Below are positions 1-64,000 of a stretch of 64,000 nucleotides of DNA, piece after piece. How positions within the stretch are numbered: position 1 is the first letter of the stretch; the number at the start of each line of letters is the position of its first letter. The notes beneath the pieces were generated by a model. It was not told where the DNA came from, searched no databases, and saw only the letters and a program-made list of their open reading frames with translations. Origin of the DNA: Microlunatus phosphovorus NM-1 (GTDB lineage: Bacteria > Actinomycetota > Actinomycetes > Propionibacteriales > Propionibacteriaceae); NCBI RefSeq assembly GCF_000270245.1, contig NC_015635.1, positions 868,001 through 932,000 on the forward strand, read 5' to 3'. The translations under genes were made by a program, and so were the position numbers.

Positions 1-455
1 ACGTCGGTGGACAGGATGCCGCCGAGACTCTGAGCATCGTGGGAGGGCAGTGCGGTGAACGCCAGCCCATGCTGCAGCATGATCGCTACCGCGTCGCGTA
101 CCCGGGTGCCGGCGCGGAAGGTCAACTGCTGGTTGTCGATGTCGATCCGGAGCACGCCCGAGTAGTTGTCCAGTGACACCAAGGTGTCGTCGGTGACGAT
201 GCCGTCATTGAACGAGTGACCCGAGCCGACCACCCGGAGTCGGCCGGGCCGTTTGATCAGCTCGACAATCTGCGCGCGGGTTGTCGGCAGGGCGTACTTC
301 CGGGGCACGTTGGCGAACCGCAGCGCCCAGTTCCGGAACGTCCCGCCCTGCATGCGGCCTTCCAGCAGGACGTAGCGGCCGTTGGTGGCGGCGTACGCAG
401 CGACGTTCGCGGTCGTGGCGAAGCCGCCCTTGAGATAGCTCGACAACTTCGACAT
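1..455 (-). CDS. FAD-binding oxidoreductase, aldonolactone-oxidase type (N-terminal part, cut by window edge)
   Basis: The first 151 residues of a vanillyl-alcohol/aldonolactone oxidase-type flavoenzyme are visible; the rest lies beyond base 1. Residues 40-70 carry the segment seen before the FAD domain of gulono- and arabinono-lactone oxidases (FRNWALRFANV), followed by VVGSGHSFND at about 75-84. The histidine of GxGHS is the usual covalent FAD attachment site in this family. LPSHDAQSLGG near 137-146 matches the second conserved block of the PCMH-type FAD domain. The ATG at 455 is preceded by a weak purine-rich stretch, and about 40 residues precede the domain, so a later start is possible. 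Substrate (sugar lactone or alditol) cannot be fixed from the N-terminus. Confidence 0.8.
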   Translation of the reverse strand, partial: MSKLSSYLKGGFATTANVAAYAATNGRYVLLEGRMQGGTFRNWALRFANVPRKYALPTTRAQIVELIKRPGRLRVVGSGHSFNDGIVTDDTLVSLDNYSGVLRIDIDNQQLTFRAGTRVRDAVAIMLQHGLAFTALPSHDAQSLGGILSTD

Positions 456-560
456 CGTGGTCCGCCTCTGGTGCTGGTCACATCCGATCGTTGAAGAGAA
501 GATTCATGAACGACGCCCGGTGATACAGCGGTGTGAGGCGGAGACTGACCGCGGTGGTCT

Positions 561-746
561 TCAGGTGGACTCGGCAGGCCTACCGGCGTCGGCGTCCAGG
601 AATGACTCGACGGCGGCAGCGTTGACTCCGAGGCCGGCGAGGACCCCGGTTCCGTTGTCATTCTCGAGCAGGGCAAGCATCAGGTGCTCGCTGCCGACCA
701 GGTCGGCGTTGCGGCGCTGACCGACCGCAAAGGCGGCTCGTTGGCC
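561..746 (-). pseudogene. Clp N-terminal-domain fragment
   Basis: The minus strand reads about 60 residues ending at a stop at 561. They resemble the second half of a Clp R/N repeat: RRNADLVGSEHLMLALLEND followed by GVLAGLGVNAAAVESFLDA, matching the (Y/V)GTEHLLLAL and LGV-D/N-V pattern of ClpA/ClpC N-domains. Codon third positions are GC-rich over this stretch only. Further upstream the same frame stays open but becomes Arg/His/Pro-rich, with no start codon close to the domain. I read it as a truncated remnant; a frameshift joining it to an upstream N-terminus is the alternative. No AAA+ ATPase part is present. Confidence 0.4.
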
Positions 747-761
747 AACCGGTGGGACCGG

Positions 762-956
762 GTGCGCGTGGCGCGCTGGGCCTATCTCCTCGCCGCGCTC
801 GCGATCGCGATCGGTGTGCGCTGGCTGACGCGACCTCTCTGCAGGGCCGCGCGGGCTCCACTCGCCGTGCTGCCGGTCCTCAGCCGGCTGATGTTCCGTA
901 CGCTCCGTGAACCGGCGGTGATTGTCCCGACGGCCGCCCAGCTCAACCCTCGCTGA
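762..956 (+). CDS. Possible small membrane protein
   Basis: An open frame of about 64 codons from GTG at 762 (or GTG 768) has good GC third-position bias. It encodes one hydrophobic stretch (WAYLLAALAIAIG, residues 6-18) followed by an Arg-rich tail with a second, weaker hydrophobic run (APLAVLPVLSRLMF). It would be convergent with the aldehyde dehydrogenase gene and share the inverted repeat at 963-1018 as terminator. No family is recognised. The opposite strand just upstream holds the Clp fragment, so this could also be noise beside a decaying gene. Confidence 0.25.
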   Translation: MRVARWAYLLAALAIAIGVRWLTRPLCRAARAPLAVLPVLSRLMFRTLREPAVIVPTAAQLNPR

Positions 957-962
957 CTCATC

Positions 963-1018
963 CACTGGTGCGCTGTTGCTGCTTCGATCGACGGTGAAGC
1001 AACCATGACGCACCAGTG
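963..1018. terminator. Inverted repeat, probable bidirectional terminator
   Basis: CACTGGTGCG at 963-972 pairs perfectly with CGCACCAGTG at 1009-1018. An inner imperfect stem (GTTGCT/GCTTC against GAAGCAAC) extends it. It lies 10 bases past the stop of the minus-strand aldehyde dehydrogenase. No T-run follows, as is usual in high-GC actinobacteria. Confidence 0.5.
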
Positions 1019-1027
1019 AGTACCCAC

Positions 1028-2494
1028 TCACTCGGGCAGGGTGAGTTGCCCGTCGACCCGCCTGGGGATGGAGGTCTGCGGGGCATCGGTGAGCTCGTCG
1101 GGTAGCAGCCCTTGCGGGAATCCCTGGTAGGCGACCGGTCGCAGGAAGCGGGTGATCGCCGCCGTACCAACCGAGGTCGTGCCGGCGGCGGTGGTGGCAG
1201 GGTACGGGCCACCGTGCTGCTGGGCGTACGTGACCGACACTCCGGTCGGCCACTGGTTCCAGAGCAATCGGCCGGCGCGCCGGGCGAGCAGACGGACGAG
1301 TTCCGGCAGGACGGCTTCGTCGCCCTCGCCGACGATGGTCGCGGTGAGCTGGCCGTCGATGGTGCGAGCCACCTCGAGCAGCTGGCTCTCATCTGCATAG
1401 GTCACGATCAAAGCCGTCGGGCCGAAGCACTCCGCGAACAACCCGTCCAGGTCGGCCAGCAACGCGTCGATGTTGGTCTGCAGGATCGTCGGTGACGGTG
1501 GGTCGGCCAAAGCGGCGTCGTCTCGAGCGAGCACGGTGATGTCGGGATGGGACAGGCGCTCGTCGAGCACGCTGACGTACCCGGTCTGGATCCGCTGGTT
1601 GAGCAGCGGCGCAGCTGCCGGCTTGGCCAGCCTCTGCAGCACTGTCGGGATCGACGATCCCTCGGGCACGAACAGCACGCCCGGCTTGGTGCAGAACTGC
1701 CCGGCCCCCATCGTCATCGAGCCCAGGAACTGCTCCGCGATCGCCTCCGCGCGGGCCGCATCGGCGTTCTCGGTGACGAACACGGGGTTCGTGCTGCCCA
1801 GCTCGCCATAGAACGGGATCGGTTCCGGCCGTGAGCTGGCCAGGTCGAACAGCGCCCGCCCGCCGGGGATGGATCCGGTGAACGATCCAGCCTTGACCCG
1901 TGGGTCGAGCAGCGCGGTTCGTCCCGACTCGGTGCCGAAGATGACCGCGAACAGCCCGTCCGGAGCGCCGACAGCTTCGAGTGCCTCGACGACGAGCTCA
2001 CCGGTGCGCTGCGACAGCTGTGGGTGCCCGGAGTGCGCCTTCAGCACCACCGAGCAGCCGGCGGCGAGAGCGGCCGCCGTGTCACCACCGGCCACGCTGA
2101 ACGCGAACGGGAAGTTGCTTGCTGCGAAGACGACCACCGGCCCGAGCGGCTCGAGCTGGCGGCGGAGATCGGGTCGAGGTGCACCCATCGGCCAGTCGGG
2201 GTCGGCATGGTCGATCCGTGCGTCCAGATAGCTGCCTTCGGTAAGCACCTCGCCGAAGATGCGGAGCTGGAAGGTGGTCCGTTTCAGCTCCCCGCGGAGT
2301 CGGCCCTCGGGCAGATGGGTCTCGACCTGTGCGAGGGTGACCAGCTCGTCCGCCGCGGCATCGAGCCGGTCCGCGACCGCGTTCAGGGCGCTGGCACGGT
2401 CGGCCCGGGTGGCCTGCGCCCAGCTGGCGTACGCCGTTGCGGCGCCGGCCAGGATCGTCTCCAACGCGGATGCGGTGGTGGCTGTCGGGGTCAT
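1028..2494 (-). CDS. Aldehyde dehydrogenase, 2-oxoglutarate semialdehyde dehydrogenase type
   Basis: This 488-residue protein of the NAD(P)-dependent aldehyde dehydrogenase superfamily most resembles the 2-oxoglutarate (alpha-ketoglutaric) semialdehyde dehydrogenases of the oxidative pentose and hexarate pathways. Visible landmarks are FAASNFPFAFSVAGGDT (about 133-149, cofactor entrance), the catalytic-glutamate region PFYGELGSTNPVF (about 247-259) and the catalytic cysteine in MGAGQFCTKPGV (Cys about 290). The ATG at 2494 is 34 bases after the stop of the upstream FAH-family gene, so the two are probably one transcript. That neighbour would make 2-oxoglutarate semialdehyde from a 2-keto-3-deoxypentonate, and this enzyme would oxidise it to 2-oxoglutarate. 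The exact substrate is inference from the pairing. Confidence 0.85.
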   Translation of the reverse strand: MTPTATTASALETILAGAATAYASWAQATRADRASALNAVADRLDAAADELVTLAQVETHLPEGRLRGELKRTTFQLRIFGEVLTEGSYLDARIDHADPDWPMGAPRPDLRRQLEPLGPVVVFAASNFPFAFSVAGGDTAAALAAGCSVVLKAHSGHPQLSQRTGELVVEALEAVGAPDGLFAVIFGTESGRTALLDPRVKAGSFTGSIPGGRALFDLASSRPEPIPFYGELGSTNPVFVTENADAARAEAIAEQFLGSMTMGAGQFCTKPGVLFVPEGSSIPTVLQRLAKPAAAPLLNQRIQTGYVSVLDERLSHPDITVLARDDAALADPPSPTILQTNIDALLADLDGLFAECFGPTALIVTYADESQLLEVARTIDGQLTATIVGEGDEAVLPELVRLLARRAGRLLWNQWPTGVSVTYAQQHGGPYPATTAAGTTSVGTAAITRFLRPVAYQGFPQGLLPDELTDAPQTSIPRRVDGQLTLPE

Positions 2495-2528
2495 GAGTGT
2501 GCGGGCTCCTGGTCGTGGTTCGACGATG

Positions 2529-3692
2529 TCAGCGGGGACGGGTGGCGGTCAGATGTCGGAACAGCTCGGCGATGCCGAAGGTCCAGGGCGGAAGCTCTTC
2601 GGCGACGCCGACGGTGTTGACGAGGGTACCGAGGTGGGTGCTGCGGATCTGCACCACATCGCCAGTCTTGTGGGTGAAGCCCTGACCCGGCACGTCGCGG
2701 TCGGTCGTCGGGGCGAACAAGGTTCCGGTGTAGAGGGCGAACCCGTCCGGGTACTGGTGATGGTCGCCGACGGTGGCGGAGACCAGTTCCTCGAATGGGC
2801 GGCTGATCCGCGACAGGCTGTTGCGGCCCGTCATGGTGAACCCGTCCTCGCCGGTCACCTGGAGCAGGATCTCCTCTTTCCGAAGGGCGTCGAGGGTGAA
2901 GTCGCCGTCGAAGAGCCGGATGAACGGACCCAGCGCGCTGGAGGAGTTGTTGTCCTTCGCCTTGCCCAGCAGCAGCGCTGAGCGTCCCTCGACGTCGCGG
3001 AGGTTGACGTCGTTGCCGAGCGTCGCCCCGACGATCTGCCCGCGGGAGTTCACGATGAGCACGAGTTCCGGCTCCGGGTTGTTCCAGGTCGAGGCGCGTG
3101 GGATCCCGATCTGCGACCCGAGCCCCACGGATGCCAGCACTGGTGCCTTGGTGAAGACCTCCGGGTCCGGCCCGATGCCTACCTCGAGATATTGCGACCA
3201 CAGCCCTTGCTCCTGCAGCACCGCCTTGACCCGCATCGCTTCCGGCGAACCGGGGCGGATCTCGGAGATGCTGCTGCCGAGTGCGTCGGTGATCAGCGCG
3301 CGAGCCTGTGCCGCACGCGCCGGGTCGCCGCCGATCCGTTCCTCGATCACGCGCTCGATCATGCTGTCCACGAAGGTGACACCGCAGGCCTTGATCACCT
3401 GCAGGTCGACCGGTGCAAGCAGACGGGGACGGGAGGTGTCCTGCTGGAGCGAGGCCTCGATGACCTCGTCGGTTCGCCAGGACGGCGAGCCAGTGGTCGT
3501 CCGCTGAACGATCTCCAGATGGTCAGGTCGCTCCAGCAGCTCGGAGACCGTCCCGACCACCCCGGCCAGGTCATAGACCGCGTTGCCGTGGGCAACGATC
3601 ACCCGGGGACCTCCGAGCTCTGGGTCCCAGAGACGACCGATCAGCAGGGCGTTGGCGGCATCGTCGGGCAGCAGCGATCCTGTGTCGGTCAT
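2529..3692 (-). CDS. Fumarylacetoacetate-hydrolase-fold protein, likely 2-keto-3-deoxypentonate dehydratase
   Basis: A 387-residue FAH-superfamily protein. The fold's metal-binding pattern is seen as NNPEPELVLIVNS, then GATLGNDVNLRDVEG and KAKDNNSSSALGP (roughly 195-250). The length, about twice a minimal FAH domain, and the partner gene match the XylX/AraD-type 2-keto-3-deoxy-D-xylonate or -L-arabinonate dehydratases. ATG at 3692 is chosen because AAGGAA precedes it at good spacing; the frame continues upstream without a better start. It is the first gene of a two-gene unit with the semialdehyde dehydrogenase. True fumarylacetoacetate hydrolases sit with homogentisate genes, none of which are here. 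Family is certain; substrate is inferred. Confidence 0.8.
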   Translation of the reverse strand: MTDTGSLLPDDAANALLIGRLWDPELGGPRVIVAHGNAVYDLAGVVGTVSELLERPDHLEIVQRTTTGSPSWRTDEVIEASLQQDTSRPRLLAPVDLQVIKACGVTFVDSMIERVIEERIGGDPARAAQARALITDALGSSISEIRPGSPEAMRVKAVLQEQGLWSQYLEVGIGPDPEVFTKAPVLASVGLGSQIGIPRASTWNNPEPELVLIVNSRGQIVGATLGNDVNLRDVEGRSALLLGKAKDNNSSSALGPFIRLFDGDFTLDALRKEEILLQVTGEDGFTMTGRNSLSRISRPFEELVSATVGDHHQYPDGFALYTGTLFAPTTDRDVPGQGFTHKTGDVVQIRSTHLGTLVNTVGVAEELPPWTFGIAELFRHLTATRPR

Positions 3693-3832
3693 TGGTTCCT
3701 TCCGTCCTGCGGGCTTTGGTCCTGCGGGTCCTGCGGGCTGTGGTGGCGGTCCTACCTCAGGTACGTCTGATTGCCGATCGTCTTGGGCCCACGGGCGCAA
3801 GACGGACGGCCGAAAGCTCGTCGACACCCCAA

Positions 3833-4555
3833 CTAGCGACGACCGCGGTGCAGGGCGACGATGCCGGTGGAGAGGTTTTTCCATTCGACCTGCTGCCAGC
3901 CGGCTTCCTCCATCAGCGCAGCCAGACCCGGCTGATCGGGCCAGTTGAGGATCGACTCAGCCAGGTATTCATAGGCCACCGGGTTGGATGACACGATCCG
4001 GGCCATGGTCGGGAGGGCCTTGACCAGGTAGTTGAGATAGATGACCCGGAAGGGGGTCCAGGTCGGGGTCGAGAACTCACACACCACCAGCCGACCACCG
4101 GGCTTGGTCACCCGGCGGAGCTCGGTCAGCGCGGCCACGGTGTCGGAGACATTGCGTAGGCCGAAGGAGATGGTCACCGCGTCGAAGCTGGCGTCGGCAT
4201 ACGGCAGCTGCAGCCCGTCACCGGCGACGAAGGACAGCCACGGGCTGCGCCGCTTGCCGACGGTCAGCATGCCCAGCGAGATGTCGGTGGGTACGACGAA
4301 GGCTCCGGCGGCGGCGAACGGCTCACTGGAGGTACCGGTCCCGGCGGCCAGATCCAGCACCCGATCACCGGGCTGCGGGTCGACCGCCTCGAGCACCAAC
4401 TTGCGCCAGGCCCGGTCCTGACCGAGGGACAGCACATCGTTGGCGAGGTCGTAGCGTTCGGCGACCCGGTCGAACATCGCCGCCACCTCGGACCGGCCCT
4501 TCTCCAGGCTCGCACGGGTGCCGAGAATCTCTTTATCAACCTGACTTTTTGTCAT
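3833..4555 (-). CDS. menG: Demethylmenaquinone methyltransferase
   Basis: A SAM-dependent methyltransferase of the UbiE/MenG family (240 residues) that performs the last ring methylation of menaquinone. Motif I is [14 protein letters not shown] (about 62-75). The family signature [18 protein letters not shown] is near 33-50, and FGLRNVSD near 132-139 is typical of UbiE/MenG. The ATG at 4555 is chosen; an in-frame GTG at 4576 would add seven residues but sits in a 7-bp hairpin (4574-4592) that probably terminates the upstream minus-strand gene. menF, menJ, nuo and a polyprenyl diphosphate synthase lie within 25 kb, so the region gathers menaquinone and respiratory functions. Confidence 0.95.
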
Positions 4556-4614
4556 GACAGCCACCGAGTCTGGCACGAGTTGCCGACTCGTGGATGTGGA
4601 GGAGCTGACTTGGG

Positions 4615-5436
4615 CTACCTCGTAGCTTCCACATCCAGCCAGGTTCGGCCATCAGGAGACAGCCGATGCGTGCGTTCGACCTGGTCGCCGGCGAGAGTGA
4701 ATGACTTGGCGCCCGGAGGTCTGATCGTGAGAACGTCACGCTCCGTGCCCGAATACCAAGGGATCTCGAGGTGCCACGACACGTCATACTTTGCGGCGGC
4801 CACCCTCAGGATCAGCGTCTCAGACTCGGCGTCGGACACCACCAGCGGGAAGGACATCGCGGGGAACTCGCGGATGCCGTCGCTCCCCGGAGTGGGCACC
4901 GCTTCTGGTGTCTTGCTGTCGAGGTCGATCTGGAAGGAGCGGGGCTCATAGCCGCCGCCGCACCCCATCATCAGGTAGTAGTGGTCCCTGGCGCTGGCCG
5001 GTGCGGCGGAGTCGATGACAACGCGAAGCTCGTCGAGGACTACTGCTTGGGCGGATCTGCCTTGGATACGGACTTCCAACTCGGTGCTGACGACAGCTAT
5101 GAGTCCCGCCCGTCGGATCCACAGGTCCACCTCGCCGGGGCTCAGCTGATCGTTCGCGGCCGCGGGGGTCGGCACCCCTCCTCGCCCGGTGAGCCGGCCA
5201 TATCCCTGGCAAGAAAGTGCTGGTCCGGGAAACGGTTCCACTGTGGCGTTCAGCAGCGCACTGGCCGGGGAGATCGCGTTACGCACTCGATGCCATCCGC
5301 CGACGGCCATACTGATGACGATCGCGGCGATGATGGTCGCTGCTACTCCGGACAGAAACGGGTGCTCGATGACAAGCTTCACCTTGTTGGCGCGCTCGAC
5401 CGGCGAGGATCCGTTGGAGTTGGGTGGGCGCGTCAT
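4615..5436 (-). CDS. Hypothetical membrane-anchored protein
   Basis: A 273-residue protein with a short polar N-terminus, one transmembrane helix at about residues 27-47 ([21 protein letters not shown]) and a large presumably extracytoplasmic domain. It has no signal-peptidase site, so it should remain anchored. A CGGGY stretch lies in the middle; the C-terminal half is beta-rich in appearance ([16 protein letters not shown]). I do not recognise a family. ATG 5436 has AGAGG upstream. It is transcribed away from the ABC gene starting at 5557 and toward menG; a small hairpin separates it from menG. Codon usage is like its neighbours. Confidence 0.65.
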
Positions 5437-5556
5437 GAGGGCCTCTTTCGTCCGAGGTATGAATTCTGTCTCGTACGAGGGTCATCAAACAGGCGCCAGT
5501 GTCCGCCACTGGTCGCGTACCGAAGGACACCGCAACGGCGAGGCAGAATCGCAGTC

Positions 5557-6198
5557 ATGGCCAAACGCACCACCGTGCTCAAGGTGTCCGGACTGAAGCG
5601 CGCCTTCGGTCCGCACACCATCTTCGACAAATTCAGTCTCGAGGTACGGGCGGGTGAGGCCATCGCGCTGACCGGGCGCAACGGCGCCGGCAAATCGACC
5701 CTGCTGCGCTGCCTGGTCGGCGCGGATCGGCCCGACGACGGCACCATCGAGGTGCTCGGCACCCCGATGTCGGAGACCTCGCCGGAGATCCGTCGCAATG
5801 TCGCTACCGTCATCGACGACCTCGATTTCTTCCCCGACCTGAGCGTGGTCGAGCATCTCGACCTGTTGGCACGGGCGCACGGCTACGAGAATCCGGATCC
5901 GATGGTGGACGAGGTGCTGGACGAGGTGCAGTTGGTCCCGCAGGCGGGGCAACTGCCGGGCACCCTGTCCTCGGGCCAGCGTCGCCGGCTTGCGCTGGCC
6001 ACCGCGTTCGTCCGGCCGCGCAAGCTGTTGATCATGGACGAGCCGGAGCAGCGGCTCGACACCGAAGGCGTGGCCTGGCTGTCCAAGCGGCTCCAGGCCG
6101 AGCGCAAGAGCGGGCTCGCGATCGTCTTCGCCAGCCACGAGCCGTCGCTGGTCGAGTCGGTGGCCACACGTGTCGTCCGGCTCGGCGCGCCGGCATGA
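5557..6198 (+). CDS. ABC transporter ATP-binding protein
   Basis: A 213-residue ABC ATPase. Walker A is GRNGAGKST (about 38-46), the signature is LSSGQRRRLALA (about 136-147), Walker B LLIMDEPEQRLD (about 157-168) and the switch histidine is in FASHE. The D-loop and the residues after Walker B (EPEQRLD) deviate slightly from the usual EPTxGLD. The stop overlaps the ATG of the following membrane protein (ATGA, 6195-6198), so the two are translationally coupled and probably form one transporter. The substrate is unknown; Gram-positive two-component exporters of this layout handle anything from lantibiotics to lipids. Confidence 0.9.
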   Translation: MAKRTTVLKVSGLKRAFGPHTIFDKFSLEVRAGEAIALTGRNGAGKSTLLRCLVGADRPDDGTIEVLGTPMSETSPEIRRNVATVIDDLDFFPDLSVVEHLDLLARAHGYENPDPMVDEVLDEVQLVPQAGQLPGTLSSGQRRRLALATAFVRPRKLLIMDEPEQRLDTEGVAWLSKRLQAERKSGLAIVFASHEPSLVESVATRVVRLGAPA

Positions 6199-7880
6199 GC
6201 ACGTACGAGGGCACCGGCGACGCCGAGTTCGAGTCGTATCCAGCTCACCACGACGCCGGGTTCGAGGGTGACGAGGAGCCCGCCCACCTGGTGGTGCCGC
6301 CGGCCGCCGAACTGAAGGGGATGGTCCGGCACTGGCGCAAGGGCCGCGCCACCCGCAACCTCTGGGAGGCGTTCTCCGACGCCTACATCGCCGTGATCGC
6401 CGCGCTGATGATCGGCGGTGCGCTGGTCAATGTGGTCATTCGCGCCCAGCGCGCGGTGTCCGGCTGCACGACCGAGTCCTGCCTCTCCGCCCGGACCGTG
6501 CTGCCCTGGGCAACGCTGGCGTTGTCGATCGCCCTGGCGCTGGCGGTGGCGCGCCTGTTCGGACCGGTGCTGGCCTCGGCCGCCGAAGGCTTCTGGCTGT
6601 TGGACACGCCGGTCAAGCGGTCCCGGCTGCTTGGTCCGCGGCTGGCCGCGGCGCTGGTGGTGGCCCTGGTGCTCGGCGGCCTGATCGGCGCGGCGATCGC
6701 CGCGCTCACCGGCGGCGAGGCGGTGGTCATCGTGGCCTGGTCCGCGGCGACCGCGCTGGCCGCGACCGCCTCGGTGGCCGGTGCGGCCGCTCAGCAAGGC
6801 GCCGAACGCCGTCGTATGACCCAGTTCGTCACCTATCTGTTCGCGGTGCTCGGCGTGGCCGCGCTGGTGGTCGTGATCGGCATCGCGGCCGGCTGGTTCA
6901 GCCTCGGTATCACCGCCGATGTCGATGCGGAGATCGGGTACGCGGTCATTGCCGTCGCGTTGGTGCTGTTGCTGGTCAACGGGGTGCTCGCCGTGCTGCG
7001 TCTGGGCCGGATCCGTCGTACCCGGCTGACCAGCGGTGGCGCCCTGGTCAAGGGGATCTCCGGGGCGTTCTTCGCGCTCGACTTCGGTCTCGCTCGTGAC
7101 ATCGTCGTGGAGCGTCGCGCGGTCGCCGTCGGCTCGGTGAAGCCGAAACGTGGCCACGGGCTGGGACGGCAGGCGCTGGTATGGCGAGAGTGGCAGCGGT
7201 TGCAACGATTCCCGCAACCGTTGTTCATGCTCGCGGTCACCCTCATCGTGCCGTACGCCTGCGATGCCCTGGGACTGGCCACGTTGACCCCGGTGATCGC
7301 CGGACTGGCGCTGTTCGGCGCCGCCGTGCCGCTGCTGGGCGGGCTCCGAGTGCTCACCAGGACCGGTGGACTGCAACGCTGTCTGCCGTTCTCCTTGTCC
7401 CAGTTGAAGATCTCCGCAATCACCGTGCCCGCCATCCTGGTTGCTGTCTGGGCCGCGCTGACCATGCCTGCCTATCTCGGGTTCGGGGACGGGGCGACCA
7501 AGCACCCGATCGACGTGGCGATCGTGATGTCACTCGCGACCGCGGCGGCCGGACTGCTCGGCGCGATCCGCTGGATTCAGGCCAAGGGCCCCGACTTCAG
7601 CGCGCCGATGATCTCGACTCCGTCAGGGGCTTTCCCGCCGGGGCTGATGACCAACGTCTTCCGTGGCTTCGACGTCTGCCTGATCGCCACCGCGCCGATG
7701 CTGCTCGGGTTCTCCCCGTTGTGGTCGCTGGCGATCTGTGCGATCGCCGCCTTGATCCTGCTGAACTCGATGGACGCCGAGTCGATCCGCGCCAAGCAGG
7801 CCGAGCAGCAGCGTGAGCTGGAACGGGCGAAGAAGCAGCGCGAGGCGGCCGCGGCGGTCGATAAGCAGCGCAAGCGCTAG
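6195..7880 (+). CDS. DUF6297 family membrane protein, ABC permease partner
   Basis: A 561-residue polytopic membrane protein with about 12 hydrophobic segments, a 60-residue acidic N-terminal tail and a charged coiled C-terminus (EQQRELERAKKQREAAAAV). The arrangement matches the DUF6297 family of actinobacterial membrane proteins, which are encoded directly after a small ABC ATPase as here. The inferred role is the membrane component of that transporter. The start codon overlaps the ATPase stop by four bases. Nothing nearby identifies the substrate, although menF follows 163 bases later on the same strand. Confidence 0.75.
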   Translation: MSTYEGTGDAEFESYPAHHDAGFEGDEEPAHLVVPPAAELKGMVRHWRKGRATRNLWEAFSDAYIAVIAALMIGGALVNVVIRAQRAVSGCTTESCLSARTVLPWATLALSIALALAVARLFGPVLASAAEGFWLLDTPVKRSRLLGPRLAAALVVALVLGGLIGAAIAALTGGEAVVIVAWSAATALAATASVAGAAAQQGAERRRMTQFVTYLFAVLGVAALVVVIGIAAGWFSLGITADVDAEIGYAVIAVALVLLLVNGVLAVLRLGRIRRTRLTSGGALVKGISGAFFALDFGLARDIVVERRAVAVGSVKPKRGHGLGRQALVWREWQRLQRFPQPLFMLAVTLIVPYACDALGLATLTPVIAGLALFGAAVPLLGGLRVLTRTGGLQRCLPFSLSQLKISAITVPAILVAVWAALTMPAYLGFGDGATKHPIDVAIVMSLATAAAGLLGAIRWIQAKGPDFSAPMISTPSGAFPPGLMTNVFRGFDVCLIATAPMLLGFSPLWSLAICAIAALILLNSMDAESIRAKQAEQQRELERAKKQREAAAAVDKQRKR

Positions 7881-8043
7881 GAGTGCGAACGTCTGAGATG
7901 CCCGCCGGTGTGCTGAGGAGGAGCGGGGAGAGGCGTTCTTCCTCTCCTTGCGACGACGAAGTAGCCGGCTTGTGGGCGTCTCAGTGAGCACGACCATTCA
8001 ACTAGGAGCACGACCTGCTACGCATAGGGATAGGTTGACCGAC

Positions 8044-9294
8044 GTGGTGACCACCGCCGATCCGAAGCCGCCGCGGCTCTATGCCCGCACGACCGAGATC
8101 GACGATCCCGGTCCGCTGGTCGGATTGCTGCCGGAGCAGGACGCGTACGCCTGGGTGCGGCGCGGCGAAGGCATGATCGGCTGGGGCGAGGTGGCGCGCT
8201 GCAAGCCGGCCGACATCGCCGACGCCGAGCAGTGGTGGACCGGACTGGTCGCCCAGGTCGTCTCGGTCAGCTCGCTGGAACACATCCCCGGGTCGGGTTT
8301 CATGGCCTTCGGGAGCTTCGTGTTCGATCCGTCGAACTCTTCAGCACGCTCGACCCTCGTGGTGCCGCGCACGATCCTCGGCCGCCGTCAGGGCCGCTGC
8401 TGGCTGACCCAGATCGGCACCTCGTTCGTCCACGAAGGGTTGGCGTCGACCTCCAGCCCACCGCGCGCACCACGGAATGTGTCGTACGCCGACGGCGGGC
8501 TCACCGGCCCGCGATGGGAGGCGGCGGTGGCCGAGGCGGTGCAGCGGATCACGGCCGGTGAGCTGGAGAAGGTGGTGCTGGCGCGCGATCTGGTCGCTCG
8601 GGCCGAGGAGCCGATCGATGCGCGGTGGATCTTGGCTCGATTGGCGGAACGGTATGAGCGGTGCTGGAGCTATCTGGTCGACGGATTGGTCGGCGCCACT
8701 CCGGAGATGTTGCTCCGCCGGGAGAACGGGCTGGTCACCTCGCGGGTGCTTGCCGGCACGATCCAGCGCAGCGGCGACAACGTCCGCGATCTCGCGCTGG
8801 CCGCGGCATTGGGCCGCTCCAGCAAGGACCTGGAGGAGCACGAGTACGCCGTGGCCTCGGTCGCGGATGCGCTGGCGCCGTACTGCTCAGGGATGAACGT
8901 GCCCGATGCGCCGTACGTCCTGGAGCTGCCGAACGTGCTGCATCTGGCGACCGATGTGACCGCGGTCGCCGGGCCGGAACGCACCTCACTGGGTTTGGCG
9001 GCGGCGTTGCATCCGTCGGCCGCGGTGTGCGGCACCCCCACCGAGACCGCCCGGCGGACCATTGCCGAGCTGGAGCACCTGGACCGGGAGCGCTATGCCG
9101 GCCCGGTCGGTTGGATCGATGCCCAAGGCGACGGTGAATGGGGGATCGCGCTGCGCTGCGGACTGATCGACGACACCGATCCCCGACAGATCCGCCTGTA
9201 CGCCGGCTGCGGGGTGGTCGCCGGCTCCGATCCCGAGGCGGAACTGACCGAGTCCAACGCCAAGCTGGTCCCGATGCGCGATGCCCTCGGCTGA
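8044..9294 (+). CDS. menF: Isochorismate synthase
   Basis: A chorismate-utilising enzyme (about 416 residues) of the MenF/EntC group that converts chorismate to isochorismate, the first step of classical menaquinone synthesis. Conserved C-terminal blocks are visible: VGATPEMLLRR, RVLAGTIQR, NVLHLATDV, LHPSAAVCGTP, RYAGPVGW and the ending GCGVVAGSDPEAEL..ESNAK. Start choice is uncertain: GTG 8044 is favoured because AGGGATAGG lies just upstream, while TTG 8035 and GTG 7984 are in frame. Its last 14 bases overlap the next gene. No menD/menH/menC is present in the window, so the rest of the pathway is elsewhere. Confidence 0.93.
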   Translation: MVTTADPKPPRLYARTTEIDDPGPLVGLLPEQDAYAWVRRGEGMIGWGEVARCKPADIADAEQWWTGLVAQVVSVSSLEHIPGSGFMAFGSFVFDPSNSSARSTLVVPRTILGRRQGRCWLTQIGTSFVHEGLASTSSPPRAPRNVSYADGGLTGPRWEAAVAEAVQRITAGELEKVVLARDLVARAEEPIDARWILARLAERYERCWSYLVDGLVGATPEMLLRRENGLVTSRVLAGTIQRSGDNVRDLALAAALGRSSKDLEEHEYAVASVADALAPYCSGMNVPDAPYVLELPNVLHLATDVTAVAGPERTSLGLAAALHPSAAVCGTPTETARRTIAELEHLDRERYAGPVGWIDAQGDGEWGIALRCGLIDDTDPRQIRLYAGCGVVAGSDPEAELTESNAKLVPMRDALG

Positions 9295-9928
9295 GGAGGG
9301 CCACGGCGTCGACGGGCTGGCGGTGATCGTGCTGGCGGGTGGGGAGTCGCGACGGTTCGGCAGCGACAAGCTTGTTGCATACCTTGATACTCGGACCCTG
9401 CTGGAGCATGCGCTGGACGGGATCCCGGCGGATACGCCAATTGCCGTCGTCGGACCGGAGCGGCCGCTCTCCAGAGCTGTCACCTTCCTGCGTGAGGATC
9501 CACCAGGTGGCGGGCCGGCAGCCGGACTGGTCGCCGGCCTGCAGTGGGCGCTCGGTCGGCACGCGAGCGTGATCGCGACGCTGCCCGGAGATGCCCCGGC
9601 CGGTGGTCGCGCCGCCCTTCAACTCGTACGAGCGCTCACCGCCAACCCTGACCAGCGTTCTCCGTCAGTCGACGGAGAACGTGGCGTTGCGACTGACCCC
9701 GAGGCCGTGGTGGCGGTGGATGCGGAGGGGCGGGAGCAGGTGTTGCAGCTTGCTTTGCGCCCGAACGTCGCCGAAGCGCTGATCGAGCTGGCGGGACCGG
9801 GTGCCGGACACGGTGAATCCGTACGCCGCCTGCTGCACCGACTGCCCCGATCCCCACGCCAGGTCGAGCTGTCGGCCGACCTCACCAGTGACATCGACAC
9901 CACAGCCCAGCTCAGAGCAAGGGGATAG
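9281..9928 (+). CDS. MobA-like NTP transferase
   Basis: A 215-residue nucleotidyltransferase-fold protein with the MobA-family signature LAGGESRRFGSDK at residues 17-29 (consensus LAGGxSxRxGxDK) and a plausible metal-binding aspartate in TLPGDAP (about 107). True MobA joins GMP to molybdopterin. This copy overlaps menF by 14 bases and has no molybdenum-cofactor neighbours, so it may have another substrate. The C-terminal half (HGESVRRLLHRLPR) still resembles MobA, where a similar block contacts the cofactor. Function beyond nucleotidyl transfer is not assigned. Confidence 0.75.
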   Translation: MPSAEEGHGVDGLAVIVLAGGESRRFGSDKLVAYLDTRTLLEHALDGIPADTPIAVVGPERPLSRAVTFLREDPPGGGPAAGLVAGLQWALGRHASVIATLPGDAPAGGRAALQLVRALTANPDQRSPSVDGERGVATDPEAVVAVDAEGREQVLQLALRPNVAEALIELAGPGAGHGESVRRLLHRLPRSPRQVELSADLTSDIDTTAQLRARG

Positions 9929-9977
9929 GCGTCTGACGTCGTCGCGGACCCCGAGATCGGGGACAGGGCCACGGGTA

Positions 9978-10054
9978 CGTTTCGCGCCCGCGGGCCACAA
10001 ACGAACGGGGATCGGGCGGGCGCCGGGTCGTTTCGTGCCCGCGGGCCACAACGA
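9978..10054. repeat. Two direct copies of a palindromic GCCCGCGGGC repeat
   Basis: Two near-identical 26-27-base units lie at 9978-10004 and 10029-10054. Each has CGTTTCG(C/T) on the left, the perfect palindrome GCCCGCGGGC in the middle and CACAA(A)CGA on the right. They differ at one base plus one A insertion. Each unit can fold as a hairpin. They could terminate the menF-mobA transcript or be REP-like. Confidence 0.6.
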
Positions 10055-10274
10055 TCGCGGAAGAACCCCGCTATCGCTTCTCCTCCGCCTTGCCCGGCAC
10101 CCACCTGGGCACCGCTCGCCACGGCCGCCGTTGGACACCACCCTCGCCGCATTTTCGCAACCAAAACGGCGCGTAATTCGTCACCGATTCGTTGCCTGGT
10201 AAGGGAAAACGTCCGAAACGCGGGCGTGGCCCCGCCTGCCTCGCCAAGGGCTCAAGGTCTAGGGTAGGTTCCGA

Positions 10275-10300
10275 GAGATCGTGAAGGTTTTCACGATCTC
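10275..10300. promoter_or_regulatory. Rex-like redox operator upstream of menJ-nuo
   Basis: A perfect 11-bp inverted repeat with a 4-base spacer: GAGATCGTGAA, GGTT, TTCACGATCTC. Its core GTGAA-N4-TTCAC has the spacing and bases of actinobacterial Rex operators (TGTGAA-N4-TTCACA); only the outermost T/A pair is changed to C/G. It lies 42 bases before the menJ start and just after a TAGGGT hexamer, where a bound repressor would block transcription. Rex represses respiratory operons when NADH is low. No rex gene is in the window. Confidence 0.55.
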
Positions 10301-10342
10301 CCGTGAGTTTCGACCCCACCGAAGAACCCAGGAGGAGGACCG

Positions 10343-11602
10343 ATGTCAGTCGAGGCCGACGTCCTCGTCGTTGGCGCCGGACCTGCCGGATCGGCGACCG
10401 CGACCCACTTGGCGCGGCGTGGACTCGACGTGGCATTGCTGGAGAAGTCGCAGTTCCCGCGCGAGAAGGTGTGCGGTGACGGCCTCACCCCGCGGGCGAC
10501 TCGGCAGCTGATCCGGCTGGGCATCGACACCAGTGTCGAAGCGGGCTGGCTGCACAACAAAGGGCTGCGGATCTACGGCGGATCCACGACGCCGTTCGAG
10601 TTGCCCTGGCCCGAGTTGGCCGACTTCCCGTCGTACGGTCTGGTCCGGCCCCGCGCGGACTTCGACGACCTGCTGGCGCGCAACGCCGTTGCGGCAGGCG
10701 CGAAGCTCTATGAGCGGACCAATGTCAGTGGACCGATCATCGATGACACCACCGGCCGCATCGTCGGCGTGACCACCAAGAACGGTGACACCTTCAAAGC
10801 CCCGCTGGTGGTGGCCGCCGATGGCAACTCCACGCGGCTGAGCCTGGCGCTGGGCCTGACCAAGCGGGACGATCGCCCGATGGGTGTCGCGGTGCGCACC
10901 TACTACCGCAGCCCACGGCACATCGACGACCACCTGGAGTCCTGGCTGGAACTGTGGGCCGGCAAGCCGGGCGAGAGCGACCTGTTGCCCGGCTACGGCT
11001 GGATCTTCGGGATGGGCGACGGCACCTGCAATGTCGGTCTCGGGGTGCTCAACACCTCCTCGGCATTCGGCAAGACCGACTACAAGGACCTGCTCAAGCG
11101 CTGGCTGGACAACACTCCCGAGGAGTGGGGTTTCCGCGACGAGAACATGACCACCAAGGTCAGTGGCGCAGCGCTGCCGATGGGCTTCAACCGGCAGCCG
11201 CACTACGTCAACGGGCTGCTGCTGGTCGGCGACGCCGGAGGCATGGTCAACCCGTTCAACGGTGAGGGCATCGCGTACGCGATGGAGTCGGCCGAGTTGG
11301 CTGCCGACGCGATCGCCGAGGCGCGCTATCGCGGGATCGGCACCTCCAGCGCGGAGCGGGCCCTGCAGGGCTACCCGACCCAGTTGAAGGCGCAGCTCGG
11401 CGGCTACTACACCCTCGGCAACATCTTCGTGAAGCTGATCGGCAACCCGAAGGTGATGGGCATCTGCACCAAGTACGGGCTGCCTCGCAAGACCTTGATG
11501 CGCTTCACCCTCAAGCTGTTGGCCAATCTGCACGACAGCCGGGACGGGGACGCCATGGACAAGATCATCAACGCGCTCTGCAAGCTGGCGCCGGCGGCGT
11601 GA
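10343..11602 (+). CDS. menJ: Geranylgeranyl-reductase-family flavoprotein, menaquinone beta-reductase type
   Basis: A 419-residue FAD-dependent reductase. The dinucleotide-binding motif VVGAGPAGSATATHLARRG is at residues 9-27. KVCGDGLTPRA (about 47-57) and the C-terminal VGDAGGMVNPFNGEGIAYAM (about 296-315) are hallmarks of geranylgeranyl reductase-like proteins. In mycobacteria the orthologue MenJ saturates the beta-isoprene unit of menaquinone. Here it stands at the head of nuoA-N, whose substrate is menaquinone, and close to menG and menF, so the same role is likely. Archaeal-type lipid reduction is less likely in this context. A strong AGGAGGAGG precedes ATG 10343. Confidence 0.88.
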   Translation: MSVEADVLVVGAGPAGSATATHLARRGLDVALLEKSQFPREKVCGDGLTPRATRQLIRLGIDTSVEAGWLHNKGLRIYGGSTTPFELPWPELADFPSYGLVRPRADFDDLLARNAVAAGAKLYERTNVSGPIIDDTTGRIVGVTTKNGDTFKAPLVVAADGNSTRLSLALGLTKRDDRPMGVAVRTYYRSPRHIDDHLESWLELWAGKPGESDLLPGYGWIFGMGDGTCNVGLGVLNTSSAFGKTDYKDLLKRWLDNTPEEWGFRDENMTTKVSGAALPMGFNRQPHYVNGLLLVGDAGGMVNPFNGEGIAYAMESAELAADAIAEARYRGIGTSSAERALQGYPTQLKAQLGGYYTLGNIFVKLIGNPKVMGICTKYGLPRKTLMRFTLKLLANLHDSRDGDAMDKIINALCKLAPAA

Positions 11603-11665
11603 TCGAGATGACGAACCTAACGCGAGGGCAGGCATGACCGTGATCGGATGGACAGGAGTGATCTC

Positions 11666-12025
11666 GTGAGTCCCTACTTCGGCATCGTGGTCATGCTGGC
11701 GATCGCTGCGGCGTTCGTCGGCTTGACGGTGCTCACCTCGATCCTGGTGGGCCCGGGGCGCTACAACCGCGCCAAGTACGACTCGTACGAGTGCGGCATC
11801 CAGCCGACCCCGCAGCCGCTCGGTGGCGGCCGGTTCCCGGTGAAGTACTACATCACCGCGATGCTCTTCATCATCTTCGACATCGAGATCGTCTTCCTCT
11901 ATCCGTGGGCGGTCTCCTTCGATCAGATGGGCATGTTCGCCCTGGTCGAGATGGTGCTGTTCGTGATCACGGTGTTCGTGGCCTACCTCTACGTGCTGAA
12001 GCGCGGGGGACTGGAATGGGACTGA
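11666..12025 (+). CDS. nuoA: NADH-quinone oxidoreductase subunit A
   Basis: A 119-residue, three-helix membrane subunit of complex I. Conserved signatures are KYDSYECGIQP (about 37-47) and the TM2-loop IIFDIEIVFLYPWA (about 72-85), where FDxExxFL(Y/F)PWA is diagnostic. GTG 11666 is chosen because AGGAG lies seven bases upstream; an ATG at 11648 would put that ribosome binding site inside the gene. It begins the nuo cluster 63 bases after menJ. Confidence 0.96.
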   Translation: MSPYFGIVVMLAIAAAFVGLTVLTSILVGPGRYNRAKYDSYECGIQPTPQPLGGGRFPVKYYITAMLFIIFDIEIVFLYPWAVSFDQMGMFALVEMVLFVITVFVAYLYVLKRGGLEWD

Positions 12026-12027
12026 CG

Positions 12028-12093
12028 ATGAGCGAGATGACCCTTCACTTACGGGCCGAGCGCCTGCCTGCGGACCTGAAGGAGAGGAGCTGA
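12028..12093 (+). CDS. Possible 21-codon leader-like ORF between nuoA and nuoB
   Basis: ATG 12028 follows the nuoA stop by two bases and opens a 21-codon frame ([20 protein letters not shown] plus Ser) whose stop ends one base before the nuoB ATG. Its tail overlaps the nuoB ribosome binding site GAGAGGAG. It could be translated by coupling from nuoA and pass ribosomes to nuoB, or be chance. No family is recognised. Confidence 0.2.
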
Positions 12094-12094
12094 C

Positions 12095-12649
12095 ATGGGC
12101 CTGGAAGAGAAGCTCCCTTCGGGCGTCTTGTTGACCACCGTCGAGGGCCTGTTCGGCTATATGCGCAGTGCGTCGTTCTGGCCGGCCACTTTCGGGCTGG
12201 CCTGCTGCGCGATCGAGATGATGACCTACGGCGCCCCCCGCTACGACGCGGCTCGCTGGGGTCAGGAGGTGTTCCGCGCCTCGCCGCGACAGGCCGACCT
12301 GATGATCGTCGCCGGCCGGGTGAGCCAGAAGATGGCCCCGGTGCTGCGCCAGATCTACGACCAGATGCCCAACCCGAAGTGGGTGATGGCGATGGGCGTG
12401 TGCGCCAGCACCGGCGGCATGTTCAACAACTACGCGATCGTCCAGGGTGTCGATCACATCGTCCCGGTCGACATGTATCTGCCGGGCTGCCCGCCCCGAC
12501 CGGACATGCTGGTCGACGCGATGTTCAAGCTGCGCGAGAAGGTCGCGCACCGCCCGATCGGCCCGAACGAGATCGCTGCCCACGAGGCCGCCGAGCAGGC
12601 TCAGTTGCATGCTCCGGCGGCGCACGAGATGAAGGGGCTGCTGCGGTGA
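12095..12649 (+). CDS. nuoB: NADH-quinone oxidoreductase subunit B
   Basis: A 184-residue peripheral-arm subunit that holds the terminal 4Fe-4S cluster N2. The tandem cysteines are in [10 protein letters not shown] (about 36-45), the third in [14 protein letters not shown] (about 100-113) and the fourth in [10 protein letters not shown] (about 129-138). GAGAGGAG precedes ATG 12095. The C-terminal tail after KLREKV is short and Ala/His-rich. The stop overlaps the GTG start of nuoC. Confidence 0.97.
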
Positions 12650-13377
12650 GCGACGAGACTCCTGCACCCGAGGACACCAACGGGGCGGTCGTCCCGCAGA
12701 GCGACGCCGTCGAGACCTCCCGGCCCACCTCGGAGGTGATCGAGGTCCGGCACGGCATGTTCGGCGCGCACGGCACCGGCGACACCTCCGGTTTCGGTGG
12801 CCTGACCAAGGTCATCGAGTTCCCGGCCGCCTCCCAGCCACCGTTCGGTGGTTGGTGGGATCAGGTCAACGACCGGATCGGTCAGCTGGTGTCGAACTAC
12901 TCCGACGTGATCACCAAGGTGGTCATCCACCACGGTGAGATCACCTTCCACGTCGATCGGCGACATCTCGCCGAGCTGGCCCAGCACTTGCGGGATGACG
13001 CACATCTGAGGTTCGAGCTCTGCAGCAGCGTCTCCGGGGTGAACTATCCCGAAGATGCCGGCGCCGAGCTGCATGTCGTCTACCACCTGACGTCGATGAC
13101 CCACAACCGGCGGATCCGGCTCGAGGTCAGCTGCCCGGACTCGGATCCGCACATCCCGTCAGTGGTTCGGACCTACCCGACGGCGGACTGGCAGGAGCGA
13201 GAGACGTACGACATGTTCGGCGTCATCTTCGACGGCCACCCGGCGCTGACCAGGATCTTGCTGCCGGACGACTGGCCCGGCCATCCGCAGCGCAAGGACT
13301 ACCCCCTCGGGGGCATCCCGGTGGAGTACAAGGGCGCGAGCATTCCGCCCCCGGACCAGCGGAGGTCATATTCATGA
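12646..13377 (+). CDS. nuoC: NADH-quinone oxidoreductase subunit C
   Basis: The 30-kDa subunit of the hydrophilic arm, 243 residues. The family signature [12 protein letters not shown] followed by GHP and [19 protein letters not shown] spans about 185-220. About 60 residues at the N-terminus (acidic, then [17 protein letters not shown]) are an extension common in actinobacterial NuoC. GTG 12646 overlaps the nuoB stop by four bases, and the stop overlaps the nuoD ATG by four bases. Confidence 0.96.
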
Positions 13378-14726
13378 GCGCGACAAGTGTGAACACAGAC
13401 CCCTACGGCGCCTTCTCGAACGATGAGGCGGAGGGGCAGGTCTACACCGTCACGGGGCAGGACTGGGACTCTCTGGTCGCCGAGCAGGCCGAGCGTGGCG
13501 ACGGGCACATCGTGGTCAACATGGGGCCGCAACATCCCTCGACCCACGGCGTGCTCCGGCTGATCTTGGAGATGGAGGGTGAGACGGTCACCGAGGCCCG
13601 CTGCGGCATCGGCTACCTGCACACCGGCATCGAGAAGAACATGGAGTACCGCACCTGGACCCAGGGTGTGACCTTCTGCACCCGGATGGACTACCTGTCG
13701 CCGTTCTCGCAGGAGGTCACCTACTGTCTGGGCATCGAGCGGCTGCTCGGCATCGAGGACGAGATCCCGGAGAAGGCTGACGTCATCCGGGTGCTGATGC
13801 TGGAGCTCAACCGGATCTCCTCGCACCTGGTCTGCATCGCCACCGGTGGGATGGAGATCGGCGCCCTCACGGTGATGACCATCGGGTTCCGGGAGCGCGA
13901 AGTGATCCTGGACATGTTCGAGTTGATCACCGGACTGCGGATGAACCACGCCTACATCCGTCCGGGTGGCGTGGCCCAGGACCTGCCGCCCGACGCGCTG
14001 CCGAAGCTGCGTGACTGCGTGGCCTGGATGCGCAAGCACCTGCCCGAGTACGCCGACCTCTGCAACGCCAACCCGATCTTCATCGGTCGGCTGGACGGCG
14101 TCGGTTACCTCGACCTCGCCGGCTGCCTGGCGCTGGGTATCACCGGCCCGCCGTTGCGTGCCACCGGCTACGACTGGGATCTGCGCAAGAAGCAGCCGTA
14201 CTGCGGGTACGAGACCTACGACTTCGAGGTCCAGACCTGGGACACCTGCGACGCCTACGGTCGCTTCCGGCTCCGGCTGAACGAGATGTGGGAGAGCTGC
14301 AAGATCATCGAGCAGTGCATCGACCGGCTGGAGAAGATGGAGGGCGCTCCGGTCATGGTGGCCGACCCCAAGATCGCCTGGCCGGCCCAGCTGTCGCTCG
14401 GCAGCGACGGGATGGGCAACTCCAACGAGCACATCAAGCACATCATGGGCGAGTCGATGGAGGCGCTGATCCATCACTTCAAGCTGGTCACCGAGGGCTT
14501 CCGGGTCCCGCCGGGTCAGGCGTACGTGCCGATCGAGAGCCCCAAGGGTGAGATCGGCGCCCATGTCGTCTCCGACGGCGGAACCCGGCCGTTCCGGGCC
14601 CACTTCCGTGACCCCAGCTTCGTCAACCTGCAGGCGATGCCGGCGCTCTGCGAGGGCGCCATGATCTCCGATGTGGTGGTGGCCGTCGCGAGTCTCGATC
14701 CGGTGATGGGAGGAGTCGACCGATGA
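13374..14726 (+). CDS. nuoD: NADH-quinone oxidoreductase subunit D
   Basis: The 49-kDa subunit (450 residues), which together with NuoB lines the quinone-binding cavity. Conserved blocks include [15 protein letters not shown] (about 44-58) with the quinone-contact histidines, [12 protein letters not shown] (about 80-91), DYLSPFSQE and the C-terminal DPVMGGVDR. Length is typical of the actinobacterial protein, slightly extended at the N-terminus. ATG 13374 overlaps nuoC; TGA overlaps nuoE. Confidence 0.97.
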
Positions 14727-15475
14727 GCGGTCAGAACGGGCACTTCAAGAGCCATTTCGATCAGCCGAGTATCGATCTGTCGGCCACCGACAGCGCGATC
14801 GACGAGACCACCATCGCCGAGCTGGAGTTGATCGCCGCCCGCTATCCGCAGTCGCGCTCGGCGCTGCTGCCGATGCTGCACCTGGTGCAGAGTGTCGACG
14901 GCCGGATCACTCCGCGGGGCATCGAGGTGTGCGCCGAGGTGCTCGGCATCACCACCGCCCAGGTCAGCGGCGTGGCGACCTTCTACACCATGTACAAGCG
15001 ACGTCCGATGGGCAAGCATCACGTCGGCGTCTGTACGACTGCGCTCTGCGCGGTGATGGGCGGCGACGAGGTCTTCGCCACCCTGCAGGAGCACCTCGGG
15101 ATCGGCAATGACGAGACCACCGACGACGGTGCGATCACCTTGGAACACCTGGAGTGCAACGCCGCCTGCGATTTCGCTCCGGTGATGATGGTCAACTGGG
15201 AGTTCTTCGACAACGCCACGCCGCAGAGCGCCTGTGCGGTCGTCGATGCGCTTCGCGCCGGCGAGGAGGTCACCGCGACCCGGGGGGCGCGGATCTCCAG
15301 CTGGCGTGAGGCCGAGCGGGTGCTCGCCGGTTTCTCCGACAACCGGGTCGACGAGGGCCCGGCCGCCGGTCCGGAGTCGCTGCTTGGACTGCAGATCGCC
15401 GAAGAGAAGGGTTGGACGGCACCACCTGCGCCGGCACCCGATGGTGACTCGAGGGGGGAGGAGAACCATGACTGA
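14723..15475 (+). CDS. nuoE: NADH-quinone oxidoreductase subunit E
   Basis: The 24-kDa subunit (250 residues) with a thioredoxin-like 2Fe-2S domain. Ligands appear as VCTTALC (about 107-113) and [11 protein letters not shown] (about 147-157), the Cx4C ... Cx3C pattern of cluster N1a. N-terminal helices contain the usual [15 protein letters not shown]-terminal tail of about 60 residues rich in Gly/Ala/Pro exceeds the E. coli protein and is usual in actinobacteria. It overlaps nuoD by four bases and nuoF by eight. Confidence 0.96.
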
Positions 15476-16781
15476 CGTGCTGACCCCGGTGCTCAGTGCC
15501 AACTGGGGCGACGAGCGGGCGTGGAAGCTGCACAACTACGAGCGTCGTGGTGGTTACCAGGCGCTGCGCAAGGCGCTCGCGATGGAACCGTCCGCCGTGG
15601 TTGCGGAGGTCAAGGAGTCGGGGCTGCGCGGTCGTGGCGGCGCCGGCTTCCCGACCGGCATGAAGTGGTCCTTCATCCCGCAGAACAACCCGAACCCGAA
15701 GTACCTGGTGGTCAACGCCGACGAGTCCGAGCCGGGCACCTGCAAGGACATCCCGCTGATGATGGCCTCGCCGCACACGCTGGTCGAGGGCGTGATCATC
15801 GCCTCGTACGCGATCCGGGCCTCGCACGCGTTCATCTACTGCCGCGGTGAGGTGTTGCACGTGATCCGCCGCCTGCAGCAGGCGGTGCGCGAGGCGTACT
15901 CCGCCGGCTATGCGGGCAAGAACATCCTGGGCACCGGCTTCGATCTGGAGATCGTCGTGCACGCCGGCGCCGGCGCCTACATCTGTGGCGAGGAGACCGC
16001 GCTGCTCGACTCGCTCGAGGGTCGCCGGGGCCAGCCTCGGCTGCGGCCCCCGTTCCCCGCCGTGGCGGGTCTGTACGCCTGCCCGACGGTGATCAACAAC
16101 GTCGAGTCGATCGCCTCGGTGCCCTGCATCATCGGCAACGGCGCGGAATGGTTCTCCTCGATGGGCACCGAGCGGTCCAAGGGGATGACGATCTATTCGC
16201 TGTCCGGACACGTGGCTCGTCCCGGACAGTTCGAGGCGCCGATGGGCATCACACTGCGGGAGTTGCTGGACCTGTCCGGCGGCATGCGCGAGGGGCACCA
16301 GATGAAGTTCTGGACGCCGGGTGGCTCGTCCGTACCGATGCTGACCGATGCGCACCTCGACATCCCACTGGACTACGAGGGCGTGGCGAGTGTGAAGTCG
16401 ATGCTCGGCACCAAGGCGCTGCAGTGCTTCGACGAGACCACCTCGGTGGTCCGCACGGTGCTGCGCTGGACCGAGTTCTACAAACACGAGTCCTGCGGCA
16501 AGTGCACCCCGTGCCGGGAGGGCACCTGGTGGCTGGTGCAGATCCTCAAGCGGCTGGAGGCCGGCAAGGGCGAGGAGGGCGATATCGAGAAGCTCCTCGA
16601 CCTGTGCGAGAACATCCTCGGTCGCGCGTTCTGTGCTCTCGGTGACGGTGCCACCTCCCCGATCACCTCGGGCATCCAGTACTTCCGGGAGGAGTTCGAG
16701 GCCGGGATGCACACCCCGGCCTGGGAGCTGTTCCCGTACGAGCGCAGTTCGATCTTCGTTCGGGAAGGAGCCTCGGCATGA
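15468..16781 (+). CDS. nuoF: NADH-quinone oxidoreductase subunit F
   Basis: The 51-kDa NADH-binding subunit, 437 residues. The FMN/NADH glycine-rich loop is GRGGAGFPTGMKWSF (about 54-68). GAGAYICGEETALLDSLEG (about 167-185) is the second nucleotide-contact block, and cluster N3 ligands lie in ESCGKCTPCREG (about 341-352) with the fourth cysteine near 388 (GRAFCALGDGA). GGGGGAGGAG precedes ATG 15468. It is followed not by an overlap but by a 157-base gap holding a hairpin repeat, the only large break in the operon. Confidence 0.97.
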   Translation: MTDVLTPVLSANWGDERAWKLHNYERRGGYQALRKALAMEPSAVVAEVKESGLRGRGGAGFPTGMKWSFIPQNNPNPKYLVVNADESEPGTCKDIPLMMASPHTLVEGVIIASYAIRASHAFIYCRGEVLHVIRRLQQAVREAYSAGYAGKNILGTGFDLEIVVHAGAGAYICGEETALLDSLEGRRGQPRLRPPFPAVAGLYACPTVINNVESIASVPCIIGNGAEWFSSMGTERSKGMTIYSLSGHVARPGQFEAPMGITLRELLDLSGGMREGHQMKFWTPGGSSVPMLTDAHLDIPLDYEGVASVKSMLGTKALQCFDETTSVVRTVLRWTEFYKHESCGKCTPCREGTWWLVQILKRLEAGKGEEGDIEKLLDLCENILGRAFCALGDGATSPITSGIQYFREEFEAGMHTPAWELFPYERSSIFVREGASA

Positions 16782-16836
16782 CTCTGTTGAATGGTCGCGC
16801 TCCGCGCTCCGCGGTCATGAGCTCCGCGAGGTCTCG

Positions 16837-16924
16837 CTCGTTCGTCGCGATTCTGTGCGACGACTCTGCTGCGTCAGCGCGCTTCACTCGCGGGCGCGTC
16901 GCCCAGAATCGCTCCTGCACTCCC
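16837..16924. repeat. Hairpin repeat, family 2 copy 1, inside nuo operon
   Basis: Between nuoF and nuoG, CTCGTTCGTC (16837-16846) precedes a long inverted repeat: left arm 16848-16862 and right arm 16897-16911 pair at 14 of 15 positions. CTCCTGCACTCCC (16912-16924) follows. The two flanks recur exactly at 36441-36504 around a hairpin of different sequence. The loop is 34 bases. It breaks an otherwise overlapping operon. Confidence 0.7.
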
Positions 16925-16938
16925 GAGAGGCTCCGCTC

Positions 16939-19404
16939 ATGACCGTGACAGCCAACTCAGGGCAGGACCTGGAGAAGCGCGAGGACCTGGTCACGCTGAC
17001 CATCGACGATGTCGAGGTCAGTGTGCCCAAGGGCACCCTGGTGATCCGCGCCGCGGAGTTGATCGGAACGGAGATCCCACGGTTCTGCGACCACCCGCTG
17101 CTGGATCCGGTGGGTGCCTGCCGGCAGTGCATGGTCGAGGTGCCCGATGCCGGGAACGGACGCGGCTTCCCGAAGCCGCAGGCCTCCTGCACCCTCGAGG
17201 TCGCACCCGGCATGGTCGTCAAGACCCAGGTCACGTCGCCGGTGGCCGACAAGGCACAGCACGGGATCCTCGAGTTCCTGCTGATGAACCACCCGCTGGA
17301 CTGCCCGATCTGCGACAAGGGCGGCGAGTGCCCGCTGCAGAATCAGGCGTTGTCCCACGGCTACGCCGAGACCCGGTTCCACGATGTCAAGCGGACCTAC
17401 CCGAAGCCGATCAACATCTCGGCGAACGTCCTGCTTGACCGGGAGCGCTGCGTGCTCTGCGCCCGCTGCACCCGGTTCTCCGAGCAGGTGGCCGGCGACC
17501 CGTTCATCGCGCTGATCGAGCGCGGCGCGCTGCAGCAGGTCGGGATCTATGAGAAGGAGCCGCTGCAGTCCTACTTCTCGGGCAACACGATCCAGATCTG
17601 CCCGGTCGGTGCGCTGACCGGCTCGTCCTACCGGTTCCGGTCCCGGCCCTTCGACCTGGTGTCGGTGCCGAGCATCGCCGAGCACGATGCCTGCGGCTCG
17701 GCGATCCGGGTCGACTACCGGCGCGGTCAGGTGATGCGCCGACTGGCCGGCGACGACCCCGAGGTCAACGAGGAGTGGGTGACCGACAAGGACCGGTTCG
17801 CCTTCATGTACGGCCGGGGGACCGATCGACTGACCCGGCCGCTGATCCGGGACACCGCCGAGGACGGCAGCTCGGTGCTGCGCGCGGCCTCCTGGCCGGA
17901 GGCCATCGACGTCGCGGTGCGGGGACTGCGAGCGGCCATGAACCCGCCGGCAGATCCGGACGATCTGCAGGCGCGGCAGGCGAGCCCTGGCAGCCGGGTC
18001 GGCGTGCTCACCGGAGGTCGGCTGACGGAGGAGGACGCGTACGCGTACTCGAAGTTCGCCCGGGCCATCCTCGGCACCAACAACATCGACTTCCGTTCCC
18101 GTCCGCACAGCAGCGAAGAGGCGGACTTCCTGGCGCACGCGGTGGCCGGCACCGGCCTCGGCGTCACCTATGCGCAGCTGGAGCGGGCCAAGCGGGTGCT
18201 GCTGGTCGCCTTCGAGCCGGAGGAGGAAGCCGGAGCCATCTTCCTGCGGCTCCGCAAAGCGGTGCGCAGATGCGGCCTCCAGGTCGCGACCGTCGCGCCG
18301 TACCTGAGCAACGGCAACCACAAACTCAATGCGACACTGATCGCCACCTCGCCGGGTGCTGAGGCCGAGGCGTTGGCGGATCTGGGCGGACTGACCCCGG
18401 ACGCGGAGACGATCATCCTGGTCGGCGAGCGCGCGGCGCTGTCCGGCGGCACGCTCACCGCGGTGAGCGACCTGGCCGAGCGCACCGGCGCCGGACTGGC
18501 CTGGGTGCCGCGTCGCGCCGGTGACCGGGGCGCGATCGAGGCCGGCTGTCTGCCGAATCTGCTGCCTGGTGGCCGCCCCGTCCTCGACGCCGCCGCGCGG
18601 GTCGATGTCGCAGCGACCTGGGGGAGCAGGAGCCTGCCGAGCGAACCGGGCCGCGACCTCGACGAGATGCTGCTGGCGGCCAGCGACAATGAGCTCGGCG
18701 CACTCATCGTGGCCGGCGTCGACCCGGGCGATCTGCTCGATCCGGAAGCCGCCCTCGAAGGCCTGGAGCAGGTCGGGTTCGTGGTCAGCATCGAGACCCG
18801 GGCCTCCAAGGTCACCGAGCGTGCCGACGTGGTGCTGCCGGTCTCCTTGATGGAGGAGCGCTCCGGCACCTTCGTCGACTGGGAGGGCCGGGAGCGCTCG
18901 TTCAACGCGGTGTTCTCCAAGCCGAGTTCGATGAGCGACCTGCGGGTGCTGGCCGCCCTGGCCGATGGTCTCGGCAAGCCGCTCGGGCTGCGGACCGCCG
19001 CTCAGGCCAGGGCCGAGCTGATCGAGCTGGGCGCCTGGACGGGCGATCGCGCCGCGGCACCGTCGGCCGGTCCGGCCGCTGCCGCCGTGCCCGGCGCCGG
19101 GGAGGTGCTGCTCGCCACCTGGCGGCTGCACATCGACCGCAGCTCGGCGGTCGCAAACGAGCCGTACCTGCTCGACACCGGGAAGCCGCCGGTCGCCATC
19201 CTCAGCCCGGACACGGCCGAGGCCGCCGGCATCGGCGACCGCGTCACGGTGAGCAACGACCACGGTTCGATCACCCTGCCGGTCGAGCTGGCCGTTGACA
19301 TGGTGCCAGGCGTGGTCTGGCTACCGACCCGACCTCGCGGGCACGACGTCGCCGAGCACCTGGCGGCCGCAGCCGGCGATCCCGTACGGATCGAAGGGGC
19401 ATGA
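16939..19404 (+). CDS. nuoG: NADH-quinone oxidoreductase subunit G
   Basis: The 75-kDa subunit (821 residues). The 2Fe-2S ferredoxin domain is at the N-terminus ([20 protein letters not shown] near 50-69, then ASCTLEV). The His/Cys-ligated cluster follows in [17 protein letters not shown] (about 116-132), then [13 protein letters not shown] (about 163-175) with [10 protein letters not shown] (about 217). The rest is a molybdopterin-oxidoreductase-like domain without catalytic metal. ATG 16939 lacks a clear ribosome binding site, since the sequence upstream is a hairpin repeat. Long antisense frames here are compositional. Confidence 0.97.
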
Positions 19405-19405
19405 G

Positions 19406-20794
19406 ATGAACGACTGGTCTTTGGACTTGTTCTCGCACGACCCGTGGTGGCTGATCATCCTCAAGGCGGTCTTCGCCCTGGTCTTCCTGCTGGTCATGAC
19501 CTTGTTCACGATCTGGTACGAGCGCCGTGTGGTGGCCTTCATGCAGCACCGCAAGGGACCGAACATGAACGGTCCGTTCGGTCTGCTGCAGTCGCTCGCC
19601 GACGGCATGAAGCTGATGTTCAAAGAGGACTTCACGCCGAAGAACGCGGAGAAGGTCGTCTTCATGCTGGCGCCGTTCGTGATGGCGATTCCCGCCGTCA
19701 CGGTGTTCTGCGTGATCCCGATGGCCGGGCTGGTGCCGCTGCCGGGTGGCATGAGCACCCCGCTGCAGGTCACCGATCTGCCGGTCTCGGTGCTGTTCAT
19801 CGTGGCGCTGGCCTCGATCGGCGTGTACGGCATCGTGCTGGCCGGCTGGTCCGGCGGCTCCACCTACTCCCTGCTCGGCGCGGTGCGCTCCAGCGCCCAG
19901 GTGATCTCGTACGAGATCGCGATGGGCCTGGCCCTGGTCGGGGTGTTCCTCTACGCGGGCTCGCTGTCGACCTCGGAGATCGTGGCCGCCCAGGCGGTGC
20001 CCAACTTCGAGATCTTCGGCATGCGCTTCCCGATGTGGTACTGCCTGATGCTCATCCCGTCCTTCGTGATCTACCTGATCTCGATGGTCGGCGAGACCAA
20101 CCGGGCACCCTTCGACCTGCCGGAGGCCGAAGGCGAGTTGGTCGGCGGCTTCCACACCGAGTACTCCTCGATGCGCTTCGCCATGTTCTTCATGGCCGAG
20201 TACATGAACATGATCACGGTCTCGGCGCTGGCCACCACCTTGTTCCTCGGCGGCTGGCACGCGCCGCTGCCGTTCAACCTGATTCCCGGTCTGGATCAGG
20301 GTTGGTGGGGCTTGCTCTGGTTCACCATCAAGGTGCTGGGCTTCTTGTTCATCTTCATCTGGCTACGCGGCAGCCTGCCGCGGATGCGCTACGACCAGTT
20401 CATGAGCTTCGGCTGGAAGTATCTGATCCCGATCGCTCTGGTCTGGCTGATGGCCGTGGCCGCCTTCCGGATGGGCAACCGTGAGGGCTGGTTCTCCACC
20501 CCGGCCTTCTGGGTGGTCGCGGCAGTCATCTTGATCGTGCTGATCGTGTTCGCCTTCGTCGGCGGCAAGGAAGACAAGTCGCCGGTCGAGACCGTGCCGG
20601 ACGGGCCCTTCGACGCCTTCGCCGGTGGCTTCCCGGTGCCCCCCCAGGGCAACCAACAGCTGCCGGAACTGGCTGACGTGCTCGTCGGTGAGGGCGAGGC
20701 CACCGAAACGACGACCCCCCGCCGTGCCGCCAGACCGATGCCCGCCCCAGACCGGGCGACCTCAGACCAGACGACCCGAGAGGAGCAGTCCTGA
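19406..20794 (+). CDS. nuoH: NADH-quinone oxidoreductase subunit H
   Basis: The membrane subunit (462 residues) at the junction with the peripheral arm, with eight or nine helices. The quinone-site loop is visible as [16 protein letters not shown] (about 35-50) and as [20 protein letters not shown] (about 230-249). A C-terminal cytoplasmic tail of about 70 residues ([12 protein letters not shown]..., then Thr/Arg-rich) goes beyond the E. coli protein. ATG 19406 starts one base after the nuoG stop; the nuoH stop overlaps nuoI by one base. Confidence 0.96.
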
Positions 20795-21426
20795 TGGGAG
20801 TCTTCGACCCGATCGCCGGTTTCGGCGTGACGTTCAACACGATGTTCCGCAAGACGTTCACGCAGGACTACCCGGTTGCCCCGAAGGTGACCGCGCCCCG
20901 GTTCCACGGACGTCACCAGCTCAACCGCTGGCCCGACGGTCTGGAGAAGTGCGTCGGCTGCGAGCTGTGCGCCTGGGCCTGTCCGGCCGATGCCATCTAC
21001 GTCGAGGGCGCCCAGAACACCGACGGCGAGCGCTACTCGCCGGGTGAGCGCTATGGGCGCGTCTACCAGATCAACTACCTGCGCTGCATCCTCTGCGGGT
21101 TGTGCATCGAGGCGTGTCCCACCAGGGCACTGACCATGACCAACGAATTCGAGCTGGCCGACGACACCCGGGCCAAGCTCATCTACGAGAAGTCCGAGCT
21201 GCTCGGCCCGCTGCTCCCCGGCATGGAGCCGGCCCCGCACGAACGCCGACTCGGACCGGACGAGCAGGCCTACTTCCTCGGGTTGCCCGGCAACGGCAAG
21301 CCCGACGACCGGGCGGGGGACATCAGCGGCTGGCGACCACCGGTCCCGAATCAGGGCATCAAGGGCTGGAACGAGCGAAAGCGCGCTGCCAAGGAAGCCG
21401 AGAAGCGGGAGAAGGCGAACCGATGA
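20794..21426 (+). CDS. nuoI: NADH-quinone oxidoreductase subunit I
   Basis: A 210-residue ferredoxin-type subunit carrying clusters N6a and N6b. The two CxxCxxCxxxCP motifs are [13 protein letters not shown] (about 50-62) and [13 protein letters not shown] (about 94-106). The N-terminal amphipathic helix ([19 protein letters not shown]) anchors it to NuoH. The C-terminus is a charged, probably disordered tail ([15 protein letters not shown]). AGGAGCAG precedes ATG 20794; the stop overlaps nuoJ. Confidence 0.97.
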
Positions 21427-22319
21427 CTGTGCTCATCCCGTTGGTGACGGGCCCCCAGGTGGCCTTCTGGCTGCTCGCGCCGGTGATGGTGCTGGCCGCG
21501 CTGGGCATCATCTTGTCCCGCAAGCCCGTCCATTCGGCCCTGTGCCTGGCGGTGGTGATGATCTCGCTGGCGGTGCAGTACGCCGCCCAGGACGCCCCGT
21601 TCCTGTTCGTGGTGCAGATCATCGTCTACACCGGCGCGATCTTGATGCTGTTCCTCTTCGTGCTGATGCTGATCGGCGTCGACGCGGCCGACTCGCTGGT
21701 GGAGACCATCCGCGGTCAGCGAGTGTGGGCTGTCGTCGGCGGGATCGGATTCGGCCTGCTGCTGGTCTTCGCGGTCGGCAACGCCGTAGTCGGTGATGCG
21801 GTGGGTCTGCAGGCGGCCAACACCGACCACGGCGGCAACGTGCAGGGGATCGCGGCACTGCTGTTCAAGCGGTACGTGTTCGGCTTCGAGGCCACCGCGG
21901 CCCTGCTGATCACCGCGGCGCTGGGCGCGATGGTGCTCGCCCACCGCGAGCGGCTGAAGCCCAAGAAGAACCAGATCGAGCTGGTCACCGAGCGGATGCA
22001 GAAGTACGCCGACTCCGGTCAGCACCCCGGCCCGCTGCCCAGCCCGGGTGTCTTCGCCCGGCACAACGGGGTCGATACCCCGGCGCTGCTGCCGGACGGC
22101 ACCGCGTCGGAGCTGTCGGTCTCGGCCACCTTGAAGGCGCGCGGCACGGTGGCCGACATCAACGAGCTGTCCAGCCCGATCCGCCGGATCCTGGGCGAGA
22201 TCGAAGACGAAGACGGTGGCGGGGGGCCCGACGACCTGCCGAATCCAGGCAGCCAGGGCCGCGACGTCGCTCGCAACGTTGGGCAATCCCGTACCGGCGG
22301 AGGGAGTGAGCACCAGTGA
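21423..22319 (+). CDS. nuoJ: NADH-quinone oxidoreductase subunit J
   Basis: A 298-residue membrane subunit with five helices in the first 180 residues. TM3 holds the conserved [21 protein letters not shown] (about 61-81 region), in which the pi-bulge helix of complex I lies. The soluble C-terminal tail of roughly 110 residues ([20 protein letters not shown]...) is longer than in E. coli (184 residues in all) and ends in a Gly/Asp-rich stretch. It overlaps nuoI and nuoK by four bases each. Confidence 0.96.
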
Positions 22320-22615
22320 ATCCCGACTACTACATCGGCCTGTCGGCGATCTTGTTCACGATCGGTTTGATCGGGTTCATGACCCGGCGCAACGCGATCG
22401 TCGCCTTCATGTGCGTCGAGCTGATGCTCAACGCGACCAACCTGTCCTTGGCCACCTTCGCCCGAGTGCACGGCGCGTTGGACGGACAAGTGGCGGCCTT
22501 CTTCGTCATGGTGGTTGCTGCGGCCGAGGTCGTGATCGGACTCGCGATCATCGTGGCGATCTTCCGAACCCGGCGCTCGGCCTCGGTCGACGACGCGAAC
22601 CTGTTGAAGTTCTGA
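22316..22615 (+). CDS. nuoK: NADH-quinone oxidoreductase subunit K
   Basis: A 99-residue, three-helix antiporter-like subunit. The conserved glutamates sit in helix 2 ([15 protein letters not shown], about 34-48) and helix 3 ([17 protein letters not shown], about 68-84). GTG 22316 overlaps the nuoJ stop (GTGA). GGAGGGAGTGAG gives a good ribosome binding site. Ten bases separate it from nuoL. Confidence 0.97.
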
Positions 22616-22625
22616 GGAGAGATCG

Positions 22626-24548
22626 GTGAACCTACTCGAGGTGGTCACCCCGGTCGCGGCCGAGGGACTCTTCTCCTACGCCTGGCTGCTGATCGTCATT
22701 CCGCTGGTCAGCGCAGGGATCCTGCTGCTGATCGGCAAGGCCGGCGACGCCTGGGCCCACGTGCTCGGCACGTTGGCGCCGATCGCGTCCTTCGTGATCG
22801 GGCTGGGCATGTTCGTCCAGCTGCTGGGCCGCGAGGAGAGTGCGCGCGCTGTCGGCGTACCGCTATATACCTGGATCGCCTCCGGCGACTGGAGCATCAA
22901 CGTCGGTCTGCTGATCGATCAGCTGTCGATCATGTTCGTGCTGCTGATCACCGGTGTGGGCAGCCTGATCCACATCTATTCGATCGGCTACATGGCGCAT
23001 GATCCGCGCCGCCGCCGGTTCTTCGCCTTCCTCAACCTCTTCGTCGCCGCCATGCTGCTGCTGGTGGTGGCCGACAACTACCTGGTGCTGTTCGTCGGCT
23101 GGGAAGGCGTGGGCCTCGCCTCGTACCTGCTGATCAGCTTCTGGCAGCACAAGCCGTCGGCGGCGGTCGCCGGCAAGAAGGCTTTCGTCGTCAACCGGGT
23201 CGGTGACATCGGCATGGCACTTGCCGTGATGCTGATGCTGGCCTCCTTCGGCTCCTCGGCCTTCGTCGACGTCAATCACGGTGCCGCTTCGATGCCGCCG
23301 ACCATCGCCACCGCGATGGGTCTGCTGCTGCTCCTCGGCGCCTGCGGCAAGTCGGCTCAGGTGCCGCTGCAGTCCTGGCTGTTGGACGCGATGGAGGGCC
23401 CGACCCCGGTGTCGGCGCTGATCCACGCGGCCACCATGGTCACCGCCGGCGTCTATCTGGTCACCCGCTCGTTCGCGGTCTTCGAGCAGACCGAGACGGC
23501 AGCCACGGCTGTCGTCGTGGTCGGCACGGTGACGCTGCTGGCCGGTGCGTGGATCGGCTGCGGCAAGGACGACATCAAGAAGGTGCTGGCCGGCTCCACC
23601 ATGAGCCAGATCGGCTACATGATGCTGGCCGCGGGCATCGGCCCTGCCGGCTACGCCTTCGCGATCTTCCACCTGCTCACGCACGGCTTCTTCAAGGCCA
23701 ATATGTTCCTCGGCGCGGGCTCGGTGATGCACGGCATGAACGACGACGTCGACATGCGGCACTATGGAGCGCTGTCGAGGGTCATGCCGATCACCTTCTT
23801 CACCTTCGCCGCCGGCTATCTGGCGATCATCGGCTTCCCGTTCTTCGCCGGCTTCTACTCCAAGGACCACATCATCGAGGCCGCCTTCGAACGCAGCGCG
23901 TTCGTCGGTGCGCTGGCGATGCTCGGCGCCGGTGTGACCGCGTTCTACATGACCCGGCTGATGCTGATGACCTTCCTGGGCAAGAAGCGCTGGTTGAAGG
24001 GCGTGCATCCGCACGAGTCGCCGCTGGTGATGACGGTGCCGCTGATCATCTTGGCGATCATGTCCTTCGCCGGTGGCCTGGTGCTGAACAACTGGATCGG
24101 TGGCTGGCTGAATCCGGCGTTCGGCATCGCGCACGCCGAGGGTCACGCGCCGAGCCTGCTGCATGTCACCCCGGTCGGGATCGCGACCATGGCACTGGTG
24201 GCAGCCGGCATCGCGGTGGCTTTCGTGGTCTTCGGCCCGCGCAAGGACATCCCGAGCACGGCGCCGGAGAGCCGGTCCCCGTTCACCCTCGCGGCCCGCA
24301 ACGACCTCTACGGTGACGCCTTCAACGAGGCCGTGTTCATGCGGCCGGGCCAGGCGCTCACCGACGGGCTGCTGCGGGTGGAGGACGACGGCATCGACGG
24401 AGCCGTCAACGGCACCGGCTCGGTGGTCTCCCAGATCGCCGGGCAGCTACGCAAGGTTCAGAACGGATTCGTGCGTTCGTACGCGCTGACGATGGTCCTC
24501 GGGGCCGTCGTCGTCGGTGCGGTCATCGCGCTCGGACGGCTCGGCTGA
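22626..24548 (+). CDS. nuoL: NADH-quinone oxidoreductase subunit L
   Basis: A 640-residue proton-pumping subunit of the Mrp-antiporter type. Conserved features are GWEGVGLASYLLISFW (about 159-174), the pumping lysine helix SAQVPLQSWLLDAMEGPTPVSAL split near 247-269, LIHAATMVTAGVYL, and the C-terminal long lateral helix region ending in a final anchor (LTMVLGAVVVGAVIALGRL). GTG 22626 with GAGGAG upstream. Confidence 0.97.
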   Translation: MNLLEVVTPVAAEGLFSYAWLLIVIPLVSAGILLLIGKAGDAWAHVLGTLAPIASFVIGLGMFVQLLGREESARAVGVPLYTWIASGDWSINVGLLIDQLSIMFVLLITGVGSLIHIYSIGYMAHDPRRRRFFAFLNLFVAAMLLLVVADNYLVLFVGWEGVGLASYLLISFWQHKPSAAVAGKKAFVVNRVGDIGMALAVMLMLASFGSSAFVDVNHGAASMPPTIATAMGLLLLLGACGKSAQVPLQSWLLDAMEGPTPVSALIHAATMVTAGVYLVTRSFAVFEQTETAATAVVVVGTVTLLAGAWIGCGKDDIKKVLAGSTMSQIGYMMLAAGIGPAGYAFAIFHLLTHGFFKANMFLGAGSVMHGMNDDVDMRHYGALSRVMPITFFTFAAGYLAIIGFPFFAGFYSKDHIIEAAFERSAFVGALAMLGAGVTAFYMTRLMLMTFLGKKRWLKGVHPHESPLVMTVPLIILAIMSFAGGLVLNNWIGGWLNPAFGIAHAEGHAPSLLHVTPVGIATMALVAAGIAVAFVVFGPRKDIPSTAPESRSPFTLAARNDLYGDAFNEAVFMRPGQALTDGLLRVEDDGIDGAVNGTGSVVSQIAGQLRKVQNGFVRSYALTMVLGAVVVGAVIALGRLG

Positions 24549-24555
24549 GGAAGGA

Positions 24556-26121
24556 ATGACAGTGTTTCCCTGGTTGACTGTCCTGGCTCTGCTGCCACTG
24601 GTCGGCGCGGCGCTCTTGATCTTCATCAAAGGCAGCGCCGCGAAGTCGCTCTCACTAGCGGTCTCCGTGCTCGCCTTCGCGGTGTCGCTGGGTGTGCTGT
24701 TCGGGTTCCAGCCCGGCGGCGGCATGCAGTTCAACGAGCAGGTCACCTGGATCAAGCCCTTCGGTGTCCACTACGCCCTCGGCGTTGATGGCATCGGGCT
24801 GACCCTGGTGCTGCTGGTCACCTTCGTGACCCCGCTGGTGATCCTGGCCAGCTGGAACGACTTCGACGGTGGTAAGGCTGCTTGGATCGCCTCCGGCAAT
24901 CAGGCGGCACCCGCGCCCAAGTACGACGCCCGGGTCTTCTTCGCCTTGGTGCTGGTGGTCGAGAGCCTCTCGCTGTTCGTGTTCACTGCCACCGACGTGT
25001 TCATGTTCTACGTCTTCTTCGAAGCCATCCTGCTGCCGATGTACTTCCTGATCGGCGGCTTCGGCGGTGCTCGCCGCTCGTACGCCGCAGTGAAGTTCCT
25101 GCTCTTCGGCCTGCTCGGCGGATTCGTGATGCTGGCCAGCGTGGTCGGGCTGTATGTGCTCTCGGCCCGGGCCGGTGAGCCGAGCTATCTGCTCTCCGAC
25201 CTCAGCCAGCTGGACATCGCCACCGGCACCGGTCGCTGGCTCTTCGTCGGCTTCATGTTCGCGTTCGCCATCAAGGCGCCGATGGTGCCGTTCCACACCT
25301 GGCTGCCCGATGCGGCGGAGGAGTCCAATCCCGGTGGGGCGACCATGATGGTCGGCCTGATGGACAAGATCGGCACCTTCGGGATGATCCGCTTCTGCCT
25401 GGGTCTGTTCCCGGAGGCGTCCCAGTGGGCGACACCGGTGGTCCTGGTGCTGGCCGTGATCTCGATCCTGTACGGCGCCATCGCCGCGATCGGCAGCCGG
25501 GACCTGATGCGGCTCATCGCGTACACCTCGATCAGCCACTTCGGCTTCATGGTGATGGGCATCTTCGCCTTCACCACCCAATCGATGGTGGGCTCGACGT
25601 TCTACATGCTGAACCACGGGCTGTCGACCGCCTTGTTGTTCCTGATCGTCGGCTACTTCATCAAACGGCGTGGCTCGCGCGATGTGTTCGCGTTCGGTGG
25701 TGTGCAGACGAACACCCCGGTCGCCGCTTCGCTGTGGATGTTTGCGGCACTGGCCACATGTTCGCTACCCGGTCTGTCGACGTTCGTCTCGGAGTTCATG
25801 GTGCTGGCCGGCACCTTCAGCCGGCACCCGGCTTTCGCCGCGGTGGCCACCGTGACCATCGTGTTGGCCGCGCTCTACATGCTGCTGATGTACCAGCGCA
25901 CCATGACCGGACCGGTCACACCCGAGGTGGAGCGGACCGTCACCGACGACCTGAGCGGTCGGGAGCGATTGGCCATCGCGCCGCTGGTCATCCTGGTCTT
26001 GGTGCTGGGCTTCTTCCCGAAGCCGATGCTCGACGTGATCGAGCCGGCGGTGCAGGCCACAATGCAGCACGTCGGAGTGAGCGACCCGCAACCGTGGGTC
26101 ACGGCGGAGGGGGGTCGCTGA
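24556..26121 (+). CDS. nuoM: NADH-quinone oxidoreductase subunit M
   Basis: A 521-residue proton-pumping subunit of the same fold as NuoL and NuoN. Diagnostic segments are VFFEAILLPMYFLIG (about 154-168, with the key glutamate), KAPMVPFHTWLPDAAEESNP (about 240-259) and LIAYTSISHFGFMVMGIF (about 318-335). AAGGA precedes ATG 24556, eight bases after nuoL. The nuoN ATG follows the stop by one base. Confidence 0.97.
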   Translation: MTVFPWLTVLALLPLVGAALLIFIKGSAAKSLSLAVSVLAFAVSLGVLFGFQPGGGMQFNEQVTWIKPFGVHYALGVDGIGLTLVLLVTFVTPLVILASWNDFDGGKAAWIASGNQAAPAPKYDARVFFALVLVVESLSLFVFTATDVFMFYVFFEAILLPMYFLIGGFGGARRSYAAVKFLLFGLLGGFVMLASVVGLYVLSARAGEPSYLLSDLSQLDIATGTGRWLFVGFMFAFAIKAPMVPFHTWLPDAAEESNPGGATMMVGLMDKIGTFGMIRFCLGLFPEASQWATPVVLVLAVISILYGAIAAIGSRDLMRLIAYTSISHFGFMVMGIFAFTTQSMVGSTFYMLNHGLSTALLFLIVGYFIKRRGSRDVFAFGGVQTNTPVAASLWMFAALATCSLPGLSTFVSEFMVLAGTFSRHPAFAAVATVTIVLAALYMLLMYQRTMTGPVTPEVERTVTDDLSGRERLAIAPLVILVLVLGFFPKPMLDVIEPAVQATMQHVGVSDPQPWVTAEGGR

Positions 26122-26122
26122 C

Positions 26123-27691
26123 ATGGAAATCACCGCACCCAGCATCGAATACGGGCTGTTGATGCCCTTCATCCTGGTCTTCGCGGGCGCCTGCCTGGGA
26201 GTCCTGGTCGAGGCGTTCGTGCCTCGCGGCAGTCGCCGAGGCGCGCAGCTGACCATCGTCTACGCGTCGATCGCCGCCGCGTTGTTCATGACCTTGAAGA
26301 ACTGGGCCGGGCAGCCGGCGAAGGTGGCGGCCGAGGGATCGGTCGCGATCGACGGTCCGACCTACTTCATGTGGGTCATCCTGCTGATCTTCGGCGCGAT
26401 CTCGTTCCTGTTGATCGCGGACCGGACCGCGGAGAACGGCGCGAGCATCTTCGCACCGCAGGCGGCCGCAGTGCCGGGCACTGCTGAGGAGGACGAGGCC
26501 GTCAAGGCCGGTGTCGAGCACACCGAGGTCTATCCGCTGGCGCTGTTCGCCCTGGCCGGCATGATGCTGTTCCCGGCGGCCTCGGACCTGATCACCATGT
26601 TCTTGGCACTGGAGGTCTTGTCGCTGCCGCTGTACATCCTCTGCGGACTGGCTCGCCGGCGGCGGCTGCTGTCCCAGGAGGCCTCGCTCAAGTACTTCCT
26701 GCTGGGCGCGATGTCGTCGGCGATCTTCCTGTACGGCGCGGCTCTGCTCTACGGCTACGCGGGGTCGTTCGACTTCGCCGCCATCGACGCCGCGCTGCGG
26801 GGCGGCAGCTCGGAGTCCAAGCTGCTGCTGGCCGGGATGGCGCTGGTCGGGATCGGACTCCTGTTCAAGTTCGGCGCCGTGCCGTTCCACTCCTGGACCC
26901 CGGACGTGTACGTCGGAGCGCCGACCGCAGTCACTGCCTTCATGGCGTCCTGCACCAAGATCGCCGCCATCGGTGCCCTGATGCGACTGTTCTACGTCGC
27001 GCTCGGCGCGGACCGTTGGGACTGGCAGCCGCTGATGGCGATCATCGCGGTGGCCACCATGGCTGTCGGCTCGATCGTGGCGATCAGCCAGACCGACGTG
27101 AAGCGGATGCTGATCTACTCCTCGATCGCGCACGCCGGCTTCTTGATGACCGCGTTCGTGGGTGCCTCGCAGCTGATCTCCGGTGGCCGGCCGAACGGGC
27201 TGACCAGTGTCTCCGCGGTGATGTTCTATCTGGTGGCGTACGGCGCGGCGACCATCGGCGCGTTCGCCGTGATGACCTTGGTCCGAGACCCCAGCGGAGA
27301 GGCGACCCAGCTGTCCAGCTGGGTGGGCCTGTACCGGCGCTCGCCGGCCGCGGCCGTGGTCTTCACCCTGTTCCTGCTCAGCTTCGCCGGGATCCCGCTG
27401 ACCAGCGGCTTCATCGGCAAGTGGGCCGTGTTCGCGACCGCCTGGAACGGCGGCGCGGAGTGGCTGGTCGTCACGGCGGTGGTGATCAGCGTGATCGCCG
27501 CGTTCTTCTACGTCCGGGTGATCGTGCTGATGTTCTTCGCGGTGCCGGAGGCTGGCCCGGTGAAGGTGATCAAGCCGGGCACCGGAACGCTGGTGGCGGT
27601 CGGCATTGCGGTGGTCGCCACGGTGGGTCTCGGACTGTTCCCTGGTCCGGTGCTCGAACTTGCGCAAATGGCCGGAGAGTTCGTCCGCTGA
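26123..27691 (+). CDS. nuoN: NADH-quinone oxidoreductase subunit N
   Basis: The last complex I gene, 522 residues with about 14 helices. The family features are LALEVLSLPLYILCGLARR (about 162-180), FKFGAVPFHSWTPDVYVGAP (about 248-267) and KRMLIYSSIAHAGFLMTAF (about 326-344). A charged loop near 105-130 is longer than in E. coli NuoN. All 14 nuo genes are present in the canonical A-to-N order with intact frames, so complex I should be functional. Confidence 0.97.
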   Translation: MEITAPSIEYGLLMPFILVFAGACLGVLVEAFVPRGSRRGAQLTIVYASIAAALFMTLKNWAGQPAKVAAEGSVAIDGPTYFMWVILLIFGAISFLLIADRTAENGASIFAPQAAAVPGTAEEDEAVKAGVEHTEVYPLALFALAGMMLFPAASDLITMFLALEVLSLPLYILCGLARRRRLLSQEASLKYFLLGAMSSAIFLYGAALLYGYAGSFDFAAIDAALRGGSSESKLLLAGMALVGIGLLFKFGAVPFHSWTPDVYVGAPTAVTAFMASCTKIAAIGALMRLFYVALGADRWDWQPLMAIIAVATMAVGSIVAISQTDVKRMLIYSSIAHAGFLMTAFVGASQLISGGRPNGLTSVSAVMFYLVAYGAATIGAFAVMTLVRDPSGEATQLSSWVGLYRRSPAAAVVFTLFLLSFAGIPLTSGFIGKWAVFATAWNGGAEWLVVTAVVISVIAAFFYVRVIVLMFFAVPEAGPVKVIKPGTGTLVAVGIAVVATVGLGLFPGPVLELAQMAGEFVR

Positions 27692-27753
27692 GTCACAATA
27701 GGGTCCTCACTCGTTCGATGGTCGAGCGGGGCGGCTGAGGATCGAGGAGTGTA

Positions 27754-28749
27754 GTGCTGGCTTCCGGGACGCGGGAGGTCTCCTGGGAGGCGACGGTCCG
27801 CGAACAACTCGACGAGATCGAGTCCGCTCTGCTTGCCATCGCGGAGGCGGACTCGCCCATGGTGACCGAGGCTGCGCAGCATGTCATCGCAGCCGGCGGC
27901 AAGCGGTTCCGGCCGCTGCTCGTGGTGCTGGCCTCCCAGCTCGATCCGGTGACCGCGGTTGCGCCGATCGACGATGTCGTCCGGGCCGCGCTGGTGGTCG
28001 AGCTGACGCACGTCGCCAGCCTCTACCACGATGACGTGATGGACGAGGCCCGGTTGCGCCGGGGCTCGGACAGTGCTAACGCTCGCTGGGGGAACACGGT
28101 CGCGATCCTGGTCGGGGACTTCCTGTTCGCGCGGGCCTCGGAAGTCGTCGCCGAGCTCGGCACCGAGTACGTACGGCTGCAGGCCCGCACGTTCGCCCGA
28201 CTGGTGCAGGGACAGATCGCCGAGACCGTCGGCCCGGGCGATGCCGATCCGCTGCAGCACTATCTCAAGGTGGTCGCCGACAAGACCGCGTCGCTGATCG
28301 CGACCTCGGCGCTGTTCGGAGCCAAGGTGGCCGGGGCCGATCCCGGGGTGCAGCGGGCACTGGCCGCGTACGGGGAGGAGATCGGCACCGTCTTCCAACT
28401 GTCGGACGACATCATCGACATCACCTCCGACGAGACCGGCAAGACGCCTGGCACCGACCTGCGTGAGGGCATCCCGACCCTGCCGACCCTGCTCTTCCGG
28501 CGGCACGCTGATCCTGGTTCGGCGACCGACTCCCGGCTGCTGGCACTCCTGGACTCCGACCTGAGTGATGATGCCGATCTCGCCGAGGCACTGTCGTTGT
28601 TGCGGGCCCATCCCTGCATCGAGCAGGCCCGCGCCGAGGTACGCCGCCGCTCCGAACGCGCCCGCTCCTATCTCGCCGACCTCCCCGCCGGCCCCGCCCG
28701 CGACGCCCTCGCCGAACTCTGCGACACGGTGGTAACCCGCTCGGCGTGA
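27754..28749 (+). CDS. Long-chain polyprenyl diphosphate synthase
   Basis: A 331-residue trans-isoprenyl diphosphate synthase with both aspartate-rich motifs, DDVMD (about 91-95, followed by EARLRRG) and DDIID (about 218-222), and GGKRFRPLL near 48-56 that binds isopentenyl diphosphate. The residues before the first motif (THVASLYH) are those of hexa- to nonaprenyl synthases, so it probably makes the menaquinone side chain. Its position 62 bases after nuoN, as in other actinobacteria (grcC/ispB type), supports this. GTG 27754 has GGAG upstream. Exact chain length is not predictable by eye. Confidence 0.9.
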   Translation: MLASGTREVSWEATVREQLDEIESALLAIAEADSPMVTEAAQHVIAAGGKRFRPLLVVLASQLDPVTAVAPIDDVVRAALVVELTHVASLYHDDVMDEARLRRGSDSANARWGNTVAILVGDFLFARASEVVAELGTEYVRLQARTFARLVQGQIAETVGPGDADPLQHYLKVVADKTASLIATSALFGAKVAGADPGVQRALAAYGEEIGTVFQLSDDIIDITSDETGKTPGTDLREGIPTLPTLLFRRHADPGSATDSRLLALLDSDLSDDADLAEALSLLRAHPCIEQARAEVRRRSERARSYLADLPAGPARDALAELCDTVVTRSA

Positions 28750-28768
28750 GCTAGCGCGCTTGCGACGG

Positions 28769-28834
28769 GATCTGCTCGGGTTTGTCGGTCTTGCTCGATC
28801 TGCAGATAGAGCAAAGCCGACAAGATCGAGCAGG
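28769..28834. repeat. Hairpin repeat, family 1 copy 1
   Basis: GATCTGCTCGGGTTTGTCGG (28769-28788) recurs base for base at 36300-36319. Its partner arm (28817-28834) pairs imperfectly, and an inner hairpin TTGCTC/GAGCAA lies between. It sits between two convergent genes, the polyprenyl synthase and the degenerate ABC subunit, and probably terminates both. The second copy is downstream of katG. Confidence 0.65.
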
Positions 28835-28869
28835 AACGCGTTGTCGTCGGGGGCTCGTCGGGGGATCGG

Positions 28870-29478
28870 TCAGTTGAGGGTGCGGTCGCAGGACTCGATC
28901 ACGGTGGGGTCGTCGCTGGCCAGCAGCACCGCGGCTCCGGTGCGGGTGAGATCGCGAAGCAGTGTCAGTACGCGGGCCCGGTTGGCTGGATCGAGGTCGG
29001 TGGTCACCTGGTCGGCGAGCAGCACACGCGGAGCGGTGGCGAGTGCGCGGGCGATCGACACCCGCTGCTGCTGACCGCCGGAGAGCTCCTCCACCAGGTG
29101 ATCGGCGCTCTCGCCCAGACCGACCGCTGCCAGCGCCTCGTGGGCTGCGCCGACCGGGTCGTCACCGGAGAAGCGACCATCGACGAGCGGCAGCACCACG
29201 TTCTCGTACGCCGTCAGCAGCGAGGCGAGGGCGCCACCGTCCGGAATCAGTGCTACTCCGGCAGCCAGCGCAGCCTCGCGACCGGCGATCGCCTGGCCGT
29301 CCACGGTGACCTCGCCTGCCACCGGCGCACCGAAGCCGGCGGCGATCAAGAACACCTCCGTGGCCTCCCAGACGGTCAGGCCCACCATCTCGCCTGCTTG
29401 GACCGTCCCGGTGAGCGGTGGTCGGTCGCCGACGACCATGTGATCGAACTGAAGTCGCGGTGCGGTGGATGCTGTCAT
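28870..29478 (-). CDS. Degenerate ABC ATP-binding subunit (non-catalytic half)
   Basis: A 202-residue ABC-fold protein. The signature and following helix are intact (LSGGQQQRVSIARAL, about 132-146) and the D-loop is normal (TTDLDPAN). Its own nucleotide site is lost: the Walker A region reads VGLTVWEATEVF (about 32-43) with no GxxGxGKS/T. The Q-loop glutamine is replaced (IPDGG), the catalytic Glu after Walker B is Gln (LLADQVT) and the switch His is Asp (LLASDDP). The adjacent ATPase is degenerate in exactly the other elements. ATG 29478 overlaps that gene's stop. It should form a heterodimer on the FtsX-type permease encoded upstream. Substrate unknown. Confidence 0.85.
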   Translation of the reverse strand: MTASTAPRLQFDHMVVGDRPPLTGTVQAGEMVGLTVWEATEVFLIAAGFGAPVAGEVTVDGQAIAGREAALAAGVALIPDGGALASLLTAYENVVLPLVDGRFSGDDPVGAAHEALAAVGLGESADHLVEELSGGQQQRVSIARALATAPRVLLADQVTTDLDPANRARVLTLLRDLTRTGAAVLLASDDPTVIESCDRTLN

Positions 29479-30356
29479 CGGCCCTCCTTGCCACTGGGTT
29501 CCGTGCCGGCCGGATCGTCACCGACGGGGGAGAGCAGCAGCCCCGGGCCGGCCCGCTCGATCCGTAGCAGCGTGCCCGGCGGATGGTCGGCCAGCACCTC
29601 GGCGGGCAAGGTCACTGAGCCGTCGGCGGTGATCACGCTGTATTCCTGGCCCCGTCGTCCCTCGGCGCCGATCCGGCCGTCGCGGATGGTGACGGTACGC
29701 GGCAACGCGGCGGCGACCGCCGGGTCATGGGTGACGAGCACGACGGTGGTGCCCCAGCGGTCGTTGAGCGTGTCGAGCGCAGCCAGCACCCTATCCCGCT
29801 CCGCGGCTGCCAGCCGACTGGTCGGCTCGTCGGCAAGGAGCAACCGCGGCCGGTGGGCGATGCCACAGGCCAGAGCCAGCAACTGCCGGCTTCCTGGCCG
29901 AAGGGTATCCGCCCGGGCGCTGTCGGGCTCGGTCAACCCGATCAGCTCCAGCACGGCTGCCGGCTCCGGCACATCGGCGCCGGTCCGCTGGGCGGCACGC
30001 TGCGCCAGGAGGATGTTCTCGGCGACTGTGAGATAGGGGAGGACGTTGCGAGAGGCACCCTGCAACACCATGCCGATGGTCGAGGTCCGGAGCCGATCCC
30101 GTTCGGCATCGGGGAGCCTGACGATGTCGGTGCCGTTGAGCAGCAACCGGCCGGCGGTCGGTCGAAGCAGCGCGGCACAGGCCAGCAGCAGTGTCGATTT
30201 GCCCGAGCCGGAGGGGCCGAGCAAACCCACCAGCTCGCCGGCGGTGACGGTCAGGCTCACACCCGAGAGCGCCGCGACATCGTGGCCATCGGCATGGAAG
30301 ACGTGCACCAGATCGCGGGTGACCACCCCGACACCGGTCGGCTCACGGCCGCTCAT
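29475..30356 (-). CDS. ABC ATP-binding subunit (catalytic half, degenerate signature)
   Basis: A 293-residue ABC ATPase. Walker A GPSGSGKST (about 45-53), a Q-loop glutamine in GMVLQGAS, Walker B LLLADEPTS (catalytic Glu about 175) and VTHD (switch His) are intact. The signature is LRPGSRQLLALA in place of LSGGQ, and the D-loop reads SRLAAAE instead of SALD. A C-terminal extension of about 75 residues follows the core (SVITADGSVTLPAEV...). ATG 30356 overlaps the permease stop by four bases, so permease, this subunit and the degenerate subunit are co-translated in that order. Family resembles the LolD/MacB-type ATPases. No substrate gene is nearby. Confidence 0.87.
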   Translation of the reverse strand: MSGREPTGVGVVTRDLVHVFHADGHDVAALSGVSLTVTAGELVGLLGPSGSGKSTLLLACAALLRPTAGRLLLNGTDIVRLPDAERDRLRTSTIGMVLQGASRNVLPYLTVAENILLAQRAAQRTGADVPEPAAVLELIGLTEPDSARADTLRPGSRQLLALACGIAHRPRLLLADEPTSRLAAAERDRVLAALDTLNDRWGTTVVLVTHDPAVAAALPRTVTIRDGRIGAEGRRGQEYSVITADGSVTLPAEVLADHPPGTLLRIERAGPGLLLSPVGDDPAGTEPSGKEGR

Positions 30357-33300
30357 CGCGACGTCCTCAAGACCTCGGCGGAGCGGGCTGCGAGTCGGTG
30401 GGTGCCGAGCAGCACGATGATCCCGACGACGGCCGCTGACCCTGCCAGACACCAGGCCAGGGCCTCGAGGTGCAACGCTCGATCGATGCCGATCACGGCC
30501 GGTGCGTCCGGCACCAAGGGCAGATCGGCGATGACCAGCGCGCAGCCCAGTGCGCCGGCTACCACCCCGGACGCGACGGCGTGCAGTCCCGGTACCAGAT
30601 AGGCGGCATAGACGCTCCGGCGCAAGGTTCGCCGGCGGGTCCCGGCGACGGCCAGCCCGACCAGGTCGCGAGCGAGCACACCGCGGTGGCCCGCCATGAC
30701 CAAGGCCATTCCCAGTGCGGCAAGCACTCCGGCGGCGCCGACGAAGCCGGGGATGACCCCAGCGGTGAGCGCAGCCGCGGTGGTGCGTTGCGCCGCGAGC
30801 GCCGCCGACAACTGGTCGCTTCCGATGATCCTGATCTGGTGGTTGAGGAGTCCCCGGGTGATCTCGGAGGTCCGAGCGGCATCGAAGAGCCAGACCTGCA
30901 CCGAGGTGCGATCACCGACCGGACCGGCACCGCCCCGTAGCACGGAGTCGAGGTCCGCGACCGCGACTCCGGTGAGCTCACGGGGAACAGCGTCGTCGGC
31001 GGCGGCCACCGGGTGGACCGACAGCGGCGAGCCGTCCGGGGCAGCGATCGTCGGGTTGGTGCCGAGCCTGCCGTTGCCGGCATCCAGCACGGGGACCAGT
31101 CCGGGGAGCCAGGCATGCTGCACACCACCCGGCGTACCACCGGTCCGCACCGTCAACTGCAGTCCACCGGGCGCGGAACTCCTGGCCACCTCGGTATTGG
31201 GCGTCTGCACCGGCAACGACTGCCAGCTCTCGCCCTGGCCGAGGTTGACGGGCATCGGCCGGCCGTTCTGCACGGCGTGCAGTCCGGTCAGCGAGACCGT
31301 GCCGTCCATCGGGCCGTTCGGTTCGAGTGTGATCCGCAGCAGCCGACAGCCGTCGGCGCAGTCGACCGGTTGGCGCAGTCGCTGAGCCGGGCCCGGGGCC
31401 AACGGCATCCGACCCAGCTGGAGTCTCAGCGGTCGGCCCCGCGCGGTGAGCAGCTCGAGACCGACCGCTGCGGACGTACCGGTCCGGTTCGCCTCGGTGG
31501 CTCGCAGGTCGCAATGCGCGCCGACGGACAGCTCGACGCTGTCGCCGCGGAGCTCGATCGGTGCGATCGGCGGGGCCGAGATCGCGTCCCAGTCCGGCTG
31601 GCCGACGGTCAGCCCGGCGCCCAGTGCCCGGTGCGCGAAGATGTTCGGCTCCACGAACATCCCCCGGACCGCGGCCTCGTCGACCCGACGGGTGACCACG
31701 ACGACGCTCGTGGCGGCCGAGCCGGTCGCTCGGCCGGGATCGATCGTGTCCAATGCCCGGAGCACGGTGGCGGGATCGCTCGAGACGGTGAACACCTCGG
31801 CGGCGCCGGTGCTGACCTCGGCGATATGGCGCCGCGCGGCGCTGCCGATCAGCAGCAACTGGAGGCCGAACGTCGCCACAGCGGTCGCTAGGCAGATGGT
31901 GACGATCATGATCCGCGAGCCGCGGAGCCGGAGCAGGAGAACCATGGTCAGCAGGACACTCGATGACCTCGGACGCCCCGACCAGCGGGCTCGCACGACT
32001 GCGGCAACGCCCCCGATGGCGCGATGCAGGGCCACCGCGAGTGCGATCGCGGCGAAGGCCGGGACGAGCAGCCCGATCACGCTGTCCGTGCCGACCTGCA
32101 GCGCGACGACGCCGCCGCCGATCCCGACTGTGACCGCCAACAGATCGATGAGCAGGTCGGAGCGTCCTCCACCACGCGCTGACGGTGGGACCGCCCGAAG
32201 CAGCCCGACGACCGGCTGGGCCAGCAGCTGTCGACTGGCCGGGACCATTGCCGTGAGCAGCAACAGCAGGGCGAGGCCTGGTGCGAGGATCAGCACCGGC
32301 GACACCGGCAGGGCTCGGTCGCCGGGCAACTGGCCGGACGTCACCGTCAGCAGCCCGAGCCCCAGCAGCCAGCCCAGTGCCCAGCCGAGCCCGGCTGCGG
32401 CGGCCCAGCGCCCGAGAACCTCCCGGCGCAGGAGGGCGGTCGGTTCACCTCTGAGTCGCGCCAGCCCAAGCTCGGTACGTTGTGCGGCGAGTGTCACACT
32501 CACCAGCAGACCGACGACGACCACGGCCAGCGCGGCCAGCTGGGTCAACAGCAACGCCAGGCCCGCGCGGGCGCGGGATCGTTCGCCGGCGATGTGGTCG
32601 AGACTGTCCGGGATGGACGTCGTCAAGCTGCCTTGGTGTTGAGCTGCCTGCGCGATGAGTTCCGAGGTCGCCGCGGAGAGTGTCGGCAGGTCTGCCAGCT
32701 CGAGCGCCTGCTTGTCCAGCCGGAACTCGAGGGAGTGCTGGACCTGGAAGCCGACGATCAGGTCCTGGGTGGCGTACAGCGGATTGGCGTGCGGAACACC
32801 GTTCTCGTCGAAGCCCGATCGACCGACCGGTGGCACGTCGAACCAATAGGGGTCGGCGATGTCGCGGGCTTGGTAGACCCCGGACACCGTCGCCTCCTGG
32901 GGACTCCCGCCGGTCGCGCCGATCTCCAAGACGTCGCCGGGCCGGGCCCCGTACGCGTTGCTGTCCTCGGCGGCGACGATCACCTCGGCCTCACCGGTGG
33001 GGCAGCGGCCCGTCACGATCACCACGTGGTCGCACAGGTCCTGCCGCCAGCTCAGAGTTCCTTGGACCGCCATGCTGAATCGGGCGCTGCTCCAACTCGA
33101 CCGGACGGTAGCGCCGGCGATCGGATCTCCGAACAGCTCCTCGGTCTCGCTCGGCAGGATCGATCGCAGGTCAGCCTGCTGCAGGCCGGTCAGCCGCCAC
33201 GCATTGCCAGGGCCATCGGCGGCGAAGGTAGCGTCAGCGATGGCCTGCTGCACCTGCCGTTGGTAGCCGGCCGCGAAGATGACCGCGCCGCTGATGAGGG

Positions 33301-33394
33301 CACCAACCAGGATCAGCAGGAGGGTCTGTCCGCGGTGCTGCCACAGCGCGCGGCGGGCCAGCTGCCAGACCCCGAAGCGCCGGATCACCGCCAT
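30353..33394 (-). CDS. FtsX-type ABC transporter permease
   Basis: A 1013-residue permease. The layout is an N-terminal helix (LLLILVGALISGAVIFAAGY, about 24-43), an extracytoplasmic domain of about 230 residues, then clustered helices near 275-300, 325-345, 360-385 and 410-470. IVTICLATAVATFGLQLLL (about 500-518) is followed by a second large external domain of about 350 residues and a last group of three helices at about 870-1000. It is a duplicated FtsX/MacB-like architecture in one chain, so it may supply the whole membrane part. It is the first gene of the three-gene operon. Function (lipid, peptide or lipoprotein handling) is open. Confidence 0.82.
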   Translation of the reverse strand: MAVIRRFGVWQLARRALWQHRGQTLLLILVGALISGAVIFAAGYQRQVQQAIADATFAADGPGNAWRLTGLQQADLRSILPSETEELFGDPIAGATVRSSWSSARFSMAVQGTLSWRQDLCDHVVIVTGRCPTGEAEVIVAAEDSNAYGARPGDVLEIGATGGSPQEATVSGVYQARDIADPYWFDVPPVGRSGFDENGVPHANPLYATQDLIVGFQVQHSLEFRLDKQALELADLPTLSAATSELIAQAAQHQGSLTTSIPDSLDHIAGERSRARAGLALLLTQLAALAVVVVGLLVSVTLAAQRTELGLARLRGEPTALLRREVLGRWAAAAGLGWALGWLLGLGLLTVTSGQLPGDRALPVSPVLILAPGLALLLLLTAMVPASRQLLAQPVVGLLRAVPPSARGGGRSDLLIDLLAVTVGIGGGVVALQVGTDSVIGLLVPAFAAIALAVALHRAIGGVAAVVRARWSGRPRSSSVLLTMVLLLRLRGSRIMIVTICLATAVATFGLQLLLIGSAARRHIAEVSTGAAEVFTVSSDPATVLRALDTIDPGRATGSAATSVVVVTRRVDEAAVRGMFVEPNIFAHRALGAGLTVGQPDWDAISAPPIAPIELRGDSVELSVGAHCDLRATEANRTGTSAAVGLELLTARGRPLRLQLGRMPLAPGPAQRLRQPVDCADGCRLLRITLEPNGPMDGTVSLTGLHAVQNGRPMPVNLGQGESWQSLPVQTPNTEVARSSAPGGLQLTVRTGGTPGGVQHAWLPGLVPVLDAGNGRLGTNPTIAAPDGSPLSVHPVAAADDAVPRELTGVAVADLDSVLRGGAGPVGDRTSVQVWLFDAARTSEITRGLLNHQIRIIGSDQLSAALAAQRTTAAALTAGVIPGFVGAAGVLAALGMALVMAGHRGVLARDLVGLAVAGTRRRTLRRSVYAAYLVPGLHAVASGVVAGALGCALVIADLPLVPDAPAVIGIDRALHLEALAWCLAGSAAVVGIIVLLGTHRLAARSAEVLRTSR

Positions 33395-33449
33395 TCAGTC
33401 ACCCTAACCAGTCGACAGTTCACCGCAGGGTGCCCCCATCGAGGAATTG

Positions 33450-33470
33450 TTTTGGATCACTCAAAAGAGT
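33450..33470. promoter_or_regulatory. Candidate FurA operator upstream of furA-katG
   Basis: TTTTG (33450-33454) and CAAAA (33462-33466) form an inverted repeat with a 7-base centre, and ACTC-AAAA-GAGT (33459-33470) overlaps it. This AT-rich stretch in a GC-rich context lies 15-35 bases before the furA start, where FurA/CatR regulators bind to repress themselves and katG. A TAGTCT hexamer (33473-33478) may be the -10. Confidence 0.45.
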
Positions 33471-33484
33471 GCTAGTCTCCGGAC

Positions 33485-36266
<2,782 letters not shown>

Positions 36267-36299
36267 GTTGAGGGGGCGCTGAAGTTTAGCCCCTTCCCG

Positions 36300-36367
36300 G
36301 ATCTGCTCGGGTTTGTCGGTTCTGCACTATCAGCAGATCGAGCAATGCCGACAAACCCGAGCAGATC
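36300..36367. repeat. Hairpin repeat, family 1 copy 2, probable katG terminator
   Basis: A perfect 20-bp inverted repeat: GATCTGCTCGGGTTTGTCGG at 36300-36319 pairs with its exact reverse complement at 36348-36367 across a 28-base loop that holds an inner CTGC/GCAG stem. The left arm equals that of the copy at 28769. It follows katG by 34 bases. Confidence 0.7.
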
Positions 36368-36382
36368 TGTCGGTACGCCAGC

Positions 36383-36527
36383 GGCCGCGCTGGCTGGCGC
36401 TGCGCGCCAATTCTGGCGCTGCTCGCCAGCGCTCTAGGCCACTCGTTCGTCACGATCGGGCCAGGACGAAGAGCGTGTCCTGGCCCGATCGCTCCTGCAC
36501 TCCCGGCCGCGCTGGCTTGCGCTGCGC
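36383..36527. repeat. Hairpin repeat, family 2 copy 2, with 23-bp flanking direct repeats
   Basis: The core is CTCGTTCGTC, a perfect 15-bp inverted repeat (36453-36467 with 36477-36491, 9-base loop) and CTCCTGCACTCCC (36492-36504). The flanks equal those of the copy at 16837-16924, but the stem differs in sequence while still pairing. The unit is bracketed by a 23-base direct repeat (36383-36405 and 36505-36527, one mismatch). It lies in the 296-base gap between katG and acdS. Confidence 0.65.
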
Positions 36528-36562
36528 CGGGTTACATGCACGCCTGGTTTAGCCTGACCCCT

Positions 36563-37606
36563 ATGACCCTCGCCGAGTTCCGCCGTGAACCGCTGCTCTT
36601 CGGACCGTCGCCTATCCATCCGATGCCGCGGCTGTCGGAGGCGCTCGGTGGCAAGGTGGAGATCTGGGCGAAGCGGGAGGACTGCAACTCCGGCATCGCG
36701 TTCGGCGGCAACAAGGTGCGCAAGCTGGAGTATCTGGCTGCCGACGCCATCGACACCGGCTGCGACACGCTGGTCTCGATCGGCGGCATCCAGTCCAATC
36801 ACACGCGGGCGGTCACCGGCGTCGCCTGCCATCTCGGGCTCAAGGCGGTCACCGTCCAGGAGGGCTGGGTCGACTACAACGACCTGGCGTACGACAAGGT
36901 CGGCAACATCCAGCTGACTCGGATCATGGGCGGCGACATCCGGATCGATCCGGCCGGCTTCGACATCGGGATGCGCGACTCGTGGAAGCGGGCGCTGGAC
37001 TCGGTGGTCGCAGCCGGCGGCAAGCCCTATCCGATTCCGGCCGGCGCCTCGGACCATCCGCTCGGCGGACTCGGCTTCGCCAACTGGGCGGTCGAGGTGG
37101 AGTCCCAGGAAGCGGAGCGAGAGATCTTCTTCGACCACGTGGTGGTCTGCACGGTCACCGGCTCGACCCATGCCGGGATGATCGCCGGCTTCTCGCTCTC
37201 GGATCGTCCTGGTCGGCGTGTGCTCGGGATCGACGCCTCCGGGACGCTGGCGCAGACCCGCGACCAGGTCTGGCGGATCGCAAGTCACACGGCGGAGAAG
37301 GTCGGGCTCGACCGGCCGCTCCGCGACGACGAGCTGACTCTGGTCGACGGCTACGTGGGGCCCGCCTACGGCCTGCCGGATGCCCAGACCGTTGCTGCTA
37401 TCCAGCTCGCCGCCCGCACCGAGGGGATGCTCACCGACCCGGTGTACGAGGGCAAGTCGATGGCCGGGCTGATCGGGATGATCCGCTCCGGTGAGATCCC
37501 CGCTGGTTCACGAGTGCTGTACGCGCACCTGGGCGGTCAGCCGGCGCTGTCGGCGTACGCCGGCTATCCAGGGCTGGGTTCGCCCGAACGGGAGCTGTCG
37601 CACTAG
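36563..37606 (+). CDS. acdS: 1-aminocyclopropane-1-carboxylate deaminase
   Basis: A 347-residue PLP enzyme of the tryptophan-synthase-beta fold that cleaves ACC, the plant ethylene precursor, to ammonia and 2-oxobutyrate. The PLP lysine is in [12 protein letters not shown] (Lys about 52) and the nucleophile serine in GGIQSNHTR (Ser about 79). The block [12 protein letters not shown] (about 296-307) has Tyr-Glu as in true ACC deaminases, where D-cysteine desulfhydrases have Tyr-Thr; [11 protein letters not shown] near the end also fits. ATG 36563 is preferred over ATG 36536 because it aligns with the usual length of about 338. Single gene, no partner; suggests contact with plants. Confidence 0.85.
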
Positions 37607-37680
37607 GAGTGACAAACGCGGGCCTCAGCGGCTCACGCGGCCGCGACACGCCGCGCTGAGCACATTGAGCCGCGGGTACG

Positions 37681-39645
37681 TCACCAGATGGCGACCCGCT
37701 CCTTTGGATCCAGCCACAGGGCGTCACTCTCGGTCACGTCGAACGCGGTGTAGAAGTCGTCCACATTGCGCACGATCTGGTTGCACCGGAACTCGTTGGG
37801 GGAGTGTGGATCGGTGGCCAGCCGCTGCTTGACCAGCTCCGGCCGCGACTTGGACTGCCAGATCGCGCCCCAGGACAAGAACAGCCGCTGCTCGTCGGTG
37901 TAGCCGTCTATCGGTTCCACGGTCCCCTCGCCACGCGCGATCCGGTACGCCTTCAGCGCGATCGACAGACCGCCCAGGTCGCCGATGTTCTCCCCGATGG
38001 TGAGCTTGCCGTTGACCTGGGAGCCCGGCGCCTCCGCGGGGGAGAGCGCGTCGTACTGACCGATCAGCGCGCCCGTCCGCTGCTCGAACGCCTCCCGGTC
38101 AGCCGCGGTCCACCAGTCGCGCAAGGCGCCGTCGCCGTCGCAGGTCGAGCCCTGGTCGTCGAATCCATGCCCGATCTCGTGCCCGATCACTGCCCCGATA
38201 CCGCCATAGTTCACTGCATCGTCGGCGTACTCGTTGAAGAACGGCGGCTGCAGGATCGCGGCGGGGAAGACGATCTCGTTCTTCAGCGGGTGGTAGTAGG
38301 CGTTGACCGTCTGCGGCGTCATCAGCCACTCCTCGCGGTCGACGGGCTGGCCGATCTTGGTCAGCGACCGGTCCAGCTCGAAGGACGAGGCTCGCTGCAC
38401 ATTGCCCAGCAGATCGTCGGCGGAGATCTCCAGCGCCGAATAGTCGCGCCACTTGCTCGGATAGCCGATGTGCGGGCGGAACTTCGCCAGCTTGGCCAGC
38501 GCCTCGGCCTTGGTCTCGTCGGTCATCCAGCCCAGGTCAGTGATCGAGGCGCGATACGCCGTGATCAGGTTGGCGACCAGTTCGTCCATCCGCTGCTTGG
38601 CGACCGGCGAGAAGTGCTGGGCCACATAGATCCGCCCGACCGCCTCACCGAGCGCCCCCTCGACCAGGGAGACGCCGCGCTTCCAGCGCTCCTTGAGCAC
38701 CGGGGTGCCCTGCAGGGTCGTGCCGTAGAAGGCGAAGTTCTCCTCGACGAAAGCGCTGGACAGATAGGGCGCGTACGAGCCGATCACCCGCCATGTCAGC
38801 CAAAGCCGCCAAGCTCCCAGCCGATCCTCGGTCAGCAGGTCCGCCACCTTGGTGAAGAACGAGGGCTGCTCGACCACCAGCTCGGCCATCTGCCGCTCAT
38901 CGATGTCGGCCGCCGCCATGAACGCACGCCAGTGCAGCGCGGGACTGCCGGACGCGAAGTCGGCCAACGACATCAGGTTGTACATCAGCCGGATGTCGCG
39001 GGTCTTGACCTTGTCCCAGTGACAGGCGGCGATCGCGGTCTCCAGATCGAGGATCTGCTGAGCTTTGGCCGCGGCGTCATCGAGGCCGGCCAGCGCCAGC
39101 ATCCGCTCGATGTGCCCGAGGTAGGCCGTCTTGACCTCCCCGTACGCGTCCTCGCGGTAGTACGCCTCATCGGGCAGCCCGAGACCGCTCTGGCCGATGA
39201 ACATCACGTACCGGTTGGGATTCCCCGGGTCGGATTCGGTGCCTACGCCAACCAACCCGTGCACGCCCAGCCGGGCGTACGAGCCCATCAGAGTGATCAG
39301 GTCGGGGACATCGGCTACCGCTTCGATCTGCTCGAGGTAACCGCTCAGCGGCGTCGCGCCGGCGCCCTCGATGGTGTCAGTGTCCATGAAGCTGGCGTAG
39401 AGGTCGGCGATCTTGGCCTCGTCGCTGTCCTCGACGACGGCTGAGCGGTCCATGCCGGTGATGATGGCGCGGACGGCCTCCTCGGCGGCGTCGCGAAGCA
39501 GCATGAACGAGCCGGTCAGGGGCTTGTCCGCAGGAATGGGGGTGCTGGCGATCCAACCGCCGTTGACGTGTCGGTAGAGGTCGTCTTGGACCCGTACGTC
39601 ATGGTCGAAGGCGGTGAAGTCGAGGGCCGGGCTGGGTTGCGTCAC
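37681..39645 (-). CDS. M13 family zinc metallopeptidase
   Basis: A 654-residue neprilysin/PepO-type endopeptidase. The zinc site HExxH is in IGHEIGHGFDDQG (about 489-501), the third ligand in ENIGDLGGL (about 547-555), and the substrate-binding NAYYHPLKNEIVFPAAI is near 449-465. The family C-terminus RCNQIVRNVDDFYTAFDV is intact. No signal peptide or N-terminal anchor is visible, so it should be cytoplasmic or released without a Sec signal, unlike mammalian relatives. It is a single gene on the minus strand. Substrates in bacteria are mostly peptides of modest size. Confidence 0.93.
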   Translation of the reverse strand: MTQPSPALDFTAFDHDVRVQDDLYRHVNGGWIASTPIPADKPLTGSFMLLRDAAEEAVRAIITGMDRSAVVEDSDEAKIADLYASFMDTDTIEGAGATPLSGYLEQIEAVADVPDLITLMGSYARLGVHGLVGVGTESDPGNPNRYVMFIGQSGLGLPDEAYYREDAYGEVKTAYLGHIERMLALAGLDDAAAKAQQILDLETAIAACHWDKVKTRDIRLMYNLMSLADFASGSPALHWRAFMAAADIDERQMAELVVEQPSFFTKVADLLTEDRLGAWRLWLTWRVIGSYAPYLSSAFVEENFAFYGTTLQGTPVLKERWKRGVSLVEGALGEAVGRIYVAQHFSPVAKQRMDELVANLITAYRASITDLGWMTDETKAEALAKLAKFRPHIGYPSKWRDYSALEISADDLLGNVQRASSFELDRSLTKIGQPVDREEWLMTPQTVNAYYHPLKNEIVFPAAILQPPFFNEYADDAVNYGGIGAVIGHEIGHGFDDQGSTCDGDGALRDWWTAADREAFEQRTGALIGQYDALSPAEAPGSQVNGKLTIGENIGDLGGLSIALKAYRIARGEGTVEPIDGYTDEQRLFLSWGAIWQSKSRPELVKQRLATDPHSPNEFRCNQIVRNVDDFYTAFDVTESDALWLDPKERVAIW

Positions 39646-39715
39646 GCTCAGTGATGCTACCCAGCCCGGGACGCTCCAATGCCTCCGACCGATCCCTGCG
39701 CCTTCTTGGGGGATC

Positions 39716-41080
39716 TCAGTACTTCCAGACGACCTTGATCTTGTCCGCGGTCAGCTTCGCCGAGGGCTTCGGCGAGGTCCACGGGGTGATCCGGCAGCGG
39801 CCCTGCTTGCAGTCGCCCTCGGCCTTCATGTTGAGGAAGACCGAGGTGCTGGCGATCGCCGGGTTGTTGTAGTCCAGCCGGATCTTCAGGTTGTCCAGCG
39901 AGTCCTTGTCCCAGGACCACTTGAACGTGCCCTCCTTGGGGGTGGTTCCGGTGACTTTGGTCACGTGGTTGGGGCAGCCCGGGTTCTTCAGCTTCTTCGA
40001 CTTCATGCAGGCCTTGATGCTGGCCTCCAACGCCTTGGTGAAGGCCTTCTCGCCGGTCGAGGTCACGGTGGGCTCGAGCTTGGTCAGGCCACGCGGATAC
40101 TCCGACGGGCTGTCGATGGCGACCACGTTGTTCTTGCCGTAGCTGATGTTCTTGGTGCTGGTGGTGAACTCGTACGAGCCGGGGAAGAGCGCGATGCTGT
40201 CGGACTCCACTGTGACCCCGTTGATGATCATCGGCAGCGTCTTGTTGAGGCGGGAGCTCAGATCGAGATCGTAGGCGGCCTCGCGCAGCTTCCAGGAGTC
40301 ACCGTCCTTCTGGACCGAGAAGGAGGTGTTGACCTTCTTGCCGCCGCGCGTGTACGACGCGTCGATGGTGTAGGCGTACTCGTCGTCGACCACCGGCACG
40401 GTGATGTCAGCGATCGGTGCCAGCTTGTTGGACGCCGCCAGCACCTCGTTGGTGAGGAAGGTGGTGTCCGCGGGCTGGGTCGCGGCGTAGGAGAGCGCAG
40501 TCTGCGCATCGCCGCCGGCGAGCGCCTGCAGATAGTTCTGGACCGCATCCGAGGGCTTGTCCGCCTGGACGGGGACGGGGGCCTGGCTCGACCCGGTGGT
40601 GCCGGTGGTCGTCGGTTTGTCGTTGCCGCGGAGGACGGCGAAGCCGATCAGCCCCCCGATCAGCACCAGGGCGAGCACACCCGCACCGATGATGATGGGC
40701 AGTTTGGAGTTCTTCTTCGGCGGCGGGCCCGGGGCATACATGCCGTAGGGCTGCTGGGGCCCACCCGGTCCCTGCGGTCCCTGCGGGCCGGGGACTCCCT
40801 GGCCGTACGGAGGTGGGGAGGCTTGACCATAGGGCGGCGGCGAGGCCTGACCGTACGGAGGTGGGGATGCTTGACCGTATGGCGGCGGCGAGGCTTGACC
40901 GTAGGCCGGTGGGTAGCCCCCACTGGGATCCGGGGTCTGCTGGCCGTACCCCGGTCCGGGGTAGCTCGGGCCGCCGTACTGAGGCCCCGGAGGGCTGGGC
41001 TGACCCTGCTGGCCCTGGCCCTGAGGCTGGTCGGGCCGCGGCTGGCCGGGCTGGTTCTGGTATGGATCGTTCCCGCTCAC
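39716..41080 (-). CDS. Pro/Gln/Gly-rich single-pass membrane protein
   Basis: A 454-residue protein. The first 125 residues are a low-complexity Pro-Gln-Gly-Tyr cytoplasmic tail containing four tandem YGQASPPP units (DNA 40803-40898; four 24-bp units, units 1 and 3 and units 2 and 4 pairing as a 48-bp duplication). A transmembrane helix (LPIIIGAGVLALVLIGGLIG) lies near 129-148, then a Thr-rich linker, a DUF4878-like region (DAVQNYLQALAGGDAQTALS, about 182-201) and an external domain with two cysteine pairs. Function unknown; proteins of this shape are frequent in actinobacterial envelopes. Confidence 0.7.
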   Translation of the reverse strand: MSGNDPYQNQPGQPRPDQPQGQGQQGQPSPPGPQYGGPSYPGPGYGQQTPDPSGGYPPAYGQASPPPYGQASPPPYGQASPPPYGQASPPPYGQGVPGPQGPQGPGGPQQPYGMYAPGPPPKKNSKLPIIIGAGVLALVLIGGLIGFAVLRGNDKPTTTGTTGSSQAPVPVQADKPSDAVQNYLQALAGGDAQTALSYAATQPADTTFLTNEVLAASNKLAPIADITVPVVDDEYAYTIDASYTRGGKKVNTSFSVQKDGDSWKLREAAYDLDLSSRLNKTLPMIINGVTVESDSIALFPGSYEFTTSTKNISYGKNNVVAIDSPSEYPRGLTKLEPTVTSTGEKAFTKALEASIKACMKSKKLKNPGCPNHVTKVTGTTPKEGTFKWSWDKDSLDNLKIRLDYNNPAIASTSVFLNMKAEGDCKQGRCRITPWTSPKPSAKLTADKIKVVWKY

Positions 41081-41235
41081 TGCAAAGAGGCTACGCAGTC
41101 ATCGGGCCAATCGGGGCCTCTTGAGACGGGTTCGGCGATGTGAGATGTGACAAGGGCGCCGACTACGGCGAGTCGACGCCCCTGTGGGTGGCGGCTGTCG
41201 GATGGTCGCGATCCGGAGATCGCCGACCGACGAGG

Positions 41236-41817
41236 TCAGCTGGTGACTGCCTTCGCTGCCTTGCGCACCTGGAAGCCGAGCACGACCAGGGCTATGCCGA
41301 AGACGATCGCCCAGATGCCCAGCAGCCAGATCAGTGCAACCAGGCCGATGCCGAGGTTGAACAGCACCAGAATGCCGAAGATCACGCCGAGCGCACCCGA
41401 GATGACACCCCAGACCCAGGCGCCGGGGGCCTCTTTGCGGATGCCGACGTTGGCGATGATCTGGAGCAGGCCGATGGCGATCGACCAGATGGCGATCAAG
41501 ATCACCATGAAGCCGACCGTCTTGCCGGGCCAGACCAGGATGATGATGCCGAACAGCAGGCTGATGACACCGAGGAAGACACGGAGTCCGACGCCGGAGG
41601 TGCCACGGTGACGGATCGCATCGACGATGTCGATGATGCCGTCGATGATGGCGAACACACCGATGACGGTGGCCAGCACGATCGCGGTGGTGATCGGTGA
41701 GGTCAGTGCGACGATGCCGAAGATGATCGCAATGACGCCGCGGACGACGGCCCAGATCCAGGCACCTTTGGCGATGTCGGCATAGGTGGTCGAGACCGGG
41801 TTGGGAATGGTGGACAT
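41236..41817 (-). CDS. HdeD-like/DUF308 membrane protein
   Basis: A 193-residue membrane protein with six hydrophobic helices arranged as three similar pairs, each with a W-x(3)-G-x(2)-I-F-G-I type start (WAVVRGVIAIIFGIVAL, VFLGVISLLFGIIIL, WGVISGALGVIFGILVL). This internal repetition is typical of HdeD/DUF308 proteins. The start ATG 41817 is preceded by AAAGGA; an upstream in-frame ATG at 41859 has none. E. coli HdeD is linked to acid resistance; no such context here, so the role is open. Confidence 0.8.
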   Translation of the reverse strand: MSTIPNPVSTTYADIAKGAWIWAVVRGVIAIIFGIVALTSPITTAIVLATVIGVFAIIDGIIDIVDAIRHRGTSGVGLRVFLGVISLLFGIIILVWPGKTVGFMVILIAIWSIAIGLLQIIANVGIRKEAPGAWVWGVISGALGVIFGILVLFNLGIGLVALIWLLGIWAIVFGIALVVLGFQVRKAAKAVTS

Positions 41818-41955
41818 GACGTTCCTTTCTGACAGGTCCACATAACGCAGGGGACGCATCTATCCTTGCGCGCAAAAGGAGAAACCGGGCCTCCGGCTCG
41901 CGGAATGTGAGGCAGCAGGCATGAGCCCTGCCAGATCTCACCCGAACCGGGTGAG

Positions 41956-42903
41956 TCAGGTCGGCTTGCGAGCCACCGTCACCACAGAGTCTTCGGCAGT
42001 GGCATCCATGGACCTCGCAACGTGGCTGCGTCGTGCGCTGCGCAGCCCGACCACGGTGAGCACGATCAAGGCGGTCCAAACCAGGCTGAAACCGATCCAG
42101 CGGGCCGGCGACATCGTTTCGCCGAAGTAGAAGACCCCGAGCAGGAACTGTGCCGTCGGTGTCAGATACTGCAGCAGTCCGACGGTGCTCAGGGGCAGCC
42201 TGGTCGCGGCGGCGGCGAACAGCAACAGCGGGGTCAAGGTGACCAGGCCGGTGGAGACCAGCAGCAGCGACAGACCGGTGTCCTGGTGGCCGTACACCAG
42301 GGAGCCGGTGGCCTGCAGCCACACCAGGTAGCCGACGGCGATCGGGGTCAGCACCGCCGACTCGACGGTCATGGTCTCCAGCGCCCCCGAGTTGACCTGT
42401 TTCTTCAGCAGCCCGTACAGGCCGAAGCTCACCGCCAGGATCAGTGCGACCCAGGGCAGGTGCCCATAGTCCACGGCCAGCACGACGACGGCGATTGCCG
42501 CGAGCCCGATGGCCACCCACTGTCCGGCGACCATCCGCTCACGCAGCACCAGCACACCGAGCAGCACGGAGACGATCGGATTGATGTAGTAGCCGAGCGC
42601 TGCCTCGACCACGTGCCCGGAGTTGACCGCCCAGATGTAGAGACCCCAGTTGAGGGCGATCATGCTCGCGGCCAGGGCCAGCAGGCCGAGGATCCGCGGG
42701 GTGGCCACCGAGCGCCACCAGCCGCGTTTGCGGAGCACGAGCAGCAGCAGGGCAGCCAGCACCAGCGACCAGACGATGCGGTGCGCCAGGATCTCCAGCG
42801 GACTGGCCGCAGCCATCAACGGCCAGTAGAGCGGCACCAGCCCCCAGAGCCCGTACGCCGCCAGCCCGTACGCGATCCCGCGCCGGTGCCGCTGCTGGTC
42901 CAC
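41956..42903 (-). CDS. rarD: RarD/EamA-family permease
   Basis: A 315-residue transporter of the drug/metabolite superfamily with ten hydrophobic helices in two EamA halves. The N-terminus GIAYGLAAYGLWGLVPLYW and EILAHRIVWSL near 35-45 are characteristic of the RarD group, as is ALNWGLYIWAVNSGHVVEAALGY (split, about 83-105). GTG 42903 is used because AGAGAAGG lies six bases upstream; a TTG nine bases earlier overlaps that site. Substrate unknown. The C-terminal 30 residues are cytoplasmic and basic. Confidence 0.87.
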   Translation of the reverse strand: MDQQRHRRGIAYGLAAYGLWGLVPLYWPLMAAASPLEILAHRIVWSLVLAALLLLVLRKRGWWRSVATPRILGLLALAASMIALNWGLYIWAVNSGHVVEAALGYYINPIVSVLLGVLVLRERMVAGQWVAIGLAAIAVVVLAVDYGHLPWVALILAVSFGLYGLLKKQVNSGALETMTVESAVLTPIAVGYLVWLQATGSLVYGHQDTGLSLLLVSTGLVTLTPLLLFAAAATRLPLSTVGLLQYLTPTAQFLLGVFYFGETMSPARWIGFSLVWTALIVLTVVGLRSARRSHVARSMDATAEDSVVTVARKPT

Positions 42904-42967
42904 TGACAACCTTCTCTCTACTTGCTACCCGCTACCTGTCGCGAGCGGCCGTGAGGCGTAGCGAGGG

Positions 42968-43016
42968 CTCCGTCTGGACGGAGGAGCGCGCAGACAACGC
43001 TTTGTCGTCTACGCGC
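42968..43016. repeat. Compound inverted repeats upstream of rarD
   Basis: CTCCGTC-TG-GACGGAG (42968-42983) is a perfect 7-bp hairpin. GCGCGCAGAC (42986-42995) pairs at 9 of 10 with GTCTACGCGC (43007-43016). CGGAGTC and GGGAGCGC repeat just after. The cluster lies between korB and rarD, both on the minus strand, and may act as korB terminator. Confidence 0.45.
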
Positions 43017-43076
43017 GACGAGGGGAAGACGGAGTCTTGGGAGCGCAGCCGAACAGTGAGTGACGACCAACACAAC

Positions 43077-44308
43077 TCAGCCGACGACGGTCCAGGTGTC
43101 GCGGCCGGCGACCAGGGCCTGCAGGGCGTCGTCGTCGGAGCCCTGCGCGGAGGCCAGCTTCACCTGCTCGCGGGCCAGATCGTCGTACGCAGGTGCCTCG
43201 ACGTCGCGGAAGATGCCGATCGGGGCCCGATGCAGCACCCCGGAGTCGGTCAGCCGGGAAAGCCCGAACGCGAAGCTGGGATCGGCTGCATGCGCGTCGT
43301 GCACCACCAGCTGGTCGGCGCCGACCGCGTCCACATCGACGATCTCGAACGCACCGGACACCGGATTCCGGACCACACCTTTGGCGCCGTCCACTCCGAA
43401 CCGGATCGGCTCGCCGTGCTGCAGCGGGATGATCGCCTCCGCCTTCGTCTCGGCCTCCTTCACCGAGGCGAACGCGTCATCGTTGAAGATCGGGCAGTTC
43501 TGATAGATCTCCACGAACGACGTGCCACGGTGCGCCGCGGCTGCCTTCAACACCTCGGTCAGATGCTTGCGATCGGAGTCGATGGTCCGGGCCACGAACG
43601 TCGCCTCGGCACCCAGCGCCAGTGACACCGGGTTGAACGGGTTGTCCAGCGAGCCCATCGGGGTCGACTTGGTGACCTTGCCGATCTCGGAGGTGGGGGA
43701 GTACTGGCCCTTGGTCAGCCCGTAGATCCGGTTGTTGAACAGCAGGATCGTCAGGTTGACGTTGCGCCGCAGCACGTGGATCAGGTGGTTGCCGCCGATC
43801 GACAGTGCGTCACCGTCACCGGTGATCACGAACACGGCGGCGTCCTCGCGGGCGGTCGCCACCCCGGTCGCGATCGCAGGGGCACGGCCGTGGATCGAGT
43901 GCATGCCGAAGGAGTCGACGTAGTACGGGAAGCGGGACGAGCAGCCGATCCCGGAGATGATGACCGTGTTCTCCTTGCGGATGCCGAGCTCGGGCATGAA
44001 GCCCTGGAACGCGGCCAGCACGGCGTAGTCGCCGCAGCCGGGGCACCAGCGCACCTCCTGGTCGGAGGTGAAGTCCTTGCGGTTCAGCGGCTCCAAAGCG
44101 AGCGGTACGCCGGCCAAGCCGGGTCCGATCGGCGCTGTCGGAGCCGCTGCCGGCGCGCGTCGGCCGGCAGGCCCGCCCGCGGTCCTCCCCGCCGGCCGTG
44201 CCGGGCGCTCGGGACGGTCTGGGCGCTCGGCACGTACGGGTCGAGTCGGCTGGCTGACGGCAGCCAGCGACTCCTGCCCGTTGGCGATGTCATGTCCGCT
44301 GACGGCGG

Positions 44309-44312
<4 letters not shown>
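43077..44312 (-). CDS. korB: 2-oxoacid:ferredoxin oxidoreductase, beta subunit
   Basis: A 411-residue TPP-binding subunit, probably of 2-oxoglutarate:ferredoxin oxidoreductase. Cluster/TPP residues appear in EVRWCPGCGDYAVLAAFQ (about 85-102), then GIGCSSRFPYY (about 120-130) and the TPP motif GDGDALSIGGNHLIH (about 161-175). The first 75 residues contain an odd Pro/Arg/Ala-rich segment (RPVRAERPDRPERPARP) with no counterpart in usual KorB. GTG 44312 overlaps the korA stop by four bases, so the subunits are coupled. It gives reduced ferredoxin from the TCA cycle. Confidence 0.93.
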
Positions 44313-46195
<1,883 letters not shown>

Positions 46196-46423
46196 TGCTG
46201 TGGAGCCTTCTTCCGTCTGGCCTGCCCTCGCCGGGCCGGTTTGGGCGCGGCCCTACGCGCGTGTGGTGCGCAGGACCTGTGGGTGCGGCCCAATCCTCAT
46301 GGGAGCGCGCCGCGGAGACGCGTCAGCGCCTCAGTCATGATAAGGGCGTCCTCACCGCGGATTATTCCCTTCTCAGCCGGGTGATTTTGGGTCTTCGAGT
46401 TGGCGTAGGGCTGGTGGGAGCAC

Positions 46424-46469
46424 TTATGGATAGTTTCGTCACCGACATCGGAGACGAAGCTATCCATAA
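46424..46469. terminator. Long 46-base inverted repeat
   Basis: TTATGGATAG...CTATCCATAA: two 22-base arms pair at 20 of 22 positions with a 2-base loop. It lies nine bases past the stop of the minus-strand hexosaminidase and 230 bases before korA, so it is best read as the hexosaminidase terminator. The AT-rich ends and near-perfect symmetry would also suit a protein-binding site or a miniature mobile repeat. Confidence 0.55.
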
Positions 46470-46477
46470 CTCGCGGA

Positions 46478-48124
46478 TCAGCTCTCGGTAGCGGGTCCAC
46501 CGTGCTCGATCGGGCGCCGCAGCGCGCCGGTGCCCCCTTGCTGCCAGGGGAGCGGGCCCGCCAAGGGTCGGTATTCGACGCCGAGGGCGGTCAGCCGGTC
46601 CAGATGAGGACCCAATCGGGTCAGGAACTCCTCGTACGATCGCCCGTCCGGTGCCGACCAGGCCACCTCTGCGTGCGCGCAGGCCCGCGGGTAGAGCATG
46701 TAGTCGGTCCGCCGGGTGTCGGCGATGTATTCCCGCCATAGCTGGCACTGGGTGCCCAGCACGCGGGGTTGGAACTCATCCGGCACACCGGCCAGCGGCT
46801 CGAACGCGTACGCCTTCTCCAGCGTGGTCAGCCCGCCGATCGCGTACGCCTCGTTCGGGTCGTCGCTGGCGTAGAAGTCGAAGTAGGTGTGGCTGAGCGG
46901 AGCCATCACGACATCCATCCCCGCTTCGGCGGCCTTCACCCCGTATGCAGCGTCGCGCCAGGCCATCGCCACCGCGCCCGGCAGTGGGCCCTCGTCGTTG
47001 ATCTCGTCCCAGCCGACCAGCCGCCGGCCGCGGTCGGCGAGCCAGTCGCGCAGCTGCTCGGTGAGCCAGCGCTGCAGGTATTCGGGGCCGGCCAGCCCTC
47101 GCTGCGCCGCCAGCTCATCCGCGGCTGGGGAGACGACCCATTCGTCACGCGGACACTCGTCGCCGCCGACGTGGATGTAGGGGCTGTCGAAGATGTCCAG
47201 CAGTTCCTCGTACAGGTCGAAGATGACCCGCATCGCCTCATCGGACAGATTGAGCACCTCGGGAAACACGCCGAAGGTGGTGGCCGGCTGATAGCCGGTC
47301 TCGGGATGGTTGCCCAGCTCGGGATAGGCGGCCAGCAGGGCCAGCACATGGCCCGGGAACTCGAGCTCCGGCATCACGGTGACGCCGCGATCCTTGGCGT
47401 AGCGCACCAGGGCGCGGAGCTGGTCGAGGGTATAGAAGCCGCCGTGCGGGGTGCCATCGGCGAAGTCCTGCAGATGCCGCTGAGTCTCGCTCCGCCAGCT
47501 GGCTCGCTCCTGCAACCGCGGGTAGCGGTTCGAGGCGAACCGCCAGCCCTGGTCGTCGGTCAGATGCAGGTGGAACACGTTGTATTTGTGCAGCGCCGCG
47601 AGATCGACATAGCGGAACAGGTCGGCCAGCGGCATGAAGTGCCGGCAGACATCCAGGTGCACGCCCCGCCAACCGAACCGTGGTTCGTCGATGATCCGCA
47701 CGCATGCGAGAGTCAACGGGTCGCCGGACGGGGCCGGTCGCAGCACTGACGGGGGCAGCAACTGACGCAAGGTCTGGGTGGCCCAGTTCAGTCCCTGGGG
47801 CGTTGCCGCGGTCAGCTCGATGCCATCCTCAGTGACCTCGACGATGTATGCCTCCTCGGCCAGCGAGTCGTCCTTGGTCAACCGGAGTGCGCCGTCGGCG
47901 GACTCGGGCAACTCCAGCCCGGTGCCGGGGGAGAGGAGCCGTCGTACCACTGCAGCCCAACCCGGCTGGTCGGTGGCGATCGCCAACCCCGCGGGCAGCA
48001 CGAACGTTCCTGAGCGCGGCTCGGTGCTGACCGGGCGCGGGACCACGGAGCGCGGCACCACCGAGCCCGGAACCACGGAGCGCGGGGTGGCGGAGCGTGC
48101 GGACGGCATCGTCGGGGTGGTCAC
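46478..48124 (-). CDS. Beta-N-acetylhexosaminidase, GH20
   Basis: A 548-residue glycoside hydrolase family 20 enzyme. The N-terminal GH20b domain is followed by the TIM barrel. GWRGVHLDVCRHF (about 150-162), HLHLTDDQGWR (about 182-192) and the catalytic pair in HVGGDECP (Asp-Glu, about 320) are typical. GH20 enzymes release terminal GlcNAc/GalNAc from chitin or glycans. The first 35 residues hold five-residue repeats (RSVVP/GSVVP) coded by four 15-bp units (48035-48094) and contain no signal peptide, so either the start is further in or the enzyme is intracellular and acts on imported oligosaccharides. Confidence 0.92.
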   Translation of the reverse strand: MTTPTMPSARSATPRSVVPGSVVPRSVVPRPVSTEPRSGTFVLPAGLAIATDQPGWAAVVRRLLSPGTGLELPESADGALRLTKDDSLAEEAYIVEVTEDGIELTAATPQGLNWATQTLRQLLPPSVLRPAPSGDPLTLACVRIIDEPRFGWRGVHLDVCRHFMPLADLFRYVDLAALHKYNVFHLHLTDDQGWRFASNRYPRLQERASWRSETQRHLQDFADGTPHGGFYTLDQLRALVRYAKDRGVTVMPELEFPGHVLALLAAYPELGNHPETGYQPATTFGVFPEVLNLSDEAMRVIFDLYEELLDIFDSPYIHVGGDECPRDEWVVSPAADELAAQRGLAGPEYLQRWLTEQLRDWLADRGRRLVGWDEINDEGPLPGAVAMAWRDAAYGVKAAEAGMDVVMAPLSHTYFDFYASDDPNEAYAIGGLTTLEKAYAFEPLAGVPDEFQPRVLGTQCQLWREYIADTRRTDYMLYPRACAHAEVAWSAPDGRSYEEFLTRLGPHLDRLTALGVEYRPLAGPLPWQQGGTGALRRPIEHGGPATES

Positions 48125-48215
48125 CAGGCCACCCTATTCACCACTTCGCACCATTTGCTGCGACTGCGCACCAGGTACACGGGCTGCGCAGTGACAGCAG
48201 TTGGTGCGAAGTGGA

Positions 48216-49427
48216 TCAGGAGGCCAAGGAGGCGTACGACTGCGGATCGGCGAGCAGGTCGGCGAAGATCAGTTCCGCCGCACCGATGGTGAGCAGGTCG
48301 GTGCCCAGCTCGGCCGCTACGACCTCGATGTCACCACTCAGCGCCGCGAACCCGGTGCTCCGGACGAGCTCTTGGAGCCTGCCGTCGGAGGCATCGGCCA
48401 GGGTGGCGAGGAAGCCGCCGAGCACGACCGCCTCCGGGTCCAGCGCCGTGACGACGTCCGACAATCCCTGGGCCAGCCAGCCGACCTGCCGGTCTAGCTC
48501 GGCCCTGACCTCGGTCGACCGTTTCCGGGTCAGGCCCTCGGCGAGGGCTTCGGTCAGTGCCTGCGGCAGTTGCTCGGCTGTCACATCATCCAGTCCCACC
48601 GCGGCCAGCAGCCGATCCCGGCGTACCTCGGTCTCCAGGCAGCCGATCCGACCGCAATGACACGGCAGCCCGCCGGGATGTACGACCCGATGTCCGAACT
48701 CACCGGCGTACCCGTGCCGCCCGAGCACCGGGCGACCAGCGGCGACGATGCCGCCGCCGATCCCGCTGGCGCTGCCGTTCAGGTAGACGAACTCCGGGCG
48801 GCCTCGCCCGGCGCCGAACAGCCCTTCGGCGACCAGCGCGGTGCGGGCGTCGTTGGCCACGACACAGCGATAGCCGGTCGCCTCGGTGAGCCGCGCCGCG
48901 AACGGCTCGTCACGCCAGCGCAGGTGGGGAGCCAGCGTCACCGTACCGGTGGCTCGCTCGACCAAGCCGGGCACGGCCACCCCGATGCCGAGCACGGAGA
49001 ACCGGCTGTCCAGTTCCGAGCGCATCCCGGCCACCAACGCTTCGACCAGGTTGACCGCCTCGTCGGCGGTCAACGATCCGCTGGTCGGGTAGCGCACCCG
49101 CTTGTGCACCACGCCACCCAAGCCGACCAGGCCGAGCGTGACGGCGTCGATGTCGGGGTTCACGGTCAGTGCGACCACCGATGATTCCGCGATGACCAGG
49201 GGACTGGGCCGACCGACGCTACGGGCGCTTTCCGCGATCCCCTCCGACACCAGCCCGGCACCGACCAGCTCGGCGACCAGACCGGCGATGGTGGACCGAT
49301 TGAGTCCGGTCTGCCGGGTGAGGGCTGCGCGGGACGACGGCCCATCGCGGTGCACTGACGTCAGCAAGCGGCTGAGGTTGCCTCGGCGGGTCGAGGCGAC
49401 GCCGGCGTTCGACTCCTGATCTCCCAC
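48216..49427 (-). CDS. xylR: ROK-family transcriptional regulator, xylose repressor type
   Basis: A 403-residue ROK-family repressor. The N-terminal winged helix is at about 14-75 (SRAALTRQTGLNRSTIAGLVAELV). The ROK sugar-binding domain has GVAVPGLVERATG (about 150-162), GGIVAAGRPVLGRHGYAGEFGH (split, about 225-246) and the zinc motif CHCGRIGCLE (about 255-264). It lacks the ATP-phosphate DxGGT motif of the sugar kinases, consistent with a pure regulator. It is divergent from xylA, with an inverted repeat over the xylA promoter, which points to xylose-responsive repression of xylAB and probably of itself. Confidence 0.88.
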   Translation of the reverse strand: MGDQESNAGVASTRRGNLSRLLTSVHRDGPSSRAALTRQTGLNRSTIAGLVAELVGAGLVSEGIAESARSVGRPSPLVIAESSVVALTVNPDIDAVTLGLVGLGGVVHKRVRYPTSGSLTADEAVNLVEALVAGMRSELDSRFSVLGIGVAVPGLVERATGTVTLAPHLRWRDEPFAARLTEATGYRCVVANDARTALVAEGLFGAGRGRPEFVYLNGSASGIGGGIVAAGRPVLGRHGYAGEFGHRVVHPGGLPCHCGRIGCLETEVRRDRLLAAVGLDDVTAEQLPQALTEALAEGLTRKRSTEVRAELDRQVGWLAQGLSDVVTALDPEAVVLGGFLATLADASDGRLQELVRSTGFAALSGDIEVVAAELGTDLLTIGAAELIFADLLADPQSYASLAS

Positions 49428-49509
49428 CGTTCGCTCACCGGTCCTTCGAGGCTATTTGTTGCTGGGCCTGACATTCAGCCAATGGGCTGACTGTAGCGCA
49501 GATCGGCCC

Positions 49510-49538
49510 TTGACGGACGGCACACCCGGCAATATGTT
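49510..49538 (+). promoter_or_regulatory. xylA promoter
   Basis: TTGACG (49510-49515) and TATGTT (49533-49538) are spaced by 17 bases, a good vegetative-type promoter for this GC-rich genome. The xylA ATG is 39 bases after the -10. The -10 element overlaps the inverted repeat described at 49534-49552. Confidence 0.6.
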
Positions 49539-49552
49539 GTTCTTCTCAACAT
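49534..49552. promoter_or_regulatory. Candidate XylR operator
   Basis: ATGTTG-TTCTTCT-CAACAT, a perfect 6-7-6 inverted repeat overlapping the xylA -10 element. ROK repressors of the XylR type bind such AT-rich spaced palindromes, and binding here would exclude RNA polymerase. The divergent ROK gene is the obvious partner. Confidence 0.6.
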
Positions 49553-49577
49553 TTAACTCTGGCTTCTGGAGGCCCGC

Positions 49578-50771
49578 ATGACCGTCACGCCCACCCCCGC
49601 CGACAAGTTCTCCTTCGGTCTGTGGACCATCGGTTGGGTCGGTCAGGACCAGTTCGGCAGCGCCAGCCGCGAGCCCCTCGACGTGGTCGAGGCGGTCGAG
49701 AAACTCGCCGAGATTGGTGCGTACGGTCTGACCTTCCACGACAACGACCTGTTTCCGTTCGAGGCGACGGACGTGGAACGCAGCCGTCAGATCGGCAGGC
49801 TGACCAAGGCGCTGGCCGACACCGGCGTGACCGTGCCGATGATCACCACCAACCTGTTCAGCCACCCGGTGTTCAAGGACGGCGGGGTCACCTCCAATGA
49901 TCGGGCCGTCCGCCGGTTCGCGCTCCGCAAACTGCTCCGCAACATCGACCTGGCTGCCGAGCTCGGTGCGGAGACCTTCGTCATGTGGGGCGGCCGGGAG
50001 GGGGCGGAGTTCGACGCGGCCAAGGACGTGCAGGCGGCGCTGGCCCGCTACCGCGAGGGCGCGAACCTGCTGGCGCAGTATGTGACGGATCAGGGCTACC
50101 ACCTGCGGTTTGCGATCGAGCCGAAGCCGAACGAGCCTCGCGGCGACATCCTGCTGCCGACCGTCGGCCACGCCATCGCCTGGATCGGAACCCTCGACCA
50201 GCCGAACCTGTTCGGCGTCAACCCCGAGGTCGGCCACGAGCAGATGGCCGGGCTCAACTTCACCCACGGCATCGCCCAGGCGCTCGACGCCGGCAAGCTG
50301 TTCCACATCGATCTGAACGGGCAGCGCAGCATCAAATTCGACCAGGACCTGGTCTTCGGCCACGGCGATCTGCAGAACGCGTTCTCCCTGGTTGATCTGT
50401 TGGAGAACGGCGGGCCCGGCGGTGGGCCTGCGTATACCGGGCCGCGGCACTTCGACTACAAGCCGAGCCGGACCGAGGACTACAACGGAGTTTGGGAGTC
50501 CGCGCGGGCCAACATGCGGATGTATCTGATCCTCAAGGACCGGGCTGCCGCCTTCCGCGCCGATCCGGAGGTCCAGGAGGCGCTGGCGGCGGCCAAGGTG
50601 GCCGAGTTGTCGGAGCCGACCCTGAACCCCGGTGAGACCTACACCGACCTGTTGGCGGATGCTAGTGCGTACGAGGACTTCGACGCGGCGTCCTACTACA
50701 ACGGCAAGGGGTTCGGTTTCGTGAAGATTCAGCAGCTGATGCTCGAGCACCTGATGGGCGCCCGCGGGTGA
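49578..50771 (+). CDS. xylA: Xylose isomerase
   Basis: A 397-residue TIM-barrel isomerase (D-xylose to D-xylulose) of the short, actinobacterial class. [10 protein letters not shown] (about 11-20), the catalytic-base histidine in [12 protein letters not shown] (about 53-64), metal ligands in [11 protein letters not shown] (about 181-191), [12 protein letters not shown] (about 217-228), and FHIDLNGQ and [10 protein letters not shown] (about 244-263) all match. Ribosome binding site CTGGAGG precedes ATG 49578. Its stop overlaps the xylB GTG (GTGA), so the two are coupled. Confidence 0.96.
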
Positions 50772-52183
50772 CCTCTCGCCGGCTCGTCGCGGGGGTGGAC
50801 ACCTCCACCCAGTCGGTCAAAGTGGTCGTCTGCGACCTCGAGTCCGGAGCGGTGGTCCGCTCCGGAAGGGCGGATCATCCGGTCGGTACGGAGGTGTCCG
50901 CCGCAGCCTGGCTGACCGCCTATCGCGAGGCGACCGCCGACCCGGCGCTGCTGGCCGGTGTGGAGGCGATCAGCGTCGGCGGCCAACAGCACGGCATGGT
51001 CACCCTCGACGCCGAAGGCGAGCTGGTGCGCGATGCGCTGCTGTGGAACGACAACCGGTCCGCGGCCGATGCGCTGGAACTGATCGACGACCTCGGCGGT
51101 CCGGACCGCTGGGCCGACGCGGTGGGCTCGGTGCCGGTCGCCTCGTTCACCGTCGCCAAGCTCCGGTGGCTGGCCAGGCACGAGCCGGAGAACGCAGCCC
51201 GGGTCGACCGGGTGATCTTGCCGCACGACTACCTCACCTGGGAGATCGGCAGCCGGTCCTTCGACCCGGTGACCGATCGCGGGGACGCGTCCGGGACCGG
51301 CTACTTCGATGCGGCGAGCAATACCTATCGGGACGATCTGGTCGTACTGGCCTTCGACCGTACGGTCGCGTTGCCCCGCGTGGCTCCGCCTGCCGAGATC
51401 GTGGGCCATACCTCCGAGGGGATCGCGATCGGGCCCGGCACCGGTGACAACGCGGCTTCCGCGCTGGGCATGGTGGTGCCCGATCGGACGGCACTCATCT
51501 CGCTCGGCACCTCCGGGGTGGCGTGCCTGCCCAGCCCGGTGCAGACCCATGACGCGAGCGGTGTGATCGCCGGGTTCGCCGATGCCACAGGTCAGTTCCT
51601 GCCGCTGGTCTGCACCCTGAATGGTGCTCGCAATCTGGTGGCCATGTCGAAGGCGCTCAAGGTGCCGCTGGCGGAGTTCAGCGAATTGGCGATGTCTGCG
51701 CCGCCGGGCAGCGAGGGTCTGGTGTTCCTGCCTTACCTGGAGGGGGAGCGGACGCCGCCGCTGCCCGACGCGACCGGTGAACTGCGTGGGATGACGCTGA
51801 CCAACCTGACGGCCGCCAACCTGGCGCGCGCCACCATCGAGGGGGTGCTGTGGAGCCTCGCGTACGGGGTGCAGAGCTTGCGCGAGCAGGCGTCCCCGGT
51901 GGAGCAGATCATGTTGACCGGGGGAGCCGCACAGTCGGCGGCGGTTCGCTCGATCGCGGCGGACGTGTTCGGGGTCCCGGTGCTGACCACCGATCCGTAC
52001 GAGAGTGTGGCTGTCGGTGCCGCGCGGCAAGCAGGGTGGGCGCTGACTGGCGCGTTGCCGGAGTGGTCCTCGCCGGTTTCGGGTCGGTACGAAGTGCAGG
52101 CGCGAGCGAGGGGTGCGGTGACGGCCGAGGAACTCGATGCCCGCTATCGGACGGTGTTGGCGGAGGTGCAGGGTCGCTGCTGA
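50768..52183 (+). CDS. xylB: Xylulokinase
   Basis: A 471-residue FGGY-family kinase that phosphorylates D-xylulose. The N-terminal phosphate loop is [19 protein letters not shown] (about 8-26). [11 protein letters not shown] (about 75-85) is diagnostic for xylulokinase, and the second ATP-domain motifs are [13 protein letters not shown] (about 223-235) and [17 protein letters not shown] (about 383-399). It is co-transcribed with xylA under the ROK repressor. No xylose transporter gene is adjacent. Confidence 0.95.
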
Positions 52184-52267
52184 CCAGTGGCCCGATTGGT
52201 TCGGTGTCAGGAATCACGTCTCTGCGATGCTGCAATGACCCCAAGCCGAGAGACAATTGAGAACATC

Positions 52268-52840
52268 ATGAGTATTCCTGTTCCTCCGCTTGACTGGCCC
52301 CACTACGGCATCGGGTTCATCCCGGCCGTGAAGCGCGCCTTCCAGAAGTACGCCAAGTTCGACGGCCGCGCCAGCCGCGGCGAGTACTGGTGGTGGGTGC
52401 TCGCCAACGCGATCGTGGTGTTCGTGTTCTATGGGATTTCTCTCGCCATCCTCGCGGCCTCGCCTGCCACCGCGCGCGGCGAGTTCCCGCCCGCGGCGAC
52501 CTTCCCGCTCGTGCTGCTCGGCCTGTGGGCCTTGGGCACGATTGTGCCGAACATCGCCATCACCATCCGTCGACTCCACGACGCCGGCTACTCCGGCTGG
52601 TTCTACCTCTTCAACATCGTGGGACTCGGCATCGTGACGGTGATCTTGTGCGCCATGCCGACCTCGCCGAACGCCGCGCAGTATGGCCCGCCGGCACCGG
52701 AGGGCTACTACCCGCCGCAGCCGGGCGTGCTGCCGTCCGATCCGTACGGCCAGCAGCCCAACTATGGGCAGCAGCAGGGCTATGGCCAGCCGCCGCAGCA
52801 GGGCTATGGCCAGCAGCCGCCTGCGCCGCCTCAGGCCTGA
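52268..52840 (+). CDS. DUF805 family membrane protein
   Basis: A 190-residue protein. The DUF805 hallmark KYAKFDGRASRGEYWWWVL (about 25-43) is followed by four hydrophobic helices and RRLHDAGYSGWFYL (about 102-115), the second family signature. The C-terminal 60 residues are a Pro/Gln/Gly/Tyr-rich tail (GYGQQ repeats), similar in style to the tail of the membrane protein at 39716-41080. ATG 52268 is preceded by weak GAGAGACAA. Function unknown. Confidence 0.8.
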   Translation: MSIPVPPLDWPHYGIGFIPAVKRAFQKYAKFDGRASRGEYWWWVLANAIVVFVFYGISLAILAASPATARGEFPPAATFPLVLLGLWALGTIVPNIAITIRRLHDAGYSGWFYLFNIVGLGIVTVILCAMPTSPNAAQYGPPAPEGYYPPQPGVLPSDPYGQQPNYGQQQGYGQPPQQGYGQQPPAPPQA

Positions 52841-52857
52841 TCCATCCGAAGTCCGCA

Positions 52858-52886
52858 GCGCCCGCACACTCATGGTGTGCGGGCGC
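52858..52886. terminator. Strong hairpin terminator
   Basis: A perfect 12-bp stem, GCGCCCGCACAC (52858-52869) with GTGTGCGGGCGC (52875-52886), and a 5-base loop. It is followed by TTT and lies 18 bases after the DUF805 gene stop. It is the clearest intrinsic terminator in the window. Confidence 0.8.
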
Positions 52887-52977
52887 TTTGCACATCCGGA
52901 CGCTTCCTCGATGGGTAGATCGTCCGGGTGCGTGCTTGTCGGGAATCTCGGTGTGAAGGCGGGCTGAGCGCTGTCGG

Positions 52978-53649
52978 TCAGGCGCTGGCGCGTGACTCGA
53001 GGTCCAACAGGGCACGTTTGGCCGGCAGACCGCCGAGGTAGCCACTCAAGCTTCCGTCGCTGCGCAGCACCCGATGGCACGGCACGACGATCGGCAGCGG
53101 ATTGGTCGCGCAGGCCGTGCCGACCGCGCGGACCGCGGCCGGCCGGCCTGCCCGGGCCGCCAACTCCCCATACGAGACGGTCGTCCCGTAGGCGATGCCC
53201 GGCAGCAGCAACTGCACGGCCCGCCGGAATCTGCCGGTGGTGGTCAGATCCAGGGGCAGCTCGAAGCTGCGACGGATGCCGGCGAAGTACTCGTCGAGCT
53301 CGCGGGCAGGCTCGTCCAGTCGGCCGGGGGCGCGCAGGATCCGTGGACTGACGGTGGATGCGAGCGCTGTCAGCACCTGGTCGTGACCCTCACTGGCGAA
53401 GGCGACCCTGGTCAGGCCGCGGTCGCTGGTGACCAGCAACAGGGAGCCGAGGGGTGAGTCGACCGTGCGATAGGCGAGATCGAGAAGGCCGGCATCGGCG
53501 GCCTTGGCGGTCAGGGCCTCGTGCAGCCGGCTCATGGTGGCCGAGTCGACCTCGGGCAGCCTGCTCAGCGGGTTGTCCAGGGGCAGCGGGTTGTCGAGGG
53601 GCACGTCCAGCGGCGTTTCGTTCAGCGAGATCTGGTCGGGTGACATCAT
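52978..53649 (-). CDS. ogt: Methylated-DNA-[protein]-cysteine S-methyltransferase
   Basis: A 223-residue O6-alkylguanine-DNA alkyltransferase. The active-site block IVVPCHRVLRSDGSLSGYLGG (split; PCHR Cys about 190) and the helix-turn-helix GTTVSYGELAARAGRPAAVRA (split, about 154-174) are present. The first 45 residues are an Asp/Pro/Leu-rich extension with DVPLDNPLPLDNPL repeats. AGGAGG precedes ATG 53649, which overlaps the sigma-factor stop (ATGA), so translation is coupled. It repairs O6-methylguanine and O4-methylthymine in one suicide transfer. Confidence 0.93.
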   Translation of the reverse strand: MMSPDQISLNETPLDVPLDNPLPLDNPLSRLPEVDSATMSRLHEALTAKAADAGLLDLAYRTVDSPLGSLLLVTSDRGLTRVAFASEGHDQVLTALASTVSPRILRAPGRLDEPARELDEYFAGIRRSFELPLDLTTTGRFRRAVQLLLPGIAYGTTVSYGELAARAGRPAAVRAVGTACATNPLPIVVPCHRVLRSDGSLSGYLGGLPAKRALLDLESRASA

Positions 53650-54188
53650 CGTGGTCCTCCTGAGGTTGGGTTCGCCAACCGTTTCCGCAGCGTACGCAAG
53701 CCGTCTGATGCTGCCCGGCGGGCAGCGTCAGGGGTGCCACCGACTTCAGCGGCGACCTGCGCATACGGAAGGTCGGCGAGGTAGTGGAGTGTGACCGCGA
53801 GCCGTTGCTTGTCAGGCAGCGACCGCACCGCATCGACCAGGTCCTCGTCCGGGCCTGCTCCCGGCCGGCCGAGTGTCGACTCAGCTGGCTGAAGGCCGGC
53901 CGAGTGAGGGCCAGTCTCGATGTCGGCGGTGGGTGTGGCTCGACGTTGGCGGGCGCGTACCGCGTCGATCGCCTTGCGATAGGCGATGGTGGCCAGCCAG
54001 GCACCGTGGTCGGCGTCGGTGGGCAGGTTCGGGTAGGCGCGTAGCCCGGCCAGAAAGGTCTCCGACCAGGCGTCGTCTGCATCGGCCGGGCCAAGGATGG
54101 CCCGGCAGACCCGCCAAACCCGGATCCCGTGGTCCCGGACCAGCTCTTCGTACGGTGGCTTTTCGTACGTCGGTTTCGCAGTCATCAC
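53646..54188 (-). CDS. RNA polymerase sigma factor, ECF-like
   Basis: A 180-residue sigma-70 family protein. Region 2 spans WRVCRAILGPADADDAWSETFL (split, about 25-46) through WLATIAYRKAIDAVRARQRR (about 64-83). Region 4 is LPDKQRLAVTLHYLADLPY to GTPDAARRAASDGLRTLRKRL (about 118-170). A Pro/Gly-rich linker separates them. There is no region 1 or 3, as in ECF factors. Two ATGs (54188, 54185) are possible. No anti-sigma gene is adjacent; the gene overlaps ogt instead, so it likely controls or is co-regulated with DNA alkylation repair. Confidence 0.85.
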   Translation of the reverse strand: MMTAKPTYEKPPYEELVRDHGIRVWRVCRAILGPADADDAWSETFLAGLRAYPNLPTDADHGAWLATIAYRKAIDAVRARQRRATPTADIETGPHSAGLQPAESTLGRPGAGPDEDLVDAVRSLPDKQRLAVTLHYLADLPYAQVAAEVGGTPDAARRAASDGLRTLRKRLANPTSGGPR

Positions 54189-54273
54189 TTGAGAAGACGC
54201 GCGGGAGGTCTGGAATGTGAGGTCATCATCGGACTCGGTCGTTGTCGAATCGCGCGGTTATCGGACCCAGCTG

Positions 54274-55146
54274 TCATCTGACCAGGGTCTGGACCTCGCC
54301 GACAGGCAGTGGTGCGCTCGCGGCGACAGGGACGGTGATAACACCACTGGTGTTGTTGACCGTCCAGGTCACGGCCCAGTAGCTGATCGCGGTGACGGTG
54401 TAGTTGCCTTTGGGGAGGCTGGGTTTCTCGTATCGGTAGCCGCAGGTCGGCGACGCGGTTCCTGGCTTGACGCTGTTCTTGTACGGCGTACCGGCTCCGG
54501 TGCAGGTGACAGTGCCGCCGTCGCCCATCCGAAACACGGTCTTGGCGAGGCGGGCGTCGAGGGACACGCTCAGGCCGCCGACGCTGTCGCTGACCGGTCC
54601 GACGTGGGTGGATCCATCCGCCCAGATCCAGAGCGGGTAGCCGACTGCGGCCATCTTCCACTTGTTGAGGTTGGGATCCGGTCCGACCTTCGGTGGTGTG
54701 AGGGGGAGCCGGAGGCGAGCGACGGCGATGGCTCCAGCCTGGCTTGGAGACAGCGTGGGTGCGGCGGTGTCCGACTGTAGGTCGGTCCAGGCTGCGAGCT
54801 CGGGGAGCGCGTTTCGATCGGGCGCGGTGCAGGTGTTGGACGACGTCGCCAGGCAGCGCTCGTAGCTTTCGAACTGTTGGTTGTAGCGGCGGATCTGGGC
54901 TACCTGCTTGAGCCAGACCTCCTTGGCCGATGGGCCCACCCGAGACGACGTCGTGGTGGTTGAGCTGCTGGAGGTGTCTGGTTTCTGGGCTCTCACCTCG
55001 CAGACACCACCTGGGCAGGCATCCGGCTCAGAAATGACAGGATCGCCGGGAGCAGCGGACGTCGGCACGATAGTCGAGATTGTCAGCACGATCGCACCTG
55101 CCAGGGCGAGACCGACTCGACGCCAGATCGCCATCATTTTCCGCAT
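54274..55146 (-). CDS. Secreted protein of unknown function
   Basis: A 290-residue protein with a Sec signal peptide (basic MRKMMAIWRR, hydrophobic LALAGAIVLTISTIV, probable cleavage after TSA, about residue 31). The mature part has a Ser/Thr-rich linker (about 57-68), a helical region with two Cys, and a C-terminal beta domain with cysteines in VTCTGAGTP and PTCGYRY. Its start lies 12 bases inside the end of the lipoprotein gene, so the two are coupled. No family is recognised. The pair probably forms an envelope complex. Confidence 0.7.
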   Translation of the reverse strand: MRKMMAIWRRVGLALAGAIVLTISTIVPTSAAPGDPVISEPDACPGGVCEVRAQKPDTSSSSTTTTSSRVGPSAKEVWLKQVAQIRRYNQQFESYERCLATSSNTCTAPDRNALPELAAWTDLQSDTAAPTLSPSQAGAIAVARLRLPLTPPKVGPDPNLNKWKMAAVGYPLWIWADGSTHVGPVSDSVGGLSVSLDARLAKTVFRMGDGGTVTCTGAGTPYKNSVKPGTASPTCGYRYEKPSLPKGNYTVTAISYWAVTWTVNNTSGVITVPVAASAPLPVGEVQTLVR

Positions 55147-55739
55147 GCCTCATGAGTGAAGCTCTCGACAGCCTCCGAGTCGATGGTGGCGATCTTCCAC
55201 TGCCCCTTGGTCTTCTTGGCTGTCAATGAGTGGACATAGCGTCGTTCGCGATCCGTAAGTACTTCCTTGCCGCGCCGATCGAGGTACCTCACCTTGGATG
55301 TGTCCTCACACGCGGCGAGGTCTAGTTCGTTGGGACTCCAACCGCCCCTGATGACAACGATCTGGGGGATCGGCCGATCAGAATGCCACCTATTGGCTTT
55401 GAATGTCTGCAGCACATACATCAGAGCACGTCGATAGTCGCCGCTGGTGGTCGCTAAGAGAGCGGGTGTGGGCTCGCGAGCCCCTCCTGACATTAGGAGT
55501 CGGTCGAATTCTGACGTCGCGGCCAAGTAGGCGCCCTTCGCCGCTTCAAAGTCCAACCGTTGCTGCCGCTCCTGCGCGTTCTCGGTAGGTGTCGGGCTGG
55601 GCGTGGGTGAAGGTGGCGCGGACATCACCGGGCTCGGCGAGGTGCTCTGCGCCGGCCCGGACTCGGGCGTACAGCCACCTGCCAGCAAGGCAGCCAAGAC
55701 GACCAGCCCACAGGCCACGACCCGCAGACGTTTGACCAC
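55134..55739 (-). CDS. Lipoprotein of unknown function
   Basis: A 201-residue lipoprotein. The signal peptide ends in a lipobox LLAGGC (Cys about 23), followed by a Ser/Pro/Thr-rich linker and a soluble domain with IVVIRGGWSPNELDLAACEDTS (split, about 126-147) and RYVHSLTAKKTKGQWKI (about 166-182), reminiscent of small NTF2-like or Mce-associated domains. The last 13 bases overlap the start of the secreted-protein gene. The upstream region holds the probable promoter. No specific function is claimed. Confidence 0.72.
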   Translation of the reverse strand: MVKRLRVVACGLVVLAALLAGGCTPESGPAQSTSPSPVMSAPPSPTPSPTPTENAQERQQRLDFEAAKGAYLAATSEFDRLLMSGGAREPTPALLATTSGDYRRALMYVLQTFKANRWHSDRPIPQIVVIRGGWSPNELDLAACEDTSKVRYLDRRGKEVLTDRERRYVHSLTAKKTKGQWKIATIDSEAVESFTHEACGK

Positions 55740-56094
55740 AGCCGCACCTCCTTCCTTGGCGCCGGACCCTATACAACAGCGGGCTCAGACGCGAACCGGA
55801 CGTCTCGCTTGCTGGAGAGCCCTACGGTCACCGCATCGCGAGATTCCCCAATGCTTCCGCAGGACTGTTGTCCGATCTGTCTCCCGAACGCGAGTAGTTG
55901 TTGTCCGTTCGGATCAGGTGTTGTCCGCGACTGACCGATCACGCACCGAGAAGGAGCAGGCCACATCGAGAAGGAGCAATCACACCTCAAACTTGCGAAT
56001 TGGGATGTAACTACGCCTTCTCGGTGGTGTGATGGCGGTGTCTGCCGACATCGGTGACGACCGACTCGAGTTAGACGAGCGTGAGGGTCGCAAA
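55740..56094. other. Intergenic region with short repeats
   Basis: No convincing gene. TTGTCCG occurs three times within 75 bases (about 55868, 55903, 55921), each next to a GATC-like or TTCGGATC sequence, and CGAGAAGGAGCA occurs twice (about 55948 and 55968). A few short frames on both strands have atypical codon use. It may be a decayed mobile-element end or a regulatory region for the lipoprotein gene. Confidence 0.4.
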
Positions 56095-56134
56095 CGCTGC
56101 CGCCCCTGTTACGGGTTACGACGGGGCGGCAGCG
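56095..56134. terminator. Hairpin terminator
   Basis: A perfect 12-bp stem CGCTGCCGCCCC (56095-56106) with GGGGCGGCAGCG (56123-56134) and a 16-base loop. It lies 17 bases after the stop of the minus-strand coiled-coil protein gene. Confidence 0.7.
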
Positions 56135-56151
56135 ACGTATGCAGGACTCGG

Positions 56152-56751
56152 TCAGCTGTCCGACTTCAGATCCTCGGCCGCATCCTGGACGGCGCTCAGC
56201 GCATCGTCCTTGGCCGACTCTGCAGACTGGGCTGCATCACCGGTGGCGTCGGCCGCGCTCTTCGCTGCATCGTCCACGGCGGAGGCCGCTGAATCGGCTG
56301 CATCGCCCGCGGCATCAGCTACCGAATCGGCTGCATCGCTCACGGAGTCGGTGGCATCCGAGGCTGCGTCACTGACCACATCCGCGGCGTTGGACGCCGT
56401 GTCCGTGGCTGACGCGGCTGCACTCGAGGCGGCATCGGCCACAGTCTCGGCTGCCGAATCCTGGCCGCCGCTGACCTTGTCCTTCAGTCCGTCGAATGCT
56501 TCGGTCGCCTTGTCCTTGACCGCGCTGAAGGCTCGCGAGGCGTCCTCAGCATCGACATCTCCGTCGCCATCGGTGTCCAGCTTCTGCTTGGCGCTGTCGA
56601 GCGCATCGCCGGCCTTGTCCTTGGCGGCCTCGAACGCTTCCTCCGCTTTGCCGCCGAGTTCTCCGGCCTTCTGCTTGGCCTGCTCGAATGCCTCACCGGC
56701 CTTCTCGCCAAGTTCTTCCGCCTTGTGCTTGATGTCGTCGACCAAACCCAT
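56152..56751 (-). CDS. Ala/Asp-rich helical repeat protein with EF-hand-like loop
   Basis: A 199-residue, strongly helical, low-complexity protein. Residues 1-58 are Lys/Glu/Ala repeats of 11-residue type (KAGEAFEQAKQ, KAEEAFEAAKD, KAGDALDSAKQ) like LEA proteins and phasins. A DTDGDGDVDAED stretch (about 59-70) matches a calcium EF-hand loop. Residues 95-199 are acidic Asp-Ala-Ser repeats (SDAADSVADAAGDAAD). There is no signal peptide. GGAGAGG precedes ATG 56751. Possible roles are stress protection or granule binding, but nothing in the sequence proves one. The strong composition bias is unlike the neighbours. Confidence 0.7.
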   Translation of the reverse strand: MGLVDDIKHKAEELGEKAGEAFEQAKQKAGELGGKAEEAFEAAKDKAGDALDSAKQKLDTDGDGDVDAEDASRAFSAVKDKATEAFDGLKDKVSGGQDSAAETVADAASSAAASATDTASNAADVVSDAASDATDSVSDAADSVADAAGDAADSAASAVDDAAKSAADATGDAAQSAESAKDDALSAVQDAAEDLKSDS

Positions 56752-56870
56752 ACCGATCGCCTCTCCGCTTCGGCTGCCACGTACGTCGGGACAGCTCTTC
56801 GCGCCATGCTAACCGTGGCTCTGATCAGTGGCCATGGTTCGATCCGGTTGCCTCCGCGTCGGGGGACAGC

Positions 56871-57362
56871 TCAGCGATAGTTGACGAACTGGACCGCAAA
56901 GTCGTAGTCCTGTGCCTTGATCAGGGCCTGAACCCGCTGCAAATCGTCGCGACTCTTGGAGCTGACCCGGAGTTCATCGCCCTGGATCAGTGCCTTGACG
57001 CCCTTGGGACCCTCGTCGCGGATCAGCTTGGTGACCTTCTTGGCGTTCTCCTGGGTGATCCCCTCGGAGGTTGTGGCGGTGATCTTGTAGAGCTTGCCGG
57101 AGGAACGCGGCTCACCAGCGTCGAGCGACTTCAGGCTGACGCCGCGGCGTACCAGCTTGGACTCGAAGACGTCGAGGACGGCCTTCACCCGTTCCTCGGA
57201 GTTGGCTTCCAGTTCGATGGCTTCGCCCGACCAGCGGATGCTCGCGTCGGTGTTCTTGAAGTCGAACCGCTGCCGGACCTCCTTGGCGGCCTGGTTGAGG
57301 GCGTTGTCGACCTCCTGTCGATCCACCTTGCTGACGATGTCGAACGAGCTATCCGACGCCAT
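56871..57362 (-). CDS. YajQ family nucleotide-binding protein
   Basis: A 163-residue protein of the YajQ/UPF0234 family. [21 protein letters not shown] (split) and [18 protein letters not shown] (about 22-39) start the first of two ferredoxin-like domains; [25 protein letters not shown] (split, about 118-142) and the C-terminal [12 protein letters not shown] are conserved. Members bind cyclic di-GMP in some bacteria. ATG 57362 gives the standard length. tRNA-Tyr is divergent, 139 bases away. Confidence 0.95.
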
Positions 57363-57500
57363 GGGGCGACTCCTGTTCTGTGTCGGTTCGGGCTGCGAGC
57401 CGTACGGTAGCGCGCCGCACGGTATCGATTGGGCGGCGCCGCCGAGAGTTGCTATTGTTTGCGGTCGTTGCCGACGCTCCGCGAGGAGTCGAGGTGACAT

Positions 57501-57585
<85 letters not shown>

Positions 57586-57919
57586 GCAAGGCAAGGCATG
57601 TCTTCACCGGCGAGGTGTCGCCTATGACTGATTCGCCAGAGGGACATTCTCGTTCTACGCCACACCCACTCGAACCATGACCGAACGGAGATTCTCAGGT
57701 CGAGGTGCCGACGCGGTCCTCCGGAGGGGTCATCCCTGCGGGACGCAGCCAGAAGCCAGCCAGCCTTTCGCTGAGTCAGATCACTCGATGATCGCGGGTG
57801 GTATTTGGCGGCCGCCCCCTACCCACATGAGCCAAGCACTAACCCCGGTATGCAGCACCCAGGCACACCAAGGCAACCGAGGTGCTGATTCACAGCACGC
57901 CCGCGTCAATGGCCTCAAC
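57586..57919. other. Intergenic region downstream of tRNA-Tyr
   Basis: 334 bases without a convincing gene or duplicate of the tRNA 3' end. Short frames are low in GC at third positions. No hairpin of note was seen. Confidence 0.4.
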
Positions 57920-58108
57920 TCAGTCGTCGGGAGGGAACACGAGCTTGGCCCCAGTTGCGGCATCCTGTACCACCTCCGCTTTGAGGCCAGCCATCGTAGC
58001 CTCGGGGAAGCATTCGTCGCTGTTGGCGACCACCTCGCCGTTGGCCATCTTCAACCGCCAACGGAATTGCCCAGCCCCGTCTTTGTAGATCTCGAACTGC
58101 CCTGCCAT
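57920..58108 (-). CDS. YegP/DUF1508 family small protein
   Basis: A 62-residue protein matching one DUF1508 (UPF0339) repeat: MAGQFEIYKDGAGQFRWRLK, NGEVVANSDECFPEATMAGL (about 23-42), then a hydrophobic strand and PPDD. The family pattern FEIYKD..G.fRWRLKA.NGEiIa.Se is clear. Members are found as single or tandem repeats and are of unknown function. It stands alone after tRNA-Tyr, in a stretch with otherwise no genes. Start ATG 58108 has GAGTGAGAA upstream. Confidence 0.85.
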   Translation of the reverse strand: MAGQFEIYKDGAGQFRWRLKMANGEVVANSDECFPEATMAGLKAEVVQDAATGAKLVFPPDD

Positions 58109-58452
58109 TTCTCACTCCTTCATCGGTCGTATTAAACCAGCTGCATCGTAACGCCAGAGTTCAACCGGAACATACGGCGGGGGTGGGGGGAATGACGTGA
58201 GACCGAAGGGATGACGACGACAACGTGCGGAGGAGACGCGGAAAGCAGCATGCACCACGGAAGGCCATTCAGATAGGTCGAGCCGGCGATCGCCTGCGAG
58301 GAGTACACACTCGCGGCGCAGTCGACGGTTGTGCGCGCGCTGGATCATTGATGCAATCCGCTGAAGGCATCACTTGAACTGATGGGTCTGGCCGTTATCT
58401 GCTATTCGCCAGGGAGGCTCGATTGGGGTTTGCTGGTGCGTGGGAGGTCAAG
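58109..58452. other. Intergenic region upstream of the FMO operon
   Basis: No convincing gene. A likely promoter is TTGAAC (58374-58379) and TATCTG (58396-58401) with a 16-base spacer, 51 bases before the flavin monooxygenase start. A poly-G/C run (GGGGGTGGGGGG, about 58180) and a small palindrome ATTG-ATG-CAAT (58348-58358) are the other features. Confidence 0.4.
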
Positions 58453-59727
58453 ATGTCGAACCAGGAGATCGAGGTCGTGGTCGTCGGCGGCGGACAAGCC
58501 GGGCTGGCGATGAGCGAGCATCTGAGTGAGGGAGGCGTGCCCCACGTCGTCTTGGAGCGGGAGCGGATCGCCGAGCGGTGGCGTACCGGTCGGTGGGACT
58601 CGCTCGTGGCCAACGGACCGGCCTGGCACGACCGCTTCCCGAGCCTGGAGTTCGCAGTCGATCCCGACGCCTTCGCCACCAAGGACGAGGTTGCGGACTA
58701 CTTCGTCACGTACGCGGAGAAGATCGACGCCCCGATCCGCACGGGCGTCGAAGTGACCTCGGTCCGGCGGAACGAGGGACGGCCCGGTTTCCGCGTCGAG
58801 ACCTCCGATGGTGTCTACGACGCGCGGTACGTGGTCGCCGCCACCGGTCCGTTCCAGCGGCCGGTCATCCCGACGGTTCTCCCCGAGAGCGCCGGGATCC
58901 ACCAGATCCACTCCAGCTCCTATCGCAACCCCCAGGGACTACCCGAAGGCGCGGTGCTGGTGGTGGGGGCCGGATCCTCGGGAGTGCAGATCGCCGACGA
59001 GCTCCGCCGCTCGGGCCGGCAGGTCTACCTTGCCGTCGGCCCGCACGACCGCCCGCCGCGAAGCTACCGGGACCGGGACTTCTGCTGGTGGCTGGGCGTG
59101 CTGGGCAAGTGGGACATGGCGGCGCCGCCGGCGGGTGCGGAACATGTGACGATCGCCGTCAGCGGCGCGCACGGAGGTCACACGGTCAACTTCCGCTCCC
59201 TGGCAGCCAACGGCATCACTCTGCTGGGTCGGGCGGCCGCCCACCACGACGGCACCATGCACTTCTCCGCCGACCTGCGCACGAACATCGCCAACGGCGA
59301 TGCCAACTACCTGGGTCTGCTCGACGAGGCCGACGCGTACGTGGCTCGCAACGGACTGGACCTGCCGGAGGAGCCCGAGGCCCGTGTCCTGGGCCCCGAC
59401 CCGGAGTGCCTCACCAATCCCATTCTCGAGCTCGACCTCGCCGAGGCCGGCGTCAGCTCCGTCATCTGGGCGACCGGCTTCGCACTCGACTACGGGTGGC
59501 TCCAGGTCGATGCCTTCGACGAGGCGGGCCGGCCCAAGCACCAGCGCGGCGTGTCCGCGGAGCCCGGTGTCTACTTCCTCGGCCTGCCCTGGCAGTCGCG
59601 ACGCGGCTCGAGCTTCATCTGGGGCGTCTGGCACGACGCCAAATACCTCGCTGATCAGGTCAAGATCCAGCGGGGCTACCTCGCCTACGATCACCAGGCC
59701 GCAGCTGCGGCGGCAGGAGCTGCCTGA
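58453..59727 (+). CDS. Flavin-dependent monooxygenase, FMO type
   Basis: A 424-residue FAD- and NADPH-binding oxygenase. The FAD motif [17 protein letters not shown] is at about 7-23 and the NADPH motif VLVVGAGSSGVQIADEL at about 171-187. ATGPFQRPVIP and IHSSSYRNP between them resemble the FMO signature region, and ATGFALDYGWL (about 347-357) is the late ATG motif. Members hydroxylate N or S atoms or do Baeyer-Villiger reactions. It heads a four-gene operon with RidA, DUF1028 and M20 genes, so an N-containing substrate is likely. ATG 58453 lies 51 bases after the -10. Confidence 0.85.
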   Translation: MSNQEIEVVVVGGGQAGLAMSEHLSEGGVPHVVLERERIAERWRTGRWDSLVANGPAWHDRFPSLEFAVDPDAFATKDEVADYFVTYAEKIDAPIRTGVEVTSVRRNEGRPGFRVETSDGVYDARYVVAATGPFQRPVIPTVLPESAGIHQIHSSSYRNPQGLPEGAVLVVGAGSSGVQIADELRRSGRQVYLAVGPHDRPPRSYRDRDFCWWLGVLGKWDMAAPPAGAEHVTIAVSGAHGGHTVNFRSLAANGITLLGRAAAHHDGTMHFSADLRTNIANGDANYLGLLDEADAYVARNGLDLPEEPEARVLGPDPECLTNPILELDLAEAGVSSVIWATGFALDYGWLQVDAFDEAGRPKHQRGVSAEPGVYFLGLPWQSRRGSSFIWGVWHDAKYLADQVKIQRGYLAYDHQAAAAAAGAA

Positions 59728-60221
59728 TGCCCACGCATGTCCGCATCCGTCCCTTCAACACCAAGGACACCTATCCCGAGCAGAATCTCGACAACGATCT
59801 CTGCCAGGCGGTCGTGGCCAACGGCGTGGTCTACCTGCGCGGTCAGATCGGCCAGGACCTCGACACCAGGGAATCGGTCGGCATCGGTGACGTCGAGGTG
59901 CAGGCGGAGAAGGCGATGGCCAACATCGCGATGCTGCTCGAGGAGGCGGGGTCCTCGGTCGCCGACATCGTCAAGGTCGTCGTCTACCTCGTCGACCCAC
60001 GCTACCGCGAGACCGTCTACCGGGTGATGGGCCGCTGGCTGCAGGGGGTCTATCCGGTGTCGACCGGTCTGGTGGTCAGCGCCTTGGCCAGGCCCGAGTG
60101 GTTGGTCGAGATTGACGCCACCGCGGTCATCAGTACGTCCTCCGGCGCGGGCAACTCCGGTGTGGTCAACTCTGGCGCGGTCAGCGAGCGCCGGTCCAAC
60201 GAGGAAGGGACGATCCAGTGA
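59727..60221 (+). CDS. RidA family protein
   Basis: A 164-residue Rid/YjgF/UK114 protein. The core fold runs from DNDLCQAVVANGVVYLRGQIGQD (split, about 21-43) to YPVSTGLVVSALARPEWLVEIDATAV (split, about 109-134). The Arg of the RidA imine-hydrolase site (usually in ARP...R) appears as LARPEWLVEI, where RidA has (R)xxVE; whether deaminase activity remains is open. A C-terminal tail of 30 residues is unusual. It overlaps the FMO gene by one base and the DUF1028 gene by four. Rid proteins hydrolyse reactive enamines/imines or act as chorismatase-like enzymes. Confidence 0.88.
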   Translation: MPTHVRIRPFNTKDTYPEQNLDNDLCQAVVANGVVYLRGQIGQDLDTRESVGIGDVEVQAEKAMANIAMLLEEAGSSVADIVKVVVYLVDPRYRETVYRVMGRWLQGVYPVSTGLVVSALARPEWLVEIDATAVISTSSGAGNSGVVNSGAVSERRSNEEGTIQ

Positions 60222-60889
60222 CGTTCTCCATTGTGGCCCGCGATGCCGGAGGAGCCTTCGGCGCGGTGATCTGCTCGTCGTCGCCGGCCGTTGCCGCACG
60301 CTGCGTGCACCTGGCCGACGGCGTCGGCGGGGTCAACTCGCAGAACATCACCGACCCCCGACTTGGTCCCGTCCTGTTGGAGCGACTCCGCCGTGGCGAT
60401 CCGGCGCCGGACGCGCTGCGGGCTCTGACCGAGGAGACCGAGAACATCGCGTTCCGCCAGCTTCTGGTCGTCGACGCGGCCGGCCGGGCTGCCGCGTACT
60501 CCGGTGAGCATGCCCTCGGCGTCTTCGGCCACGCGATCGGCGACGGGGTCGTGGCCGGCGGCAATCTCCTCGCCTCCGCCGCGATCCCGCAGCTCATGGT
60601 CGATCGGTTCGAGGACTCCGAGGGCGATCTCGAGCTCCGGCTGCTGGCCGCCGCTCAGGCTGCCATGCAGGCTGGCGGTGAGGCCGGACCGGTGCACTCC
60701 GCCGGGCTGTCGGTGGTGCGTGACGCGGGTTGGCGAGTCACCGATCTACGGGTCGACTGGACCGACGGTGACCCGATCGCCGAACTCGCGGGTCTGCTCG
60801 AGGTCTGGCTGCCGCAGCGAGACGACTACGTCAATCGCGGGCTCAATCCGTCGGCGGCGCCCACCTACGGCGTACCCGGCGATGAGTGA
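60218..60889 (+). CDS. DUF1028 family protein
   Basis: A 223-residue protein of DUF1028, an Ntn-hydrolase-like family. It starts TFSIVARDAGGAFGAVICSSS (split), matching the family consensus TFSIVArD..tGe.GvAvaS. HSAGLSVVRDAGWRVTDLRVDW (split, about 166-187) and the tail PQRDDYVNRGLNPSAAPTYG (about 199-218) are family features. GTG 60218 overlaps RidA, and the stop overlaps the M20 gene by eight bases. It is probably a hydrolase or peptidase-like partner in the operon; its reaction is not known. Confidence 0.85.
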   Translation: MTFSIVARDAGGAFGAVICSSSPAVAARCVHLADGVGGVNSQNITDPRLGPVLLERLRRGDPAPDALRALTEETENIAFRQLLVVDAAGRAAAYSGEHALGVFGHAIGDGVVAGGNLLASAAIPQLMVDRFEDSEGDLELRLLAAAQAAMQAGGEAGPVHSAGLSVVRDAGWRVTDLRVDWTDGDPIAELAGLLEVWLPQRDDYVNRGLNPSAAPTYGVPGDE

Positions 60890-62042
60890 GCGAGCCGACG
60901 CCTTGAAGGCGGTCGCCGACGCGATCGTCACCGCAGCCTCTCCGGGCCTGATCGGGCTGTCCGAGACGCTGCACAGCCACCCCGAGACGGCGTGGCAGGA
61001 GCATCGCGCCGCCGGCTGGATCGGCGACGCGCTGAGCGCCGGCGGCTTCGCGGTCACCCCGGGCTATCTCGGCTTTCCGACGGCGTTCCTCGCCGAGGCG
61101 GGCAGCGGGCCGACCACGATCGGCATCATGGCCGAGTACGACGCCCTGCCGGGCCTCGGGCATGCGTGCGGACACAACCTGATCGCCGCCAGCGCCGTCG
61201 GTGCCGGTCTCGCGCTCGCCCGGCTGGCCGACGACCTCGGCATCACGGTGCGGGTCTACGGCACCCCCGCCGAGGAGGGTGGCGGCGGCAAGATCGAGCT
61301 GCTCGAAGCCGGCGCGTTCACCGACCTCGACCTGGCGATGATGGTCCACCCGGCCGCGGTTGACGTCGCCGAGGCCCGACCGTTCGCGGTCACCCACAAC
61401 CACATCGCCTACGACGGGGTCTCAGCGCACGCCGCTGCCTACCCCGACCAAGGTGTCAACGCCAACGACGCCTTCCTGGTCGCGCAGCTGGCCATCGCCC
61501 TGCTCCGCCAGCAACTGCCCGCCGACACCCGGGTGCACGGCATCCAGACCGTCGCCGGATCCGCCCCGAACGCCATCCCCGAACACACCGAGGGCCGCTG
61601 GTACGTCCGGGCGAACACCCTCGATCAGCTCGCCGAACTGGAGGACCGGGTCCGGCGCTGCTTCGAAGCCGGAGCCCTGGCGACCGGGGCCAGGCTCACC
61701 ATCACCCCGGAGAGCAAGCCGTACGCCGAGTTCCGCACCGACGCCGCGGCGCTGGCCGCCTACCGCGCCAACGCCGTCACTCGCGGACGGGTGTTCGCCG
61801 ACCCGGCCGTCGCCGGACGGATGAACCGGGCCTCGACCGACATGGGCAACGTGTCGCAGGTCGTGCCGGCCATCCATCCCTACATCGGGGTCGACTCGCT
61901 GCCGCATACCAACCACCAGCCCGGGTTCGCCGCTGCCTGTATCGGTCCCGCCGCCGAACGTGCCCTGCTGGACGCCGCGGTGCTGATGGCCTGGACCACG
62001 ATCGACGTCATCACCTCCGACGGCACCAAGGGCCGTCGCTGA
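60882..62042 (+). CDS. M20 family amidohydrolase
   Basis: A 386-residue zinc peptidase/amidohydrolase of the M20D group (AbgB/hippurate hydrolase-like). Metal ligands appear in HSHPETAWQE (about 33-42), GHACGHN (about 94-100) and PAEEGGGGK (about 130-138, with the base Glu). The dimerisation domain has DGVSAHAAAYPDQGVNANDA (about 178-197). It would release an amine or amino acid from an N-acyl compound, a fitting last step for the FMO-RidA-DUF1028 operon. ATG 60882 overlaps the DUF1028 stop. A LysR gene converges from the right. Confidence 0.9.
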   Translation: MSERADALKAVADAIVTAASPGLIGLSETLHSHPETAWQEHRAAGWIGDALSAGGFAVTPGYLGFPTAFLAEAGSGPTTIGIMAEYDALPGLGHACGHNLIAASAVGAGLALARLADDLGITVRVYGTPAEEGGGGKIELLEAGAFTDLDLAMMVHPAAVDVAEARPFAVTHNHIAYDGVSAHAAAYPDQGVNANDAFLVAQLAIALLRQQLPADTRVHGIQTVAGSAPNAIPEHTEGRWYVRANTLDQLAELEDRVRRCFEAGALATGARLTITPESKPYAEFRTDAAALAAYRANAVTRGRVFADPAVAGRMNRASTDMGNVSQVVPAIHPYIGVDSLPHTNHQPGFAAACIGPAAERALLDAAVLMAWTTIDVITSDGTKGRR

Positions 62043-62055
62043 CGTCCGCGGAGCC

Positions 62056-62973
62056 TCAGGTCCAGGACGTTTGCAGCAGCAGCCGGGCCCGGGCGGCGAT
62101 CGCCCGAGCTCGCGCTGTCGGCCGTGCCATGGACAGCCGTGCCGTGACGACCCGAAGCGGTGGCAGATCGTTGGCGATCGGTCGGGGTTCGACCTTGCCG
62201 CCGCCGTAGGTGATGTCGTGCTGCGGCCGCTGGTTCAAGATGGAGTAGCCGTGCCCTCGAGCGACCAGTCCGCGTACGGTCTCGTAGTTGACCGAGCGAT
62301 AGCGGATGGTCGGCTCGACGCCCGCCGAGGCGAGCAGCCGGTGGAAATACTCCGTGCTGTGCGGCAGGTCGAGCAGCACCATCGGTTCGGACGCGAGGTC
62401 CTCGAGATGGATGCGGCTATGACTGGCCAGCCGATGGCCGGCCGGCAGGATGACGTGCGGCTCGACCTCCGCGACGAGCTGACGCTCGATGTCCGGCCCG
62501 AGCCCCAGGTCGTAGCCGAGGGCCAGCTCGGCCCGGCCGGTGCGCAGGGCGGCGCCGAGTCCCTCGGCCTCGGCTTCGATGACCTCGACCTCCAGTCCGG
62601 GATAGTGCTCCGCCAGATCAGCCAGCAGTTCGGGCAGCACGAACGGGGCCAGGGTGGTGAAGCAGGCGAAGCGGATGTGGCCCCGCACCTGGTCGCTGCG
62701 GCCCCGGGCGCTGCCGAGCACCTCGTCCAGATGTGCCAGCAGTGCCTGGGACTCCCGGACGAACTCCTCGCCGGCCGAGGTGAGGATGAGACCGCGGCCC
62801 GGTTGCCTGATGAACAGCTGGGTGCCCACTTGCCGTTCCAGCTCCGCGATCGACGCGGACACCGCGGACTGGGCGACGTGCAGCTCAGCCGCCGCCTGGG
62901 TCATCGACCCATTGCCGGCCGCGGTCACGAAGTAGCGCAACTGGGTCAAGGTCACGTCTGGTCGCCGACTCAT
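62056..62973 (-). CDS. LysR family regulator
   Basis: A 305-residue LysR-type transcriptional regulator. The winged helix at about 8-66 has LTQLRYFVTAAGNGSMTQAA (split) and VAQSAVSASIAELERQVGTQLF (split). The effector domain follows from about 92 (RGHIRFACFTTLAPFVLPEL). It ends 14 bases from the convergent M20 gene and is the only candidate regulator of the FMO operon, although it does not stand divergently to it as is common. ATG 62973 is chosen because AGGAGG lies seven bases upstream. Confidence 0.9.
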   Translation of the reverse strand: MSRRPDVTLTQLRYFVTAAGNGSMTQAAAELHVAQSAVSASIAELERQVGTQLFIRQPGRGLILTSAGEEFVRESQALLAHLDEVLGSARGRSDQVRGHIRFACFTTLAPFVLPELLADLAEHYPGLEVEVIEAEAEGLGAALRTGRAELALGYDLGLGPDIERQLVAEVEPHVILPAGHRLASHSRIHLEDLASEPMVLLDLPHSTEYFHRLLASAGVEPTIRYRSVNYETVRGLVARGHGYSILNQRPQHDITYGGGKVEPRPIANDLPPLRVVTARLSMARPTARARAIAARARLLLQTSWT

Positions 62974-63173
62974 CTGCCGACCTCCTGTCCGAGGACGGTC
63001 GGGGGCTGCCCAGCCATCGGTCGAATTGATGGGCTGAGAGTCTATCGACTGCTCAGGCGATAGACGTGCAGCGTTGGTCCTGCCGGGCCACGGAGCAGAG
63101 GAGGGCCGACGGCGGTGGTGGGGGGTGAGGTGATCGTCGACCTGCGGCCGGGGCAGCAGGGGTGGCGTGAGTT

Positions 63174-63208
63174 CATGCGTACGATCGTGCGCACAGTGCG
63201 TACGCATG
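63174..63208. promoter_or_regulatory. Candidate TetR operator
   Basis: CATGCGTAC (63174-63182) pairs with GTACGCATG (63200-63208) across 17 bases. The centre holds the palindrome GTGCGCAC (63187-63194) and the right arm is inside TGCGTACGCA (63197-63206). TACACT (63209-63214) may be the -10. It is 45 bases before the TetR start, as for autorepression. Confidence 0.5.
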
Positions 63209-63252
63209 TACACTCGCGGTGTGGCACGTTGTTTCGCGAACCGGTCGCACTG

Positions 63253-63816
63253 ATGGTCCGCCGGTTCGATCCGGAACGACGCGACCGGATCATCGATGCC
63301 GCGATCGACTGCATCGCCGAGGAGGGCGTGGCCGGGACCTCGCATCGCAAGGTCGCCCTTCGCGCCGACGTGCCGCTGGGATCGATGACCTATCACTTCG
63401 CCAGCATGGATGAGTTGCTGATCGAGGCATTCACGAGATTCACGGCGACCATCGCCGCAGCGTTCGAGCAGCGGATGGACGATCTCCCCGACCCGGACGC
63501 CGCGCTGGACGCGATCGTCGACTTGATCCACGTGGACCTGCAGCGCTCCAACCGGGAACAGGTCTTGACCTATGAGCTGTACACACTCGCCGCTCGCCAC
63601 GCCCGGTTCCGTGTCATCACCGATCAGTGGATGCGCGCCAGTCGAGCCGCGCTCGGCCGTCACTTTCCTCCCGATACCGCGCGGATTCTGGACGCCTATG
63701 TCGAAGGCGCCGCCATGCACATCGCGCTGGACACCGACCCGCAGGACCGGGCGCTCACTCGCGCCGCGCTCGACAGCCTGACCTCGGTGATCGCGGCGCA
63801 GCCCCGATCGAAGTGA
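63253..63816 (+). CDS. TetR family regulator
   Basis: A 187-residue TetR-type repressor. The helix-turn-helix domain covers about 7-55 (RRDRIIDAAIDCIAEEGVAG, then HRKVALRADVPLGSMTYHFAS), with the family's Y-H-F before the ligand domain. The ligand-binding part is all helical. ATG 63253 is used because longer versions add 46 residues of non-helical sequence that covers the operator-like repeats. The stop is overlapped by the start of the following gene (GTGA), which is probably its target or partner. Confidence 0.88.
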   Translation: MVRRFDPERRDRIIDAAIDCIAEEGVAGTSHRKVALRADVPLGSMTYHFASMDELLIEAFTRFTATIAAAFEQRMDDLPDPDAALDAIVDLIHVDLQRSNREQVLTYELYTLAARHARFRVITDQWMRASRAALGRHFPPDTARILDAYVEGAAMHIALDTDPQDRALTRAALDSLTSVIAAQPRSK

Positions 63817-64000
63817 TCGCCAGGCCGCGCCGCGATCATGATCCGCAGCTGCGACCGGCCCAGTGTCGCCGGCTCGGTGCCTACCTGGGGATCGGCGACT
63901 CGGTCCGCGAGTTCATCGAGCGCGTCCGATCGGTCGCCTCCGACGGGCCAGCGCACTTGGTCGTCGATGGTGGGGGGCAGGATCTGACGATCCGTCTCGG
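63813..64000 (+). CDS. Unknown protein, N-terminal part (cut by window edge)
   Basis: GTG 63813 overlaps the TetR stop and opens a frame with good GC third-position bias that runs to the window end (62 codons). It reads VIARPRRDHDPQLRPAQCRR, then LGAYLGIGDSVREFIERVRS and HLVVDGGGQDLTIRL. No family is recognised from this piece. The opposite strand is also open here, with lower bias. Confidence 0.4.
   Translation, partial: MIARPRRDHDPQLRPAQCRRLGAYLGIGDSVREFIERVRSVASDGPAHLVVDGGGQDLTIRL

Follow-up and report, generated by a model that had tools for sequence, protein, structure and literature searches.

The closest described counterparts of the locus reported here, which lies in a 64-kb window (the whole stretch of DNA that was analyzed), include ABC transporters with a single permease. 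The antimicrobial-peptide modules BceAB and PsdAB also have one 10-helix permease, and the ATPase of BceAB is a single protein that is used twice. In the account given in PMC12646458, BceB has one ectodomain and a partner sensor kinase, BceS, and YbbP of Escherichia coli is described as having 10 transmembrane (TM) helices, ectodomains in the TM1–2 and TM7–8 intervals that are about 26% identical to each other, and pseudosymmetric halves joined by TM5–6. According to the same source, the ATPases of YbbAP bind to coupling helices that follow TM2 and TM8, with one protein, YbbA, used twice in a 2:1:1 complex with TesA and the ATP analogue bound conventionally (PMC12646458). LolCDE, MacB, FtsEX, and YtrEF share the type VII fold and the FtsX domain with the window family but have paired 4-TM permeases and one ATPase protein that acts twice, as described for LolD (PMC8277102) and for FtsE and YtrE (PMC11466899).

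TAP, TmrAB, BmrCD, TM287/288, and MsRv1273c/72c resemble the window pair in that two unlike subunits build one consensus and one degenerate ATP site. Outside the FtsX/MacB class, lopsided ABC motors of this kind are a familiar finding, and in type IV heterodimeric exporters the nucleotide-binding domain (NBD) is fused to a 6-TM domain. The signature is changed in every degenerate human ABC site covered in PMC7756269, which also gives the degenerate site of the yeast ABCG protein Pdr5 as having Walker A Lys replaced by Cys, Glu by Asn, His by Tyr, and the signature by LNVEQ. PMC11466899 describes RbsA and NupO of Bacillus subtilis as having one degenerate site, in which the Walker A Lys is lost and the signature departs from the consensus. 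Our literature searches yielded no report of an asymmetric ATP-site pair in the FtsX/MacB (type VII) class, which supports the rarity that a preliminary description of this DNA had supposed.

Results

Gene calls at the locus

Positions 28870–33394 of the minus strand of the window hold a tightly coupled operon for a permease, a big ABC ATPase, and a small ABC ATPase (Table 1). All three ORFs are present in the ORF list on the minus strand, at the coordinates that the preliminary description had assigned to them. The start of the big ATPase was placed at the ATG at 30356 (293 aa) because this codon overlaps the permease stop as ATGA; an alternative big ORF of 325 aa, from 30452, lies partly within the permease gene. 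A second ATGA overlap forms the junction between the big and small genes. Pfam ABC_tran matched the longer ORF of the big ATPase with an E value of 2e-25 and the small ATPase with an E value of 9.6e-15 over residues 47–159, which are downstream of the P-loop place. The best-scoring models for the ATPases were LolD, FtsE, and DevA, with scores far below the curated cut-offs in all cases.

Table 1. Position and basis of the features of the operon
Feature	Coordinates in window	Strand	Basis
FtsX-type permease, 1013 aa	30353..33394	-	ORF; Pfam FtsX; hydropathy
Big ABC ATPase, 293 aa	29475..30356	-	ATGA-overlap start; Pfam ABC_tran; motif alignment
Small ABC ATPase, 202 aa	28870..29478	-	ORF; Pfam ABC_tran; alignment A4
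Big Walker A GPSGSGKST (site 1)	30192..30218	-	Alignment; Lys in 101/101 big subunits covering it
Big degenerate signature, LRPGS for LSGGQ (site 2)	29889..29903	-	Non-SGG in 75/107 big subunits
Big degenerate D-loop SRLA (site 2)	29808..29819	-	Asp lost in 24/107 big subunits
Small GLTVWEATEV, P-loop lost with 3-residue deletion (site 2)	29353..29382	-	Relatives have forms like AVTGPSGAGKSSL
Small Q-loop Gln to Asp, residue 80 (site 2)	29239..29241	-	Alignment A4
Small intact signature LSGGQ (site 1)	29071..29085	-	Alignment A4; SGG in 101/101 small subunits
Small catalytic Glu to Gln, residue 157 (site 2)	29008..29010	-	Alignment A4
Small switch His to Asp, residue 189 (site 2)	28912..28914	-	Alignment A4

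ATPase motifs of the window pair

Composite site 1 consists of Walker A, Q-loop, Walker B, and switch His of the big subunit together with the signature and D-loop of the small one, and composite site 2 is the reciprocal set. The big ATPase has the motifs GPSGSGKST, VLQG, LRPGS, ADEP, SRLA, and THD; its Walker A, Q-loop, Walker B Glu, and switch His are intact, and its signature and D-loop are degenerate. The small ATPase has VWEA at the P-loop place, followed by IPDG, LSGGQ, ADQV, DLD, and SDD; its LSGGQ and D-loop are normal, and the P-loop, Q-loop Gln, catalytic Glu, and switch His are lost. Of the ten positions tallied, only three are retained in window site 2: the Walker B Asp, a Thr at the Ser/Thr position of Walker A, and the last Gly of the signature. 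The alignment confirmed the motif assignments previously made for both ATPases and bore out the earlier reading that one composite site of the window pair is intact and the other is lost.

A sequencing frameshift in the small P-loop was ruled out, as the reading frame is the same before and after this place and residues typical of the family follow it. A genome-wide looseness of ABC motifs was likewise ruled out by a survey of 25 other ABC domains of the host (from 24 loci, drawn from 87 matches). The Walker A Lys is present in all 24 domains that cover this motif (the remaining one, L237, is a fragment that lacks the P-loop), and the Walker B Glu is present in 25/25. Off-consensus signatures occur in three of these domains (LPYGD, LSAGQ, and YSAGM), two are without the D-loop Asp, and one has no His at its column. 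Since altered signatures, D-loops, and His positions are found elsewhere in the genome, what is rare about the window pair is the loss of the P-loop.

Predicted layout of the permease

Hydropathy analysis of a 40-member alignment (A3), using a threshold set by the analyst, predicts 10 TM segments in the permease in the order TM1–ECD–TM2–4, TM5–6, TM7–ECD–TM8–10. The ectodomains, placed by hydropathy only, cover about residues 45–275 (TM1/TM2 interval) and 515–870 (TM7/TM8 interval). By profile comparison, the N- and C-terminal membrane halves are alike (probability 92.7%, E 4.3e-7), and the two ectodomains have no mutual similarity (0.5%). Conserved putative coupling loops follow TM2 (E308..G316) and TM8 (R905..G918).

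The match of the window permease to Pfam FtsX (E 2.3e-5) has 24.9 bits, just below the curated cut-off of 25.5, and this domain was matched in 40/40 aligned permeases at E<=0.1 (best 2.2e-18). A Pfam search of the same 40 proteins for a second domain gave only scattered matches in 1–4 members each. Among PDB sequences, the permease profile matched YtrF (E 4e-6), LolF, and MacB best, and there were weak matches to PsdB (E 0.018) and BceB (E 0.13). When hhalign was used with the single E. coli YbbP sequence, the match was weak (probability 17%, E 0.0015), with the N half of the permease offset onto the C half of YbbP. A type IV-like exporter was ruled out as a candidate because the ATPases and permease are separate genes and the permease has an FtsX domain, a fold that the type IV heterodimeric exporters do not have.

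From its predicted layout, the permease looks like a pseudo-dimeric 10-helix type with two ectodomains, similar to YbbP. The preliminary description had pointed to the lone permease of ∼1000 residues; such a permease is not in itself an oddity, as it fits the 10-helix layout described for YbbP (PMC12646458). Compared with what that source reports of YbbAP, the system likewise has one permease and two ATPase subunits, 10 predicted TM segments, and ectodomains in the TM1–2 and TM7–8 intervals, but it has two different ATPase genes, both conserved, with one degenerate site, and its ectodomains are larger than those of YbbP and dissimilar to each other. No TesA-like gene was found among the five window neighbors scanned.

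Conservation of the two sites in the family

The three-gene set belongs to soil actinobacteria, and its relatives form a family spread over the Actinomycetes. We examined 111 loci, picked by permease score with a resulting bias toward kin of the window; 107 of them have a big subunit and 101 have both ATPases, and no big subunit was obtained from L075, L129, L132, and L174. As L056 and L175 denote a single place, the 107 big subunits represent 106 distinct places; the named loci overlap the other genomes (L176, for example, is the same as L138), and the two sets were counted apart and never summed.

At site 1, no losses were found at the ten key positions in 100–107 loci, and there were none in the 99 paired loci. 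Six big subunits had no readable Walker A in the tally; five run off the end of the sequence stretch, and the DNA of the sixth, L037, encodes GPSGAGKST and VIQG, so that it is no exception to site 1 conservation. The small signature is LSGG[QE] in 101/101 loci. At site 2, the big signature is non-SGG in 75/107 (its first Gly is kept in 33/107), and the big D-loop Asp is kept in 83/107 and lost in 24/107. In the small subunit, the Walker A Lys is kept in 97/101 and lost in 4/101, with the losses in two separate lineages, the Glu is kept in 97/100, and the His is kept in 92/100. These alignments show that the two ATPases are conserved and inherited together as a pair. They also show degeneration of site 2 in the greater part of the sampled family and its near erasure in the window. 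Because most relatives retain the small Walker A, the window pair is an extreme and not the norm.

Loss of the small Lys, Glu, or His was found in 8/72 loci with a non-SGG big signature versus 0/28 with an intact one (Fisher p 0.10, with kinship ignored). The small-subunit losses amount to 8/98 rows and 5 changes, L114, whose small gene runs off the end of a contig, being left out of this count. At L119, one of the eight loci with small losses, the change in the big signature is mild (LAGGE).

At two Kribbella-type places (L053 and L056/L175), the permease and big genes have no adjoining small gene. This arrangement, and the fact that the big subunit alone has all elements except the signature and D-loop, would fit a working homodimer of the big ATPase with the small one as a regulator or bystander only. 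Such a homodimer would, however, hold two degenerate signatures in the 75 loci mentioned above, and the invariant signature of the small subunit would be needless in a mere regulator. In addition, both genomes with an unlinked big gene carry a family small: in G132 it is absent beside the permease and big genes and present on another contig, and G126 carries a single family small gene alongside two big ones. We therefore regard the homodimer as very unlikely.

In exporters of the TAP or TM287/288 type, the degenerate site presumably binds ATP without hydrolyzing it, and window site 2 might do the same. Most relatives have an intact small Walker A with only the opposing signature degenerate, which is the usual picture of a site that binds ATP and is slow. 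In the window protein, however, the P-loop has no Lys and is 3 residues shorter, and the Q-loop Gln, Glu, and His are lost, which makes ATP binding at its site 2 very improbable.

Flanking-ORF clusters of the named loci (the top 14 listed) and the likely genes around 12 loci gave no clue to a substrate; the clusters track chromosomal neighborhood within the Kribbella or the Nocardioides/Intrasporangiaceae group.

Trees and selection

In a 99-row tree (eight of 107 were excluded, with the partner missing or short), site 1 has 0 changes and site 2 has changes in the signature (3), D-loop (6), Lys (2), Gln (2), Glu (2), and His (5). A careful 40-row tree, for which the rows were selected by hand and the long branches L173 and L135 left out, places the window as sister to L160 (99/96) within a degenerate-signature clade (100/99). 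L160 has FGPGD in the big subunit and E>D and H>N in the small one, with an intact P-loop. Separate 42-row trees of the big and small subunits both recovered the window with L160 (95 and 92, respectively), and the window branch is twice as long in the small tree (1.32) as in the big one (0.66). A grouping of the window with the Lys-less L071–L073, picked after the first tree, was rejected (AU p 0.0139); therefore, the small Walker A was probably lost twice. For the window lineage, though not for L071–L073, the tree suggests an order of losses in which the big signature changed first, then the small His and Glu, with the P-loop last.

The Lys-less small subunits of L071–L073, from three species of the same genus, have dN/dS values of 0.30–0.37, like their permeases (0.29–0.39). 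These values speak against decay; they lie above those of four intact small pairs (0.05–0.26), and the difference may reflect partly relaxed constraint.

These data bear on whether the window small gene is simply becoming a pseudogene, its motifs lost without function. Retention of the Lys in nearly all relatives, the long small branch, the raised dN/dS of L071–L073, and the loss of 15/46 family-conserved positions in the window small subunit would agree with decay, as would our failure to find a close orthologue of the window version (a permease-only contig scan gave 26 pattern matches and 0 relatives). On the other hand, the frame is open and ATGA-coupled, 12 of the 15 lost positions fall within or next to the P-loop, Q-loop, Walker B Glu, or His, and the LSGGQ helix and D-loop are retained. 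The big subunit has the matching loss of signature and D-loop, and the same elements were lost in a second lineage, where the dN/dS of the small gene is well under 1. Decay is thus an unlikely explanation. Homologues with Walker A in the small subunit had been named in advance as a sign of decay; they are present, but are not a clear sign of it, because the big signature is degenerate in most loci, which leaves site 2 already off-consensus, and because site 1 is free of losses in the paired loci.

Discussion

Based on the above comparisons, the window locus is likely a type VII (MacB/FtsX-fold) system of YbbAP-like layout, with one 10-helix permease, a heterodimer of two ATPases, and one working site. 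The terms "exporter" and "undescribed class" in the preliminary description go beyond the evidence; the system looks like a YbbAP-like type VII variant with a specialized ATPase pair. The conservation that was to be checked for this pair holds in the loci with both genes. As for asymmetry as a family trait, the upkeep of site 1 stands throughout, and the complete loss of site 2 does not, given how many relatives keep the small Lys.

We infer that ATP would be bound and hydrolyzed by the big/small pair at site 1 only and that window site 2 would serve as a nucleotide-free contact or hinge. Dimer closure on one ATP would act through the two coupling loops of the permease on its ectodomains, which would do mechanical work at the outer face. 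By analogy with the proposal made for YbbAP, this work would most likely be the extraction or handover of a hydrophobic or envelope molecule. Since a YbbP-like permease is itself lopsided, each ATPase would have its own seat.

With all motifs of one site changed, Pdr5 as presented in PMC7756269 is the closest match to the near-total erasure in the window, but in Pdr5, a single yeast polypeptide, the two NBDs are fused and the membrane fold is different, and the passages on it describe no P-loop deletion like that of the window small subunit. RbsA and NupO, in the descriptions cited above, differ in being type II importers with two fused ATPases.

On balance, we favor the view that the family includes a natural single-site type VII motor, in which the P-loop Lys was lost in two lineages and closure on one ATP is enough for mechanotransmission through a pseudo-dimeric permease. 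If this is true, the family retains stages of a path that starts with both sites intact and leads through a broken signature and lost catalytic residues to a lost P-loop, and site asymmetry is extended to type VII. These findings bear on the number of ATP molecules used per stroke by MacB/FtsX-type machines and on the purpose of degenerate ATP sites. Within one fold, and even one genus, nature provides pairs in which both sites are intact, pairs with a degenerate site, and pairs with a site that is almost erased, so that such questions can be addressed with real proteins in place of mutants.

Motifs of the ATPase pair in the window

In motif alignments, the larger ABC ATPase encoded by the window operon retains GPSGSGKST, the Q-loop Gln, DE, and His, and it is degenerate in the signature (LRPGS) and D-loop (SRLA). 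The smaller ATPase has an intact LSGGQ and DLD, whereas its P-loop is replaced by VWEA, three residues shorter, and it carries three substitutions (Q-loop Gln to Asp, catalytic Glu to Gln, and His to Asp). For each element checked, these alignments agree with the preliminary description of both subunits. Pfam assigns both proteins to ABC_tran, and the match to the smaller one starts only beyond the P-loop position.

An alignment of 25 further ABC domains from the same genome (24 loci from 87 matches) served as a control. The Walker A Lys is present in 24/24 domains covering it and the Walker B Glu in 25/25, the signature is off consensus in three (LPYGD, LSAGQ, and YSAGM), the D-loop Asp is missing in two, and His is missing at its column in one. 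Signatures in the control domains can thus depart from consensus, but the Walker A Lys is present wherever it is covered, so that the loss of the P-loop stands out more than one unusual signature does.

The operon lies in a genome of 5,683,123 bases in a single contig, and both of its gene junctions, permease/larger ATPase and larger/smaller ATPase, are ATGA overlaps. Among the neighbors scanned, a convergent polyprenyl synthetase gene lies downstream. Those upstream encode a Fur-family protein, a peroxidase-family protein of 799 aa (presumably KatG-like), a PLP-dependent enzyme, and an M13 peptidase. A palindrome of ∼65 bases (window 28768-28833; 31-nt arms, 81% complementary, no spacer) separates the smaller ATPase and polyprenyl synthetase genes. 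It belongs to an interspersed family with 66 matches in this genome (E ≤ 0.001, both strands counted, so that many places appear twice), and a further copy lies near window 36299-36367.

Operon in the window and predicted membrane segments of its permease
Feature	Location	Strand	Description	Basis
Permease-larger ATPase-smaller ATPase operon	window 33394-28870	-	consecutive genes; 1013, 293, and 202 aa, respectively	
Permease TM1	residues about 29-39		then ectodomain 1	hydropathy
Permease TM2-4	residues 282-384			hydropathy
Permease TM5-6	residues 417-459			hydropathy
Permease TM7	residues 499-509		then ectodomain 2	hydropathy
Permease TM8-10	residues 881-996			hydropathy

Distribution and gene order of the family

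A search with the window permease found matches in 37/146 nearby genomes (E ≤ 0.001), and 5/19 other genomes of its genus had a match. A profile of 17 permeases matched 117/391 genomes at the order level (E ≤ 1e-60), 33/393 at the class level (E ≤ 1e-30), and 8/346 at the phylum level (E ≤ 1e-30); the window's own genome is included in all four counts, and the draws overlap. An additional scan yielded 48 named loci, including Nocardioides, Kribbella, and Intrasporangiaceae.

The usual gene order is permease-larger-smaller; others include small-permease-permease-big, permease-permease-big-small, and small-big-permease. The first of these occurs at loci L060, L062, L063, L065, L066, L068, L070, and L124, and a tandem permease pair precedes the larger ATPase gene at L106, L109, L111, L112, L147, L198, and L223; these tandem members have two large permeases with one ATPase pair. 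In two Kribbella-type genomes, the permease and larger ATPase genes lack an adjacent smaller one. In one, the smaller subunit is encoded on a different contig; the second genome contains two larger ATPase genes and one family smaller gene. Both arrangements are expected if the larger subunit always needs the smaller. At L177, L203, and L205 (Nocardioides/Intrasporangiaceae group), a protein of ∼100 aa starting MLIAFSVAPT or similar is encoded upstream of the operon, which probably reflects a shared chromosomal neighborhood.

Conservation of the two ATP sites

Motifs were tallied in 107 larger and 101 smaller subunits from 111 loci. Site 1, which joins the Walker A, Q-loop, Walker B, and His of the larger subunit to the signature and D-loop of the smaller, has no key-residue loss wherever it is covered. 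In the larger subunit, this holds for the Walker A Lys (101/101), Q-loop Gln (104/104), Walker B Asp and Glu (107/107), and His (107/107), and in the smaller one for the signature S, G, and G (each 101/101) and the D-loop Asp (100/100). The Lys is not covered in six larger subunits, five of which are truncated where the fetched stretch ends; the sixth (L037) was split by domain trimming, and its DNA contains the motif.

At site 2, the converse combination, the signature of the larger subunit departs from SGG in 75/107 loci, with 22 spellings (including LTPGQ, LTPGH, LTRGE, LPPGQ, LGRAD, FGPGD, and LRPGS), and its D-loop Asp is present in 83/107. The smaller subunit mostly retains its site 2 residues (Gln 99/101, Glu 97/100, and His 92/100). 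Its Walker A Lys is likewise present in 97/101, and the family as a rule does not lose site 2 completely. All 8 rows missing the Lys, Glu, or His of the smaller subunit carry a non-SGG larger subunit, although in one of them (L119) the signature change is only LAGGE. Such loss occurs in 8/72 loci with a non-SGG signature versus 0/28 with an intact one (Fisher p 0.10, kinship ignored).

In the 48 named loci, the signature is non-SGG in 44/44 visible larger subunits, and the Walker A Lys and LSGG are present in 42/42 visible smaller ones; this set is skewed toward the degenerate-signature clade because the search alignment came from that clade. L208 is the sole locus there with a His-to-Asn change in the smaller subunit.

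In a Nocardioides-group branch (L125-L127, L130, L131, L133, L134, L122, and L164-L168), the larger subunit has an MSGG signature, but its D-loop Asp is gone (SQLS, SQLG, or SQLA). This is an alternative route by which site 2 moves off consensus.

Order of the losses and the possibility of decay

On a 99-row tree built without the motif columns, the minimum number of changes at site 2 is 3 for the signature and 6 for the D-loop of the larger subunit, and 2, 2, 2, and 5 for the Lys, Gln, Glu, and His of the smaller one, compared with 0 at site 1. A more careful 40-row tree places the window next to L160 (99/96), a genome that appears to be of the Nocardioides group, inside the degenerate-signature clade (100/99). 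The smaller subunit of L160 retains the P-loop, but its catalytic Glu is changed to Asp and its His to Asn. Separate 42-row trees of the larger and smaller subunits both recover this pairing (95 and 92). L071-L073, which lost the P-loop Lys of the smaller subunit, are from the window's own genus but are placed apart from it, and a constraint grouping them with the window was rejected (AU p 0.0139, for a group picked after an earlier tree). L069 and L074 of this genus retain both signatures and both Walker A motifs; together with L071-L073 and the window, they show three pair states in one genus: intact, Lys-less, and the window's own.

These losses could mean that the smaller subunit of the window is decaying. 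Its branch is double the length of that of the larger subunit in the 42-row trees, it retains 31/46 family-conserved positions (65/70 in the larger subunit), and permease searches, including that of the 146 nearby genomes, found no close relative of this lineage for a selection test. However, 12/15 of the lost conserved positions fall on or next to one of four elements, the P-loop, Q-loop, Walker B Glu, and His. The Lys-less smaller subunits of L071-L073 have pairwise dN/dS of 0.30-0.37 (three non-independent pairs; dN 0.15-0.27, dS 0.40-0.77), near the values for their permeases (0.29-0.39) and higher than those for their larger ATPases (0.19-0.29). Four pairs of intact smaller subunits gave 0.05-0.26, so the Lys-less proteins seem to be under a slightly weaker, though still substantial, constraint.

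Permease architecture and relation to known systems

Hydropathy averaged over 40 relatives predicts ten membrane segments in the permease. Profile comparison detects similarity between its two membrane halves (probability 92.7%, E 4.3e-7) and none between ectodomain 1 and ectodomain 2. Across 40 aligned permeases, one pair of Cys residues is invariant in each ectodomain (C121/C131 and C679/C683), possibly forming disulfides.

In the PDB, the permease profile gave its best sequence matches with YtrF, LolF, MacB, PsdB, and BceB. YbbP has the same layout of ten segments and two ectodomains, and it is a single pseudosymmetric permease seated on two copies of YbbA (PMC12646458); its direct sequence match to the family permease is weak. 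LolCDE combines a heterodimeric permease with dimeric LolD, according to a review of tripartite efflux systems (PMC8277102), and in five table rows of a Bacillus subtilis survey, every type VII system is given two copies of a single ATPase (PMC11466899). That survey describes degenerate sites in RbsA and NupO, which are fused importers. Among the systems compared, the nearest case of an entirely altered ATP site is Pdr5 (PMC7756269), and the portion of the open-licence PMC literature covered by our search contained no report of a degenerate ATPase pair in the type VII/MacB/FtsX class.

The asymmetry proposed in the preliminary description is real, involves both subunits, and is conserved at the family level as a property of the pair. 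Judged from sequence, the window operon most likely encodes a YbbAP-like type VII machine with a single working ATP site, which would assemble as a 1:1:1 complex and hydrolyze a single nucleotide at one site.
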